Part shown: piece after piece, positions 1 to 45,928 of the stretch
Layout of the letters: the number at the start of each line of letters is the position of its first letter
How positions within the stretch are numbered: position 1 is the first letter of the stretch
Origin: Acidimicrobiales bacterium
GTDB taxonomy: Bacteria > Actinomycetota > Acidimicrobiia > Acidimicrobiales > Iamiaceae
Assembly: GCA_025463365.1 (NCBI GenBank)
Contig: JAOBWM010000017.1
Coordinates: 1-45,928, forward strand
DNA: 45,928 bases
Direction: 5' to 3'
Position numbers and translations under genes: made by a program
The notes under the pieces: generated by a model
Databases searched by the model: none
Seen by the model: only the letters and a program-made list of their open reading frames with translations
Told to the model about the DNA's origin: nothing

Positions 1-624
1 GTCGGACGTCATCTCCCGGATCATCTCCAGCACGGCGTGGCTCGACTCGGGATCGAGGCCCGAGGTGGGCTCGTCGAACAGCAGCAGGTCGGGCTCGTGG
101 AGGATCGAGCGGGCCAGCGCCAGGCGGGTCTTCATGCCGGTCGAGTACCCGCCCACCCGGTGGCCGAGGGCGTGCTCGATGCCGAACCGGGCCGCCGCCT
201 CGCGGATCCGGCCGTCGATGCCGTCGCCTCGGCCGAGGCCGTAGAGCTCGGCGGCGTAGGCGAGGTTGGCGTGCCCGTCGAGGCTGTCGTAGAGGGCAGG
301 CTTGGCCGACACCACGCCGCAGCGGCTCCGCACGGCCTCGCCGTGGACCGATGGGTCGAGACCGAAGGTGCGGACCTGGCCGGCGTGGGGGTCGAGCGCG
401 CCGGTGATCATGCGGATGGCGGTCGTCTTGCCGGCGCCGTTGGGGCCGAGCAGCACGGTGATGCGGTTGGCCGGCACCACCAGGTCCAAGCCGGCGAGGG
501 CATCGACATCGCCGAAGCGGCGGCCCACGCCCGAGAGGTGCACGACCGGTGGGGCGGCGTCGGCGGGCGTCGCGGTCGCGGCATGGGGTGCGGGCGCCGA
601 GCGCAGGGGATCGGTGGTGGTCAT
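1..624 (-). CDS. ABC transporter ATP-binding protein (3' end cut off)
   Basis: ATPase subunit of an ABC transporter, probably of the two-gene ABC-2 type used for export or antibiotic/lipid transport. The visible part is 208 residues, from ATG at 622-624 to the window edge, so the C-terminus is missing. Seen in order: a Pro/Ala-rich N-terminal extension (1-26), Walker A GPNGAGKT (60-67), signature YSTGM (160-164), Walker B LLLFDEP (180-186) and D-loop SGLD. The Q-loop glutamine seems to be replaced: the segment GVVSAKPALYDSL (103-115) has Ala where relatives usually have Gln. The gene is divergent from ruvC, with about 115 bp between the start codons. The permease partner would lie beyond position 1. 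Family is certain; the substrate cannot be told. Confidence 0.93.
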   Translation of the reverse strand, partial: MTTTDPLRSAPAPHAATATPADAAPPVVHLSGVGRRFGDVDALAGLDLVVPANRITVLLGPNGAGKTTAIRMITGALDPHAGQVRTFGLDPSVHGEAVRSRCGVVSAKPALYDSLDGHANLAYAAELYGLGRGDGIDGRIREAAARFGIEHALGHRVGGYSTGMKTRLALARSILHEPDLLLFDEPTSGLDPESSHAVLEMIREMTSD

Positions 625-726
625 CCCGGGTCAATCGGCCCAGCTGGCGCGATCTTGATGGTGTGCCGGTCACGAGGTCGCGAACCGCTCGACGGGCGGG
701 TCCGCGTGGGCCTGGGCCCCTCCGAC

Positions 727-732
727 TACGGT
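727..732 (+). promoter_or_regulatory. Putative -10 element, leaderless ruvC transcript
   Basis: TACGGT lies 7 nt before the ruvC GTG. It matches the TANNNT pattern repeated before other genes here. No convincing -35 is visible. The spacing would put the start of transcription at or next to the start codon. Confidence 0.5.
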
Positions 733-739
733 CGTACAG

Positions 740-1246
740 GTGTTCGTGTTGGGGATCGATCCCGGGTTGTCCCGCTGCGGCTACGGCGCCGTCCGCGCTA
801 CGGCGCGCGGCCCGCGTGCCGAGGCGGTGGGGGTGATCCGCACCGCGCCGGCTGACCCGTTGCCCGAGCGGTTGGCCGAGCTGCAGCTCGAGCTGCGAGC
901 CCTGCTCACCGAGCTGCGGCCCGACGTCGTGGCCGTGGAGCGGATCTTCTTCCAGAACAACGTGCGCACGGCGATGTCGGTCGGCCAGGCCAGCGGCTTG
1001 GCCATGGCCGAGGCGATCGCCCTCGGGTGCGAGGTCGTGCAGTACTCCCCGAACGAGGTCAAGCTCGCGGTGACCGGCGACGGCGCCGCCGACAAGGTGC
1101 AGGTGCAGACGATGGTCCAACGACTCCTGGGGCTGGCCGCCCCGCCCAAGCCCGCCGATGCCGCCGACGCCGCGGCCCTGGCCCTGTGCCACCTGGCCCA
1201 TGCGCCGGTGCGGGCCCGCATCGCCGCCGCCGGAGGTGTCCGGTGA
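740..1246 (+). CDS. ruvC: Holliday junction endodeoxyribonuclease RuvC
   Basis: Resolvase that cuts Holliday junctions with symmetric nicks, working with the RuvAB branch-migration motor in recombinational repair. The 168-residue protein has normal length. The RNase H-like acidic catalytic set is in place: D7 in GIDPG, E67 in AVERIF, and D140 and D143 in PADAADAA. The GTG start at 740 gives the expected short N-terminus (MFVLGIDPG). The stop overlaps the ruvA GTG by four bases, so the two are translationally coupled and ruvA-ruvB follow directly. No Shine-Dalgarno precedes the start; a TANNNT hexamer 7 nt upstream fits a leaderless message. Confidence 0.97.
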   Translation: MFVLGIDPGLSRCGYGAVRATARGPRAEAVGVIRTAPADPLPERLAELQLELRALLTELRPDVVAVERIFFQNNVRTAMSVGQASGLAMAEAIALGCEVVQYSPNEVKLAVTGDGAADKVQVQTMVQRLLGLAAPPKPADAADAAALALCHLAHAPVRARIAAAGGVR

Positions 1247-1860
1247 TCGGGTCGCTGCGGGGCACCTTGCTCGACCGGTCGCTGACGGGCGAGATCCTCG
1301 TCGAGGTCGCCGGCGTGGGCTATCGGGTCCAGGCCGGGCCGGCCACCGCGGCGCGCCTGGGTGACATGGGCGCCGAGGTCTTCGCCTGGATCCACCACCA
1401 CGTCCGAGAAGATGCGGACACGCTCTACGGCTTCGCCTCCAAGGGCGAGCGGGACGCGTTCGAGGCGCTCCTCGGGGCCCACGGCGTCGGGCCGGCCCTT
1501 GCCCTGGCCATCTTGTCGGTCCATCCTCCGGTCAACCTGGCCCGGGTCCTCGCCGACGACGACGTCGCTGCGCTGTGCCTGGTGCCGGGCGTCGGCAAGA
1601 AGACCGCCGCCCGCCTCCTGATCGAGCTCAAGGCCCGGCTCGATGTGCCCTTCGGCGACGACCTACCCGCCGGCCTGGCCGGCGATGGTTCGGGCCTCGG
1701 CTCGGGCGCGCCGCCCTCGGCCCGCGCCGACGTGCGCGACGCCCTCGCCAACCTCGGCTACGGCCCCGAGGAGATCGCCGATGCCACCCGCGAGCTGCCC
1801 GACGACGACGCCGGCTCCCTCCTGAAGACCGCGCTGCAGCGCCTGGCTGCCTCCCGCTGA
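1243..1860 (+). CDS. ruvA: Holliday junction branch-migration protein RuvA
   Basis: RuvA binds four-way junctions as a tetramer and loads the RuvB motor. The 205-residue product starts at GTG 1243, overlapping the ruvC stop (GTGA). The N-terminal OB-fold ([10 protein letters not shown]) is followed by two helix-hairpin-helix motifs, [12 protein letters not shown] and [14 protein letters not shown], which bind the DNA backbone. After a Gly/Ala-rich linker of about 30 residues comes the C-terminal RuvB-binding domain ([15 protein letters not shown]). Length and domain order are ordinary. The next gene starts 3 bp after the stop. Confidence 0.97.
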
Positions 1861-1862
1861 TC

Positions 1863-2903
1863 GTGCGCGACGAACTGCTCACCCCCGAACCGATCGAGCC
1901 GGCCGAGCTGTCCGACGAGGTCAGCCTGCGGCCCAAGTCGTTGGCCGACTTCGTGGGCCAGGCCGAGCTCAAGGAGCACCTGTCGATCATCCTCGAGGCG
2001 GCGCGGCGCCGGGGTCAGGCCTCCGACCACCTCTTGTTCGCCGGTCCGCCCGGCCTCGGCAAGACCACCCTGGCCGGCATCGTCGCCACCGAGATGGACG
2101 CGACCCTCCACGTCACGTCGGGTCCGGCGCTGGAGCGCGGCGGGGACCTGGCGGCGATCCTGTCGCAGCTCGCCGAGGGCGACGTCTTGTTCATCGACGA
2201 GATCCACCGGCTGTCGCGTGCGGTCGAAGAGGTGCTGTACCCGGCCATCGAGGACTTCCAGCTCGACATCGTGCTGGGCAAGGGTCCGGCCGCACGGTCC
2301 ATCCGCATGGACGTCCCCCGGTTCACCCTCGTCGGGGCCACCACGCGTACCGGGCTGATCACCGGCCCGCTCCGGGATCGTTTCGGGCTCGTCGCCCGGC
2401 TCGACTACTACGACCCGGCCGACCTCGAGTCCATCGTGGTGCGGGCCGCCGGGATCCTCGACGTCCGTGCCGACGAGCGGGGGGCCGCGGAGATCGCCCG
2501 CCGCGCCCGTGGCACCCCCCGCATCGCCAACCGGTTGCTGCGGCGGGTGCGGGACTTCGCTGAGGTCCGCGGCAACGGCCTGGTCGACGAGGCCATGGCC
2601 CACGAAGGGCTGCGGGTCTTCGGCGTCGATCACCTGGGCCTCGACAAGGTCGACCGCGCCTTGCTCAGCGCGCTGTGCCGTCGGTTCGGTGGCGGCCCCG
2701 TCGGCCTGTCGACGCTCGCCATCAGCATCTCCGAGCCCACCGAGACCGTGGAGGACGTGTACGAACCGTTCCTGATCCGCGAGGGCCTCCTGATGCGCAC
2801 GCCGCGGGGCCGAGTCGCCACCGCGGCCGCGTGGCAGCACCTCGGGCTCGCCGTCCCGCCGGTCGGCGGCGACGAAGCCCCACCGCCGGGCCTCTTCGGC
2901 TGA
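1863..2903 (+). CDS. ruvB: Holliday junction ATP-dependent DNA helicase RuvB
   Basis: AAA+ motor that drives branch migration of Holliday junctions with RuvA. The 346-residue protein shows Walker A GPPGLGKT (61-68), Walker B FIDEIHRL, sensor GATTRTG, arginine finger region LRDRFG and a C-terminal winged helix. The start is GTG 1863, just after the ruvA stop, giving [10 protein letters not shown]; an upstream in-frame extension would run through ruvA and is not credible. It is the last gene of the ruvCAB group. The next gene begins 26 bp later with its own promoter-like hexamer. Confidence 0.97.
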
Positions 2904-2917
2904 TGGTGGGGGGCCGG

Positions 2918-2923
2918 TAGCGT
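2918..2923 (+). promoter_or_regulatory. Putative -10 element, leaderless YbdK-like gene
   Basis: TAGCGT lies 6 nt before the GTG at 2930 in the 26-bp gap after ruvB. It fits the TANNNT-to-start spacing seen at seven other genes here and suggests that a new transcript begins at this gene. Confidence 0.45.
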
Positions 2924-2929
2924 TCGGCC

Positions 2930-4069
2930 GTGCACATCGACTTCAACCCGTCGGCGGGGCCCAGCCTCGGCGTCGAGATGGAGCTGGAGCTGGTCGATGT
3001 GCGGACCGGCGAGCTGGCCTCGGCCGCGTCGGAGATCCTGGCCGAGCTCGGGTCGGGCCATCCCGGCGGCGAGCACCCGAAGGCAAAGCACGAGCTGTTC
3101 GAGTGCTGCATCGAGATCATCACCGGGATCTGCGGGACGGTCGCCGAAGCCCGAGCCGATCTGGCCGGCACCCTGGCCGAGGTGCGCGAAGCCGCCGCCT
3201 CGCGGGGCCTGACCGTGATCTGCTCAGGGTCGCACCCCACGTCCTCGTGGGTCGACCAGGTCGTCAGCCCCAACGAGCGCTACGGCCGGCTGGTCCACGA
3301 GATGCAGTGGATGGCACGCCGGCTGCAGATCTTCGGGGTCCACGTGCACGTCGGGATCCGGTCACCCGAGAAGGCCGTGTCGATCGCCAACGCGCTCGCC
3401 GCCTACATCCCGCACTTCTTGGCCTTGTCCGCTTCGAGCCCGTACTGGGAGGGGCGCGACACCGGGTTGGCCTCGTGCCGCTCGAAGGTGTTCGAGGGGT
3501 TGCCCACCGCCGGGCTCCCCGCGCCGATCGAGAACTGGGCCGACTTCGAGATGTACATGGGCACGCTGGTGTCGGCCGAAGCCATCTCGACGGTCCGCGA
3601 GGTGTGGTGGGACATCCGACCCCACCCCGACTTCGGCACGGTGGAGCTGCGCATGTGCGACGGGATCCCGACCCTCGCCGAGGTCGCCGCGGTGGCGGCG
3701 CTCGCCCAGAGCCTCGTGGCCCACCTCGACCAGCTCGACGACGAAGGCCATGCCCCCGCGCGCCAGCGTGACTGGATCCTGCGCGAGAACAAGTGGCGCG
3801 CCGGTCGCCACGGCACCGATGCCGGGCTGATCGTCGACGACCAGGGCACCGTGCGCGCCGCGGTCGACGAGATCGCCGACCTGGTCGCCATGCTCGAGCC
3901 CAAGGCCAAGGAGCTCGGGTGCGCGGCCGAGCTGGCGTCGGTGGGCGCCATCCTCGAATCGGGGCCGAGCTACCAGCGCCAGCGCGCCGCCTCCGACGGG
4001 GGTCGCAACCTCTGGGCCGTGGTCGACCTGCTGGCACGCGAGCTAACGAGCGATCGGCCCGGCGGATGA
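2930..4069 (+). CDS. YbdK-type carboxylate-amine ligase (GCS2 family)
   Basis: ATP-dependent carboxylate-amine ligase of the glutamate-cysteine ligase type 2 (YbdK) family. Members couple the gamma-carboxylate of glutamate to an amine, but the true substrate of most is unknown. The 379-residue length fits the family. Visible motifs are GVEMELELVD (14-23), which holds the metal/ATP-binding glutamates, and FGVHVHVGI (around 135-143). The GTG start at 2930 gives MHIDFNPSAGPSLGVEME, right for the family. Its stop overlaps the ATG of an M20 amidohydrolase (ATGA), so a ligase and a hydrolase acting on amide-type substrates are made together. A role in gamma-glutamyl compounds is only inference. Confidence 0.88.
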   Translation: MHIDFNPSAGPSLGVEMELELVDVRTGELASAASEILAELGSGHPGGEHPKAKHELFECCIEIITGICGTVAEARADLAGTLAEVREAAASRGLTVICSGSHPTSSWVDQVVSPNERYGRLVHEMQWMARRLQIFGVHVHVGIRSPEKAVSIANALAAYIPHFLALSASSPYWEGRDTGLASCRSKVFEGLPTAGLPAPIENWADFEMYMGTLVSAEAISTVREVWWDIRPHPDFGTVELRMCDGIPTLAEVAAVAALAQSLVAHLDQLDDEGHAPARQRDWILRENKWRAGRHGTDAGLIVDDQGTVRAAVDEIADLVAMLEPKAKELGCAAELASVGAILESGPSYQRQRAASDGGRNLWAVVDLLARELTSDRPGG

Positions 4070-5274
4070 CGGGCACCGGGCCGGACACCCACGAGCTCGC
4101 CGGGATCGTGCTCGCCTTGGAGCCGGAGCTCGTGGCGCTGCGCCGCGACCTGCACGCCCATCCGGAGCCGTCGTGGCAGGAGTTCCGCACGACGGAGGTG
4201 ATCCGGGCCCGGTTGGCGGCGGCCGGCCTCAGTCCGGAGGTCGCCAAGATCGGCACGGGCGTCATGTGCGACGTCGGCACCGGCGGGCCGATGGTGGCCA
4301 TCCGCGCGGACATCGACGCGCTGCGCCTCACCGACACCAAGGACGCGCCCTACCGCTCCACCGTCGAGGGGGTCTGCCATGCGTGCGGCCACGACCTCCA
4401 TGCCGCGGCCACGCTCGGGGCCGGGCTGGCCCTCGCCCAGGTGCTCGCCGCCCACGACGGCGCGGGCCGGGTCCGCCTCATCTTCCAGCCGGCCGAGGAG
4501 GCCATCCCGAGCGGTGCGTCGGCGTTGGTGGCCGAGGGCGTCATGGACGGCGTCGATGCGGCCTTCTCGTTGCACGTGGACCCGTCGCACCCGGTCGGCA
4601 CGGTGGCGGTGAGCGCCGGGCCGATCACGTCCACCGCCGACCAGTTGGAGATCCGGCTCAAGGGGCCCGGCGGCCACACCGGCCGGCCGCACCAGACCGC
4701 GGACCTGGCCCACATCGCCGGCCGCATCGTCGTCGACCTCCCGGCTGCTCTCAGCCGGCTGACCGATCCGCGCGACGGCGTGAACCTCACGTTCGGATCG
4801 ATCCAGGTCGGCGACGCCGCGAACGTGGTGGCCACCGACGCACGGCTGCTCGCTTCCTTGCGGACCACGGGTCGCGGCGCGTGGGACCTCGCCCCGGGCC
4901 TGTTGCGCCGGGTCCTGGCGGGCATCGTCGAACCGCTCGGCGCCACGTGGGAGCTCGACCACAACCGGGGTGCCCCGCCCATCGTCAACGACCCGTGGGC
5001 CGTGTCGGTGATCGAGCGGGTCGCCGGCCACGTCCTCGGTCCCGACCGCGTCGGCCCGACGGTCCAGAGCGGCGGAGGCGAGGACTTCTCCTGGTACGGC
5101 GAGCACGCGCCGGTCGGGTACCTCCGCCTCGGCGTGGCGACCCCGGGGGCGCCGCTCGTCGACATCCACGCCGGCAGCTTCGACCTCGACGAGCGGGCCA
5201 TCGCCCTCGGCGCCCGTGTCCTCGCCGGCACCGCCCTCGAGGCGCTCGCCGACCTCCGCGCCCGCATCGCCTGA
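4066..5274 (+). CDS. M20-family amidohydrolase (metal-dependent)
   Basis: Cytoplasmic M20D-type hydrolase that cleaves N-acyl or amide bonds, as in N-acyl-amino-acid or hippurate hydrolases. It has 402 residues, starting at ATG 4066, which overlaps the preceding stop. Metal ligands are seen in HACGHD (105-110) and in FQPAEEA with adjacent glutamates at 144-145. A GGEDFSWY motif lies near 336-343. The dimerisation (lid) domain lies between, near KGPGGHTGRPH. The exact substrate cannot be told. Coupling to the YbdK-like ligase suggests related chemistry. queA follows 14 bp downstream. Confidence 0.9.
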   Translation: MTGTGPDTHELAGIVLALEPELVALRRDLHAHPEPSWQEFRTTEVIRARLAAAGLSPEVAKIGTGVMCDVGTGGPMVAIRADIDALRLTDTKDAPYRSTVEGVCHACGHDLHAAATLGAGLALAQVLAAHDGAGRVRLIFQPAEEAIPSGASALVAEGVMDGVDAAFSLHVDPSHPVGTVAVSAGPITSTADQLEIRLKGPGGHTGRPHQTADLAHIAGRIVVDLPAALSRLTDPRDGVNLTFGSIQVGDAANVVATDARLLASLRTTGRGAWDLAPGLLRRVLAGIVEPLGATWELDHNRGAPPIVNDPWAVSVIERVAGHVLGPDRVGPTVQSGGGEDFSWYGEHAPVGYLRLGVATPGAPLVDIHAGSFDLDERAIALGARVLAGTALEALADLRARIA

Positions 5275-5288
5275 CCCCGTTCGCGCCG

Positions 5289-6347
5289 ATGGATGCCGCC
5301 GACCTGGACTACGAGCTGCCGGCCGACGCGATCGCGCAGGTGCCGGCCGAACCGCGGGACTCAGCGCGACTGCTCGTCGACCGCGGCCCGGAGCGGAGTG
5401 CCGAGCACCGGACGGTGGCCGACCTGGCTGATCTGCTCGGCGCGGGCGACCTTCTCGTGGTCAACGACACCCGCGTCATCCCGGCCCGGCTGCACCTGCA
5501 CAAGCCGACGGGCGGAGCGGTCGAGGTCCTCCTGCTCGAGCGGCGGCCCGAGGGGCATTGGGAGGCGTTGGTGAAGCCGTCGCGCCGCGTTCCGCCGGGG
5601 ACCGTGCTGACGGTGGCGGGGCGGGCGGACGACATCTCGGTCGAGGTCGGCGAGGTGCTCGGCGACGACGGACGCCGGCGCGTCGTGGTCCATGGCGGGA
5701 CCGGAGACGACCTCACCGTGCTGGCTGCCGTAGGGGAGGTGCCGCTGCCGCCGTACATCCACGAACCGCTGGCCGACGCCGAGCGGTACCAGACCGTCTA
5801 CGCGCGCCATCCCGGTTCGGTGGCCGCGCCGACCGCCGGATTGCACCTCACCGACGCCGTCCTCGATCGGTGCCGCGGCAGGGGCATCGCGATCGAGCGG
5901 GTCGAGCTGGTCGTCGGGCTCGGGACCTTCCGCCCGATCGCCGTCGAGCGGGTCGAGGACCACCCGATGCACGCCGAGCGCTACCGGATCCCCGCCGAGA
6001 CGGCCGCCGCCATCGCCGCCCAGCAGGCGCGCGGCGGCCGCGTCGTCGCGGTCGGCACGACGGTCGTGCGGGCCCTCGAGTCGTGGGCCGCCACCGGGGA
6101 GACCGAGGCAGCCACGAGCCTCTTCATCCACGGCGCCTATCCGTTCGCCGTCGTCGACCGGCTCCTCACCAACTTCCACGTGCCGCGGTCGTCCTTGCTG
6201 GCACTGGTGGAGGCCTTCGTCGGCAGCCGGTGGCGGGACCTCTACGCCGAGGCGCTGGGCGAGGGGTACCGCTTCTTGTCCTTCGGCGATGCCATGCTGC
6301 TCGACCGCCACCAGCGCAGCCACGACCCGATCGGAGGTGCCGCATGA
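5289..6347 (+). CDS. queA: tRNA preQ1(34) S-adenosylmethionine ribosyltransferase-isomerase QueA
   Basis: Transfers and isomerises the ribosyl moiety of S-adenosylmethionine onto preQ1 in tRNA to give epoxyqueuosine, the penultimate step of queuosine synthesis. The 352-residue protein starts at ATG 5289 (MDAADLDYELPADAIAQVPA), matching the family N-terminus. Family motifs include LLVVNDTRVIPARL, YARHPGSVAAPTAGLH, VGLGTFRPI and LLTNFHVPRSSLL. It overlaps tgt by four bases (ATGA), pairing the two tRNA-modifying steps. No preQ1 synthesis genes (queC, queD, queE) are visible here, so precursor supply must be encoded elsewhere. Confidence 0.96.
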   Translation: MDAADLDYELPADAIAQVPAEPRDSARLLVDRGPERSAEHRTVADLADLLGAGDLLVVNDTRVIPARLHLHKPTGGAVEVLLLERRPEGHWEALVKPSRRVPPGTVLTVAGRADDISVEVGEVLGDDGRRRVVVHGGTGDDLTVLAAVGEVPLPPYIHEPLADAERYQTVYARHPGSVAAPTAGLHLTDAVLDRCRGRGIAIERVELVVGLGTFRPIAVERVEDHPMHAERYRIPAETAAAIAAQQARGGRVVAVGTTVVRALESWAATGETEAATSLFIHGAYPFAVVDRLLTNFHVPRSSLLALVEAFVGSRWRDLYAEALGEGYRFLSFGDAMLLDRHQRSHDPIGGAA

Positions 6348-7465
6348 AGCTGAAGATCGCCGTCCACGCCACCGACGGCTCGGCGCGCCGGGGCACGGTG
6401 ACCACGTCGAGGGGCACGCTCCCGACGCCGCTGTTCATGCCCGTCGGCACCAAGGGGGCGGTGAAGCACCTCGACTCGTCGGACCTCGAGGCGCTCGACA
6501 TCCCGCTGATCCTCGGCAACACCTACCACCTCATGTTGAAGCCGGGTGCCGAGACCATCGCCGCGCTCGGCGGCCTCCACGGCTTCATGGACTGGAACGG
6601 GCACGTGCTGACCGACTCGGGCGGGTTCCAGATCTTCTCGCTCGAACCCAAGGTCACCGACGAGGGCGCCACCTTCCGGTCCACCTACGACGGATCGACG
6701 CACCACCTCTCGCCAGAGGGTGCGGTCGCCGTCCAGGAGCAGTTCGGCGCCGACATCCAGATGGTCCTCGACGTGTGCCCGCCGCTGCCGTCGGCGGATC
6801 ACGTCGTCCGGGCCGCGGTGGACCGTACGAGCGCCTGGGCGGGCCGGGCTCGCGCCGCGTTCCTCGCCGGCACGGCCCAGCGTCTCGACCGGGGACTCGA
6901 CCAGGCCCAGTTCGGCATCGTCCAGGGCGGCATCGACCTCGGCATGCGGGCCGAGAGCGCCCGACGCACCGTCGACCTCGACTTCGACGGCTATGCGATC
7001 GGCGGGCTGTCGGTGGGCGAGACGAGGGAGCAGATGCTCCCGGCACTGGCCGCCGCCCTCGAGCACCTGCCCGCCGACCAGCCGCGCTACCTCATGGGCG
7101 TCGGCGATCCGGCCAGCATCGTGGAGGCGGTGGGCCTCGGCGTCGACCTGTTCGACTGCGTGCTGCCGAGCCGCCACGCCCGCCACGGCACCGTGCTCAC
7201 CAGTGCCGGTCGCCTGTCGATCAAGAACAAGGCCTACGAGCGCGACGACGGGCCCTTGGACGCCTCGTGCACCTGCCCGGTGTGCGCCCGGTGGTCCCGG
7301 GCCTACCTGCGCCACCTGCGGCGACTCGACGAGCCAACCGGCGCGCGCCTCCTCACGATCCACAACGTGGTCTGGCTGTCGAACCTGGTGGTCGGCCTGC
7401 GGGCCGCCATCACCGAGGGACGCTTCGATCAGGCCCGGCGCGAGGTGCTGGAGGTGTGGGCTTGA
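6344..7465 (+). CDS. tgt: tRNA-guanine(34) transglycosylase
   Basis: Exchanges guanine at the wobble position of GUN-anticodon tRNAs for preQ1, the step before QueA. The product has 373 residues, starting at ATG 6344, four-base-overlapped with queA. Catalytic D91 lies in LTDSGGFQ and the nucleophile region is DLFDCVLPSR. The structural zinc site is complete: C309, C311 and C314 (CTCPVC) and H340 (TIHN), with the family's spacing. It ends an apparent YbdK-M20-queA-tgt run. The 81-bp gap after it holds a small CCGGG/CCCGG hairpin and the yajC promoter. Confidence 0.97.
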   Translation: MKLKIAVHATDGSARRGTVTTSRGTLPTPLFMPVGTKGAVKHLDSSDLEALDIPLILGNTYHLMLKPGAETIAALGGLHGFMDWNGHVLTDSGGFQIFSLEPKVTDEGATFRSTYDGSTHHLSPEGAVAVQEQFGADIQMVLDVCPPLPSADHVVRAAVDRTSAWAGRARAAFLAGTAQRLDRGLDQAQFGIVQGGIDLGMRAESARRTVDLDFDGYAIGGLSVGETREQMLPALAAALEHLPADQPRYLMGVGDPASIVEAVGLGVDLFDCVLPSRHARHGTVLTSAGRLSIKNKAYERDDGPLDASCTCPVCARWSRAYLRHLRRLDEPTGARLLTIHNVVWLSNLVVGLRAAITEGRFDQARREVLEVWA

Positions 7466-7504
7466 ACCGGGCGACCCGGCTCCGGACCGGCGGGGGTGGC
7501 GCAC

Positions 7505-7510
7505 TAGGGT
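7505..7510 (+). promoter_or_regulatory. Putative -10 element of the yajC-secD-secF-apt operon
   Basis: TAGGGT in the tgt-yajC gap. Unlike the leaderless cases it sits 36 nt before the GTG at 7547, giving a predicted leader of about 30 nt without a strong Shine-Dalgarno. Confidence 0.4.
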
Positions 7511-7546
7511 TCCCCAGGCTTTTTCCCATGGCTGAGAGCGTCCCGC

Positions 7547-7921
7547 GTGCAATACCTGATCTTCGTCTTCCTCATCCCGGCCTTCTGGCTGATGCTCGTC
7601 CGGCCGCAGCAACGGCAGCGCCGGACGCACCAGGCCGTGGTCGCATCGTTGGCCGTCGGCCAGCGCGTGATGACGGTGGGTGGGCTGATCGGCACCCTCA
7701 CCCGGGTGGATGCCGAGACGGTGGCGCTCGACGTGGGCGACGGGACCGAGCTGACGTTCGCCCGGAGCTTCATCCGGCAGCAGATCGACGACGAGGCGGA
7801 GGCGGGCGCATCGCATGCGACCGGCCATGACGTGGAGGAACACGTGGAACTGACCGAACGCACCGACGACCGGCCCGACGGGCTCGACGGGACCGACGGC
7901 CACGCCGAAGGTGCAGCATGA
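7547..7921 (+). CDS. yajC: Preprotein translocase accessory subunit YajC
   Basis: Small single-pass inner-membrane protein that joins SecD and SecF in the accessory complex of the Sec translocon. The 124-residue product has one N-terminal membrane segment (about 2-20, YLIFVFLIPAFWLMLV), then the family motif RPQQRQRR and a small SH3-like fold with VGQRVMTVGGLIGT. The last 40 residues are an acidic, Asp/Glu-rich tail beyond the core domain. The start is GTG 7547; an ATG at 7528 is out of frame. The stop overlaps the secD ATG by four bases. Confidence 0.93.
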   Translation: MQYLIFVFLIPAFWLMLVRPQQRQRRTHQAVVASLAVGQRVMTVGGLIGTLTRVDAETVALDVGDGTELTFARSFIRQQIDDEAEAGASHATGHDVEEHVELTERTDDRPDGLDGTDGHAEGAA

Positions 7922-9756
7922 CCCGCCGCAACCTGCTGGTCCCGCTCATCCTCGTGGCGCTCGTGGCCCTGGCCTCCGTGCTGGTCGCCGTCACGAGCAA
8001 CACGTCGCCCGTGCTCGGCCTCGACCTGCAGGGCGGGTTCTCCGTCGTGCTGCAGGCCAAGGAGGTCAAGGGCCGGCTTCCCTCCGAGGAGAGCGTCGAG
8101 AAGGCGAAGGACATCATCCGCCAGCGCGTGGACGGGCTCGGCGTGGCCGAGCCCGACATCACCCGGCAGGGCCGCACCGTCATCGTGCAGCTCCCCGGCG
8201 TGAAGAACCGGGACAAGGCCGAATCCCTCGTCGGCTGCACGGCGAAGCTCGAGTTCCGGCCCGTCCTCGGCGTGGTCGCCAACCCCGATGCACCGAGCCC
8301 GAGCACCACCACGACCTCGAAGAAGAAGGGGTCGAAGAGCACCACCACCACGACCTCGAAGAAGAAGGGGTCGAAGAGCACCACCACGACTGCCGGCAAG
8401 GCGACGACCACCACGGCCGCCAAGGGCGCCACCACCACGACCGGCAGCGGCAAGGGCGAGACCGGCTCCGGCGTGGCGGGGATCGCGCCCGGCGAAGGGG
8501 CGATGCCGGTGCAGTTCGCGCCGACCACGACCACGACCTTGCCGCCGACGACCACAGCGCCGCCGACGACCAGCGCGCCGGCCGGCTCCACGGTCCCCAG
8601 CGCGTCGACCACCTCGGCCCCCGGCTCCACCACGACGACCACGGCGGCCGACGGCTCGACGGGTTCGAGCTCGTCGTGTGGCGGCGCGGTGACGCCCGCC
8701 AAGAAGGGCACCACGACCACGACCACCGCCCCGCTGCCGGCGGGCACCGCGTCCTTCCCGTCCGACGACGGTGCGCTCCTCTACACGCTCGGCCCGGTGG
8801 GCTTCACCGGCGACGCCCTCAGCTCGGCCAAGGCCGCCCTCGGCCAGACCGGCGAGTGGCAGGTGAGCGTGTCGGTCCACAGCGCCCAGAAGGCCACGGC
8901 CAACGCGACCATGAACGCCTGCTACCAGGGCGGGGCGACGTGTCCGGGCCAAGGTGCCAGCGCCAGCGGCGGCCAGAACAGCGGCGCGGTGGCGATCGTG
9001 CTCGACGGCAAGGTCCTGTCGGCACCCCAGGTGAACGGCCCCGACCTCGCGAGCAGCACGTTCGAGATCACCGGCAACTTCACCCAGAGCGAGGCCAAGG
9101 ACCTGGCCCTGGTGCTGCGCTACGGCTCGCTGCCGGTGGAGTTCAACACCGTTGCGCTGCAGCAGGTGTCCGCCACCCTCGGCAAGGACTCGCTGCACGC
9201 GGGGCTCATCGCCGGCTTCATCGGCATCGCCGCCGTCGCCCTCTACATGCTCCTGTACTACCGCGGCCTCGGGCTCGTCGTCATCACCGGCCTGGGCGTG
9301 TGGGGTGGGCTGATGTACGGCATCGTGTGCTGGCTCGGCCAGACCCAGGGCCTGGCCCTGACCCTCTCGGGCATCACCGGCATCATCGTGTCCGTCGGCA
9401 CCACGGTGGACTCCTACGTCGTGTTCTTCGAGCGATTGCGTGACGAGGTCCGAGCGGGGAGGAGTGTGCGCGCGTCGACCGAACGGGGCTTCGCCAGCGC
9501 CATCCGCACGATCCTCACGGCCGACATCTCGTCGTTCATCGGAGCGTTCCTGCTCTGGTACCTCACGGTGGGTCCGGTGCGAGGGTTCGCCTTCTTCCTC
9601 GGGCTCTCGGTGGTCCTCGATCTGCTCGTGGCCTACTGCTTCACCCGCCCGCTCGTGATCCTGCTCGGCCGCTCGAAGCGCTTCACCGATGCCCGCTTCT
9701 TGGGCCTGGCCGCCGCCCTCGACCGGCCGCCGACCGCCGCGGGAGCGACGTCATGA
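7918..9756 (+). CDS. secD: Protein translocase subunit SecD with Thr/Lys-rich insertion
   Basis: RND-type membrane subunit that uses the proton gradient to help pull proteins through SecYEG. The 612-residue protein has TM1 at about 4-24, the P1 head with LDLQGGFSVVL, and a C-terminal block of five membrane segments starting near SLPVEFNTVALQ and including GTTVDSYVVFFERLRDE. Residues about 122-280 hold a long low-complexity insertion rich in Thr, Lys, Ser and Gly. It contains a perfect 12-residue duplication (8305-8340 and 8344-8379). Such insertions are known in actinobacterial SecD, but this one is large. Overlaps with yajC and secF (ATGA) mark one operon. Confidence 0.96.
   Translation: MTRRNLLVPLILVALVALASVLVAVTSNTSPVLGLDLQGGFSVVLQAKEVKGRLPSEESVEKAKDIIRQRVDGLGVAEPDITRQGRTVIVQLPGVKNRDKAESLVGCTAKLEFRPVLGVVANPDAPSPSTTTTSKKKGSKSTTTTTSKKKGSKSTTTTAGKATTTTAAKGATTTTGSGKGETGSGVAGIAPGEGAMPVQFAPTTTTTLPPTTTAPPTTSAPAGSTVPSASTTSAPGSTTTTTAADGSTGSSSSCGGAVTPAKKGTTTTTTAPLPAGTASFPSDDGALLYTLGPVGFTGDALSSAKAALGQTGEWQVSVSVHSAQKATANATMNACYQGGATCPGQGASASGGQNSGAVAIVLDGKVLSAPQVNGPDLASSTFEITGNFTQSEAKDLALVLRYGSLPVEFNTVALQQVSATLGKDSLHAGLIAGFIGIAAVALYMLLYYRGLGLVVITGLGVWGGLMYGIVCWLGQTQGLALTLSGITGIIVSVGTTVDSYVVFFERLRDEVRAGRSVRASTERGFASAIRTILTADISSFIGAFLLWYLTVGPVRGFAFFLGLSVVLDLLVAYCFTRPLVILLGRSKRFTDARFLGLAAALDRPPTAAGATS
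8305..8379 (+). repeat. Perfect 36-bp in-frame direct repeat in secD
   Basis: The same 36 bases occur at 8305-8340 and 8344-8379, separated by one ACC codon. Each encodes four Thr, Ser, three Lys, Gly, Ser, Lys, Ser. Perfect identity at the DNA level points to a recent slippage or recombination duplication, not just selection on protein composition. Confidence 0.95.
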
Positions 9757-11345
9757 CCGACCCCACCGACCCCACGGATCCCAACGCGACCGACGGCGCC
9801 GACGAGGTGACCGACGAGGTCACCGACGACGTGTCCGGCGATCTCTCCGGCGATCTCTCGGAATCCGAGATCGACGACCTCACCGAAGCCGAGGTCGACG
9901 AGCGCGTCTTCGACCAGGCGTCGGAGCCGGCTCCGGTCCGGCGCCACGGGGTGTTCTCGCGGCTGTACCACGGCGAGACCAGGGCCGACATCGTCGGACG
10001 GTGGAAGGTGTGGTTCGCGCTGTCCGCGGTGGTGATCCTCATCGGCGCGGCCGCGTTCGCCAACCGGGGCCTCAACCTCGGCATCGACTTCACCGGTGGC
10101 ACCGTCTGGAAGGTCCCCGCCGGCCACGCGTCGGTGGCCGAGGTCACCAAGGCGATGACCAAGCTGGGCTACAACGACGTCCAGGTCCAGCTCGTCACCC
10201 AGAGCTCCGGCACCGGCAAGGGCACGTTCATCTCGGTCGAGGCCGAGGCCACGGCCAAGCCGGCGGCCAAGACCACCTCCACCTTGGCCGCCACCGAGCG
10301 GGATCTCCGCTCGCTGTCGAGCAAGGCGCCGAAGAGCGCGCGCACCGCGATCGACGACGTGCTGGCCCAGGTCCAGGGGATCGACGGGCCGTTCCGCCAG
10401 GCTGTTCCCGCACCCCTCACCACCCTCCGCAACGAGGTCAAGGCCGTGCCCGCGGCCATGGCCAAGGCGAAGGGGGACAGTGCCAAGGCCAAGGTGGCCC
10501 GATCGGCCGTCAGCACCATGCAAGCGAGTGTGGACCAGCTGTCGACCCTCGAGTCCGCCGAGGTCGAGCGCGTCGGCCAGTCGGTCTCCAAGGAACTCGC
10601 CACGCTCACGGGCTCCAAGGTCAGCCAGGTCACCGTCGACACCGTCGGGCCCTCTTGGGGCAAGCAGATCTCGAACAAGGCGTTGAACGCCCTCATCGTG
10701 TTCCTGATCGCCATCACCCTGTACATCACGCTGCGGTTCGAGTTCCGCATGGCCCTGGCGACGTTGGCGGCGCTCCTGCACGACCTCGTGATCGTGGTCG
10801 GGATCTATGCCCTCTTCGGGTTCCCCGTGACCCCCGCCACGGTCATCGCCATCCTCACCATCCTCGGCTTCTCGATCTACGACGGCATCGTCGTGTTCGA
10901 CCGCGTCGACGAGAACACGAAGGCCCTGGGCAAGCGCTCGAAGGTCACCTACTCCGAGATGGCCAACACGTCGCTCAACCAGGTGCTGATGCGGTCGCTC
11001 AACACCTCGATCACGGCCTTGCTGCCGATCCTGTCGGTCCTGGTCATCGGGGCTGTGATCCTCAAGGCCACCACGCTCGAGGAGTTCGGCCTGGCCTTGT
11101 TCCTCGGCCTGCTCTCGGGCGCCTACTCGTCGATCTTCATCGCCACCCCGCTGCTCGCCATGTTGAAGGAGCGCGAGCCCCGCTACCGCGAGCTGCGGGC
11201 CCGCGTGCTCGGCGGCACCGCGGGGACCCAGCTCGCCGACGCGGGCGGTTCGGGCCGCACTCCGGTCGGCACCGCGGTCGTCGGGGACCGTGGCGCGCCG
11301 GCCGGATCCATGCCGCGGCCGCGCAAGCAGGGCAAGAAGCGATGA
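9753..11345 (+). CDS. secF: Protein translocase subunit SecF with large P1 insertion
   Basis: SecD partner in Sec-dependent export. At 530 residues it is well above the usual 300-440. An acidic N-terminal tail (1-60) with short tandem repeats (TDPTDPTD, DEVTDEVTDD, SGDLSGDLS) precedes TM1 (about 88-105) and LGIDFTGGTVWKV. A helical, Ala/Lys/Ser-rich insertion of about 110 residues (172-285) interrupts the extracytoplasmic P1 domain. The family core resumes with VDTVGPSWGKQI, then five membrane segments with YDGIVVFDRVDEN. A basic tail ends the protein. It overlaps secD and apt by four bases each. Confidence 0.95.
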   Translation: MTDPTDPTDPNATDGADEVTDEVTDDVSGDLSGDLSESEIDDLTEAEVDERVFDQASEPAPVRRHGVFSRLYHGETRADIVGRWKVWFALSAVVILIGAAAFANRGLNLGIDFTGGTVWKVPAGHASVAEVTKAMTKLGYNDVQVQLVTQSSGTGKGTFISVEAEATAKPAAKTTSTLAATERDLRSLSSKAPKSARTAIDDVLAQVQGIDGPFRQAVPAPLTTLRNEVKAVPAAMAKAKGDSAKAKVARSAVSTMQASVDQLSTLESAEVERVGQSVSKELATLTGSKVSQVTVDTVGPSWGKQISNKALNALIVFLIAITLYITLRFEFRMALATLAALLHDLVIVVGIYALFGFPVTPATVIAILTILGFSIYDGIVVFDRVDENTKALGKRSKVTYSEMANTSLNQVLMRSLNTSITALLPILSVLVIGAVILKATTLEEFGLALFLGLLSGAYSSIFIATPLLAMLKEREPRYRELRARVLGGTAGTQLADAGGSGRTPVGTAVVGDRGAPAGSMPRPRKQGKKR

Positions 11346-11887
11346 CCGACGACGGCGCGTCGGCTGCCCTGGCGGCAACGCTCGCCGGCCACATCCGTGA
11401 CATCCCGGACTTCCCGAAGCCGGGCGTGGTGTTCAAGGACATCACGCCGATGCTGGCCCACGCCGCCACCTTCGAGGCCGCCATCGCCGGCTTGGCAGGC
11501 CCGTTCGCGGAGGCCGAGATCGGTGCCGTGGTCGGGATCGAGGCTCGGGGGTTCATCGTGGCCGCACCGGTGGCGCTGCGGCTCGACGCCGGGTTCGTGC
11601 CGGTGCGCAAGGCCGGGAAGCTGCCGTGGGAGATCGAGCGCGAGGAGTACGAGCTCGAGTATGGGACAGACCTCCTGGAGATCCACCGTGACGCAGTGGT
11701 ACCCGGTGAGCGGGTGCTCGTGGTCGACGACGTGTTGGCCACCGGCGGGACCGCGGCAGCCACGGTCCGGCTGCTCGAGCGACTGGGCGCGGAGGTCGTC
11801 GGCCTTGCGTTCTTGATCGAGCTGGGGTTCTTGTCGGGCCGCGCCAAGCTGCCCGACCGCCCCGTCACCTCGCTCATCACCTACTGA
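11342..11887 (+). CDS. apt: Adenine phosphoribosyltransferase
   Basis: Salvages adenine to AMP using PRPP. The 181-residue cytosolic enzyme starts at ATG 11342, overlapping the secF stop. Motifs are IPDFPKPGVVFKDITP at the N-terminus, GIEARGFIVAAPVA, VRKAGKLPW, and the PRPP loop VLVVDDVLATGGTAAA. Actinobacteria typically carry apt between secF and rel, linking purine salvage to the (p)ppGpp enzyme, and this window keeps that order. rel begins 66 bp later from its own promoter-like site. Confidence 0.97.
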   Translation: MTDDGASAALAATLAGHIRDIPDFPKPGVVFKDITPMLAHAATFEAAIAGLAGPFAEAEIGAVVGIEARGFIVAAPVALRLDAGFVPVRKAGKLPWEIEREEYELEYGTDLLEIHRDAVVPGERVLVVDDVLATGGTAAATVRLLERLGAEVVGLAFLIELGFLSGRAKLPDRPVTSLITY

Positions 11888-11940
11888 CCCAGGGACCGAC
11901 CGGGGCGCCGGCCCGGGCACGGACCGGGGTGGCCGAGCCG

Positions 11941-11946
11941 TAGGCT
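11941..11946 (+). promoter_or_regulatory. Putative -10 element, leaderless rel transcript
   Basis: TAGGCT lies 7 nt before the rel ATG. No Shine-Dalgarno fits between them, which favours a leaderless message for rel separate from the yajC-apt operon. Confidence 0.5.
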
Positions 11947-11953
11947 GGCCGCC

Positions 11954-14179
11954 ATGCCAACGGTCAGCCGGGTGCTTCCGTGGCGCCGATCGAGCGCCCC
12001 CGCCTCAGTCGAGCTCGCGCCCCTGCTCGCCTCGTTTCGCAGCCACCACCCGAAGACGTCGACGGCGCTGATCAGCCAGGCCTACGAGCTGGCGGCCGCG
12101 GCCCACGAGGGCCAGCACCGCAAGAGCGGCGAGGCGTACATCCACCACCCGTTGGCGGTGGCCATGATCGTGGCCGACCTCGGCCTCGACGACGTCACCG
12201 TCGCCGCCGCCCTCCTGCACGACTCAGTCGAGGACACCGGCGTCACCCTTCCCGAGGTGGCCACGCAGTTCGGTGACGAGGTGGCCCGCATCGTCGACGG
12301 CGTCACCAAGCTCGATCGGGTCCAGTTCGACTCCAAGGCCGCCCAGCAGGCCGCGTCGATGCGCAAGATGCTCGTCGCCATGGCCAAGGACCTCCGGGTC
12401 CTCATGATCAAGCTCGCCGATCGCCTGCACAACATGCGGACCCTCGGCGCCATGGCCCCCGAGAAGCAGAGCCGGATCGCCCGTGAGACGCTCGACGTCT
12501 ACGCCCCCCTGGCCCACCGCCTCGGCATGCAGGACCTGAAGCAGCAGCTCGAAGACCTCAGCTTCGCCACCCTGCACCCCAAGCAGTACGCCGAGATCGA
12601 CCACATGGTCGCCACCCGCGCGCCCGAGCGCGTGCTCTACCTCGAGCAGGTCCTGGAACAGGTCCGCATGCGCCTCGAGGAGCTCGGCGTCGAGGCCGAG
12701 GTGTCGGGTCGCCCGAAGCACCTCTGGAGCATCTACGAGAAGATGGTCGTCAAGGGCCGCCAGTTCGACGACATCTACGACCTGGTCGGCATCCGGGTCA
12801 CGGTCGACTCGGTGCGCGACTGCTACGCCGCGCTCGGCTCGATCCACGCCACCTGGCGCCCCGTGCAAGGTCGCTTCAAGGACTACGTGGCGATGCCCAA
12901 GTTCAACCTGTACCAGTCGCTGCACACGACCGTCATCGGGCCCCAGGGCAAGCCCCTCGAGGTGCAGCTCCGCACGACCGAGATGAACCAGCGCGCCGAG
13001 TTCGGCGTCGCCGCCCACTTCGCCTACAAGCGCGGCTCCCCGTCCGACGAGCTGGCCTGGCTGAACCGGATCGTCGACTGGGAGCAGGAGACGTCGGACC
13101 CCGAGCAGTTCATGGAGACCCTCAAGGTCGACCTCGACCAGGACGAGGTCTACGTCTTCACGCCCAAGGGCAAGGTCGTCACGATGGCGAAGGGGGCCAC
13201 GCCCATCGACTTCGCGTACGCGGTGCACACCGAGGTGGGCCACTCCTGCGTGGGCGCCCGCGTCAACGGTCGCCTGGTGTCGCTCAGCCACCAGCTCGCA
13301 TCGGGCGACACGTGCGAGATCTTCACGTCCAAGGTCGAGGGCTCGGGCCCGAGCCGGGATTGGCTCCAGATCGTCCACACGCCCCGGGCCGCCAACAAGA
13401 TCCGGCAGTGGTTCTCGCGGGAACGCCGCGAGGATGCCCGTGAGACCGGTCGCGAGGACCTGCAGAAGCAGCTGCGCCGGGAGGGCCTGCCCACCCAGAA
13501 GCTGCCCCACGCGGTCCTCGCCGACGCGGCCACCGGCCTCAACTACGCGGACCTCGACGCGCTGTACACCGCGATCGGTGAGCACCACGTGTCGGCCGAG
13601 GCCGTCGTCACCCGCATCACCCGGCTGCTGCGATCCGGCGACCCCGGCCGAGAGGATCAGCTGCCCACCACCGTCAGCCGCCCCCGCAGCTCCAAGACCA
13701 CGAAGCCGGGTGCCGGCGTCCACGTCGAGGGCCTCGACGACGTCATGGTGCGGCTGTCACGCTGCTGCACCCCGGTGCCGGGCGACGAGATCATCGGCTT
13801 CGTCACCCGTGGCCGTGGAGTGTCGGTCCACCGGGCCGACTGCGCCAACGCGGTCTCCCTCCAGACCGGCCAGCGCGACCGCATGATCGAGGTCGAGTGG
13901 GACGAGGACCACGCCGGCGGCACGTTCGTCGCATCCATCGAGGTGCGAGCCCTCGACCGGCCCCGGTTGCTGCGCGACGTGTCCAGTGCCCTCGCCGACC
14001 ATCACGTGAACATCCTCAGCTGCAACATGAAGGCCGGCAACGACCGCATGGCCATCATGCGCTTCGACTTCGAGCTCGGTGACCCGAACCACCTGGGCGC
14101 GGTCCTCGGGACGATCCGAGGGCTCGACGGCGTCTACGAGTCCTACCGGGTCCTGCCCGGCGCAGCCGTCTCCGTCTGA
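11954..14179 (+). CDS. rel: Bifunctional (p)ppGpp synthetase/hydrolase Rel
   Basis: Makes and degrades the alarmone (p)ppGpp in the stringent response. The 741-residue protein has the full long-Rel layout. The HD hydrolase domain has HHPLAV (64-69) and H89-D90 in LLHDSVEDTG. The synthetase domain has YDLVGIRV and FNLYQSLHTTVIGP. R307-F-K-D310 is the RXKD motif found in bifunctional enzymes, not the EXDD of synthetase-only RelA. TGS (DEVYVFTPKG), a Cys-rich CCTPVPGDEI segment and a C-terminal ACT domain follow. The start at ATG 11954 gives an N-terminus of normal length. It stands alone between apt and the phospholipase gene. Confidence 0.97.
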   Translation: MPTVSRVLPWRRSSAPASVELAPLLASFRSHHPKTSTALISQAYELAAAAHEGQHRKSGEAYIHHPLAVAMIVADLGLDDVTVAAALLHDSVEDTGVTLPEVATQFGDEVARIVDGVTKLDRVQFDSKAAQQAASMRKMLVAMAKDLRVLMIKLADRLHNMRTLGAMAPEKQSRIARETLDVYAPLAHRLGMQDLKQQLEDLSFATLHPKQYAEIDHMVATRAPERVLYLEQVLEQVRMRLEELGVEAEVSGRPKHLWSIYEKMVVKGRQFDDIYDLVGIRVTVDSVRDCYAALGSIHATWRPVQGRFKDYVAMPKFNLYQSLHTTVIGPQGKPLEVQLRTTEMNQRAEFGVAAHFAYKRGSPSDELAWLNRIVDWEQETSDPEQFMETLKVDLDQDEVYVFTPKGKVVTMAKGATPIDFAYAVHTEVGHSCVGARVNGRLVSLSHQLASGDTCEIFTSKVEGSGPSRDWLQIVHTPRAANKIRQWFSRERREDARETGREDLQKQLRREGLPTQKLPHAVLADAATGLNYADLDALYTAIGEHHVSAEAVVTRITRLLRSGDPGREDQLPTTVSRPRSSKTTKPGAGVHVEGLDDVMVRLSRCCTPVPGDEIIGFVTRGRGVSVHRADCANAVSLQTGQRDRMIEVEWDEDHAGGTFVASIEVRALDRPRLLRDVSSALADHHVNILSCNMKAGNDRMAIMRFDFELGDPNHLGAVLGTIRGLDGVYESYRVLPGAAVSV

Positions 14180-14228
14180 CCCGCGGCCGGGCCACCGACC
14201 GATCCTCCCGCGCCGACGCGCCTTGGCC

Positions 14229-14234
14229 TACCAT
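14229..14234 (+). promoter_or_regulatory. Putative -10 element of the phospholipase gene
   Basis: TACCAT, followed by a predicted leader of about 50 nt that ends with a good Shine-Dalgarno (AGGGGAGAG) before ATG 14291. Confidence 0.4.
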
Positions 14235-14290
14235 CACCCCGTTCCGTACAGATGTCCGGGACCGGGGAAGCAGACCAGGGGAGAGAATCC

Positions 14291-14740
14291 ATGCGGATCG
14301 CACGTCGCGTGTTCGGGTTGGCGTTGGCCGTCGTCTCGGTGGCAGGAGTGGTGGCGCCGACCACCGCCGGTGCCATCACCACGAGCGAGAAGCAGGTGAT
14401 CTTGTACAAGGAGCTCGGCTCCCAGCCGTACTTCGTCGACATGTACAACCACCGCACCGTCGCGCCGAACAACAGCTTCATCTGGACCACCGACCTCTGC
14501 TCGTGGTCGCCCGACAAGCCGCTCGGCGTCGACTTCTCGATGCCGTGCCGCCGCCACGACTTCAACTACCGCAACTTCAAGGCCAACGCGATCTGGAACG
14601 CCACCAACAAGGGCAAGATCGACTCCGCCTTCCTCGGCGACATGAAGGCCGTCTGCGCCAAGGCCAGCTGGTACAAGAAGCCCACCTGCTACGCCAGCGC
14701 CGAGACCTACTACGCCTTCGTGAAGCGGCTCGGGACCTGA
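14291..14740 (+). CDS. Secreted prokaryotic phospholipase A2
   Basis: Small secreted phospholipase of the bacterial PLA2 family (Streptomyces type), expected to release sn-2 fatty acids from phospholipids with Ca2+. The 149-residue precursor has a Sec signal peptide (1-28, ending AGA). The mature part has the family core: C70 in CSWSPDKPLG, C86, the catalytic pair H89-D90 in CRRHDFNYRN, an acidic partner near D111, and C122 plus C133 for a second disulfide. An upstream in-frame start at 14252 would bury the signal peptide, and the Shine-Dalgarno at about 14278-14286 supports 14291. It is monocistronic, followed by a noncoding palindrome-rich spacer. The biological target is unknown. Confidence 0.9.
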   Translation: MRIARRVFGLALAVVSVAGVVAPTTAGAITTSEKQVILYKELGSQPYFVDMYNHRTVAPNNSFIWTTDLCSWSPDKPLGVDFSMPCRRHDFNYRNFKANAIWNATNKGKIDSAFLGDMKAVCAKASWYKKPTCYASAETYYAFVKRLGT

Positions 14741-15031
14741 GGGTCCCCTCTCGTCAGGGAGCTCGCTGCGCTCGCTCCCTTCCTCGAACCTCCTTCCTGC
14801 ACGCCTGACGGCGTCCGTCTTCGCTCGTCGGCACGGCTTCGCCGCACCTCCTCGGTCGTCAGGGGGCGCCGCAGGCTCTGCCCCCCGACACCCCCCGGGC
14901 TCGCTCCGCTCGGTGGCCTTGCTTCGTCGTCGCGGTCGATCTCGTCCTCGTTTGCGACCCCCAGCCCTTCGGGGTCTGCGACCCCGGACCCCCCGGGGGC
15001 CTCGTCTTCGGGGCTTGGGTTGGTCGGAGGG
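14741..15031 (+). repeat. Noncoding spacer packed with short GC-rich palindromes
   Basis: About 290 bp without a credible gene. It holds several hairpin-forming repeats in a row, for example GGGAGC with GCTCCC around 14757-14780, GGGGGC with GCCCCC around 14862-14886, CCGGGCTCGCTCCGCTCGG around 14897-14915, and GACCCC with GGGGTC around 14956-14978. The pattern resembles extragenic palindromic clusters of high-GC genomes. A transcription-termination role for the phospholipase gene is possible. Confidence 0.65.
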
Positions 15032-15037
15032 TACGGT
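15032..15037 (+). promoter_or_regulatory. Putative -10 element, leaderless alpha/beta hydrolase gene
   Basis: TACGGT lies 8 nt before GTG 15046, directly after the palindrome-rich spacer. Same TANNNT-to-start arrangement as at ruvC. Confidence 0.45.
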
Positions 15038-15045
15038 CCACGGTC

Positions 15046-15966
15046 GTGGTTGCTGATGTGGATGAGTTGATCGACCCGGACGCGCCAGGGTGGTTCCGGC
15101 GGGCGTTGCACACGCCGTTCTTCGACGAGGTCGTGGAGGTCAACGGGGCCAAGATCCACTACCTGGCTTGGGGCGAGCCGGCGCGGCGTGGCCTGGTGTT
15201 CGTGCACGGTGGCGCGGCGCATGCGCACTGGTGGACGCACATGGCCGCGGCCTACGCCCGGCAGTACCGGGTGGTCGCGCTCGATCTGTCGGGCCATGGA
15301 GACAGTGATCACCGCGACGCCTACTCCCTCGAGCAGTGGGCCGCGGAAGTGGTGGCGGTGGCCGCCGACGCCGGCATCGACGGGCCACCCGTGGTCGTCG
15401 GCCACTCGATGGGCGGCTTCGTCAGCATCGCCACCGCCGCCCTCCACGCCGATGCCGTCGACGGCGTCATCGTCGTGGACTCGCCCGTCGCCGTGCCCGA
15501 CCATGAGGTGGGTGCGGCCCAGGCCAAGCAGGCCTTCGGCGTGCCCAGGGTGTACCCGACGCTCGACGACGCCCTGGCCCGGTTCCGCACGGTGCCGCCC
15601 CAGGAGCACTACCTCCCCTACGTGATGCACCACGTCGCCCGGCGATCGCTGCACGAGGTCGACGGTGGGTGGAGTTGGAAGTTCGACCACAACCTGTTCA
15701 ACGCGTTCACGTCATCGATCCGCGCCGTGGCGCTGCCGTACCTGCCGCAGGTCCGCTGCCGGTTCGCCCTCCTGCGTGCCGAGTTCGGGCTCGTCACCCC
15801 TGACATCGGCGAGTCGATGTACGAGATGCTCGGCCGGTCGGCGCCGGTGGTGGAGATCCCCGAGGCAGGCCACCACGGCATGCTCGACCAGCCGCTCGTG
15901 CTCACCACCGCGATCCGCACGCTGCTCGCCGACTGGGACCACAGCACCCCGCAACGCAGGGCCTGA
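15046..15966 (+). CDS. Alpha/beta-fold hydrolase
   Basis: Serine hydrolase of the alpha/beta superfamily, 306 residues, with no signal peptide and so probably cytosolic. Seen: oxyanion motif HGG (54-56), GHGDSD loop (83-88), nucleophile elbow GHSMGG with S121, and catalytic His at 276 in EAGHHGMLDQP. The acid is probably the Asp near 253. A helical cap domain lies between about 150 and 225. The closest general class is esterase/haloalkane-dehalogenase-like or C-C hydrolases; the substrate is not readable. It has its own promoter-like hexamer and is followed by a palindromic site upstream of the oxidase-deaminase pair. Confidence 0.88.
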   Translation: MVADVDELIDPDAPGWFRRALHTPFFDEVVEVNGAKIHYLAWGEPARRGLVFVHGGAAHAHWWTHMAAAYARQYRVVALDLSGHGDSDHRDAYSLEQWAAEVVAVAADAGIDGPPVVVGHSMGGFVSIATAALHADAVDGVIVVDSPVAVPDHEVGAAQAKQAFGVPRVYPTLDDALARFRTVPPQEHYLPYVMHHVARRSLHEVDGGWSWKFDHNLFNAFTSSIRAVALPYLPQVRCRFALLRAEFGLVTPDIGESMYEMLGRSAPVVEIPEAGHHGMLDQPLVLTTAIRTLLADWDHSTPQRRA

Positions 15967-15971
15967 CCGAG

Positions 15972-15987
15972 CGGTGACCTGTCACCG
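15972..15987. promoter_or_regulatory. Perfect 16-bp palindromic site (possible operator)
   Basis: CGGTGAC and GTCACCG separated by CT. A two-base loop makes an RNA hairpin unlikely, so a dimeric regulator's binding site is the better reading. It lies 36 bp before the GTG of the FAD oxidase gene and just after the alpha/beta hydrolase stop. No regulator gene is nearby. Confidence 0.45.
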
Positions 15988-16023
15988 GCGAGCCACACGC
16001 TCGAAACACGGACCTGGCTCACT

Positions 16024-17463
16024 GTGAGCGTGCCTGCCCGCCACGATCGTTCCGACGCCCTTGCCGCCGTCCAGGCGGAGGTGCCGCACCTCACCATCAC
16101 CGACGATGCCGAGCTGGTCCGGCGCCGTTCCACCGACCGGTCGAACATGCTCGGCCCGCTGATGGCGTCGGAGGTCGGCGGGTCCCTGGCTGACGCAGTC
16201 GCCATGCCGGCCAACGAACGCGAGGTGATCGACCTCGTTGCCGCGTGCGCCCGCCATCGCGTCCCGGTCGTCCCCCGCGGGTCGGGCACGAGCAACTTCG
16301 GTCAGTCCATCCCCCTCGAAGGTGGGATCGTCGTCGACCTGAGCCGGCTCAAAGGGGTCATCCGCATCGACGAGGGCAGCGTGCGGGTCCGGGCGGGGAC
16401 GTTGCTCCCCGAGATCGACGAAGCCGCCGCGCCGCTCGGCCGGGAGCTGCGCATCCACCCGTCGAGCAAGCGCATGTCGACGGCGGCCGGGTTCGTGATC
16501 GGCGGCCACGGCGGCGTCGGATCGATCCGCCACGGCGGCCTGGCCGATCTCGGCAACGTCGCCGGATTGCGGGTGGTCACGGTGGAGGAGCAACCCCGGA
16601 CGATCGAGCTGCGCGGCGAGGAGACCGGTCTCGTCCAGTTCAGCTTCGGGATGTCCGGCCTGGTGACCGAGGTCGAGTTCCCGCTCACGGTCGCCCACCC
16701 CTGGCGCGACATCGCCCTCACGTTCCCCACGTTCGGCGACGCCATGCGCTTCGGTGGCGACGTGACGCTCGCTGACGGGCTCGACGTGAAGAACTGCATG
16801 CCCATGGATCCGATCATGGCGAGCTACCTGGTGCCGCTGGAGGGATGCTTCCCGGCGGATCGAGCGGGCGCGTTGTGCATGGTGGCCTCGCACTCGGTCG
16901 AGGGCCTGGCCGACCTGGCTGCGAGGCGCGGCGGGTCGATCACGATGGACGTGGCCGTGGGGGAGGGGCCTCGCGGCTTCCCCGGCTACGAGTACACCTG
17001 GGGCCACGCCATGTGGTGGCTGCGCAAGCAGCAGCCCACGTTGGCCGAGGTGCTGTTCCTGCTCCCGCCGGTGGACCCGGTGGGCACCCTCCTCACGCTG
17101 CTGGACGAGATCGGCGAGCCGAACTGGGTGTCGTCGACGTGCCAGCGCTTCGCCGGACGCCCGGCGCCCCAGGTCGCCCTGGGCGTGGACGGCTCGGTGC
17201 CCGGTCGCATCGGCGAGGTCGCCGCCGCGGCCGAAGCCCTCGACTGCCTCGTCGTCAACATCCACCAGGCCAAGCTGGGCGCCTCGTCGATCCGCGACTT
17301 CGGTCCGGAGCAGCGGGCGTTCAAGGCGGCGGTGGACCCGCTCGGCATCTGCAACCCCGGCCACCTCGCCGACCCCGACCTCGATCCCGCTGCCTCCGAC
17401 CACGCGTCCGAGGCGGCGCGCCTCGCAGCGAGCGGTTGGTCCTCCCGGTTCGCCGGCTCGTGA
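16024..17463 (+). CDS. FAD-binding (PCMH-type) oxidoreductase
   Basis: Flavoprotein of the vanillyl-alcohol-oxidase/GlcD superfamily that oxidises a small substrate with FAD. The 479-residue protein has the PCMH FAD-binding domain with PRGSGTSNFGQ (84-94) and IGGHGGVGSIRHG (159-171). A C-terminal substrate domain ends with DPLGICNPGHL, the usual terminal FAD-contact motif. No Fe-S cluster or signal peptide is seen. The start is GTG 16024; GTG 16030 is an alternative. The stop overlaps the next gene's GTG (GTGA), which encodes a CodA-like amidohydrolase. The two probably act in one catabolic route for a nitrogen compound, but the substrate is not known. Confidence 0.88.
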   Translation: MSVPARHDRSDALAAVQAEVPHLTITDDAELVRRRSTDRSNMLGPLMASEVGGSLADAVAMPANEREVIDLVAACARHRVPVVPRGSGTSNFGQSIPLEGGIVVDLSRLKGVIRIDEGSVRVRAGTLLPEIDEAAAPLGRELRIHPSSKRMSTAAGFVIGGHGGVGSIRHGGLADLGNVAGLRVVTVEEQPRTIELRGEETGLVQFSFGMSGLVTEVEFPLTVAHPWRDIALTFPTFGDAMRFGGDVTLADGLDVKNCMPMDPIMASYLVPLEGCFPADRAGALCMVASHSVEGLADLAARRGGSITMDVAVGEGPRGFPGYEYTWGHAMWWLRKQQPTLAEVLFLLPPVDPVGTLLTLLDEIGEPNWVSSTCQRFAGRPAPQVALGVDGSVPGRIGEVAAAAEALDCLVVNIHQAKLGASSIRDFGPEQRAFKAAVDPLGICNPGHLADPDLDPAASDHASEAARLAASGWSSRFAGS

Positions 17464-18689
17464 CCACGCGGCTGCTCACGGGTGGCGTCGGTGCCGACGG
17501 TGCGTCGCTGGTGCTGCGCCTCGACGACGTCTCGGGGACGGTGGTTGCGGCGGCTGCATCACTCGTGGTGCAGCCGACCGACGATGTCGTCGACTGCACC
17601 GGGTTGGTGCTGCTCCCGGTCGGTGCCGAGCCGCACGTGCACCTCGACAAGGTCGGCACCATCGGCGATGCGCCCAACCCTTCGGGCGAGCTGATGGACG
17701 CGGTCCGCGCGTGGCTGGCCCACGCGCCGTCGCTGACGTTCGACGACGTGCACCGCCGGGCCACCGAGGCGATCGACCGCTACGTCGTCTCGGGGACCAC
17801 CGCCGTCCGCAGTCACGTCAACGTCCACGCCACCATCGACCTTGCGGTGCTGGAGGCCGTGCTGGCCGTCCGTGACGACGTCGCCGACCGCTGCGACGTG
17901 CAGGTGGTCGCGCTCGTCACCGCGCCGCTGGTCGGCGACGACGACGTGGTGCAGGCCACCTGGGCGCAGGCCGAGCGGGCCCTCGACCTCGGTGCTGACC
18001 TCGTCGGCGGCGCGCCGGCCACCGACTCCGACCCGGTGGCATCCGTGCACGCGCTGGTCGACCTGGCCGCCCGGCGGGACCTACCGATCGACCTGCACGT
18101 CGACGAGAAGCTCGATCCGTCGAGCCGCTCCCTGCTCGCCTACGTGGACGCCGTTCGTGCCCGCGGGCTCGGCGGCCGGGCCACGGCGAGCCACTGCGTC
18201 AGCCTCGGCCAGCAGGATGCCGCCGAGCAGCACGCCACCGCGGTGCGCCTCGCCGACGCGGGCATCGCGGTCGTCGCGCTCCCGCCGACGAACCTCTGGC
18301 TCCAAGGGCGCGGCCGGCCGGTCGCGACGCCTCGGGGCGTGACCGCCGTCAGGACGCTGCTCGACGCAGGCGTGGTCGTGGCGACCGGGGCCGACAACGT
18401 CGAGGACCCGTTCTGCCCGCTCGGCCGAACCGACCTCGTGGATGCCGCGCGCCTGCTGGCGCTGACCGCCCACCTGTCACCGGCTGAGGCGTGGGCGGCG
18501 GCGAGCACCTCGTCGCGCGCCGCGCTCGGTCTCGCGCCCGCGGACCTCACCGTCGGGTCCCGCGCCGATGTGTTCGCCATCGAAGGAGCGGACGTCGGCC
18601 AAGCCCTCGCCCGGGCCTCGGCGCACCGGCTCACGTTCCGAGCCGGCCGTCTCGTGTCGCGCACCACGGTCACGACCGCCATGACCTGA
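17460..18689 (+). CDS. Cytosine deaminase-like amidohydrolase
   Basis: Metal-dependent amidohydrolase closest in layout to cytosine deaminase CodA, 409 residues. Metal and catalytic positions fall almost at CodA numbering: H59-x-H61 (EPHVHLDK), H213 and E216 (LHVDEK), H245 (ASHC) and D312 (TGADNVEDP). CodA has H61, H63, H214, E217, H246 and D313. The C-terminal beta-sandwich closes with VGSRADVFAI. GTG 17460 overlaps the oxidase stop; longer in-frame starts lie inside the oxidase gene. Pterin, creatinine-like or atrazine-type deaminases are alternatives. Being paired with an oxidase instead of a permease is unlike the codBA operon. Confidence 0.85.
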   Translation: MTTRLLTGGVGADGASLVLRLDDVSGTVVAAAASLVVQPTDDVVDCTGLVLLPVGAEPHVHLDKVGTIGDAPNPSGELMDAVRAWLAHAPSLTFDDVHRRATEAIDRYVVSGTTAVRSHVNVHATIDLAVLEAVLAVRDDVADRCDVQVVALVTAPLVGDDDVVQATWAQAERALDLGADLVGGAPATDSDPVASVHALVDLAARRDLPIDLHVDEKLDPSSRSLLAYVDAVRARGLGGRATASHCVSLGQQDAAEQHATAVRLADAGIAVVALPPTNLWLQGRGRPVATPRGVTAVRTLLDAGVVVATGADNVEDPFCPLGRTDLVDAARLLALTAHLSPAEAWAAASTSSRAALGLAPADLTVGSRADVFAIEGADVGQALARASAHRLTFRAGRLVSRTTVTTAMT

Positions 18690-18711
18690 CCGGCCCGAGC
18701 CGACCCGACGA

Positions 18712-18731
18712 GGCCTGATCGGCCGCAGGCC
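18712..18731 (+). terminator. Candidate hairpin after the deaminase gene
   Basis: GGCCTG (18712-18717) pairs with CAGGCC (18726-18731). No T-run follows, so intrinsic termination is uncertain. Confidence 0.3.
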
Positions 18732-18761
18732 ATTCGTTTCGGGTGGTCGGGGGGCGGCCGG

Positions 18762-18767
18762 TAGGTT
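18762..18767 (+). promoter_or_regulatory. Putative -10 element, near-leaderless hisS transcript
   Basis: TAGGTT lies 9 nt before the hisS ATG. The same hexamer precedes aroC. No Shine-Dalgarno lies between. Confidence 0.5.
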
Positions 18768-18776
18768 TGCTCGTCC

Positions 18777-20066
18777 ATGGCACGAGCCCGCTTCCAGGCG
18801 CCGAAGGGCACCCAGGACATCCTTCCTCCCGCCTCGGCTCGCTGGGAGCAGTTGCTCGCCACCTACGCGACCGTCGTCGAGCGGGCCGGCTACGGGTTGG
18901 TGCAGTCACCCCTCTTCGAGGACCTCGGCGTGTTCCAGCGCGAGTCCGAGGGCGCCGACGCCGTGCGCAAGGAGATGTACGACTTCGACGACAAGGGCGG
19001 CCGGCGCATCGCGCTGCGTCCTGAGGGCACCGCGTCGATCGTGCGGGCGTTCGTGCAGCACCAGCCGGCGTCGCCGTGGAAGGTCTGGTACGCCACCCCT
19101 GCGTTCCGCTACGAGAACGTGCAGGCCGGCCGCTACCGCCAGCACCACCAGGTGGGCCTCGAGGTGCTGGGCTCCGCCGACCCCGATGTCGACGTCGAGG
19201 TGATCGCCCTCGGGTGCGAGTTCCTCCAGGCGCTCGGCCTCCGCAAGGTCGAGTTGCTGCTCAACACGATGGGCACAGCCGACGATCGGCTCCGCTACGT
19301 CGAGGTGCTGCGTGAGTTCCTGTCGGACCGCATCGGTGAGCTGGCCGAGGACGATCGCGAGAAGGTCGAACGCCACCCCATGCGCGTCCTCGACTCTAAG
19401 CGCACCCAGACCAAGCAGGTCACCGCGAGCGCTCCCGCGATCGCTGACCACCTGTCGCCGGAGAGCCAGGAGCACTTCGAGCGGGTGAAGGAGGGCCTCG
19501 CCGCCCTGCGGATCCCGTACGTGCTCGAGCCGCGCCTCGTCCGCGGCTTCGACTACTACACCCACACCACGTTCGAGTTCGTGCCGTCGATGGTCGAGAA
19601 CGCGCAGGCCACGATCCTCGGCGGCGGCCGCTACGACGGGCTCGTCGAAGAGCTCGGGGGCCCACCGACACCGGGCATCGGGTTCGGTTCGGGCATCGAG
19701 CGCCTCCTCATCGCGTGCGACGCAGAAGGCGTCTTCCCCGGACCACAGGGCCGCGTCGACGTGTTCGTCGTGGACGTGACCGACGGCAACCACGTGGCCC
19801 GAGACCTCACCGCGCAGCTCCGCGCCGCCGGCATCCGCTGCGACCGCGCCTTCGACGGCAAGGGCATGCGGGCCCAGATGAAGGCGGCCGATCGCTCGGG
19901 TGCCTCGCACGCCGTGATCGTCGGCGACCAGGAGCTGGCCGACGACACGGCCACCGTCCGCCCGCTGCGGGCCGAGTTCGGCGAGCACCAAGACGCCGTC
20001 GCCCGGGCCGACCTCGTCGCCCACCTCTCCGCACTGATCGACCACACCGCCAAGGACCAGACATGA
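18777..20066 (+). CDS. hisS: Histidyl-tRNA synthetase
   Basis: Class II synthetase charging tRNA-His. The 429-residue length is typical. It opens with APKGTQDILPP. Motif 2 region is FRYENVQAGRYRQHHQVGLE, histidine loops are LVRGFDYYTHTTFEF and GGGRYDGLV, and motif 3 is PGIGFGSGIERL. The anticodon-binding domain follows (VDVFVVDVTDG onwards, about 322-429). ATG 18777 is the only sensible start. The stop overlaps the aspS ATG, an arrangement common across bacteria. No T-box is visible; the promoter hexamer leaves no room for a leader. Confidence 0.98.
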   Translation: MARARFQAPKGTQDILPPASARWEQLLATYATVVERAGYGLVQSPLFEDLGVFQRESEGADAVRKEMYDFDDKGGRRIALRPEGTASIVRAFVQHQPASPWKVWYATPAFRYENVQAGRYRQHHQVGLEVLGSADPDVDVEVIALGCEFLQALGLRKVELLLNTMGTADDRLRYVEVLREFLSDRIGELAEDDREKVERHPMRVLDSKRTQTKQVTASAPAIADHLSPESQEHFERVKEGLAALRIPYVLEPRLVRGFDYYTHTTFEFVPSMVENAQATILGGGRYDGLVEELGGPPTPGIGFGSGIERLLIACDAEGVFPGPQGRVDVFVVDVTDGNHVARDLTAQLRAAGIRCDRAFDGKGMRAQMKAADRSGASHAVIVGDQELADDTATVRPLRAEFGEHQDAVARADLVAHLSALIDHTAKDQT

Positions 20067-21808
20067 CCGAAGCCGCCGGAATGCGCACGGACTACTGCGG
20101 GGAGCTGCGCGCCACCGATGTCGGCCGCCAGGTCTCCGTGTGCGGGTGGGTGGCCAAGCGACGCGAGCACGGCGAGCACCTCGCGTTCGTCGACCTTCGC
20201 GACCACACCGGCGTGATCCAGTGCGTGGTCCACGACGACACCGACGTGCGCAGCGAGTACGTGCTGCGCATCACCGGCACCGTCGCGCCGCGGCCCGAGG
20301 GCACCGTCAACGACAAGCTGCCCACCGGCCAGATCGAGCTGCAGGACTGCACGGTCGAGATCCTGTCGGCCGCCGAGCCGCCGCCGTTCCCCCTCGACGA
20401 CCGCGCCGACGACGTCGACGAGCTGGTCCGCCTCCGCTACCGCTACCTCGATCTCCGCCGCGAGCGCATGCAGAAGAACCTGCGGGTGCGGGCCAAGGTG
20501 AACTCGGCCATCCGCCGGTCCATGGAGGCCCAGGACTTCATCGAGGTCGAGACCCCGATGCTCATGCCCTCGACCCCCGAGGGTGCTCGCGAGTTCCTGG
20601 TCCCCAGCCGCCAGCGCCCCGGCGACTTCTACGCGCTGCCCCAGAGCCCGCAGCTCTACAAGCAATTGCTGATGGTCGGCGGCACGGACCGCTACTTCCA
20701 GATCGCGCGGTGCCTGCGCGACGAGGACCTCCGCGCCGACCGCCAGTACGAGTTCATGCAGCTCGACGCCGAGGCCAGCTTCGTCACGCAGGACGACGTC
20801 CTCGCCTTCATCTCCGAAGCAGTCGTGGCCGCCGCCGAAGCGGTCACGGGGGAGCGCCCGCCCGAGATCCAGCAGATCACGTGGCACGAGGCCATGGACC
20901 GCTACGGCATCGACAAGCCCGACCTCCGCTTCGGCCTGGAGCTGGTGGAGCTCACGGCGATCTTCTCCGAGACCGGGTTCAACGCGTTCAAGGCACCGAG
21001 CATCAAGGGGATCAAGGTCCCCGGGGCCGCTGCCGACTACGGCCGCAACAAGCTCGACGGCCTCACCGACCGGGCCAAGGCCTCCGGTGCCAAGGGCCTC
21101 GTGTGGCTGAAGGTGGACGAGGGCGGCACCACGTTCACGTCGCCCGTCGCCAAGTTCCTGAGCGAGGCCGAGGTGGCCGGGCTGGTCGCCACGTTCGAGG
21201 CCGAAGCCGGGGACCTCCTGCTGATCGTGGCCGACGAGTGGGCCAACACCTGCGAGGTGCTCGGCGTGCTCCGCAACGAGCTCGGCCGCCCACCCGTGCA
21301 CGAGGGCCCGTACCGCTACGTGTGGGTCGTCGACTTCCCGATGTTCGTCGGCCGCGACGACGCCGGGAACCCCAAGCCCGGCCACCACCCCTTCACCCAC
21401 CCGCATCCCGACGACATGGACAAGCTCGAGTCGGACCCGATGTCCGTCCGGTCGCTCGCCTACGACCTCGTGCTCAACGGCTGGGAGCTCGGCTCGGGTT
21501 CCATCCGGATCCACGAGCCCGACCTCCAGGCCCGCATCTTCCGCCTGCTCGGCATCTCCGAGGAGGAGGCCGAGAAGCGCTTCGGGTTCTTCCTCACGCC
21601 GTTCAAGTACGGGGCCCCGCCTCACGGCGGCTTCGCCTTCGGCATCGACCGCCTCACCGCGATCCTCGCCGGCGAGGAGAACATCCGCGAGGTCATCGCG
21701 TTCCCCAAGCCGCAGTCCGGCCTCGACCCCATGACCGGCGCCCCCACGACCGTCGACGCCAACCAGCTCGCCGACCTCGGCCTCCGCACCCTCCCCAAAG
21801 CCACCTGA
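20063..21808 (+). CDS. aspS: Aspartyl-tRNA synthetase (bacterial type)
   Basis: Class II synthetase charging tRNA-Asp, 581 residues, with the bacterial layout: OB-fold anticodon domain, catalytic core, GAD insertion, C-terminal extension. Motifs include FVDLRDHTG, ETPMLMPSTPEGAREFLVPS, PQSPQLYKQLL, FQIARCLRDEDLRADRQYEF and GFAFGIDRL. In the anticodon domain the segment RREHGEH has His where discriminating E. coli AspRS has Leu. Non-discriminating enzymes carry His there, so it may also charge tRNA-Asn (inference). ATG 20063 overlaps the hisS stop; ATG 20081 is a less likely alternative. Confidence 0.97.
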   Translation: MTEAAGMRTDYCGELRATDVGRQVSVCGWVAKRREHGEHLAFVDLRDHTGVIQCVVHDDTDVRSEYVLRITGTVAPRPEGTVNDKLPTGQIELQDCTVEILSAAEPPPFPLDDRADDVDELVRLRYRYLDLRRERMQKNLRVRAKVNSAIRRSMEAQDFIEVETPMLMPSTPEGAREFLVPSRQRPGDFYALPQSPQLYKQLLMVGGTDRYFQIARCLRDEDLRADRQYEFMQLDAEASFVTQDDVLAFISEAVVAAAEAVTGERPPEIQQITWHEAMDRYGIDKPDLRFGLELVELTAIFSETGFNAFKAPSIKGIKVPGAAADYGRNKLDGLTDRAKASGAKGLVWLKVDEGGTTFTSPVAKFLSEAEVAGLVATFEAEAGDLLLIVADEWANTCEVLGVLRNELGRPPVHEGPYRYVWVVDFPMFVGRDDAGNPKPGHHPFTHPHPDDMDKLESDPMSVRSLAYDLVLNGWELGSGSIRIHEPDLQARIFRLLGISEEEAEKRFGFFLTPFKYGAPPHGGFAFGIDRLTAILAGEENIREVIAFPKPQSGLDPMTGAPTTVDANQLADLGLRTLPKAT

Positions 21809-21825
21809 CCCACTCCACGCCATCG

Positions 21826-21855
21826 CCGGGCCGTGGTGGGGACGATCTGGCCCGG
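21826..21855 (+). terminator. Candidate stem-loop after aspS
   Basis: CCGGGCC (21826-21832) pairs perfectly with GGCCCGG (21849-21855) across a 16-nt loop, 18 nt after the aspS stop. No T-tract follows. Confidence 0.4.
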
Positions 21856-21870
21856 TCGGGCGCCTCCAGC

Positions 21871-21950
21871 CCGGATTTGTGTCGATCGTGCACCCCTGAG
21901 GGGGGAGATCGACAGGAATTCCGGCCGAACGATTCCTGTGATGTCGACAT
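21871..21950. repeat. Nested inverted repeats in the aspS downstream region
   Basis: Part of a gene-free stretch (21809-22213). GTCGATC (21881-21887) pairs with GATCGAC (21907-21913) around an inner CCCC-TGA-GGGG. CAGGAAT (21913-21919) pairs with ATTCCTG (21932-21938). ATGTCGACAT (21941-21950) is a perfect palindrome. The left arm carries GATTTGTGTCGATCGT (21874-21889), which recurs after aroB. Bases about 21925-21990 are clearly less GC-rich than the surroundings. Confidence 0.7.
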
Positions 21951-22100
21951 ATCGCCATAAACGGCCAGAGAACCGGACAAAACACCCCGCCCCAGCCCTG
22001 GCCAGCCTGGGTGGACAAAGGGTGACCGGCGAGGCGGCCGACCGGCGGGCGATGGGCGACGAACGGCGCCCGCCCACCGTGTCGCCGACGAGCTGGCCGC

Positions 22101-22152
22101 GGTTGGGGTTGGGGTTGGGGTTGGGGTGCGGTTGGGGGGCGGGGGTGGGGGG
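22101..22152 (+). repeat. G-rich tandem repeat, strong G-quadruplex candidate
   Basis: About 50 bases on the plus strand made of GGGGTT-type units and longer G-runs, with at least six runs of three or more G separated by one to three bases. It lies 25 bp before the promoter-like hexamer of the NTF2-like gene. Confidence 0.85.
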
Positions 22153-22176
22153 TGCGCGCCGCGAGAAGGCACGGCG

Positions 22177-22182
22177 TACGGT
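22177..22182 (+). promoter_or_regulatory. Putative -10 element of the NTF2-like gene
   Basis: TACGGT, followed by a predicted leader of about 25 nt that carries AGGGG at 22203-22207 as Shine-Dalgarno for ATG 22214. Confidence 0.4.
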
Positions 22183-22213
22183 CCCGGTCTCGTCGACGAA
22201 CCAGGGGACCGAC

Positions 22214-22714
22214 ATGGGTGACACGACCGACCGCGACCGCTCGACCGAGGCGAAGGCGGCATACGCGCGGTACGTCGAGGGTCGCGAGGCAGTCCACCGG
22301 GGTGAGCGGACGTGGTCGAGCCTGGGCGAGGAGTTCTTCACCGAGGATGCGGTGTTCGTCGACCCGGCGTGGGGCCGCGTCGAGGGCCGGGCGGCCATCG
22401 CCGCGTTCATGGAGGAGAGCATGGCGGGGCTCGACGACTGGACGTTCCCCGAGGAATGGACGATGTCCGACGGCGATCGGGTCGTGTCGATGTGGTGGAA
22501 CCGGCTGCCGGGGGAGCGGGCCGACGGCACGCCGTTCCAGGCACCCGGCCTCTCGGTGCTCCAGTACGCGGGCGAGGGCCGCTTCTCCCTCGAGATGGAC
22601 GTGCTCAACATGGCGGAGATCGGCGAGGTCATCGGCGACAGCGGATGGCTCCCGCCCGCGGGCTTCAACTTCCCGCCGTCGCGCCCGAACCGGGACGTCA
22701 CGCCCCCGCGCTGA
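22214..22714 (+). CDS. NTF2-like (SnoaL/ketosteroid-isomerase fold) protein
   Basis: Small cytosolic protein of 166 residues with the cone-like NTF2 fold used by SnoaL cyclases, ketosteroid isomerases and many proteins of unknown role. Seen: an N-terminal helix (STEAKAAYARYVEGRE), the WSSLGEEFFTEDAVFVDPAWGRVEG core, and FMEESMAGLDDWTF. The segment FPEEWTMSDGDRVVSMWWNRLPG and the C-terminal FSLEMDVLNMAEIGEVI complete the sheet. An in-frame extension back to 21833 is rejected because it reads through the G-rich repeat and the promoter. The Shine-Dalgarno AGGGG sits 6 nt before ATG 22214. Function unknown. Confidence 0.82.
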   Translation: MGDTTDRDRSTEAKAAYARYVEGREAVHRGERTWSSLGEEFFTEDAVFVDPAWGRVEGRAAIAAFMEESMAGLDDWTFPEEWTMSDGDRVVSMWWNRLPGERADGTPFQAPGLSVLQYAGEGRFSLEMDVLNMAEIGEVIGDSGWLPPAGFNFPPSRPNRDVTPPR

Positions 22715-22762
22715 ACAGGCGTTCGGGGACGAACGTCGCGGGGAACGATGGGCCGGGACGGG

Positions 22763-22768
22763 TAACTT
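22763..22768 (+). promoter_or_regulatory. Putative -10 element, leaderless DUF1003 gene
   Basis: TAACTT lies 6 nt before GTG 22775. A small inverted repeat, CGTTCG-GGGA-CGAACG (22719-22734), lies further upstream. Confidence 0.45.
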
Positions 22769-22774
22769 CTCCGC

Positions 22775-23275
22775 GTGTCGTTCCTGAAGCGCTTCCGCAA
22801 GCCGACGCCGGACCTCTCCGTCCCGCGCTACGGCGACCGCTTCGGGTACCACTACGACCCGGAGGGCTTCGGCCGCTTCAGCGAGCGCATCGCCCACACG
22901 CTGGGCACGGCGAAGTTCCTGGCCATCCAGACCATCATCGTCGCGGCGTGGATCTGCTGGAACGCCTTCGGGCCGCAAGGCATGCGGTTCGACCCCGGGC
23001 CGTTCATCGCCCTGAACCTGGTGTTCTCCACCCAGGCGGCCTACGCGGCACCGTTGATCCTGCTGGCCGAGACCCGCCAGGCCGAGCGGGACCGCCACGA
23101 GGCTGCCGAAGACCGCCGTCGGGGCAACGACGTGAAGGCCGATCTCGACTACCTGGCGCGGGAGATGGCCAGCCTGCGGCTCCGGGTCGTCGACTCCGAC
23201 GACCTGGCCCGGGTGGAGGCCAAGCTCGATCGGCTCCTCGCCGCGCAGGAACCTCGGGCGGAACCCACCTCGTGA
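22775..23275 (+). CDS. DUF1003 family membrane protein
   Basis: 166-residue membrane protein of the DUF1003 family, whose function is unknown. Two membrane segments are seen (about 47-65 and 74-97). The family signature FDPGPFIALNLVFSTQAAYA starts at 72 and is followed by the cytoplasmic TRQAERDRHEA. The C-terminal 60 residues are charged and probably coiled coil (YLAREMASLRLRVV to VEAKLDRLLA). The GTG start at 22775 is set by the hexamer 6 nt upstream. rarA follows 13 bp after the stop, so the two are probably co-transcribed. Confidence 0.87.
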   Translation: MSFLKRFRKPTPDLSVPRYGDRFGYHYDPEGFGRFSERIAHTLGTAKFLAIQTIIVAAWICWNAFGPQGMRFDPGPFIALNLVFSTQAAYAAPLILLAETRQAERDRHEAAEDRRRGNDVKADLDYLAREMASLRLRVVDSDDLARVEAKLDRLLAAQEPRAEPTS

Positions 23276-23288
23276 CGGGGGGCTGACG

Positions 23289-24617
23289 ATGGCCGACGAT
23301 CTCTTCGGGGCGGCTCGGGAGGACCGGCTGGCGTCGCGGGCACCGCTGGCCGACCGCCTCCGCCCGCGCCGGCTCGACGACATCGTCGGGCAGGACCAGC
23401 TCATCGGCCCGGGCAAGCCGCTGCGGGTGCTGATCGAGGCGGACCGGCTGTCGTCGGTGATCCTCTGGGGGCAGCCGGGCACGGGCAAGACCACGCTGGC
23501 GCGCGTGATCGCCGGTCACACGGCGAAGGCCTTCGAGACCCTTTCCGCGGTCACCGCCGGGGTGAAGGACGTGCGCGAGGTCGTGGCTCGCGCCGAGCAG
23601 CGCCTCGGCGAGCGGGGCCAGGGGACGATCCTGTTCCTCGACGAGGTGCACCGGTTCAACAAGTCCCAGCAGGACGCGCTCCTCCCGTCCGTCGAGAGCG
23701 GGCTGCTCACCTTGATCGGTGCCACCACCGAGAACCCGTACTTCGAGGTGAACCCGCCGCTGCTGAGCCGGTCGACCCTGTTCCGTCTGGAACCCCTCGA
23801 CGACGCGGCCTCGCGGGCACTGATCGCCAAGGCGTTGGAGGCCGAAGGCGCGTCGATCGACGACGAGGCCGCCGACCACCTCGCCGCTCGGTCGAACGGC
23901 GACGGGCGGCACACGCTCACCAGCCTCGAGGTGGCTGTCACGTTGGCTCGGGGCCGGTCCGAGGGAGCCCCGGTCGTGGTGTCGCTGGCCGACGCCGAGG
24001 CTGCGCTCGGCACCAAGGCGCTGCGGTACGGCCGCGACGACCACTACGACGTGATCTCGGCCTTCATCAAGAGCATCCGTGGGTCCGACGCCAACGCCGG
24101 CCTGTACTGGCTTGCCACCATGCTCGAAGCGGGTGAGGACGCACGGTTCATCGCCCGCCGACTGGTCATCTTGGCGTCGGAGGACATCGGCGAGGCCGAC
24201 CCGCTCTCGCTCCTGGTGGCGACGGCGGCAGCCCAAGCAGTCGAGTACGTCGGCCTGCCCGAGGCTCAGCTCAACCTGGCCCAGGCGGTGATCCACCTTG
24301 CCACGGCCCCGAAGTCGAACCGAACGATCGTCGCCATCGGCCAGGCCCGGGCCGACGTGCGCGACAAGCCGTCATCGGGCGTGCCGGCCCACCTGCGCGA
24401 TGCCCACTACCAGGGGGCGGCGAAGATCGGCCACGGCGACGGCTACGACTACCCTCACGACGACCCCCGGGGATGGGTGCCCCAGCAGTACCTGCCGCCG
24501 GAGGTCGCCGATCAGCAGTACTACGTGCCGTCGAGCCACGGCCGGGAACGGGAGATCGCAGATCGCATGGCGCGCCTCCGCCAGACCACCGAGACCAGCC
24601 CGGAGCCCGGCTCGTGA
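23289..24617 (+). CDS. rarA: Replication-associated recombination protein RarA (MgsA)
   Basis: AAA+ ATPase of the RarA/MgsA/WRNIP1 family that acts at stalled replication forks and interacts with single-strand-binding protein. It has 442 residues. DLFGAA at the extreme N-terminus and PLADRLRPRRLDDIVGQDQLIG lead into Walker A GQPGTGKT (61-68), Walker B ILFLDEVHRFNKSQQDALL and sensor GATTENPYFEVN. The C-terminal tetramerisation domain has LYWLATMLEAGEDARFIARR. Overlap of its stop with the GTG of the DUF948-like gene (GTGA) couples it to small envelope genes before alaS, an order also found in other actinobacteria. Confidence 0.96.
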   Translation: MADDLFGAAREDRLASRAPLADRLRPRRLDDIVGQDQLIGPGKPLRVLIEADRLSSVILWGQPGTGKTTLARVIAGHTAKAFETLSAVTAGVKDVREVVARAEQRLGERGQGTILFLDEVHRFNKSQQDALLPSVESGLLTLIGATTENPYFEVNPPLLSRSTLFRLEPLDDAASRALIAKALEAEGASIDDEAADHLAARSNGDGRHTLTSLEVAVTLARGRSEGAPVVVSLADAEAALGTKALRYGRDDHYDVISAFIKSIRGSDANAGLYWLATMLEAGEDARFIARRLVILASEDIGEADPLSLLVATAAAQAVEYVGLPEAQLNLAQAVIHLATAPKSNRTIVAIGQARADVRDKPSSGVPAHLRDAHYQGAAKIGHGDGYDYPHDDPRGWVPQQYLPPEVADQQYYVPSSHGREREIADRMARLRQTTETSPEPGS

Positions 24618-24991
24618 GCGCCGCCGTGCTCGCCGAGCTCTCGGCCTCGGACCTCGCGTTGGTGGTGGTCACCGGCTGCAGCATCGTGGCGGTGGTGGTG
24701 GTGCTGTTCGTGGCGGCTCGGCTCCTGGTGGTGCTGCGACGCGTGACCCACACCCTCGACGAGATCAACGACCAGGCGCTCCCGCTGGTGGACGAGCTGG
24801 CCGCCAGCCTCGCCGCCGCCAACGAGGAGCTGGCCCGTGTCGACCGGCTGGTCGGCAGCGCCGAGTCGATCTCCGCCACGGTCGACGCCACCTCGAAGCT
24901 CGCCTACCGGGCGCTCTCGGCGCCGGTCATCAAGACCGTGGCCATGACCTCCGGCGCGAGCCGAGCGGCCAAGCGGCTGCGGAAGGAGTAG
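24614..24991 (+). CDS. DUF948-like single-pass membrane protein
   Basis: 125-residue protein with one N-terminal membrane segment (about 12-35, VVVTGCSIVAVVVVLFVAA) followed by a helical cytosolic part with regular Leu/Val spacing (RVTHTLDEINDQALPLVDEL). That layout is typical of DUF948 proteins found between rarA and alaS in actinobacteria; their role is unknown. The start is GTG 24614, overlapping the rarA stop; longer upstream starts would sit within rarA. The next gene begins 4 bp after the stop. Confidence 0.8.
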   Translation: MSAAVLAELSASDLALVVVTGCSIVAVVVVLFVAARLLVVLRRVTHTLDEINDQALPLVDELAASLAAANEELARVDRLVGSAESISATVDATSKLAYRALSAPVIKTVAMTSGASRAAKRLRKE

Positions 24992-24995
24992 CGCG

Positions 24996-25382
24996 GTGTT
25001 GAAGCGGGCGTTCTGGATGAGCACGGGCATGGCCGTCGGCGCGGGCGGAGCGTTCTGGGCCAAGCGCAAGGTGGAGGCCACCGTCGAGCGCTACCTGCCC
25101 GAGCAGGTGGTCGAGCGCGTGGGCTCGTCCACGCGCGACCTCGGCCGCACGGTGAAGGCCGCCGCCACCGAGGGCCGGGCGGCCATGCGCGCCACCGAGG
25201 CGGAGCTGCGGGCTCGCGTGGAGGATCGGACGTTCGTCGGCCCGACCAAGCGGGCGACAGCCCCGGCAGGAACCCCGCCGGGCACGACCGGCACCCCGCC
25301 GCGAGGTGGCTCCCGGCGGGCCAGCCGCGTCCCGCCGCCGCTCGGCACGGCGACCACCTCACGCCGTCGCGCCCGCCGGTGA
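24996..25382 (+). CDS. Small conserved hypothetical protein (DUF6167-like)
   Basis: 128-residue protein beginning MLKRAFWMSTGMAVGAGGAFWAKRK by position, that is, a short hydrophobic Gly/Ala-rich segment followed by a basic, helical stretch (about 25-75) and a Pro/Thr/Arg-rich tail. The N-terminus resembles the small protein (DUF6167 type) that other actinobacteria carry next to a DUF948 gene upstream of alaS. No catalytic motif is visible. GTG 24996 is the start. Its end overlaps the next GTG by four bases. Confidence 0.7.
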   Translation: MLKRAFWMSTGMAVGAGGAFWAKRKVEATVERYLPEQVVERVGSSTRDLGRTVKAAATEGRAAMRATEAELRARVEDRTFVGPTKRATAPAGTPPGTTGTPPRGGSRRASRVPPPLGTATTSRRRARR

Positions 25383-25729
25383 CCGACCTCGACCCAGACC
25401 CAGACCTTCGCCCCGGCCCCGGCGCCGACCTCCGCCCGGATCGGTGGTCGATCGCCGGCTACCGCTGGTCGGCGGTCGTGGCCGCATTGGCGGCGCTCGG
25501 TCTCGGAGCGGTGGGCGCGGTGCTGCTGGTCGTCGGCCACCACCCGTGGGACGGCCGGGTGGTCGAGACCTTGCGGGGCACCACGCACGGGCTGCACCGC
25601 GGCGACGTGCTGTCGATCATCCCCGCGGTCGCCGCGTCCGGCCTGGCCATGTGGTGCCTGCGCCAGGGTCGCGTCCGACCCCGCCGAGACGCCGCCTCGG
25701 CGCAACGATCGGCCGGTGTCAGCCGGTGA
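25379..25729 (+). CDS. Small hypothetical membrane protein
   Basis: 116 residues with an acidic, Pro-rich start (DLDPDPDLRPGPGADLRPD), a membrane segment at about 30-52 (AVVAALAALGLGAVGAVLLVV) and a second, weaker one near 78-95 (VLSIIPAVAASGLAMWCL). A basic tail follows. I do not recognise a family. GTG 25379 overlaps the preceding stop (GTGA), supporting a real, coupled gene. It ends a probable DUF1003-rarA-DUF948-DUF6167 run. Confidence 0.6.
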   Translation: MTDLDPDPDLRPGPGADLRPDRWSIAGYRWSAVVAALAALGLGAVGAVLLVVGHHPWDGRVVETLRGTTHGLHRGDVLSIIPAVAASGLAMWCLRQGRVRPRRDAASAQRSAGVSR

Positions 25730-25957
25730 ACGAAGCCGGGCCGTCGACGGGGGTCGCCGGGGTAGCAGCCCCGTCTCGGCCGCCTGGTCGGTGGTGGTCG
25801 GCACCGTCGCGGGCTGCGGCGGCAGCGAGCCGCACGGATCGTCGACCCGCCAGATGGAGGTGGTGGATCCGCCGCCTCGATGTGCCAGGTGCCACGCCTA
25901 GGGCCGTCGGGTCCGCGGTCGGCAGCGATGCCGTTCCGTCCCGCGGAGGGGCACCGA
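25730..25957. other. Gene-free spacer before the alaS promoter
   Basis: About 230 bp (297 bp to the alaS start) with no ORF I would trust on either strand. I see no clear repeat or terminator in it. A short plus-strand frame at 25716-25901 and a minus frame at 25719-25997 lack recognisable domains. Confidence 0.6.
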
Positions 25958-25963
25958 TAGGGT
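25958..25963 (+). promoter_or_regulatory. Putative -10 element of the alaS operon
   Basis: TAGGGT, the same hexamer as before yajC. It predicts a leader of about 57 nt ending in a strong Shine-Dalgarno (AAGGGGGG, 26012-26019) before ATG 26027. Confidence 0.45.
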
Positions 25964-26026
25964 GGTCCGACCTCGCGCCGGGATGGCCTCGGCGCACGCG
26001 AGTCCACGTGGAAGGGGGGCGCAGCG

Positions 26027-28624
<2,598 letters not shown>

Positions 28625-28633
28625 CGGCGCACG

Positions 28634-29083
28634 ATGCGAGTGCTCGCACTGGACCTCGGGAGCAAGCGGATCGGCGTGGCCGTCTCCGACGCCGGCCGCA
28701 CCGTCGCCACCCCCATCGCCACGCTCGAACGCCACGGCGATCGGCCGCGCCTGCACCGCGAGATCGCCGAGCTGGTGGCGGAGTGGGACGCGGGCCTGCT
28801 GCTGCTCGGCTTCCCGATCGCCCTCGATGGGTCCGTCGGGCCGGCGGCCCAGGCGGTGCTGGCCGAGCGCGACGAACTGGCGTCCGTGGTGGGTGTGCCC
28901 GTCGAGCTGCACGACGAACGGCTGACCACCCGCATCGCCGATCGCGCCCTGCGCGAACGGGGGGACCTCGACGGGCGGGCCCGGCGCAAGGTGGTCGACA
29001 TGGTGGCGGCGGCGGTGATCCTGCAGGATTGGCTGGACCACGCCGGGCATCCCACCCGGCACGAGGAGGGAACCGGCTCGTGA
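28634..29083 (+). CDS. ruvX: Holliday junction resolvase-like nuclease RuvX/YqgF
   Basis: RNase H-fold nuclease of the YqgF/RuvX family, linked to pre-16S rRNA 5'-end processing and anti-termination, with a proposed Holliday junction role. The 149-residue protein has the N-terminal catalytic strand LALDLGSKRIGVAVSD (first acid D7). The segment LLLLGFPIALDGSVG and the C-terminal DERLTTRIADRAL with VDMVAAAVILQDWL follow. The gene sits between alaS and mltG, the usual actinobacterial place. The stop overlaps the mltG GTG (GTGA). Confidence 0.95.
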   Translation: MRVLALDLGSKRIGVAVSDAGRTVATPIATLERHGDRPRLHREIAELVAEWDAGLLLLGFPIALDGSVGPAAQAVLAERDELASVVGVPVELHDERLTTRIADRALRERGDLDGRARRKVVDMVAAAVILQDWLDHAGHPTRHEEGTGS

Positions 29084-30408
29084 CGTTCTACGACCAGGAT
29101 GGCGCGCGTCGCCCGTCCGCGGATGCCGGTGGCCGTCCGCCGGAGCCGCCGTCGGCCGACCCCTACGCCGACCCGGACATCTGGGCCGGCACGCCCGTCG
29201 CCGATGCCGGCGGCCCGCGTCGCCCGCCCCGCCGCCTGGGAGGTCCCCGCCCCGGACGGCCGGGTGCGGTGCTCACCGAGCCGACCTCGGTGTCGGTCGA
29301 CGCACCTGTCGCTGCGCCCCCGGACGACGGCCACGACTACGTCGATCTCGGGCGTGAGAGCCGGCTGCCCCGATGGATCCCCGTCCTCGTGGTCCTCGGG
29401 CTGATCGCGGCGGTCGTCGGCCTCGGTGGTCGTTGGTGGTACCAGCGCCAGGTCGACCCACCCGGTCCCGCCGGCGCCGCGGTGTCGGTCCAGGTGCCCG
29501 AGGGCTCGTCCACCAGCCGCATCGGCGACCTGATGGCGGCCCGGGGCGTCGTCTCCAACAGCACGCTGTTCAACTTCTACATGGATCGCAAGCACGCCGG
29601 CCCGTTCCAGGCGGGCACGTACCAGATGCGGCAGAACTCCAGCTTCGACGAGGCGATCGCCCAACTCGAGAGGGGCCCGGGGAAGCCCGTCACGGCCCAG
29701 GTCACCAAGGTCACGATCCCCGAGGGGTTCACGGTGGCCAAGATCCTCGCCCGCATCCACCAGAAGGTCCCTCGCATCGCGGTGGCCGACATGCAGGCGG
29801 CCCTCGACCAGGGGAAGATCCCGACGTCACTCAAGCCCACCGGCACCTCGTCCTACGAGGGACTGCTCTTCCCGGCCACCTACGAGGTCGGCAGCGGGAC
29901 CGACGGCGTCCAGCTGCTGACGATGATGGCGGCCGAGATGGAGCAGCGGGTCGGTGGCCTCGGCATCGAGGTGGCGCGGGCCCACATCAAGCAGCGCTGG
30001 GGCCTCGACCTCTCCGCGTACGACATGGTGAAGGTCGCGTCGATGATCCAGTTCGAGGCGGCCGTCCCCGCCGACGCCCCGAAGATCGCCGCCGTGACGT
30101 ACAACCGGCTCCAGAAGGGCATCCCGCTGGGCTTCGACTCGACCTCCATCTACGAGGCGGCGGTCAAGGGCACCCAACCCGACTACAAGGTCGACAGCCC
30201 GTACAACACCCGGCTCCACACCGGGCTCCCGCCGACGCCGATCGCCATGCCGGGCGCCTACGCCCTCGAGGGGGCCATGGAACCGGCCGACGGCGACTGG
30301 CTCTACTTCGTCCTGACCAACACCAAGGAGGTCACCTTCTCGGTGACCTACAGCGACTTCTTGCAGGCGAAGGCCCTCTGCAAGCAGCGCGGTCTCGGCT
30401 GTGGCTGA
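29080..30408 (+). CDS. mltG: Endolytic murein transglycosylase MltG
   Basis: Membrane-anchored lytic transglycosylase (YceG-like) that cuts nascent peptidoglycan strands and helps set glycan length. The 442-residue protein has a long Pro-rich cytoplasmic N-terminus (1-95) and one membrane segment (about 99-118). A LysM-like part (VQVPEGSSTSRIGDLM) precedes the catalytic domain. Catalytic glutamate E326 lies in ASMIQFEA, where E. coli has ASIVEKET; the active-site Glu is kept and the preceding one is Gln. YNTRLHTGLPPTPI and YFVLTNT close the domain. GTG 29080 overlaps ruvX. The 3' end overlaps aroE by eight bases. Confidence 0.94.
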   Translation: MTFYDQDGARRPSADAGGRPPEPPSADPYADPDIWAGTPVADAGGPRRPPRRLGGPRPGRPGAVLTEPTSVSVDAPVAAPPDDGHDYVDLGRESRLPRWIPVLVVLGLIAAVVGLGGRWWYQRQVDPPGPAGAAVSVQVPEGSSTSRIGDLMAARGVVSNSTLFNFYMDRKHAGPFQAGTYQMRQNSSFDEAIAQLERGPGKPVTAQVTKVTIPEGFTVAKILARIHQKVPRIAVADMQAALDQGKIPTSLKPTGTSSYEGLLFPATYEVGSGTDGVQLLTMMAAEMEQRVGGLGIEVARAHIKQRWGLDLSAYDMVKVASMIQFEAAVPADAPKIAAVTYNRLQKGIPLGFDSTSIYEAAVKGTQPDYKVDSPYNTRLHTGLPPTPIAMPGAYALEGAMEPADGDWLYFVLTNTKEVTFSVTYSDFLQAKALCKQRGLGCG

Positions 30409-31249
30409 TCCGCTCCTGGTGCCGGCGCCTTCGGGGGCGACCCGGGTGGCCGGCGTGATCGGCACACCGGTGCGCCACTCCCGCTCACCGGCCGTGGTCA
30501 ACGCCGCCTTCGCCGCGGCCTGCCTCGACTGGACCTACGCCGCCTTCGAGGTCGCTCCCGGTCGGGCCGCCGATGCCGTGTCGGCCATGCGCACCCTCGG
30601 GCTGGGTGGCCTGTCGGTCACCACGCCCCACAAGCGTGACGTGATCGCCTCACTCGACGAGCTCACCCCCGCGGCTGCCGACCTCGACGCGGTGAACTGC
30701 ATCGCCTGGGCCGGTGACCGGCTCGTGGGGCACAACACCGACGGCGACGGATTGGTGGCCTCCCTGCGGGCCAGTGACGGCATCGACCCGACAGGTGCAC
30801 GGTGCGTCGTGTTGGGCGCCGGCGGCGCGGCCCGCTCCGTCGTGCGGGCGCTGGCCGAGGCCGGGGCCGCCGACGTCGTCGTGGTCAATCGCACGCCCGA
30901 GAAGGGCGAGGAGGCGGCGGCGCTCGCCGGCGCGGTCGGTCGGTCCGGCACGGAGGCCGACCTGGCTTCCGCCGACCTGGTGATCAACGCCACGTCGGTG
31001 GGCATGGGTGTGGCGCCCGGCGCCGAGGAACCGCTGCCGGTGGATCCGCAGCGCCTCGGTGCCCATCAGGTCGTGATCGACCTCGTCTACCTGCCCCTGC
31101 AGACCCCATTGCTCCTGCTGGCCGAGCAACGCGGCGCCCGCACGGTCGATGGGCTCGGCATGCTCGTCCACCAGGCCGCCATCGCCATCACCCTGTGGAC
31201 CGGCGTCGCCCCCGACATCGCCACCATGGATGCCGCGGCCCGGGCTTGA
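30401..31249 (+). CDS. aroE: Shikimate dehydrogenase
   Basis: NADPH-dependent reduction of 3-dehydroshikimate to shikimate in aromatic amino acid synthesis. The 282-residue protein has the shikimate-binding SRSP (27-30), catalytic K78 in VTTPHK and D114 in HNTDGDG. The Rossmann glycine loop is VVLGAGGAARSVV, and VVNRTPEKGEE follows. GTG 30401 overlaps the mltG stop by eight bases (GTGGCTGA). The other pathway genes aroC, aroK and aroB lie 2 kb further on, after a DUF4388 gene and a prepilin peptidase gene. Confidence 0.95.
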   Translation: MADPLLVPAPSGATRVAGVIGTPVRHSRSPAVVNAAFAAACLDWTYAAFEVAPGRAADAVSAMRTLGLGGLSVTTPHKRDVIASLDELTPAAADLDAVNCIAWAGDRLVGHNTDGDGLVASLRASDGIDPTGARCVVLGAGGAARSVVRALAEAGAADVVVVNRTPEKGEEAAALAGAVGRSGTEADLASADLVINATSVGMGVAPGAEEPLPVDPQRLGAHQVVIDLVYLPLQTPLLLLAEQRGARTVDGLGMLVHQAAIAITLWTGVAPDIATMDAAARA

Positions 31250-31341
31250 TGTCCGGACCGGGTCCCCAACCGAACCCCTTCACTTCGAGGCTCGATCTGC
31301 CGATGGATGACCGAAACCGCCACCCGACCCAGGAGGCTCCC

Positions 31342-32442
31342 GTGGCCCTACAGGGCGATCTCAGCTCCTTTGCCCTCCCCGACGTGCTTCGCCTCTTGGC
31401 AGGCACGGCCAAGTCCGGCTGCCTGGAGATCTCGGCCGCCGCGACCACCGGTGAGGTCTGGCTCCGCGACGGTGGTGTGGTCGGCGGCGCCATCTCCACG
31501 TCCCCGCACGCGTTGAGCCCGGCCGATGTCGTGTTCGAGCTCCTGCGCCTCCCCGAAGGCTCGTTCGTCTTCGACGAGGGCGAGGAGATCGACGACGTCG
31601 ACGTGACGAGCGTCGAGGACACCTTGAACGCGGCCGAGGCCCTGGTCTCCGACTGGATCGACGTCGAGTCGGTCGTGCCGTCGATGGATGCCTGGATCAC
31701 CTTCGCCCCTGACATCGACGACGAGATCACCGTGTCGACCGACCAGTGGCGCGCCCTGGCGATCCTCGGCAACGGCGGCAGCGTCCGAGACCTGGCCGAC
31801 TCGATGGAGCTCACCGACCTGACGGCCAGCCGGCTGGTGAAGGGACTCGTCGAGGGCGGCATGGCCCTCTTGCGGGCCGACGACGGCTACGCCGACGGCA
31901 CCGAGCTCGACGACCGACCGTTCGCCACCGACGCGTACAGCCCTGCCGACGAGATCGACGACCACGACGACCATGACGACCACGACGATCTCGACGTGCT
32001 GCGCGCCGACGATCGCCCGGTGATGCTCGAGTCGAACGACGACGCACTGCTTCCCGAGCCGCTGCCGGGCGAGGGCGTCTCCTATGGCGTCGAGGGCATG
32101 GTCACCGGCCACGTCGATGGTCGAGGCTTCGACGCCGTCGACCACGAGTCGCCCTACGAGCACCTGGCACCCGAGGCGGGCTACGCCGCCGGTGCCCCGG
32201 AGGCCACCGACCCGTGGGCTGCGCTCGACGACGACACCGATGCCGAGGAGCACCCCGGCGACGCCGAGTTCCACGACGTCCCCCGCCACGACTTCCACGG
32301 CCAGACCCAGTCCCGTCCCGTGGCCGACTCCCTCCAGCCCGAGGCGCCAGCCGCCGTGCCCGAACCGGCAGCGGCCGACCCCGAGGTCGGCGACGACGAC
32401 CGCGGTTCGTTGCTCAAGTTCCTCTCGAGCGTCCAGCCCTGA
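31342..32442 (+). CDS. DUF4388 domain protein with winged-helix segment and acidic tail
   Basis: 366-residue cytosolic protein. Residues 1-110 form a DUF4388 (PATAN-like) domain (LQGDLSSFALPDVLRLLAGT, then GEVWLRDGGVVGGAI). Residues about 133-180 look like a winged helix-turn-helix (WRALAILGNGGSVRDLADSM). The remaining half is a very acidic disordered tail containing DDHDDHDDHDD. DUF4388 proteins elsewhere are tied to signalling and to type IV pilus or motility systems; the next gene is a prepilin peptidase. GTG 31342 is chosen for its AGGAGG (31331-31336). ATG 31249, overlapping the aroE stop, would add 31 residues. Confidence 0.82.
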   Translation: MALQGDLSSFALPDVLRLLAGTAKSGCLEISAAATTGEVWLRDGGVVGGAISTSPHALSPADVVFELLRLPEGSFVFDEGEEIDDVDVTSVEDTLNAAEALVSDWIDVESVVPSMDAWITFAPDIDDEITVSTDQWRALAILGNGGSVRDLADSMELTDLTASRLVKGLVEGGMALLRADDGYADGTELDDRPFATDAYSPADEIDDHDDHDDHDDLDVLRADDRPVMLESNDDALLPEPLPGEGVSYGVEGMVTGHVDGRGFDAVDHESPYEHLAPEAGYAAGAPEATDPWAALDDDTDAEEHPGDAEFHDVPRHDFHGQTQSRPVADSLQPEAPAAVPEPAAADPEVGDDDRGSLLKFLSSVQP

Positions 32443-32443
32443 A

Positions 32444-32468
32444 GCGGACGCGCCCCGAGCGCGTCCGC
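32444..32468 (+). terminator. Perfect 10-bp hairpin after the DUF4388 gene
   Basis: GCGGACGCGC (32444-32453) pairs with GCGCGTCCGC (32459-32468) over a CCCGA loop, one base after the stop. No T-run follows. It separates the alaS-to-DUF4388 run from the prepilin peptidase promoter. Confidence 0.6.
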
Positions 32469-32484
32469 AGGCAACGGCGGCCCG

Positions 32485-32490
32485 TAGGAT
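32485..32490 (+). promoter_or_regulatory. Putative -10 element, near-leaderless prepilin peptidase gene
   Basis: TAGGAT lies 9 nt before ATG 32500, just downstream of the perfect hairpin at 32444-32468. Confidence 0.5.
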
Positions 32491-32499
32491 CCCCGTCCG

Positions 32500-33291
32500 A
32501 TGCCCACCCCCATGTTCCTCGTGTTCCTCGGTGTCTTCGGCCTGGCGGTGGGGTCGTTCCTCAACGTCGTGATCGTGCGAGTCCCGGCCAAGGAATCGAT
32601 CATCTCCCCGCCGTCGAAGTGTCCGCTGTGCGAGACACCGATCAAGGGTCGCGACAACATCCCGGTGATCTCGTGGATCCTGCTGAAGGGCAAGTGCCGG
32701 TCGTGCGGCGAGCCGATCGCCGCGGGGTACCCGCTCGTCGAGGCGGGCAACGCGGTCCTGTGGGTCATCGCGGGGGTCCGGTTCGGCGTCACGGGTGAAG
32801 CGGTGGCGTTCGCGGTGCTGTTCTCGATCCTGCTGGCCCTGTCGGTGATCGACATGGAGCTGCAGATCCTCCCCGATGCGATCACGCTGCCGACCGCGCT
32901 GGTGTCCATCCCGGTCATCGTCCTGCTCGCCTACACCGTGACCGACGATCCGGTCGGCCACATCGGCGGTGCCTTCGTCGGCATGTTGGTCTATGCGGGC
33001 GGGCTGCTCGTGACCCTGCTCGCGTTCGAGCTCATCGCCCACAAGGAGGGCATGGGCTTCGGCGACGTGAAGCTGGCCCTGACCCTCGGCCTGTGGCTGG
33101 GGTACCTGCACCCGATCCTGATCGTCTACGCCCTGATCGCCGCGAGCGTGCTCGGGCTGCTCGTCGGCCTCGCCTACTTCGTGGTGCGCCGCAAGAGCAT
33201 GCCGTTCCCGTTCGGGCCGTGGATGGCGCTCGGCGCCGTCGCCGTGATCCTCGCGTCGAACCCGATCCTCGACACCGTCCTCAACCGGTGA
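32500..33291 (+). CDS. Prepilin peptidase (A24 family)
   Basis: Integral-membrane aspartic protease that cleaves, and in full-length forms N-methylates, type IV prepilins. The 263-residue length and both domains suggest a full enzyme: an N-terminal part with zinc-type cysteines C41-x2-C44 and C66-x2-C69, then about seven further membrane segments. Catalytic aspartates are D118 (SVIDMELQ) and D189 in MGFGD, the GxGD motif. No pilin or pilus assembly gene is in the window except the DUF4388 neighbour. In actinobacteria a prepilin peptidase gene often sits beside aroC, as here. It has its own promoter-like hexamer. Confidence 0.93.
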   Translation: MPTPMFLVFLGVFGLAVGSFLNVVIVRVPAKESIISPPSKCPLCETPIKGRDNIPVISWILLKGKCRSCGEPIAAGYPLVEAGNAVLWVIAGVRFGVTGEAVAFAVLFSILLALSVIDMELQILPDAITLPTALVSIPVIVLLAYTVTDDPVGHIGGAFVGMLVYAGGLLVTLLAFELIAHKEGMGFGDVKLALTLGLWLGYLHPILIVYALIAASVLGLLVGLAYFVVRRKSMPFPFGPWMALGAVAVILASNPILDTVLNR

Positions 33292-33343
33292 CGGGCGTCC
33301 CCGGAGGCGGGGAAGGGGTTCGTTCGACGATCGGGGCGACCGG

Positions 33344-33349
33344 TAGGTT
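33344..33349 (+). promoter_or_regulatory. Putative -10 element, leaderless aroC transcript
   Basis: TAGGTT lies 6 nt before the aroC GTG. A GGTAGGTTTG context is shared with the hisS site. Confidence 0.5.
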
Positions 33350-33355
33350 TGCCCC

Positions 33356-34540
33356 GTGATCCGCTACCTGACCGCCGGTGAATCGCACGGCCGGGCCCTG
33401 GTCGTGGTGGTCGAAGGGCTGCCTGCCGGCCTGGTCATCTCCACCGACGACATCGCCCACGAGCTCACCCGGCGTCGCCTCGGCTATGGCCGCGGGCCGC
33501 GGATGCGGTTCGAACAGGACCAGGTCACGTTGCTGGGCGGCGTTCGCCACGGCCGTACCCTCGGATCGCCCGTCGCCGTCGAGATCGGCAACACGGAGTG
33601 GGACCGGAACCCCGAGAAGTGGCAACAGGAGATGTCCCCCGCGATGGCGGACGGTCCGACGCAGGCCCCCCTCACCCAGGTGCGGCCCGGCCACGCCGAC
33701 CTTGCCGGCATGCAGAAGTACGGCTTCACCGACGCGCGCGACGTGCTCGAGCGGGCGTCGGCACGGGAGACCGCGGCGCGGGTCGCGGCGGGCACCTTGG
33801 CCAAGGCGCTGCTCGGCACCCTCGGCGTCCAGATCGTGTCCCACGTGGTCCAGATGGGCCCGGCCAAGGCAACCGGCGCCCGGCCCGGCCCGGGCGACCT
33901 CGATCGGGTCGACGAGAACGAGGTCCGCTGCCTCGACCTCGAGGCGGCCGCGGCGATGGTGGCCGAGATCAAGGAGGCCGCCAAGGAAGGCGATTCGCTG
34001 GGCGGCGTGGTCGAGGCCATCGCCTACGGCGTCCCGATCGGCCTCGGCAGCCACGTGCACTGGGATCGCAAGCTCGACGCCGCGTTGGCCCGGGCCGTGA
34101 TGAGCATCCAGGCCGTCAAGGGCGTCGAGATCGGTGACGGGTTCGACGTCGCCGGGCGGCGGGGGAGCGATGCCCACGACCCGCTCACGTGGACCTCGGC
34201 CGACGGCTACGCCCGCGGCTCGAACTACTCGGGCGGCGTGGAAGGTGGCATGTCCACCGGTGAGCCGGTGGTGGTCCGCGCCGCCATGAAGCCGCTCGCG
34301 ACGCTCAACAAGCCCACCCTCGCGACGGTGGACACGGCATCCAAGGACCCTGGCGTGTCCTTCAAGGAGCGCACCGACGTCACCGCCGTCCCCGCCCTCG
34401 GCGTGGTCGTCGAGCACATGGTCGCCCTCGTCCTGGCCGACGAAGCGGCCCGCAAGTTCGGTGGGGATTCGGTCGAGGAGTTCGTGCGCAACCACCGCAC
34501 CTTCACCGAGGCGCTTGCCGCGGGCCCGGTCGGTGCCTGA
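33356..34540 (+). CDS. aroC: Chorismate synthase
   Basis: Converts EPSP to chorismate using reduced FMN. The 394-residue protein carries the family signatures: GESHGRALVVVVEGLPAG at the N-terminus, RRRLGYGRGPRM, RPGHADLAGMQKYG, RASARETAARVAAG and the C-terminal SNYSGGVEGGMSTG. The GTG start gives MIRYLTAGESHG, the normal beginning. An overlap of eight bases (GTGCCTGA) couples it to aroK, and aroB follows, giving the aroC-aroK-aroB group typical of actinobacteria. Confidence 0.97.
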   Translation: MIRYLTAGESHGRALVVVVEGLPAGLVISTDDIAHELTRRRLGYGRGPRMRFEQDQVTLLGGVRHGRTLGSPVAVEIGNTEWDRNPEKWQQEMSPAMADGPTQAPLTQVRPGHADLAGMQKYGFTDARDVLERASARETAARVAAGTLAKALLGTLGVQIVSHVVQMGPAKATGARPGPGDLDRVDENEVRCLDLEAAAAMVAEIKEAAKEGDSLGGVVEAIAYGVPIGLGSHVHWDRKLDAALARAVMSIQAVKGVEIGDGFDVAGRRGSDAHDPLTWTSADGYARGSNYSGGVEGGMSTGEPVVVRAAMKPLATLNKPTLATVDTASKDPGVSFKERTDVTAVPALGVVVEHMVALVLADEAARKFGGDSVEEFVRNHRTFTEALAAGPVGA

Positions 34541-35195
34541 GCAACCAGGGACGGGCCAACCCGCTCCCGTCCGCCACCACATCGTGCTCGTCGGTCTGAT
34601 GGGGTCGGGCAAGACCACCGTCGGCAAGAAGCTGGCCAAGCTCCTCGGCGAGCGGTTCCTCGACGCCGACGTCGAGTTGGAGGCTCGGACCGGACGATCG
34701 GTGGCGGCGTGGTTCGACGAGGAGGGCGAGGCCGGGTTCCGTGCCGCCGAGGCCGACCTGCTCGCGTCGGTCCTCGGCGAGTCCGAGCGGGTGGTCCTGG
34801 GAGCGGGCGGCGGCGTCGTGGTCTCCGAGGCCAACCGCCGAGCCCTGAGCGCCGGCGACGTGAGCGTCGTCTACCTGCACGCCGAGCCCGCCTTCCTCGC
34901 GTCGCGTGCGAAGGCCAAGCCGCACCGGCCGCTGCTCGACGGTGACCCCACCGAGATCCTCACCCGCATGTATGCCGAGCGCGACGCCTGGTACCGCGCC
35001 GTGGCCGATGCGGTCGTCGAGGTCCGCCCGGCCCACGAGGTGGGCGAGCGCCCCAAGTGGCGCCTCGCCGAGCAGGTGGCCGAGGCCCTCGTGGACCTCG
35101 GCGTCGTCGCGGCCGACGCGGTCGGACCGACCCCCGAGCCCGGATCGGGGCCGCCGGCCGAGACCGATGTGGATCCCGTGGAGGCCTCGCCGTGA
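34533..35195 (+). CDS. aroK: Shikimate kinase
   Basis: Phosphorylates shikimate at O3 with ATP. It has 220 residues, longer than the usual 170 because of a 15-residue N-terminal extension and a Pro/Glu-rich C-terminal tail (about 195-220). The core has Walker A GLMGSGKTT, shikimate-binding DADVELEARTG, EAGFRAAEADLL and AGGGVV, and the lid arginines near KAKPHRPLL. GTG 34533 is chosen for its eight-base overlap with the aroC stop. The gene's end overlaps the aroB GTG by four bases. Confidence 0.95.
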   Translation: MPEQPGTGQPAPVRHHIVLVGLMGSGKTTVGKKLAKLLGERFLDADVELEARTGRSVAAWFDEEGEAGFRAAEADLLASVLGESERVVLGAGGGVVVSEANRRALSAGDVSVVYLHAEPAFLASRAKAKPHRPLLDGDPTEILTRMYAERDAWYRAVADAVVEVRPAHEVGERPKWRLAEQVAEALVDLGVVAADAVGPTPEPGSGPPAETDVDPVEASP

Positions 35196-36193
35196 TCGAG
35201 CTCGAGGTCCCGCTCGGCGAGCGTTCGTACCGCGTGCTCGTGGGCGCCGGTGCGCGGCACCGGTTGCTGGAGGTGCTGCCCATCGGTGTGGAGCGGGTGG
35301 CCCTCGTGACCCAGGCCGGCATCCCCGTCGAGGTGGATCCCGGGGTCGAACACCGCGTGTTCACCATGGGCGAGGGGGAGCAGAGCAAGGACCTCGGGAC
35401 CGTCGAGGATCTCTGCCGGGACTTCGCTCGCTGGGGCCTCACCCGAGGCGACTGCGTGGTTGCCGTCGGCGGGGGCGTCGTCACCGACACGGCCGGCTTC
35501 GCGGCCGCCGCCTACCACCGTGGCGTGCCCATCGTGCACGTCAGCACCACGCTCCTCGGCCAGGTCGACGCGGCGATCGGCGGCAAGACGGGTGTCAACC
35601 TCCCCGAGGGCAAGAACCTCGTCGGTGCCTTCTGGCAGCCCGCGGCCGTGCTGTGCGACACCGACGTGCTCGCCACCCTTCCGCCGCGGGAGTACCGCAA
35701 CGGGCTCGGCGAGATGGCGAAGTACGCGTTCCTGGGCGTCGATCGCCTGGCCGACCTCCCGCTCGACGAGGCCGTGGCCGCGTGCGTGGCGTGCAAGGCC
35801 GAGGTCGTCGGATCCGACGAGCGCGAGGGCGGGCGGCGGGCGATCCTCAACTACGGCCACACGCTGGGCCACGCCTTGGAGACCGCCGGCAGCTACGACC
35901 TCCGTCACGGCGAAGCCGTCGCCATCGGCCTCATCTACGCCGCGGAGCTCGCTCACCGCATGGGCCGCATCTCCGGCGATCGGGTGGCGGAGCACCGCAA
36001 GGTCGTCGCCGGCTACGACCTCCCGATGGCCCTGCCGCCGGACTCGGACCCCGAGCAACTCGTCGCCCTCTTCGCCCGCGACAAGAAGGCCGTCGGCGGC
36101 CTCACCTTCGTGCTCGACGGCCCGAACGGTGTCGAGCCCGTCCGCGTCGACGACCGCGCCCTCCTGCTCGACACCTTCACCGCCCTGACCTGA
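35192..36193 (+). CDS. aroB: 3-dehydroquinate synthase
   Basis: NAD- and metal-dependent cyclisation of DAHP to 3-dehydroquinate, second step of the shikimate pathway. It has 333 residues. Motifs seen: GGGVVTDTAGFAAAAYHRG (NAD site), STTLLGQVDAAIGGKTGVN, GLGEMAKYAFLG, and the metal-ligand segments NYGHTLGHALE and LRHGEAVAIGL. GTG 35192 overlaps the aroK stop; a longer in-frame start at 35057 lies inside aroK and is unneeded. It ends the aroCKB group, and a repeat-bearing intergenic region follows. Confidence 0.96.
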   Translation: MIELEVPLGERSYRVLVGAGARHRLLEVLPIGVERVALVTQAGIPVEVDPGVEHRVFTMGEGEQSKDLGTVEDLCRDFARWGLTRGDCVVAVGGGVVTDTAGFAAAAYHRGVPIVHVSTTLLGQVDAAIGGKTGVNLPEGKNLVGAFWQPAAVLCDTDVLATLPPREYRNGLGEMAKYAFLGVDRLADLPLDEAVAACVACKAEVVGSDEREGGRRAILNYGHTLGHALETAGSYDLRHGEAVAIGLIYAAELAHRMGRISGDRVAEHRKVVAGYDLPMALPPDSDPEQLVALFARDKKAVGGLTFVLDGPNGVEPVRVDDRALLLDTFTALT

Positions 36194-36223
36194 CCTGATC
36201 GACGCTCGCCCGCCCGATGCGGT

Positions 36224-36296
36224 CGATTTGCGTCGATCGTCTCCCCACCAGGTTCACGATCGCCACAAATCGGATGATCCAGGTGGCGCGATCGTG
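36224..36296. repeat. Three alternating copies of a CGATCGT inverted repeat
   Basis: Copy 1 (plus) 36224-36240 begins CGATTTGCGTCGATCGT. Copy 2 (minus) 36255-36272 has CACGATCGCCACAAATCG. Copy 3 (plus, partial) 36283-36296 is GTGGCGCGATCGTG. Copy 1 and copy 2 match as an inverted repeat at 15 of 17 bases; copy 2 can equally pair with copy 3. The same sequence also occurs downstream of aspS (21874-21889). Confidence 0.75.
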
Positions 36297-36343
36297 GGCG
36301 GGTTGGTTCGGGGGTGCCGGGGCGGGGGTGGGAAGCTGAGGGC

Positions 36344-37471
36344 ATGACCGATGACGCCGACTTCTCGGCGAGGGAACTGCGGGCGATGGACGTGGCCGGC
36401 CGGGCCGGGCGGTTGGCCGCCATGCTGGGCGAGGCTGAGGTCGATGCGTTGCTCGTCACGAACCTCACCAACATCCGCTACCTGACGGGGTTCACGGGGT
36501 CGGCCGCGCTGCTCCTCGTCACGCCGGGCGGGCTCACCTTCGTCACCGACGGTCGCTACGGCCAGCAGGCGACCGAGCAGCTGGCCGCGGCCGGTGTCGC
36601 GGCGGCGATCGAGGTCGACAACCTGAAGCAGCGCGAGATCGTCACGGCTGCCGTGGCCGCCGGTGGTGTGGCCCGGCTGGGGCTGGAGGCGCAGGCCGTC
36701 ACCTGGGCGGCCCAGCGCACCTACGACGAGACCTGGTTCCCCGACATCGAGCTGGTGCCCACGACCAGTCTCGTCGAAGGGCTGCGGCTCGTGAAGGACG
36801 ACGGGGAGATCGACCGGATCGGCGCGGCCTGTGCGATCGCCGATGCCGCCCTCGGCGCGGTCCGGCACCGGCTGGCCGGCCAGCCGACCGAGATCGAGTT
36901 CGGGCTGGAGCTCGACAGCGCGATGCGGCACCTCGGCGCTGAGGACGTGAGCTTCGAGACGATCGTCGCCTCCGGCGCGAACGGTGCGCTGCCCCATCAC
37001 CGGCCGGCGCATCGGATCATCGTCGAGGGCGACCTCGTGGTGATCGACTTCGGCGCGCTCGTCGACGGGTACCACTCCGACATGACCCGAACGGTCACGG
37101 TCGGGGAGCCCACCCCCACCCAGGCCCGCATGTACGACGTCGTCATCGAGGCGCAGGCGGCCGGGGTGGCTGCGGTGGCCGCCGGCGTCGAGGCAAAGGA
37201 CGTCGACGAAGCCTGCCGGGCCGTGATCGAGGCCGCCGGATGGGGCGAGGCCTTCCTGCACAGCACGGGTCACGGGGTCGGGCTCGACATCCACGAGGCC
37301 CCCCGGGTGGCGCGGACCTCCACTGCTACGCTGGTCGACCGCTGCGTGGTCACCGTCGAACCGGGCGTCTACCTCCCCGAGCACGGTGGCGTGCGCATCG
37401 AGGACACGGTGGTCGTCACTCCCGACGGTTGCCGCCCCATCACGCTCACCCACAAGTCCGCCGCCGTCTGA
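36344..37471 (+). CDS. M24 family metallopeptidase (Xaa-Pro dipeptidase/aminopeptidase type)
   Basis: Cytosolic dinuclear-metal peptidase that removes residues next to proline, 375 residues. An N-terminal creatinase-like domain (LLVTNLTNIRYLTGFTGS) precedes the pita-bread catalytic domain. Metal ligands are seen in VIDFGALVDGYHSDMTRT (two Asp), STGHGVGLDIHE (His) and TVEPGVYLPEHGGVRIED (two Glu). ATG 36344 is chosen; an in-frame start 30 bp upstream has no support. The gene is directly upstream of efp, the common pepQ-efp order, and a link between proline-peptide turnover and EF-P has often been noted. No clear TANNNT hexamer precedes it. Confidence 0.92.
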   Translation: MTDDADFSARELRAMDVAGRAGRLAAMLGEAEVDALLVTNLTNIRYLTGFTGSAALLLVTPGGLTFVTDGRYGQQATEQLAAAGVAAAIEVDNLKQREIVTAAVAAGGVARLGLEAQAVTWAAQRTYDETWFPDIELVPTTSLVEGLRLVKDDGEIDRIGAACAIADAALGAVRHRLAGQPTEIEFGLELDSAMRHLGAEDVSFETIVASGANGALPHHRPAHRIIVEGDLVVIDFGALVDGYHSDMTRTVTVGEPTPTQARMYDVVIEAQAAGVAAVAAGVEAKDVDEACRAVIEAAGWGEAFLHSTGHGVGLDIHEAPRVARTSTATLVDRCVVTVEPGVYLPEHGGVRIEDTVVVTPDGCRPITLTHKSAAV

Positions 37472-37504
37472 GGCGTCCCGCACCTTGCACCTGAAGGATC
37501 ACCC

Positions 37505-38065
37505 ATGGCCATCACCACCAACGACCTGAAGAACGGCATGAGCCTCAACCTCTCCGAGGGGCTGTACCAGGTGGTGGACTTCCAACACGTCAAGCCGGGC
37601 AAGGGTGGTGCCTTCGTGCGGACCACCCTGCGCAACGTCCGCAACGGCGCCCAGCTCGAGAAGACCTTCCGCGCCGGCGAGAAGGTCGAGCAGGCGATGA
37701 TCGACAAGCGCGAGATGCAATACCTGTACAACGACGGCACCGACTACGTGTTCATGGACTCGCAGTCGTTCGACCAGTTGAACGTGGCACCGGCGTCGCT
37801 CGGGTCAGCGGCCGACTACCTCCGCGAGACCGACTCCGCGGTGCTGCAGATGTACGGCGACGAGATCGTCGGTGTCGACCTTCCTGCCGCGGTGGAGCTC
37901 GTCGTCACCGAGACCGAGCCCGGCGTGCAGGGCGACCGGGTGTCGGGCGCCCGCAAGCCGGCGACCCTGGAGACCGGCAAGGTCCTCCAGGTCCCGCTGT
38001 TCGTGAACGTGGGCGACAAGCTGCGGGTCGACACCCGCACCGGCGACTACATCACGCGGGCCTGA
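37505..38065 (+). CDS. efp: Translation elongation factor P
   Basis: Binds ribosomes stalled at consecutive prolines and restores peptide-bond formation. The 186-residue, three-domain protein has the tip loop KPGKGGAF with K33 at the position that is modified in many bacteria. The neighbouring residues are Gly, not the Arg of EarP-type factors. The C-terminal OB domain ends with KLRVDTRTGDYITRA. A Shine-Dalgarno (GAAGGA, 37493-37498) precedes ATG 37505. nusB starts 2 bp after its stop, and the gene after that encodes 13 consecutive prolines. No modifying enzyme (EpmA, EarP, YmfI) is seen here. Confidence 0.97.
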   Translation: MAITTNDLKNGMSLNLSEGLYQVVDFQHVKPGKGGAFVRTTLRNVRNGAQLEKTFRAGEKVEQAMIDKREMQYLYNDGTDYVFMDSQSFDQLNVAPASLGSAADYLRETDSAVLQMYGDEIVGVDLPAAVELVVTETEPGVQGDRVSGARKPATLETGKVLQVPLFVNVGDKLRVDTRTGDYITRA

Positions 38066-38067
38066 GC

Positions 38068-38658
38068 ATGGCCCCGCTCTCCGACGCGCCGGCCGGCGGC
38101 CCCAACCCGGCCGAGCTCAACCTCAACGACGGCGACGTCGTCGAGTCGATGGAGGTGTTGCCGGCCGATGCCGCCGGCCCCGACGAGGATGCCGTGCTCG
38201 CCGAGGTCGATGCCGACGAGCTCGAGGCCGTCGCGCCCCGCGTGTCGGGGTTCGACGGCGTGGGCACGCGCCGGGAGGCCCGGGAGCGAGCCCTCGCCCT
38301 TTTGTACGAGGCCGAGCAGAAGGGCCTGCCCGCGCTGGCCGAGGTGATCGACGCCCTCCCGCTCCCGCCTGAGCCCTTCGCCGCCGAGCTGGTGGTGGGC
38401 GTGAGCGATCACCTCGGCGAACTGGACGAGATCATCGGCCGGTTCTCGGTCGGCTGGACCGTGATCCGGATGCCGGCCATCGACCGGGCGCTGCTGCGGA
38501 TGGGAACCTACGAGCTGGCCCACACCGACGTTCCTGTCGGAGTGTGCATCTCCGAGGCGGTGGAGCTGGCCAAGCGCTACTCGACCGACGACTCCCACGT
38601 CTTCGTCAACGGGCTCCTGTCCCGGCTGGCAGCGGAGTTGCGAGGCGGCGCCGCGTGA
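38068..38658 (+). CDS. nusB: Transcription antitermination factor NusB with acidic extension
   Basis: All-helical protein that binds boxA RNA with NusE (S10) in rRNA antitermination. The family domain covers about 68-192, starting RREARERALALLYEAEQKG and ending ISEAVELAKRYSTDDSHVFVN by position. Residues 1-66 are an extra, strongly acidic Ala/Asp/Glu-rich tail not present in typical NusB of 130-150 residues. ATG 38068 is 2 bp after the efp stop; no better internal start with a Shine-Dalgarno stands out before the domain. The stop overlaps the next GTG by four bases. Confidence 0.93.
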   Translation: MAPLSDAPAGGPNPAELNLNDGDVVESMEVLPADAAGPDEDAVLAEVDADELEAVAPRVSGFDGVGTRREARERALALLYEAEQKGLPALAEVIDALPLPPEPFAAELVVGVSDHLGELDEIIGRFSVGWTVIRMPAIDRALLRMGTYELAHTDVPVGVCISEAVELAKRYSTDDSHVFVNGLLSRLAAELRGGAA

Positions 38659-39440
38659 GCCGTCGGCGCCGTCGGTCTGACCCGTTCGCAAGCGTCCGTG
38701 AGGCGATGACCTCCGATTCGCCCCTGCCACCGAACATCGATCCCTTCGCCCCGCCGCCTTCGTTCCCGCCGCCACCACCGCCACCGCCACCACCGCCACC
38801 GCCGTCCTCGTCCTCGTCCTCGCCCTCGTCAGGAGGGAGCGAGCCGGGGCCGCGCGAGGCGCTGCCCGCGCCCGCCGAACGGCCGTCGTTCTCGCTGCCG
38901 TGGCCCCCGATCATCCAGGCCGAGGCCGGGTTCTCGCTGCGGCCGTGGGGCTCGTCGTCGACGGATGCCGATGCACTCGCGGCGGCGTGGAACGAGCCCG
39001 AGATCGCCCGGTGGACCAAGGTGCCCGCCACGTCGGATCTCGCAGCGGCCGCGAATTGGATCCGCGGGGAGCAGGTGCGCCGCGAGGCCGGCCAGGCCCT
39101 CGACCTCGTGGTCGCCGAGCTCGGAACACCCGAGCACGTGTTGGGCGAGGTCGGCCTGATCCTGGTCGAGCCGAACCAGCTGTGGGCCGAGCTCGGGTTC
39201 TGGATCGCCCCGACGGTTCGCGGCCAGGGCCTCGCCACCACCGCCGTGCGCGCCTTCAGCCACTGGGTCCTGCAGGACCTCCCGGTTCGGCGGCTGTTCG
39301 CGCAGATCCACCCCGAGAACCGCGCCGCCCTGGCGGTCGTGGCCCGCGCCGGCTATTCGCGCGCCGGGGCGCTCGACCGGGGCACCGAGGTCTGGGTCCT
39401 CGACCCGTCACCGGCCCCGGCTGGTAGCTTCCACGTCTGA
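38655..39440 (+). CDS. GNAT-family acetyltransferase with polyproline N-terminus
   Basis: 261 residues from GTG 38655, which overlaps the nusB stop; ATG 38706 (244 residues) is an alternative. The N-terminus is low-complexity: PPPSF, then 13 prolines in a row (38767-38805), then a serine run. Residues about 95-255 form a GNAT domain of the RimJ/RimL kind (FSLRPW at its start, acetyl-CoA loop VRGQGLATTAV, HPENRAALAVVARAGY). The substrate is unknown. The proline run should need EF-P, which is encoded two genes upstream. The 3' end carries the hexamer proposed as the pyrR promoter. Confidence 0.85.
   Translation: MSRRRRRSDPFASVREAMTSDSPLPPNIDPFAPPPSFPPPPPPPPPPPPPSSSSSSPSSGGSEPGPREALPAPAERPSFSLPWPPIIQAEAGFSLRPWGSSSTDADALAAAWNEPEIARWTKVPATSDLAAAANWIRGEQVRREAGQALDLVVAELGTPEHVLGEVGLILVEPNQLWAELGFWIAPTVRGQGLATTAVRAFSHWVLQDLPVRRLFAQIHPENRAALAVVARAGYSRAGALDRGTEVWVLDPSPAPAGSFHV
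39425..39430 (+). promoter_or_regulatory. Putative -10 element of the pyrRBC operon
   Basis: TAGCTT inside the last codons of the GNAT gene. A start about 7 nt downstream (near 39437) would give a leader of about 49 nt that opens just before the PyrR-type stem-loop. Confidence 0.5.
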
Positions 39441-39471
39441 CCGTGAAGCGGGTCCGGTGAGGCCCGTACGG
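39441..39471 (+). promoter_or_regulatory. PyrR-binding RNA stem-loop (translational repression)
   Basis: Lower stem CCGT (39441-39444) with ACGG (39468-39471). A purine bulge on the 5' side (GAAG, 39445-39448) is followed by upper stem CGGGTC (39449-39454) with GGCCCG (39461-39466). The hexaloop is CGGTGA (39455-39460). Known PyrR loops have a CNGNGA hexaloop, an upper stem with a U-G pair below the closing C-G, and a purine bulge; all are seen here. The pyrR Shine-Dalgarno (AGGAGAG, 39474-39480) starts 2 nt after it, so bound PyrR would block initiation, as described in mycobacteria. Confidence 0.8.
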
Positions 39472-39485
39472 ACAGGAGAGCCGAG

Positions 39486-40052
39486 ATGGCCGAACGAGAA
39501 CGACGTCAAGCGCCCCCGTACGGGGGCGCATTCGCGCCCCGCACCCGCGTCATGGATCGCGACGACGTCCAGCGGGCCGTGTGGCGGATGGCCCACGAGA
39601 TCGTGGAGGCGAACCACGGGATCGACGACGTGCTGCTCATCGGGTTGCAGACCGGCGGCATCCCGGTCGCCGAGGCGCTGGCCGCTGCGCTGACCTCGAT
39701 CGAGGGGCGCGAGGTGGAGGTCGGCAGCCTCGACGTCGCCTTCTACCGCGACGACATCGGGCTGCGGCCGGTGCTCCCCGAGGCGGTCACCAACATTCCC
39801 TGGGCCCTCGACGGTCGCACGGTCGTGCTCTGCGACGACGTGCTCTTCACCGGTCGCACGATCCGCGCCGCCCTCAACGCCCTGTCCGACTACGGCAGAC
39901 CACGTGCCGTGCAGCTCGCGGTGATGATCGATCGCGGTCACCGGGAGCTCCCGATCCGGCCCGACTACGTGGGCAAGAACCTGCCCACGCGCCGCGACGA
40001 GGTGGTCGACGTCCACGACGAAGGCGTCGACCTCGGGGAGATGATCCGTTGA
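39486..40052 (+). CDS. pyrR: Pyrimidine operon regulator / uracil phosphoribosyltransferase PyrR
   Basis: UMP/UTP-sensing RNA-binding protein of the phosphoribosyltransferase fold, often with weak uracil phosphoribosyltransferase activity. It has 188 residues. The PRPP loop VVLCDDVLFTGRTIRAAL (113-130) and the family segments LIGLQTGGIPVAE, DVAFYRDDIGLRP and ELPIRPDYVGKNLPT are present. ATG 39486 follows AGGAGAG by 5 nt. The mRNA leader directly upstream forms the stem-loop PyrR is expected to bind, so it most likely represses itself and pyrB-pyrC. The stop overlaps the pyrB TTG. Confidence 0.97.
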   Translation: MAERERRQAPPYGGAFAPRTRVMDRDDVQRAVWRMAHEIVEANHGIDDVLLIGLQTGGIPVAEALAAALTSIEGREVEVGSLDVAFYRDDIGLRPVLPEAVTNIPWALDGRTVVLCDDVLFTGRTIRAALNALSDYGRPRAVQLAVMIDRGHRELPIRPDYVGKNLPTRRDEVVDVHDEGVDLGEMIR

Positions 40053-41011
40053 TCGGCCGCCACCTGCTGGGCGTGGCCGACCTGGGCGGTCGGGAGGGGA
40101 TCGAGGAGATCCTCCGCCTCACGGACTCGTTCGTGGAGGTCTCCGAGCGAGCCATCCCGAGGGTGCCGGCGCTCCGGGGCAAGACCATCGCGTGGCTCTT
40201 CTACGAGGACTCGACGCGCACGCGGCTCTCGTTCGAGACCGCGGCCAAGCGCCTCACGGCCGACACCATGAACTTCTCGGTGAGCTCATCGTCGGTGAAG
40301 AAGGGCGAGTCCCTCCGCGACACGGCCAAGACGATCGAGGCCATGGGCATCGACGCCATCGTCGTCCGTCACGCATCGGCCGGGGCCCCGCACCGCATCG
40401 CCGGCTGGATCGACGCGTCGGTGATCAACGGCGGCGACGGGTGGCACGAGCACCCCACCCAGGCCCTGCTCGACTGCTACACGATCCGCCAGCACCTGGG
40501 CGACGTCGCCGGCAAGCGCATCGCCATCGTCGGCGACATCAAGCACAGTCGCGTGGCCCGCTCCGACGTGTGGGCGTTCACCGCCCTCGGCGCCGAGGTC
40601 ACCTTGGTCGCGCCGCCGACGCTGCTGCCGCCGAGCCTCGAGGGCTGGCCGGTGAAGGTCAGCCACGACCTCGACGCCGTCCTCCCCACCGTCGACGTGG
40701 TGTACCTCCTGCGCATGCAGCGCGAACGGATGACCGAGGCCCTCCTCCCGTCGTTGCGCGAGTACACCCACACCTACGGCCTCACCCCCCGCCGAGCCGC
40801 CCTGCTCCGCAGCGACGCGCTGGTCATGCACCCCGGTCCCATGAACCGGGGGGTGGAGATCTCCGCAGCGGTGGCCGACCTGCCCCGCTCGGTGATCCTC
40901 GACCAGGTCCGCAACGGTGTCGCCGTGCGCATGGCCGTGCTGTACCTGTTGCTCGGTGCCGGTGCCGATCGCATCATCCTGCCCGAAGCCGAGGAGCTCT
41001 CCCGTGCCTGA
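40049..41011 (+). CDS. pyrB: Aspartate carbamoyltransferase catalytic subunit
   Basis: Joins carbamoyl phosphate and aspartate in the first committed step of pyrimidine synthesis. It has 320 residues. The carbamoyl-phosphate loop STRTR (55-59, within FYEDSTRTRLSFE) and SSSVKKGESL, HEHPTQALLD and VMHPGPMNRGVE are in place. The start is a rare TTG at 40049 that overlaps the pyrR stop (TTGA). No ATG or GTG in frame gives a family-like N-terminus (MIGRHLLGVADL). No pyrI regulatory subunit is seen. An eight-base overlap leads into pyrC. Confidence 0.95.
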   Translation: MIGRHLLGVADLGGREGIEEILRLTDSFVEVSERAIPRVPALRGKTIAWLFYEDSTRTRLSFETAAKRLTADTMNFSVSSSSVKKGESLRDTAKTIEAMGIDAIVVRHASAGAPHRIAGWIDASVINGGDGWHEHPTQALLDCYTIRQHLGDVAGKRIAIVGDIKHSRVARSDVWAFTALGAEVTLVAPPTLLPPSLEGWPVKVSHDLDAVLPTVDVVYLLRMQRERMTEALLPSLREYTHTYGLTPRRAALLRSDALVMHPGPMNRGVEISAAVADLPRSVILDQVRNGVAVRMAVLYLLLGAGADRIILPEAEELSRA

Positions 41012-42287
41012 TCCCACGTCCGTCGTCATCAAGGGAGGACGGGTGGTCGACGCGACCGGGGAGCGGGTGGCCGACGTCGTCGTGGTCGACGGTCGCATCG
41101 CGGCCGTGGGCGAGGACCTGTCGGCGGACCGGATCCTCGACGCCACCGGCTGCATCGTCGGGCCGGGGCTGGTCGACCTCCACAGCCACCTGCGCCAGCC
41201 CGGCAAGGAGGAGGCCGAGACCGTCGAGACCGGCGCCCGCGGGGCGGCGCTGGGTGGCTACACCGCGATCGTGGCCATGCCCAACACCTCCCCGGCCATC
41301 GACAGCGCCGGCGTCGTGCGCGAGGTGCTCGAGCTCGGGCGGACCGCGCCGTGCGACGTGTTCACGTCCGGCGCCATCACCGTCGGTCGCGCGGGCGAGC
41401 AGCTGGCCCCGATGGCCGAGATGGCCGAGCTCGGGGTCCGGCTCTTCACCGACGATGGGGCAGGCGTGCAGGACAACCGGCTCATGCGCCGGGCCATGGA
41501 GTACGCCACCGGCCTCGGCGCCACGCTCGCGCAGCACTGCGAGGACGACGCGCTGTGCGGCGGTGGGCACATGCACGAAGGAGAGTGGTCCGCCCGGCTC
41601 GGCATCCCCGGCCAGCCCGCCGAAGCGGAGGAGCTGATGGTGATGCGCGACATCGCGCTGGCCCGGCTCACGGGCTGTCGCATCCACTTCCAGCACCTCT
41701 CGACGGAACGCTCGGTGGCCATGGTGCGCGACGCGATCGCGGCCGGCCTCCCGGTCACCGCCGAGGCCACGCCGCACCACTTCACCCTGACCCACGCCGA
41801 GTGCGCGGGCTACGACCCCGTGTTCAAGGTGAACCCGCCGCTGCGCACCGCCGCGGACGTGGCCGCGGTGAAGGCCGGCCTGGCGGACGGCGCCATCGGG
41901 GTCATCGCCACCGACCACGCCCCGCACGCCCCCGAGACCAAGGAGCTCCCGTTCGACGAGGCTCCGCCCGGGATGCTCGGACTCGAGACGGCGCTGGCAC
42001 TGGCCCTCACCGAGCTCGACCTCCCGATCCAGCAGGTCCTGGCGGCGCTGTCGTGGCAGCCGGCGGCGGTCGTCGGCATCGGGGGCACCCACGGCGTGTC
42101 GATCGCCGCGGGCCAGCCCGCCAACCTGTGCGTGATCGATCCCGAGGCCACCTGGACCGTCGATGGGGCGGCGATGGCAAGTCGCAGCACCAACACCCCG
42201 TTCCAGGGCCGCGAGCTGCGCGGCAAGGTCCGTCACACGGTGCTCCACGGCGAGCCCGTCGTGATCGACGGCGAGGCCCAGCGCTAG
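41004..42287 (+). CDS. pyrC: Dihydroorotase (class I type)
   Basis: Zinc amidohydrolase that cyclises carbamoyl aspartate to dihydroorotate. It has 427 residues, matching the long class I enzymes. Metal ligands are H60 and H62 in DLHSHLRQPG, further histidines in FQHLSTERS and TAEATPHHF, and an Asp in ATDHAPHAP. The N-terminal beta-sandwich begins VVIKGGRVVDATGE. GTG 41004 overlaps the pyrB stop by eight bases (GTGCCTGA). carA and carB, which often follow, are absent; a membrane-protein gene comes next after a 114-bp gap. Confidence 0.96.
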   Translation: MPDPTSVVIKGGRVVDATGERVADVVVVDGRIAAVGEDLSADRILDATGCIVGPGLVDLHSHLRQPGKEEAETVETGARGAALGGYTAIVAMPNTSPAIDSAGVVREVLELGRTAPCDVFTSGAITVGRAGEQLAPMAEMAELGVRLFTDDGAGVQDNRLMRRAMEYATGLGATLAQHCEDDALCGGGHMHEGEWSARLGIPGQPAEAEELMVMRDIALARLTGCRIHFQHLSTERSVAMVRDAIAAGLPVTAEATPHHFTLTHAECAGYDPVFKVNPPLRTAADVAAVKAGLADGAIGVIATDHAPHAPETKELPFDEAPPGMLGLETALALALTELDLPIQQVLAALSWQPAAVVGIGGTHGVSIAAGQPANLCVIDPEATWTVDGAAMASRSTNTPFQGRELRGKVRHTVLHGEPVVIDGEAQR

Positions 42288-42359
42288 CCGACGTCCGAGG
42301 GGCGAGGGCCGAAGTTCGCGATCACGGATCTCGTCATCGTTTGATGGCATGATCTTGGG

Positions 42360-42380
42360 CGACGTGGGCAGGCCACGTCG
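42360..42380 (+). promoter_or_regulatory. Perfect 8-bp hairpin upstream of the multipass membrane gene
   Basis: CGACGTGG (42360-42367) pairs with CCACGTCG (42373-42380) over GCAGG. It lies 12 nt before the Shine-Dalgarno GGAGG (42392-42396). It may be a leader hairpin, a terminator for pyrC or an operator; nothing decides between these. Confidence 0.4.
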
Positions 42381-42401
42381 GGGGGATGACCGGAGGTTCC
42401 G

Positions 42402-44210
42402 ATGGACCTTGCACCCGTCTTCGTGTTGGCGGCGGCACCGGCCCGGGGCTCGTCCGCGGGCGAGGTGCTGGGCGCGTCAGCGGTCGGCCTGGTGGCCATC
42501 GCCGCCGTGGTCGCGTTGGGCGTGGCCCAGCGGCGCCGCGGGCTCCTCGATCCGCTGTGCCGGGTCGTCGAGGAACGGATGCACCGACCGGCGTGGGCGG
42601 TCATCCCGTCGGCCGTCGCCGGATCGTTCCTGCTCGTGGCCGTGTTCGGGTACTACTGGGACGTCTCGTGGCACATCGACCGCGGCCGCGATCCGGGGGC
42701 GTTCGCCAATCCGGCGCACTGGTTCATCATCGCCGGCCTCGACGGCATCGCCTTCGCCGGCCTGCTCGCCGTCCTGCTCGGTGACGAGCGCAGCCCGCAC
42801 GCCGTCCGCATCCGGCCCGGCTGGTACGCCCCCGTCGGCGGCATCCTCTTGTCGCTGTGCGGCGTGATCGCCCTCGCCGGCTTCCCGCTCGACGACATCT
42901 GGCACCGCATCTTCGGCCAGGACGTCACCGCGTGGGGACCGACCCACGTGCAGATGATCGGCGGGGCGTCGCTCGCGACGCTTGCCATCTGGGTGCTCGA
43001 CCGCGAGGGGGCCCGCGCCGTCGGGGACGACGGGAGCGAGCGCCGCGCCGACGTCGTGGCCTTCGACGTCCTCGCCGGCGGCGCGTTCCTCATCGGGCTC
43101 AGCACCCTGCAGGTGGAGTTCGACTTCGGCGTCCCCCAGTTCCAACAGGTGTTCCACCCGTTCCTGATCGCCCTGGCCGCGGGGATCGGCCTCGTGGCCG
43201 TGCGCATCCGCGGCGGCGCCGGCACGGCGCTCGCGGCGGCGGTCATGTTCCTGGTGCTCCGGGGAGCGCTGACCGCCGTGGTCGGGCCGGCGCTCGGCCG
43301 CAGCACCCAGCACTTCCCGCTGTACGTCGTCGAGGCGCTCGTGGTCGAGCTCGCCGCCCGGGTCGCCGGGCGCGACCGGCAGATCACCGTCGGCGCCCTG
43401 TCCGGCCTCGGGATCGGCACGTTCGGCGTGGCCGCGGAGTGGGCGTGGAGCCGGGCGTGGATGCCGCTGCCGTGGGGTTCGGGCCTGTTCCCGGCCGGTG
43501 CCCTGTTCGGCCTGGCCGGTGGCATCGCCGGCGGGATCATCGGCGCGTTCATCGGCCGGGCCCTACTCCCCGTGGCACGTCCCCGCCAGGCGACGCCGCG
43601 CGGTCTCGCCGTCGGCGCCTGGGCCGTCGTCGTGATCGGCCTGGCGCTTCCCATGCGACCCTCGTTGGAGCACGATCGGGCGACGATCGCCGTGGGTCCC
43701 GTGCACGACGGTCGAGCCACCGTGCAGGTCCGGTTCGATCCGCCGGACGCCGTCGACCATGCGCGCTGGGCGCACGTCCTCGCCTGGCAGGGCGCCAAGC
43801 ACGGCGACGGTGGGCTCGAGCTGATCGGCCTCCGGCGGATCGGCCGCGGCCGGTGGGTCACCGAGCACCCCGTGCCGGTCGCCGGGACGTGGAAGACGCT
43901 GCTGCGCGTGCACACCGGGTCGTCGATGGCGGCCGCTCCGATCTTCCTTCCCGCTGACGCGGGCATCCCGGCCGCGCAGGTGCGGGCTCGGTCGGGTCCC
44001 GTCGCCCTCGTGCGCGAGAAGTCGATCCTCCAGCGCGAGGCCACCGGCGGCAGCCCCGGGATGGAACGGGTCGCCTACGCCGTGCTCGCCGCCATCGGTG
44101 CCATCTGGCTCGCCGCCATGGGGTGGGGCCTCCGTCGGCTCGACCCCGTCGTCGCGCCACGCCCCGTGCCCAGGAGCCTGGCCACACGATCTGACGGTCT
44201 GACGGTCTGA
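42402..44210 (+). CDS. Multipass membrane protein with duplicated Asp/His motif
   Basis: 602 residues with about 13 predicted membrane segments. I do not recognise a named family. Two similar loops stand out: D87-x3-H91-x5-D97-x8-H106 (WDVSWHIDRGRD, then NPAH) and D164-x3-H168-x5-D174-x7-H182 (LDDIWHRIFGQD, then GPTH). A third, weaker segment reads FDFGVPQFQQVFHP (240-253). These could bind metal at the membrane surface. Residues about 425-540 form an extracytoplasmic, probably beta-sandwich domain (ATVQVRFDPPDAVDH, then GTWKTLLRVHTGS) before a last membrane helix (about 558-578). The Shine-Dalgarno GGAGG supports ATG 42402. Confidence 0.85.
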   Translation: MDLAPVFVLAAAPARGSSAGEVLGASAVGLVAIAAVVALGVAQRRRGLLDPLCRVVEERMHRPAWAVIPSAVAGSFLLVAVFGYYWDVSWHIDRGRDPGAFANPAHWFIIAGLDGIAFAGLLAVLLGDERSPHAVRIRPGWYAPVGGILLSLCGVIALAGFPLDDIWHRIFGQDVTAWGPTHVQMIGGASLATLAIWVLDREGARAVGDDGSERRADVVAFDVLAGGAFLIGLSTLQVEFDFGVPQFQQVFHPFLIALAAGIGLVAVRIRGGAGTALAAAVMFLVLRGALTAVVGPALGRSTQHFPLYVVEALVVELAARVAGRDRQITVGALSGLGIGTFGVAAEWAWSRAWMPLPWGSGLFPAGALFGLAGGIAGGIIGAFIGRALLPVARPRQATPRGLAVGAWAVVVIGLALPMRPSLEHDRATIAVGPVHDGRATVQVRFDPPDAVDHARWAHVLAWQGAKHGDGGLELIGLRRIGRGRWVTEHPVPVAGTWKTLLRVHTGSSMAAAPIFLPADAGIPAAQVRARSGPVALVREKSILQREATGGSPGMERVAYAVLAAIGAIWLAAMGWGLRRLDPVVAPRPVPRSLATRSDGLTV

Positions 44211-44236
44211 CTGGCCGGGCCGGGGCCGTCGGCCAG
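44211..44236 (+). terminator. Candidate hairpin after the multipass membrane gene
   Basis: CTGGCCG (44211-44217) pairs with CGGCCAG (44230-44236), starting at the base after the stop codon. No T-run follows. Confidence 0.4.
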
Positions 44237-44282
44237 GCCCGGCGCCACGGGTCCGCGGCCGTCGCCCGATCGGGTGGCGCGC

Positions 44283-44288
44283 TACCGT
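44283..44288 (+). promoter_or_regulatory. Putative -10 element of the lipoprotein gene
   Basis: TACCGT, followed by a leader of about 65 nt with GGAGG (44350-44354) as Shine-Dalgarno for ATG 44359. Confidence 0.4.
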
Positions 44289-44358
44289 CGGTGCCCTGTC
44301 TCCGGTCCGTGCGGGACCGATTGGAGCGGGTCGCCCAGCGACCCTGAACGGAGGATCC

Positions 44359-45288
44359 ATGAAGCCCTCACGCATGCGTGCTGCGACGTTTGCCGCCCTG
44401 GCGGCAGCGACGGTCGGCCTGGTCTCGTGCGGGGGCGGGGGAGGTGGATCCGACGCGTCGCCCGGTGCCGGCGGCGGTGGCGCCGTGACCACGACGTCGG
44501 CGCCGACGTTCGGCTCGTCGAACGGGAGCAAGGGCGCCACCGGCTCGGCCCACGGCAAGGTCCGGGTGGTCAACGTGTTCCTGCGTGACGACAAGGCCTT
44601 CGGCCCGCTCGACCTCTACGACGTGCCGAACCCTGCCGCCGATGCCAAGCCGCTGATCAAGGGTCTCGGGTACGGCGAGGTCTCGGACTACGTCGGGCCC
44701 AAGTCGATCTCCGACCGCGCGAACCTCTACGTGTTCCCGGCCGGCTCGACGACCCGTGACGACGAGAAGTTCGGCGGCCAGGGGATCTCGAACGCCGGCT
44801 GGAACGACGGAGAGCAGTCGACGGTGGTGATCGGCGCGGCGCCGGCGCTGACCGCGGGCGACCCGACCAACCTGCAGTACAGCGAGATCCCCGAGTCCGA
44901 CGACGCGGCGGGCCGCGCCATCGCCGGCAAGGGCGCCATCTTGGCCAACCACTCCGGTGCGGGCGTCGACGCCAAGGCGGCCAGCGTGACGCTCGTCGTC
45001 GACGGCCAGTGTCCGATGCGGATCGATCCCGAGAACAGTCCCGGCGGGGGCCAGGGCCTCGATCAGCTGGCCAACGGCAACGCGGTCACCTATGCGGTCG
45101 CCCCCGGCTCGCACGATGTCGCCCTCCTGGCCGCGGCGTACGACAGCTCGGTGTCGGCGTGCACCGCCGCTGATGCCTTCGCCCAGGCCACCGTCGACGT
45201 GGATGCGGGCGGGCGCGTGGAGGTCTTCGTGTACGGCACGAGCCCCACCGATCTGAAGGTCGTGACGGCGCCCGTCGACGAGCCCTGA
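44359..45288 (+). CDS. DUF4397-like secreted lipoprotein
   Basis: 309-residue exported lipoprotein. A lipoprotein signal peptide (1-23) ends in the lipobox LVSC, with the cysteine followed by a glycine run. A Gly/Ser/Thr-rich linker runs to about residue 65. The rest resembles DUF4397 domains: VRVVNVFLRDDKAFGPLDLYD, IKGLGYGEVSDYVGP, LYVFPAGSTT, and later VTYAVAPGSHDVALLAA. Two such beta domains may be present. Two cysteines (CPM and SACT) could form a disulfide. Function of the family is unknown. It stands alone after the multipass membrane gene. Confidence 0.8.
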   Translation: MKPSRMRAATFAALAAATVGLVSCGGGGGGSDASPGAGGGGAVTTTSAPTFGSSNGSKGATGSAHGKVRVVNVFLRDDKAFGPLDLYDVPNPAADAKPLIKGLGYGEVSDYVGPKSISDRANLYVFPAGSTTRDDEKFGGQGISNAGWNDGEQSTVVIGAAPALTAGDPTNLQYSEIPESDDAAGRAIAGKGAILANHSGAGVDAKAASVTLVVDGQCPMRIDPENSPGGGQGLDQLANGNAVTYAVAPGSHDVALLAAAYDSSVSACTAADAFAQATVDVDAGGRVEVFVYGTSPTDLKVVTAPVDEP

Positions 45289-45541
45289 CGCCACGGTCGT
45301 CGGGTTCGGTCCCGGCCGTGGAGCGGGAGGCTCGGGTCCAACGCATCGGCGCGCTGCCGCGGCCCTGCGACGACGCGGCGAACCCATGTGGGTCCTGTTG
45401 TCCGCGCAGATCCTGGTGCTGGCCTGGCTGCCCCCCATCCTGCACGAGCTGGGCCACCGGCGTGGGCGACCACTGCGACTGAAGGCTCGTGCCGGGACCG
45501 GCAACCGAGTGCTTCCGTCGTGCTCCTTGCGTTGCGCTCCT
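45289..45541. other. Spacer between convergent genes
   Basis: 253 bp between the lipoprotein gene and the minus-strand SDR gene. No terminator with a T-run is seen. A plus-strand frame from ATG 45386 (beginning MWVLLSAQILVLAWLPP, then HELGH) stays open to the window end but runs antisense through the SDR gene, so it is not called as a gene. Confidence 0.5.
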
Positions 45542-45928
45542 TCAGTTGCGCTTCTTCAGGCCCGGATGGCGGCTGGCGAGGATCGGGACCAACAGCTGCT
45601 TGGGTGCCAGGTGGGCGAACATCGCCGCGACGCGGTTGGCCGGGCCCGGGATGGCGACGGGCCGTCCCTTGTCGAGCGCATCGATGCCGCACTTGGCCAC
45701 GGCCTCCGCGGTCTCCCACATGAACGCTGGGAGCGCGTTCTCGGCCTCCTCCTTGTCGAACCCTGCGGTCTCGCCGAACCCGGTGTCGACCGGGCCGGGG
45801 CACAGGGCCGTGGCGCTCACCCCGGTTCCCTTGAGCTCGCCGCCGAGGCTGCGGGTGTAGGAGAGGACGAACGCCTTGCAGCCGCCGTACCCCGCCTGGC
45901 CGGGAAGGGGTTGGAACGCCGCGGTCGA
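45542..45928 (-). CDS. Short-chain dehydrogenase/reductase (5' end cut off)
   Basis: C-terminal 128 residues of an NAD(P)-dependent SDR oxidoreductase; the Rossmann glycine motif and start lie beyond the window. The catalytic Y-x3-K is seen as YGGCK just inside the edge, followed by the typical helix FVLSYTRSLGGEL and the ALCPGPVDTGF motif (PG loop). The C-terminal part (AKCGIDALDKGRPVAIPGP, then the tail ASRHPGLKKRN) resembles SDRs of the DltE/YqjQ kind. The substrate cannot be told. It is convergent with the lipoprotein gene. Confidence 0.9.
   Translation of the reverse strand, partial: STAAFQPLPGQAGYGGCKAFVLSYTRSLGGELKGTGVSATALCPGPVDTGFGETAGFDKEEAENALPAFMWETAEAVAKCGIDALDKGRPVAIPGPANRVAAMFAHLAPKQLLVPILASRHPGLKKRN

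Follow-up and report, generated by a model that had tools for sequence, protein, structure and literature searches.

The window analysed here, a stretch of 45,928 nucleotides, is contig 72 of a 4.3-Mb genome. Its plus strand carries, in order, a pepQ-like gene, efp, nusB, an acetyltransferase-like gene and a pyrR-pyrB-pyrC cluster encoding a PyrR protein whose nearest named relatives come from Actinomycetota and Acidimicrobiales metagenome bins. The pyrR leader and the genes behind it comprise the following features, all on the plus strand:

39422..39430, + strand: extended -10 promoter element TGGTAGCTT (TGnTAnnnT), from a comparative spacing test
39436..39439, + strand: 5' strand (UCUG) of a basal helix, pairing with CAGG 39473-39476 in the fold
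39437, + strand: predicted transcription start at the hairpin foot, 7 nt after the -10 element
39441..39471, + strand: predicted PyrR-binding-loop hairpin, from the fold, covariation and a score of 57 bits with our covariance model R1 (the window being 1 of its 51 training rows)
39441-39444 and 39468-39471, + strand: lower stem of the hairpin, CCGT with ACGG, from the sequence
39445-39448, + strand: 5' bulge of the hairpin, GAAG, from the sequence
39449-39454 and 39461-39466, + strand: upper stem of the hairpin, CGGGTC with GGCCCG, closed by C-G with a U-G pair beneath
39455-39460, + strand: hexaloop CGGTGA
39474-39478, + strand: pyrR Shine-Dalgarno sequence AGGAG, 2 nt 3' of the stem and in part within the basal helix, from the sequence and the fold
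39486..40052, + strand: pyrR (NCBIfam NF003549, 213 bits, cutoff 138)
39510..39529, + strand: relic intragenic terminator stem GCGCCCCC-GTAC-GGGGGCGC in pyrR codons 9-15, followed by ATTCGCGC in place of a U-tract
40049..41011, + strand: pyrB (NF002032, 404 bits, cutoff 263), its TTG start overlapping the pyrR stop (TTGA)
41004..42287, + strand: pyrC (TIGR00857, 383 bits, cutoff 279), its GTG start overlapping the end of pyrB

The start codon of pyrR is the ATG at 39486. Residues 1-19 of the protein form an N-terminal extension, with alignments to 11 solved PyrR sequences beginning at residue 20-21, and residues 1-12 have a pLDDT under 50 in the predicted structure. A motif survey covered 110 PyrR proteins, some of them from the same genomes, and 103 fitted the motif used. 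With residues numbered as in B. subtilis PyrR, R19, H22 and DRGHR were found in all 103 proteins and GKNxPT in 100. T18 and R27 of B. subtilis PyrR are presumably RNA contacts; the window protein has a tryptophan at the first position (residue 33, encoded at 39582-39584), as do 48 of the 103 proteins with this one included, and an alanine at the second; both substitutions speak against the model proposed below. The upstream acetyltransferase-like ORF, two genes after efp (elongation factor P), contains a run of 13 prolines (38766-38804).

A probable PyrR-loop hairpin upstream of pyrR

The initial annotation had placed a PyrR-loop stem-loop directly upstream of pyrR, and its description agrees with the sequence throughout: hexaloop CGGTGA, a U-G pair under a C-G pair, a 5' purine bulge, a CCGT/ACGG stem, and an end (39471) 2 nt before the Shine-Dalgarno sequence (39474). 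The hairpin matches the PyrR binding-loop consensus of a CNGNGA hexaloop, a U-G pair under the closing C-G pair and a purine bulge on the 5' side. Its 31 nt are predicted to fold as drawn at -14.8 kcal/mol (z -1.84; 11 of 200 shuffles were as good), and the folding program adds a G39448-U39467 pair at a position that varies freely among relatives. A strict descriptor, requiring a CNGNGA loop and 6 + 4 perfect pairs in the geometry of the hairpin, had a single plus-strand match and no minus-strand match in the window, and a single match in 4.6 Mb of simulated Markov-1 sequence (one strand); this rarity argues that the hairpin is not a chance occurrence. It forms part of the minimum-energy fold of RNA 39437-39545, and the minimum-energy fold of a longer, read-through RNA (39400-39545) differs.

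The Rfam model of the PyrR element (RF00515, gathering score 54) had no match in the window, and at E up to 10 it returned nothing in 39300-39600 and nothing in the whole 4.3-Mb genome. For this reason we used our own descriptor and our own covariance model, R1, which was built from 51 of the pyrR leaders, that of the window among them, which brings some circularity into R1 scores within the order. R1 matched 110 of 118 genomes of the order at E up to 0.001; seven of the eight genomes lacking a match have no pyrR match either, and the eighth, G055, has a pyrR fragment at a contig edge. The hairpin was present in all 110 order genomes examined that have a complete pyrR leader. Across the phylum, R1 was run with filters that drop weak matches and had a hit in 138 of 296 genomes at E up to 0.01. 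Five weaker matches in the genome of the window (E 0.12 to 5.5) were taken as chance, and second matches in G095, G331, G388 (C227) and G185 (C163) were chance-like on inspection; a second site in G117 precedes an ORF that has no name. A comparative study that used RF00515 has 211 sites in its table (PMC3766115). Among the matches listed in an open-access subset of the literature, no title concerned PyrR leaders of Acidimicrobiales, which is no proof of absence as most subscription papers lie outside it, and by title nothing useful appeared there on Coriobacteria or on intragenic terminators in this connection. The hairpin would bring an order whose members are largely uncultured under PyrR control, and in the genome tested the Rfam model was blind to it.

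The region upstream of pyrR was compared at 190 loci, taken from the 30 genomes of the order, that of the window among them, whose PyrR matched best, the best 80 named contigs, and the 80 other order genomes that remained with a usable upstream region; the first two sets overlap in part, some genomes occurring in both. The hairpin was found at 188 of these loci by the descriptor, whose count is independent of R1. One of the two loci missed, L094, has by eye a five-base loop (CGGGA) on an otherwise normal stem. The other belongs to genome G048 (L142/L242), where the hairpin is slightly altered and displaced by about 130 nt in the upstream direction, and short repeats are found directly 5' of pyrR. 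At L078, tandem repeats of the hairpin's 3' strand and its spacer precede the Shine-Dalgarno sequence (CACGGATATGCCC and the like). Five records (L058 and L061, titled Bifidobacterium breve, and L047, L065 and L091, titled Acidobacteria) carry a pyrR and a leader of the Acidimicrobiales type, and their titles look wrong.

Canonical geometry was found at 171 loci, representing 159 distinct leader sequences. The 10 core pairs are standard in 98.9% of cells of this set, and slid partners, used as a control, are paired in at most 44%. The two bulge adenines occur in 159 and 157 of the 159 leaders; the invariance of CNGNGA is in part a product of the finder, which asked for this loop. A covariance check in the leaders of related genomes had been set beforehand, and compensatory changes proved abundant: 7 of the 10 core pairs have both-sided changes, in 80 cells, against a mean of 14.1 and a maximum of 22 after shuffling. 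When the core was taken together with the basal helix in 51 diverse leaders, 84.3% of cells were paired and 100 were changed on both sides (shuffled mean 40.9, with 0 of 500 shuffles as high). The 5' hairpin is very probably the docking site at which PyrR shuts off its own message.

Promoter spacing and the foot helix

A simple promoter scan found nothing, and the -10 element was therefore sought comparatively. Of 158 distinct leaders, 147 have the sequence TAnnnT at 6-13 nt 5' of the lower stem, most commonly with a spacing of 10 nt (105 occurrences), and control searches at 11 shifted positions gave 0-6 matches per up to 158 leaders. A G stands two bases 5' of TAnnnT in 129 of the 147 leaders and a T precedes that G in 85; a -35 element showed no conservation in the same table of 158 leaders. 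The promoter that the initial annotation had included in its compact leader corresponds to an extended -10 element at a fixed distance, which would place the start of the mRNA at the hairpin foot, on the C of CUGA (39437).

Past an A.A mismatch, the hairpin helix extends through pairing of UCUG (39436-39439) with CAGG (39473-39476), so that part of the Shine-Dalgarno sequence is paired in the predicted structure; U39436 lies within the mRNA only if transcription begins one base further upstream. Among leaders with a G-C pair at (-16,18), the counts for T or C at -17 against A or G at +19 are 69/0 and 5/10 (Fisher p 1e-9, a statistic that ignores kinship). The foot extension has a mean energy of -6.1 kcal/mol with a leader's own flanks versus -4.8 to -5.4 kcal/mol in 20 sets with swapped flanks (about -5.1), and in the 82 leaders without CTGA the values are -4.9 versus -4.3 kcal/mol, the best of 40 sets reaching -4.8. 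This excess, though consistent, is modest, because the flanks are pyrimidine- and purine-rich anyway. In the helix table of the 51 diverse leaders, the four basal pairs, taken in one register, are unpaired in about half.

The UGA at 39438-39440, within the hairpin foot, is also the stop codon of the upstream acetyltransferase-like ORF; ribosomes terminating there on a read-through mRNA could consequently unfold the hairpin. This coding stop was considered as the cause of the conserved CTGA and rejected, as CTGA also occurs at the carA leader described below, whose neighbour ORF is on the other strand.

Terminators within the first codons of pyrR and before carAB

Within the order, the first codons of pyrR mostly encode a peptide close to MAERERRLTPPYGGVFVAR, spelled ACGCCCCC...GGGGGCGTTTTCGTTGCC among the leaders listed. 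Scored as a stem of at least 6 pairs with a count of the T residues within 8 bases, an intrinsic terminator with at least 6 T occupies codons 9-17 in 97 of 175 distinct pyrR starts, against a mean of 1.9 and a maximum of 4 in 10 synonymous recodings. At 5 T the count is 112 of 175 versus 16.6 (maximum 25) in the recodings, and at 4 T it is 125 versus 43.5 (maximum 57). The next four 96-nt windows of 99 long pyrR genes yielded 0, 0, 0 and 0 terminators at 6 T, 0, 0, 2 and 0 at 5 T, and 1, 3, 20 and 0 at 4 T. The terminator stem also covaries, with 44 both-sided cells in the 145 leaders in register against a shuffled mean of 12.1 and maximum of 19, and four leaders (L168, L183, L184 and L185) keep it, by eye, despite unrelated codons. 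This coding stretch was apparently shaped by a transcription terminator. In full-length folds, the PyrR hairpin and the terminator hairpin both exceed a probability of 0.5 in 78 of 112 leaders, with at least one of them below it in 34. In the remaining 50 of the 175 pyrR leaders, no terminator appears even when the threshold is lowered to 4 T; several of these lack the N-terminal extension, and many others retain it with a stem or tail that has decayed.

The pyrR of the window has a stem at 39510-39529 that is a perfect palindrome with 8 bp of GC stem, and a scan of positions 37000-43000 found no terminator with a U-tract, and none between the hairpin and the gene start. The statement in the initial annotation that the operon has no attenuator terminator therefore holds for the pyrR of the window itself, but not for most of its relatives, which have a full terminator in the pyrR codons, nor for its own genome, where the leader of carA holds an intact one.

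This second leader was found as a strong R1 site (56.7 bits) on contig 1 of the same genome, at positions 628-670 (L227, G000:C1:628-760). Its -10 element (TGGTAGGTT), spacing, hairpin and Shine-Dalgarno sequence are like those of the pyrR leader. They are followed by a 27-codon ORF that ends in GTGA, overlapping the start of carA, with carB behind; the two genes were named from sequence motifs and not by family search. The 27-codon ORF holds the intact terminator CGCCCCCGCCTCAGGCCGGGGGCG-TTCTTTTT. The same regulatory module thus precedes another operon of this pathway.

Fourteen carA leaders were compared within the family of the window: its own plus 13 others, which come from 12 further genomes in three genera, G412 contributing two. 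Each of the 14, G418 included, has a 22-31 codon ORF that overlaps the start of carA by NTGA. A terminator with 5 T or more is present in 13 of them but not in G002. A hairpin followed by a predicted ORF that contains a terminator, with no antiterminator, is hence the layout of the carA leader of this genome and of 12 of the 13 related ones, as well as of pyrR in most relatives, but not of the pyrR of the window. In another family, G102 and G298 have a carA with the hairpin and without a U-tract terminator.

Among 13 genomes with both leaders, the U-tract is longer at carA than at pyrR in 12 (means 6.15 versus 3.77), G002 again being the exception. In G061 and G101, members of the family in which carAB lies directly behind pyrC and no second site is present, TTTTCGTT is kept at pyrR, and the single-site genomes G411 and G415 have 5 and 6 T there. 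Three genomes of the genus of the window, G404, G407 and G410, have only 3 T at pyrR, with no second site at E up to 1e-6 (completeness 92, 74 and 98%). Because these three are decayed with no second site found, the idea that the terminator follows carAB is only suggestive.

Proposed occlusion and termination, and the alternatives

From the hairpin, its covariation, the promoter spacing, the terminators and the ORF overlaps, all read directly in the sequences, we infer binding of PyrR with UMP, occlusion of the ribosome and ribosome-dependent read-through. PyrR would bind the loop when UMP or UTP is plentiful and clamp the hairpin; with the Shine-Dalgarno sequence partly in the foot helix, the 30S subunit would be kept off pyrR, and expression of pyrB and pyrC should fall along with it, because their starts overlap the preceding stops. 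The initial annotation had proposed such translational occlusion, and the proposal is strengthened by the order-wide conservation, the covariation, the fixed promoter spacing, the foot helix that pairs the Shine-Dalgarno sequence and the same hairpin before carAB. PyrR-controlled ribosome occlusion at pyrR may thus be regarded as a well-supported prediction.

In relatives with an intact terminator, a block of the first ribosome would expose the terminator and transcription would end about 100 nt from its start. The element that relieves the terminator appears not to be an RNA antiterminator. Pairing of the 3' strand of the hairpin with the 5' arm of the terminator, computed for 111 leaders of the order, has a duplex energy of -6.0 kcal/mol versus -5.9 for swapped pairs, and the mean probability of this pairing is 0.017; relief by an RNA antiterminator is therefore unsupported for the order of the window. 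With no antiterminator found and a terminator that lies in frame in an ORF starting just behind the hairpin, the ribosome is the remaining candidate, and a translating ribosome would keep the terminator open. Translating ribosomes are known to prevent intrinsic terminators from forming (PMC5021804). At the pyrR of the window, where the U-tract is missing, mainly translational repression would be left. At carAB of the same genome, PyrR should act in trans through the module of promoter, hairpin, Shine-Dalgarno sequence, 27-codon ORF, terminator and GTGA overlap. Since most relatives have the terminator in pyrR and the genome itself has an intact one in its carA leader, the design in this clade is probably occlusion combined with translation-dependent termination, not occlusion alone. 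We consider the model as a whole, in which PyrR blocks the first ribosome and, where the terminator is intact, the untranslated RNA terminates, to be likely.

The best-surviving alternative is repression of translation alone, with loop-bound PyrR masking the first site for ribosome entry and the codon-encoded GC stem being idle. Such PyrR-dependent translational repression was reportedly described in Mycobacterium smegmatis by Fields and Switzer in 2007 (J Bacteriol 189:6236). In both cases a PyrR loop lies at the first ribosome-binding site of the operon, and the pyrR leader of the window has no U-tract terminator. The empty scan of 37000-43000 and a hairpin that ends 2 nt before the Shine-Dalgarno sequence and pairs it with its foot fit this reading, as do some leaders from other genomes of the phylum (e.g., L222, L276 and L278) in which pyrR follows the hairpin immediately and the scan detected no terminator. 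However, most relatives have a terminator in the pyrR codons, far above the synonymous expectation, and an intact terminator also occurs in this genome's own carA leader; a like module and leader ORF before carAB is a further difference from M. smegmatis. We regard repression alone as unlikely.

Attenuation of the classical Bacillus type would involve an antiterminator made from the hairpin's 3' strand and the 5' arm of the terminator, with PyrR stabilising the anti-antiterminator; it appears very improbable here. Such attenuation finds a counterpart in 19 leaders from other genomes of the phylum, where the mean duplex energy is -11.05 kcal/mol and most leaders show the classical complementarity of AAGG in the 3' strand to CCUU in the 5' arm; these 19 come from 50 loci, of which 21 have a terminator-like element, one of the 21 (L254) lacking a credible hairpin. 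The duplex within the order is no better than with swapped pairs, its pairing probability is negligible, the terminator lies inside coding sequence, and the pyrR of the window has no U-tract. The B. subtilis pyr attenuators (RF00515), whose mechanism is described in PMC4347634, resemble the present leaders in the CNGNGA hexaloop, the U-G pair under the closing C-G pair, the 5' purine bulge and the position upstream of pyrR, but differ in that here antiterminator pairing is absent, the terminator, if present, is inside the coding sequence, and the Rfam model is blind. A role of the hairpin in promoter-proximal mRNA stability or start-site structure, with no PyrR binding, would suit its place at the predicted 5' end of the mRNA and its fixed promoter spacing, but is hard to credit against the near-invariant bulge adenines, the CNGNGA loop (conserved partly by construction), the association of the hairpin with pyrR and its second copy on carAB.

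Occlusion coupled to translation-dependent termination has partial precedents. In the pyrBI and pyrE attenuators of E. coli, an intrinsic terminator is kept from closing by the ribosome that translates a leader ORF, and UTP-sensitive pausing is the sensor; the leader-ORF ribosome is shared with the present model, but here a protein would gate ribosome loading. For the pyr operon of Thermus strain ZO5, Van de Casteele et al. are said to have proposed in 1997 a PyrR attenuation with no antiterminator, in which a translating ribosome prevents the terminator; here the terminator lies inside pyrR or inside an ORF that overlaps carA, comparative statistics support it, and a second target would be served in trans.

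A more far-reaching reading, to which we give about even chances, is that PyrR regulation in the Acidimicrobiales is a dual lock: the 5' hairpin would gate the ribosome and the codon-encoded terminator would turn the block into termination, the N-terminal extension and the leader peptides would mainly serve to spell the terminator, and the pyrR copy would decay once carAB has its own leader. This reading is weakened by G404, G407 and G410, which have a decayed pyrR tail though only one site was found in each. If true, the dual lock would bridge, in evolution, attenuation by RNA alone and repression that is purely translational. The apparent intermediate itself suggests a link between Bacillus attenuation and mycobacterial translational repression. 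The terminator encodes PPxGG in PyrR and in many of the carA leader peptides, a possible EF-P-sensitive pause site on the terminator arm.
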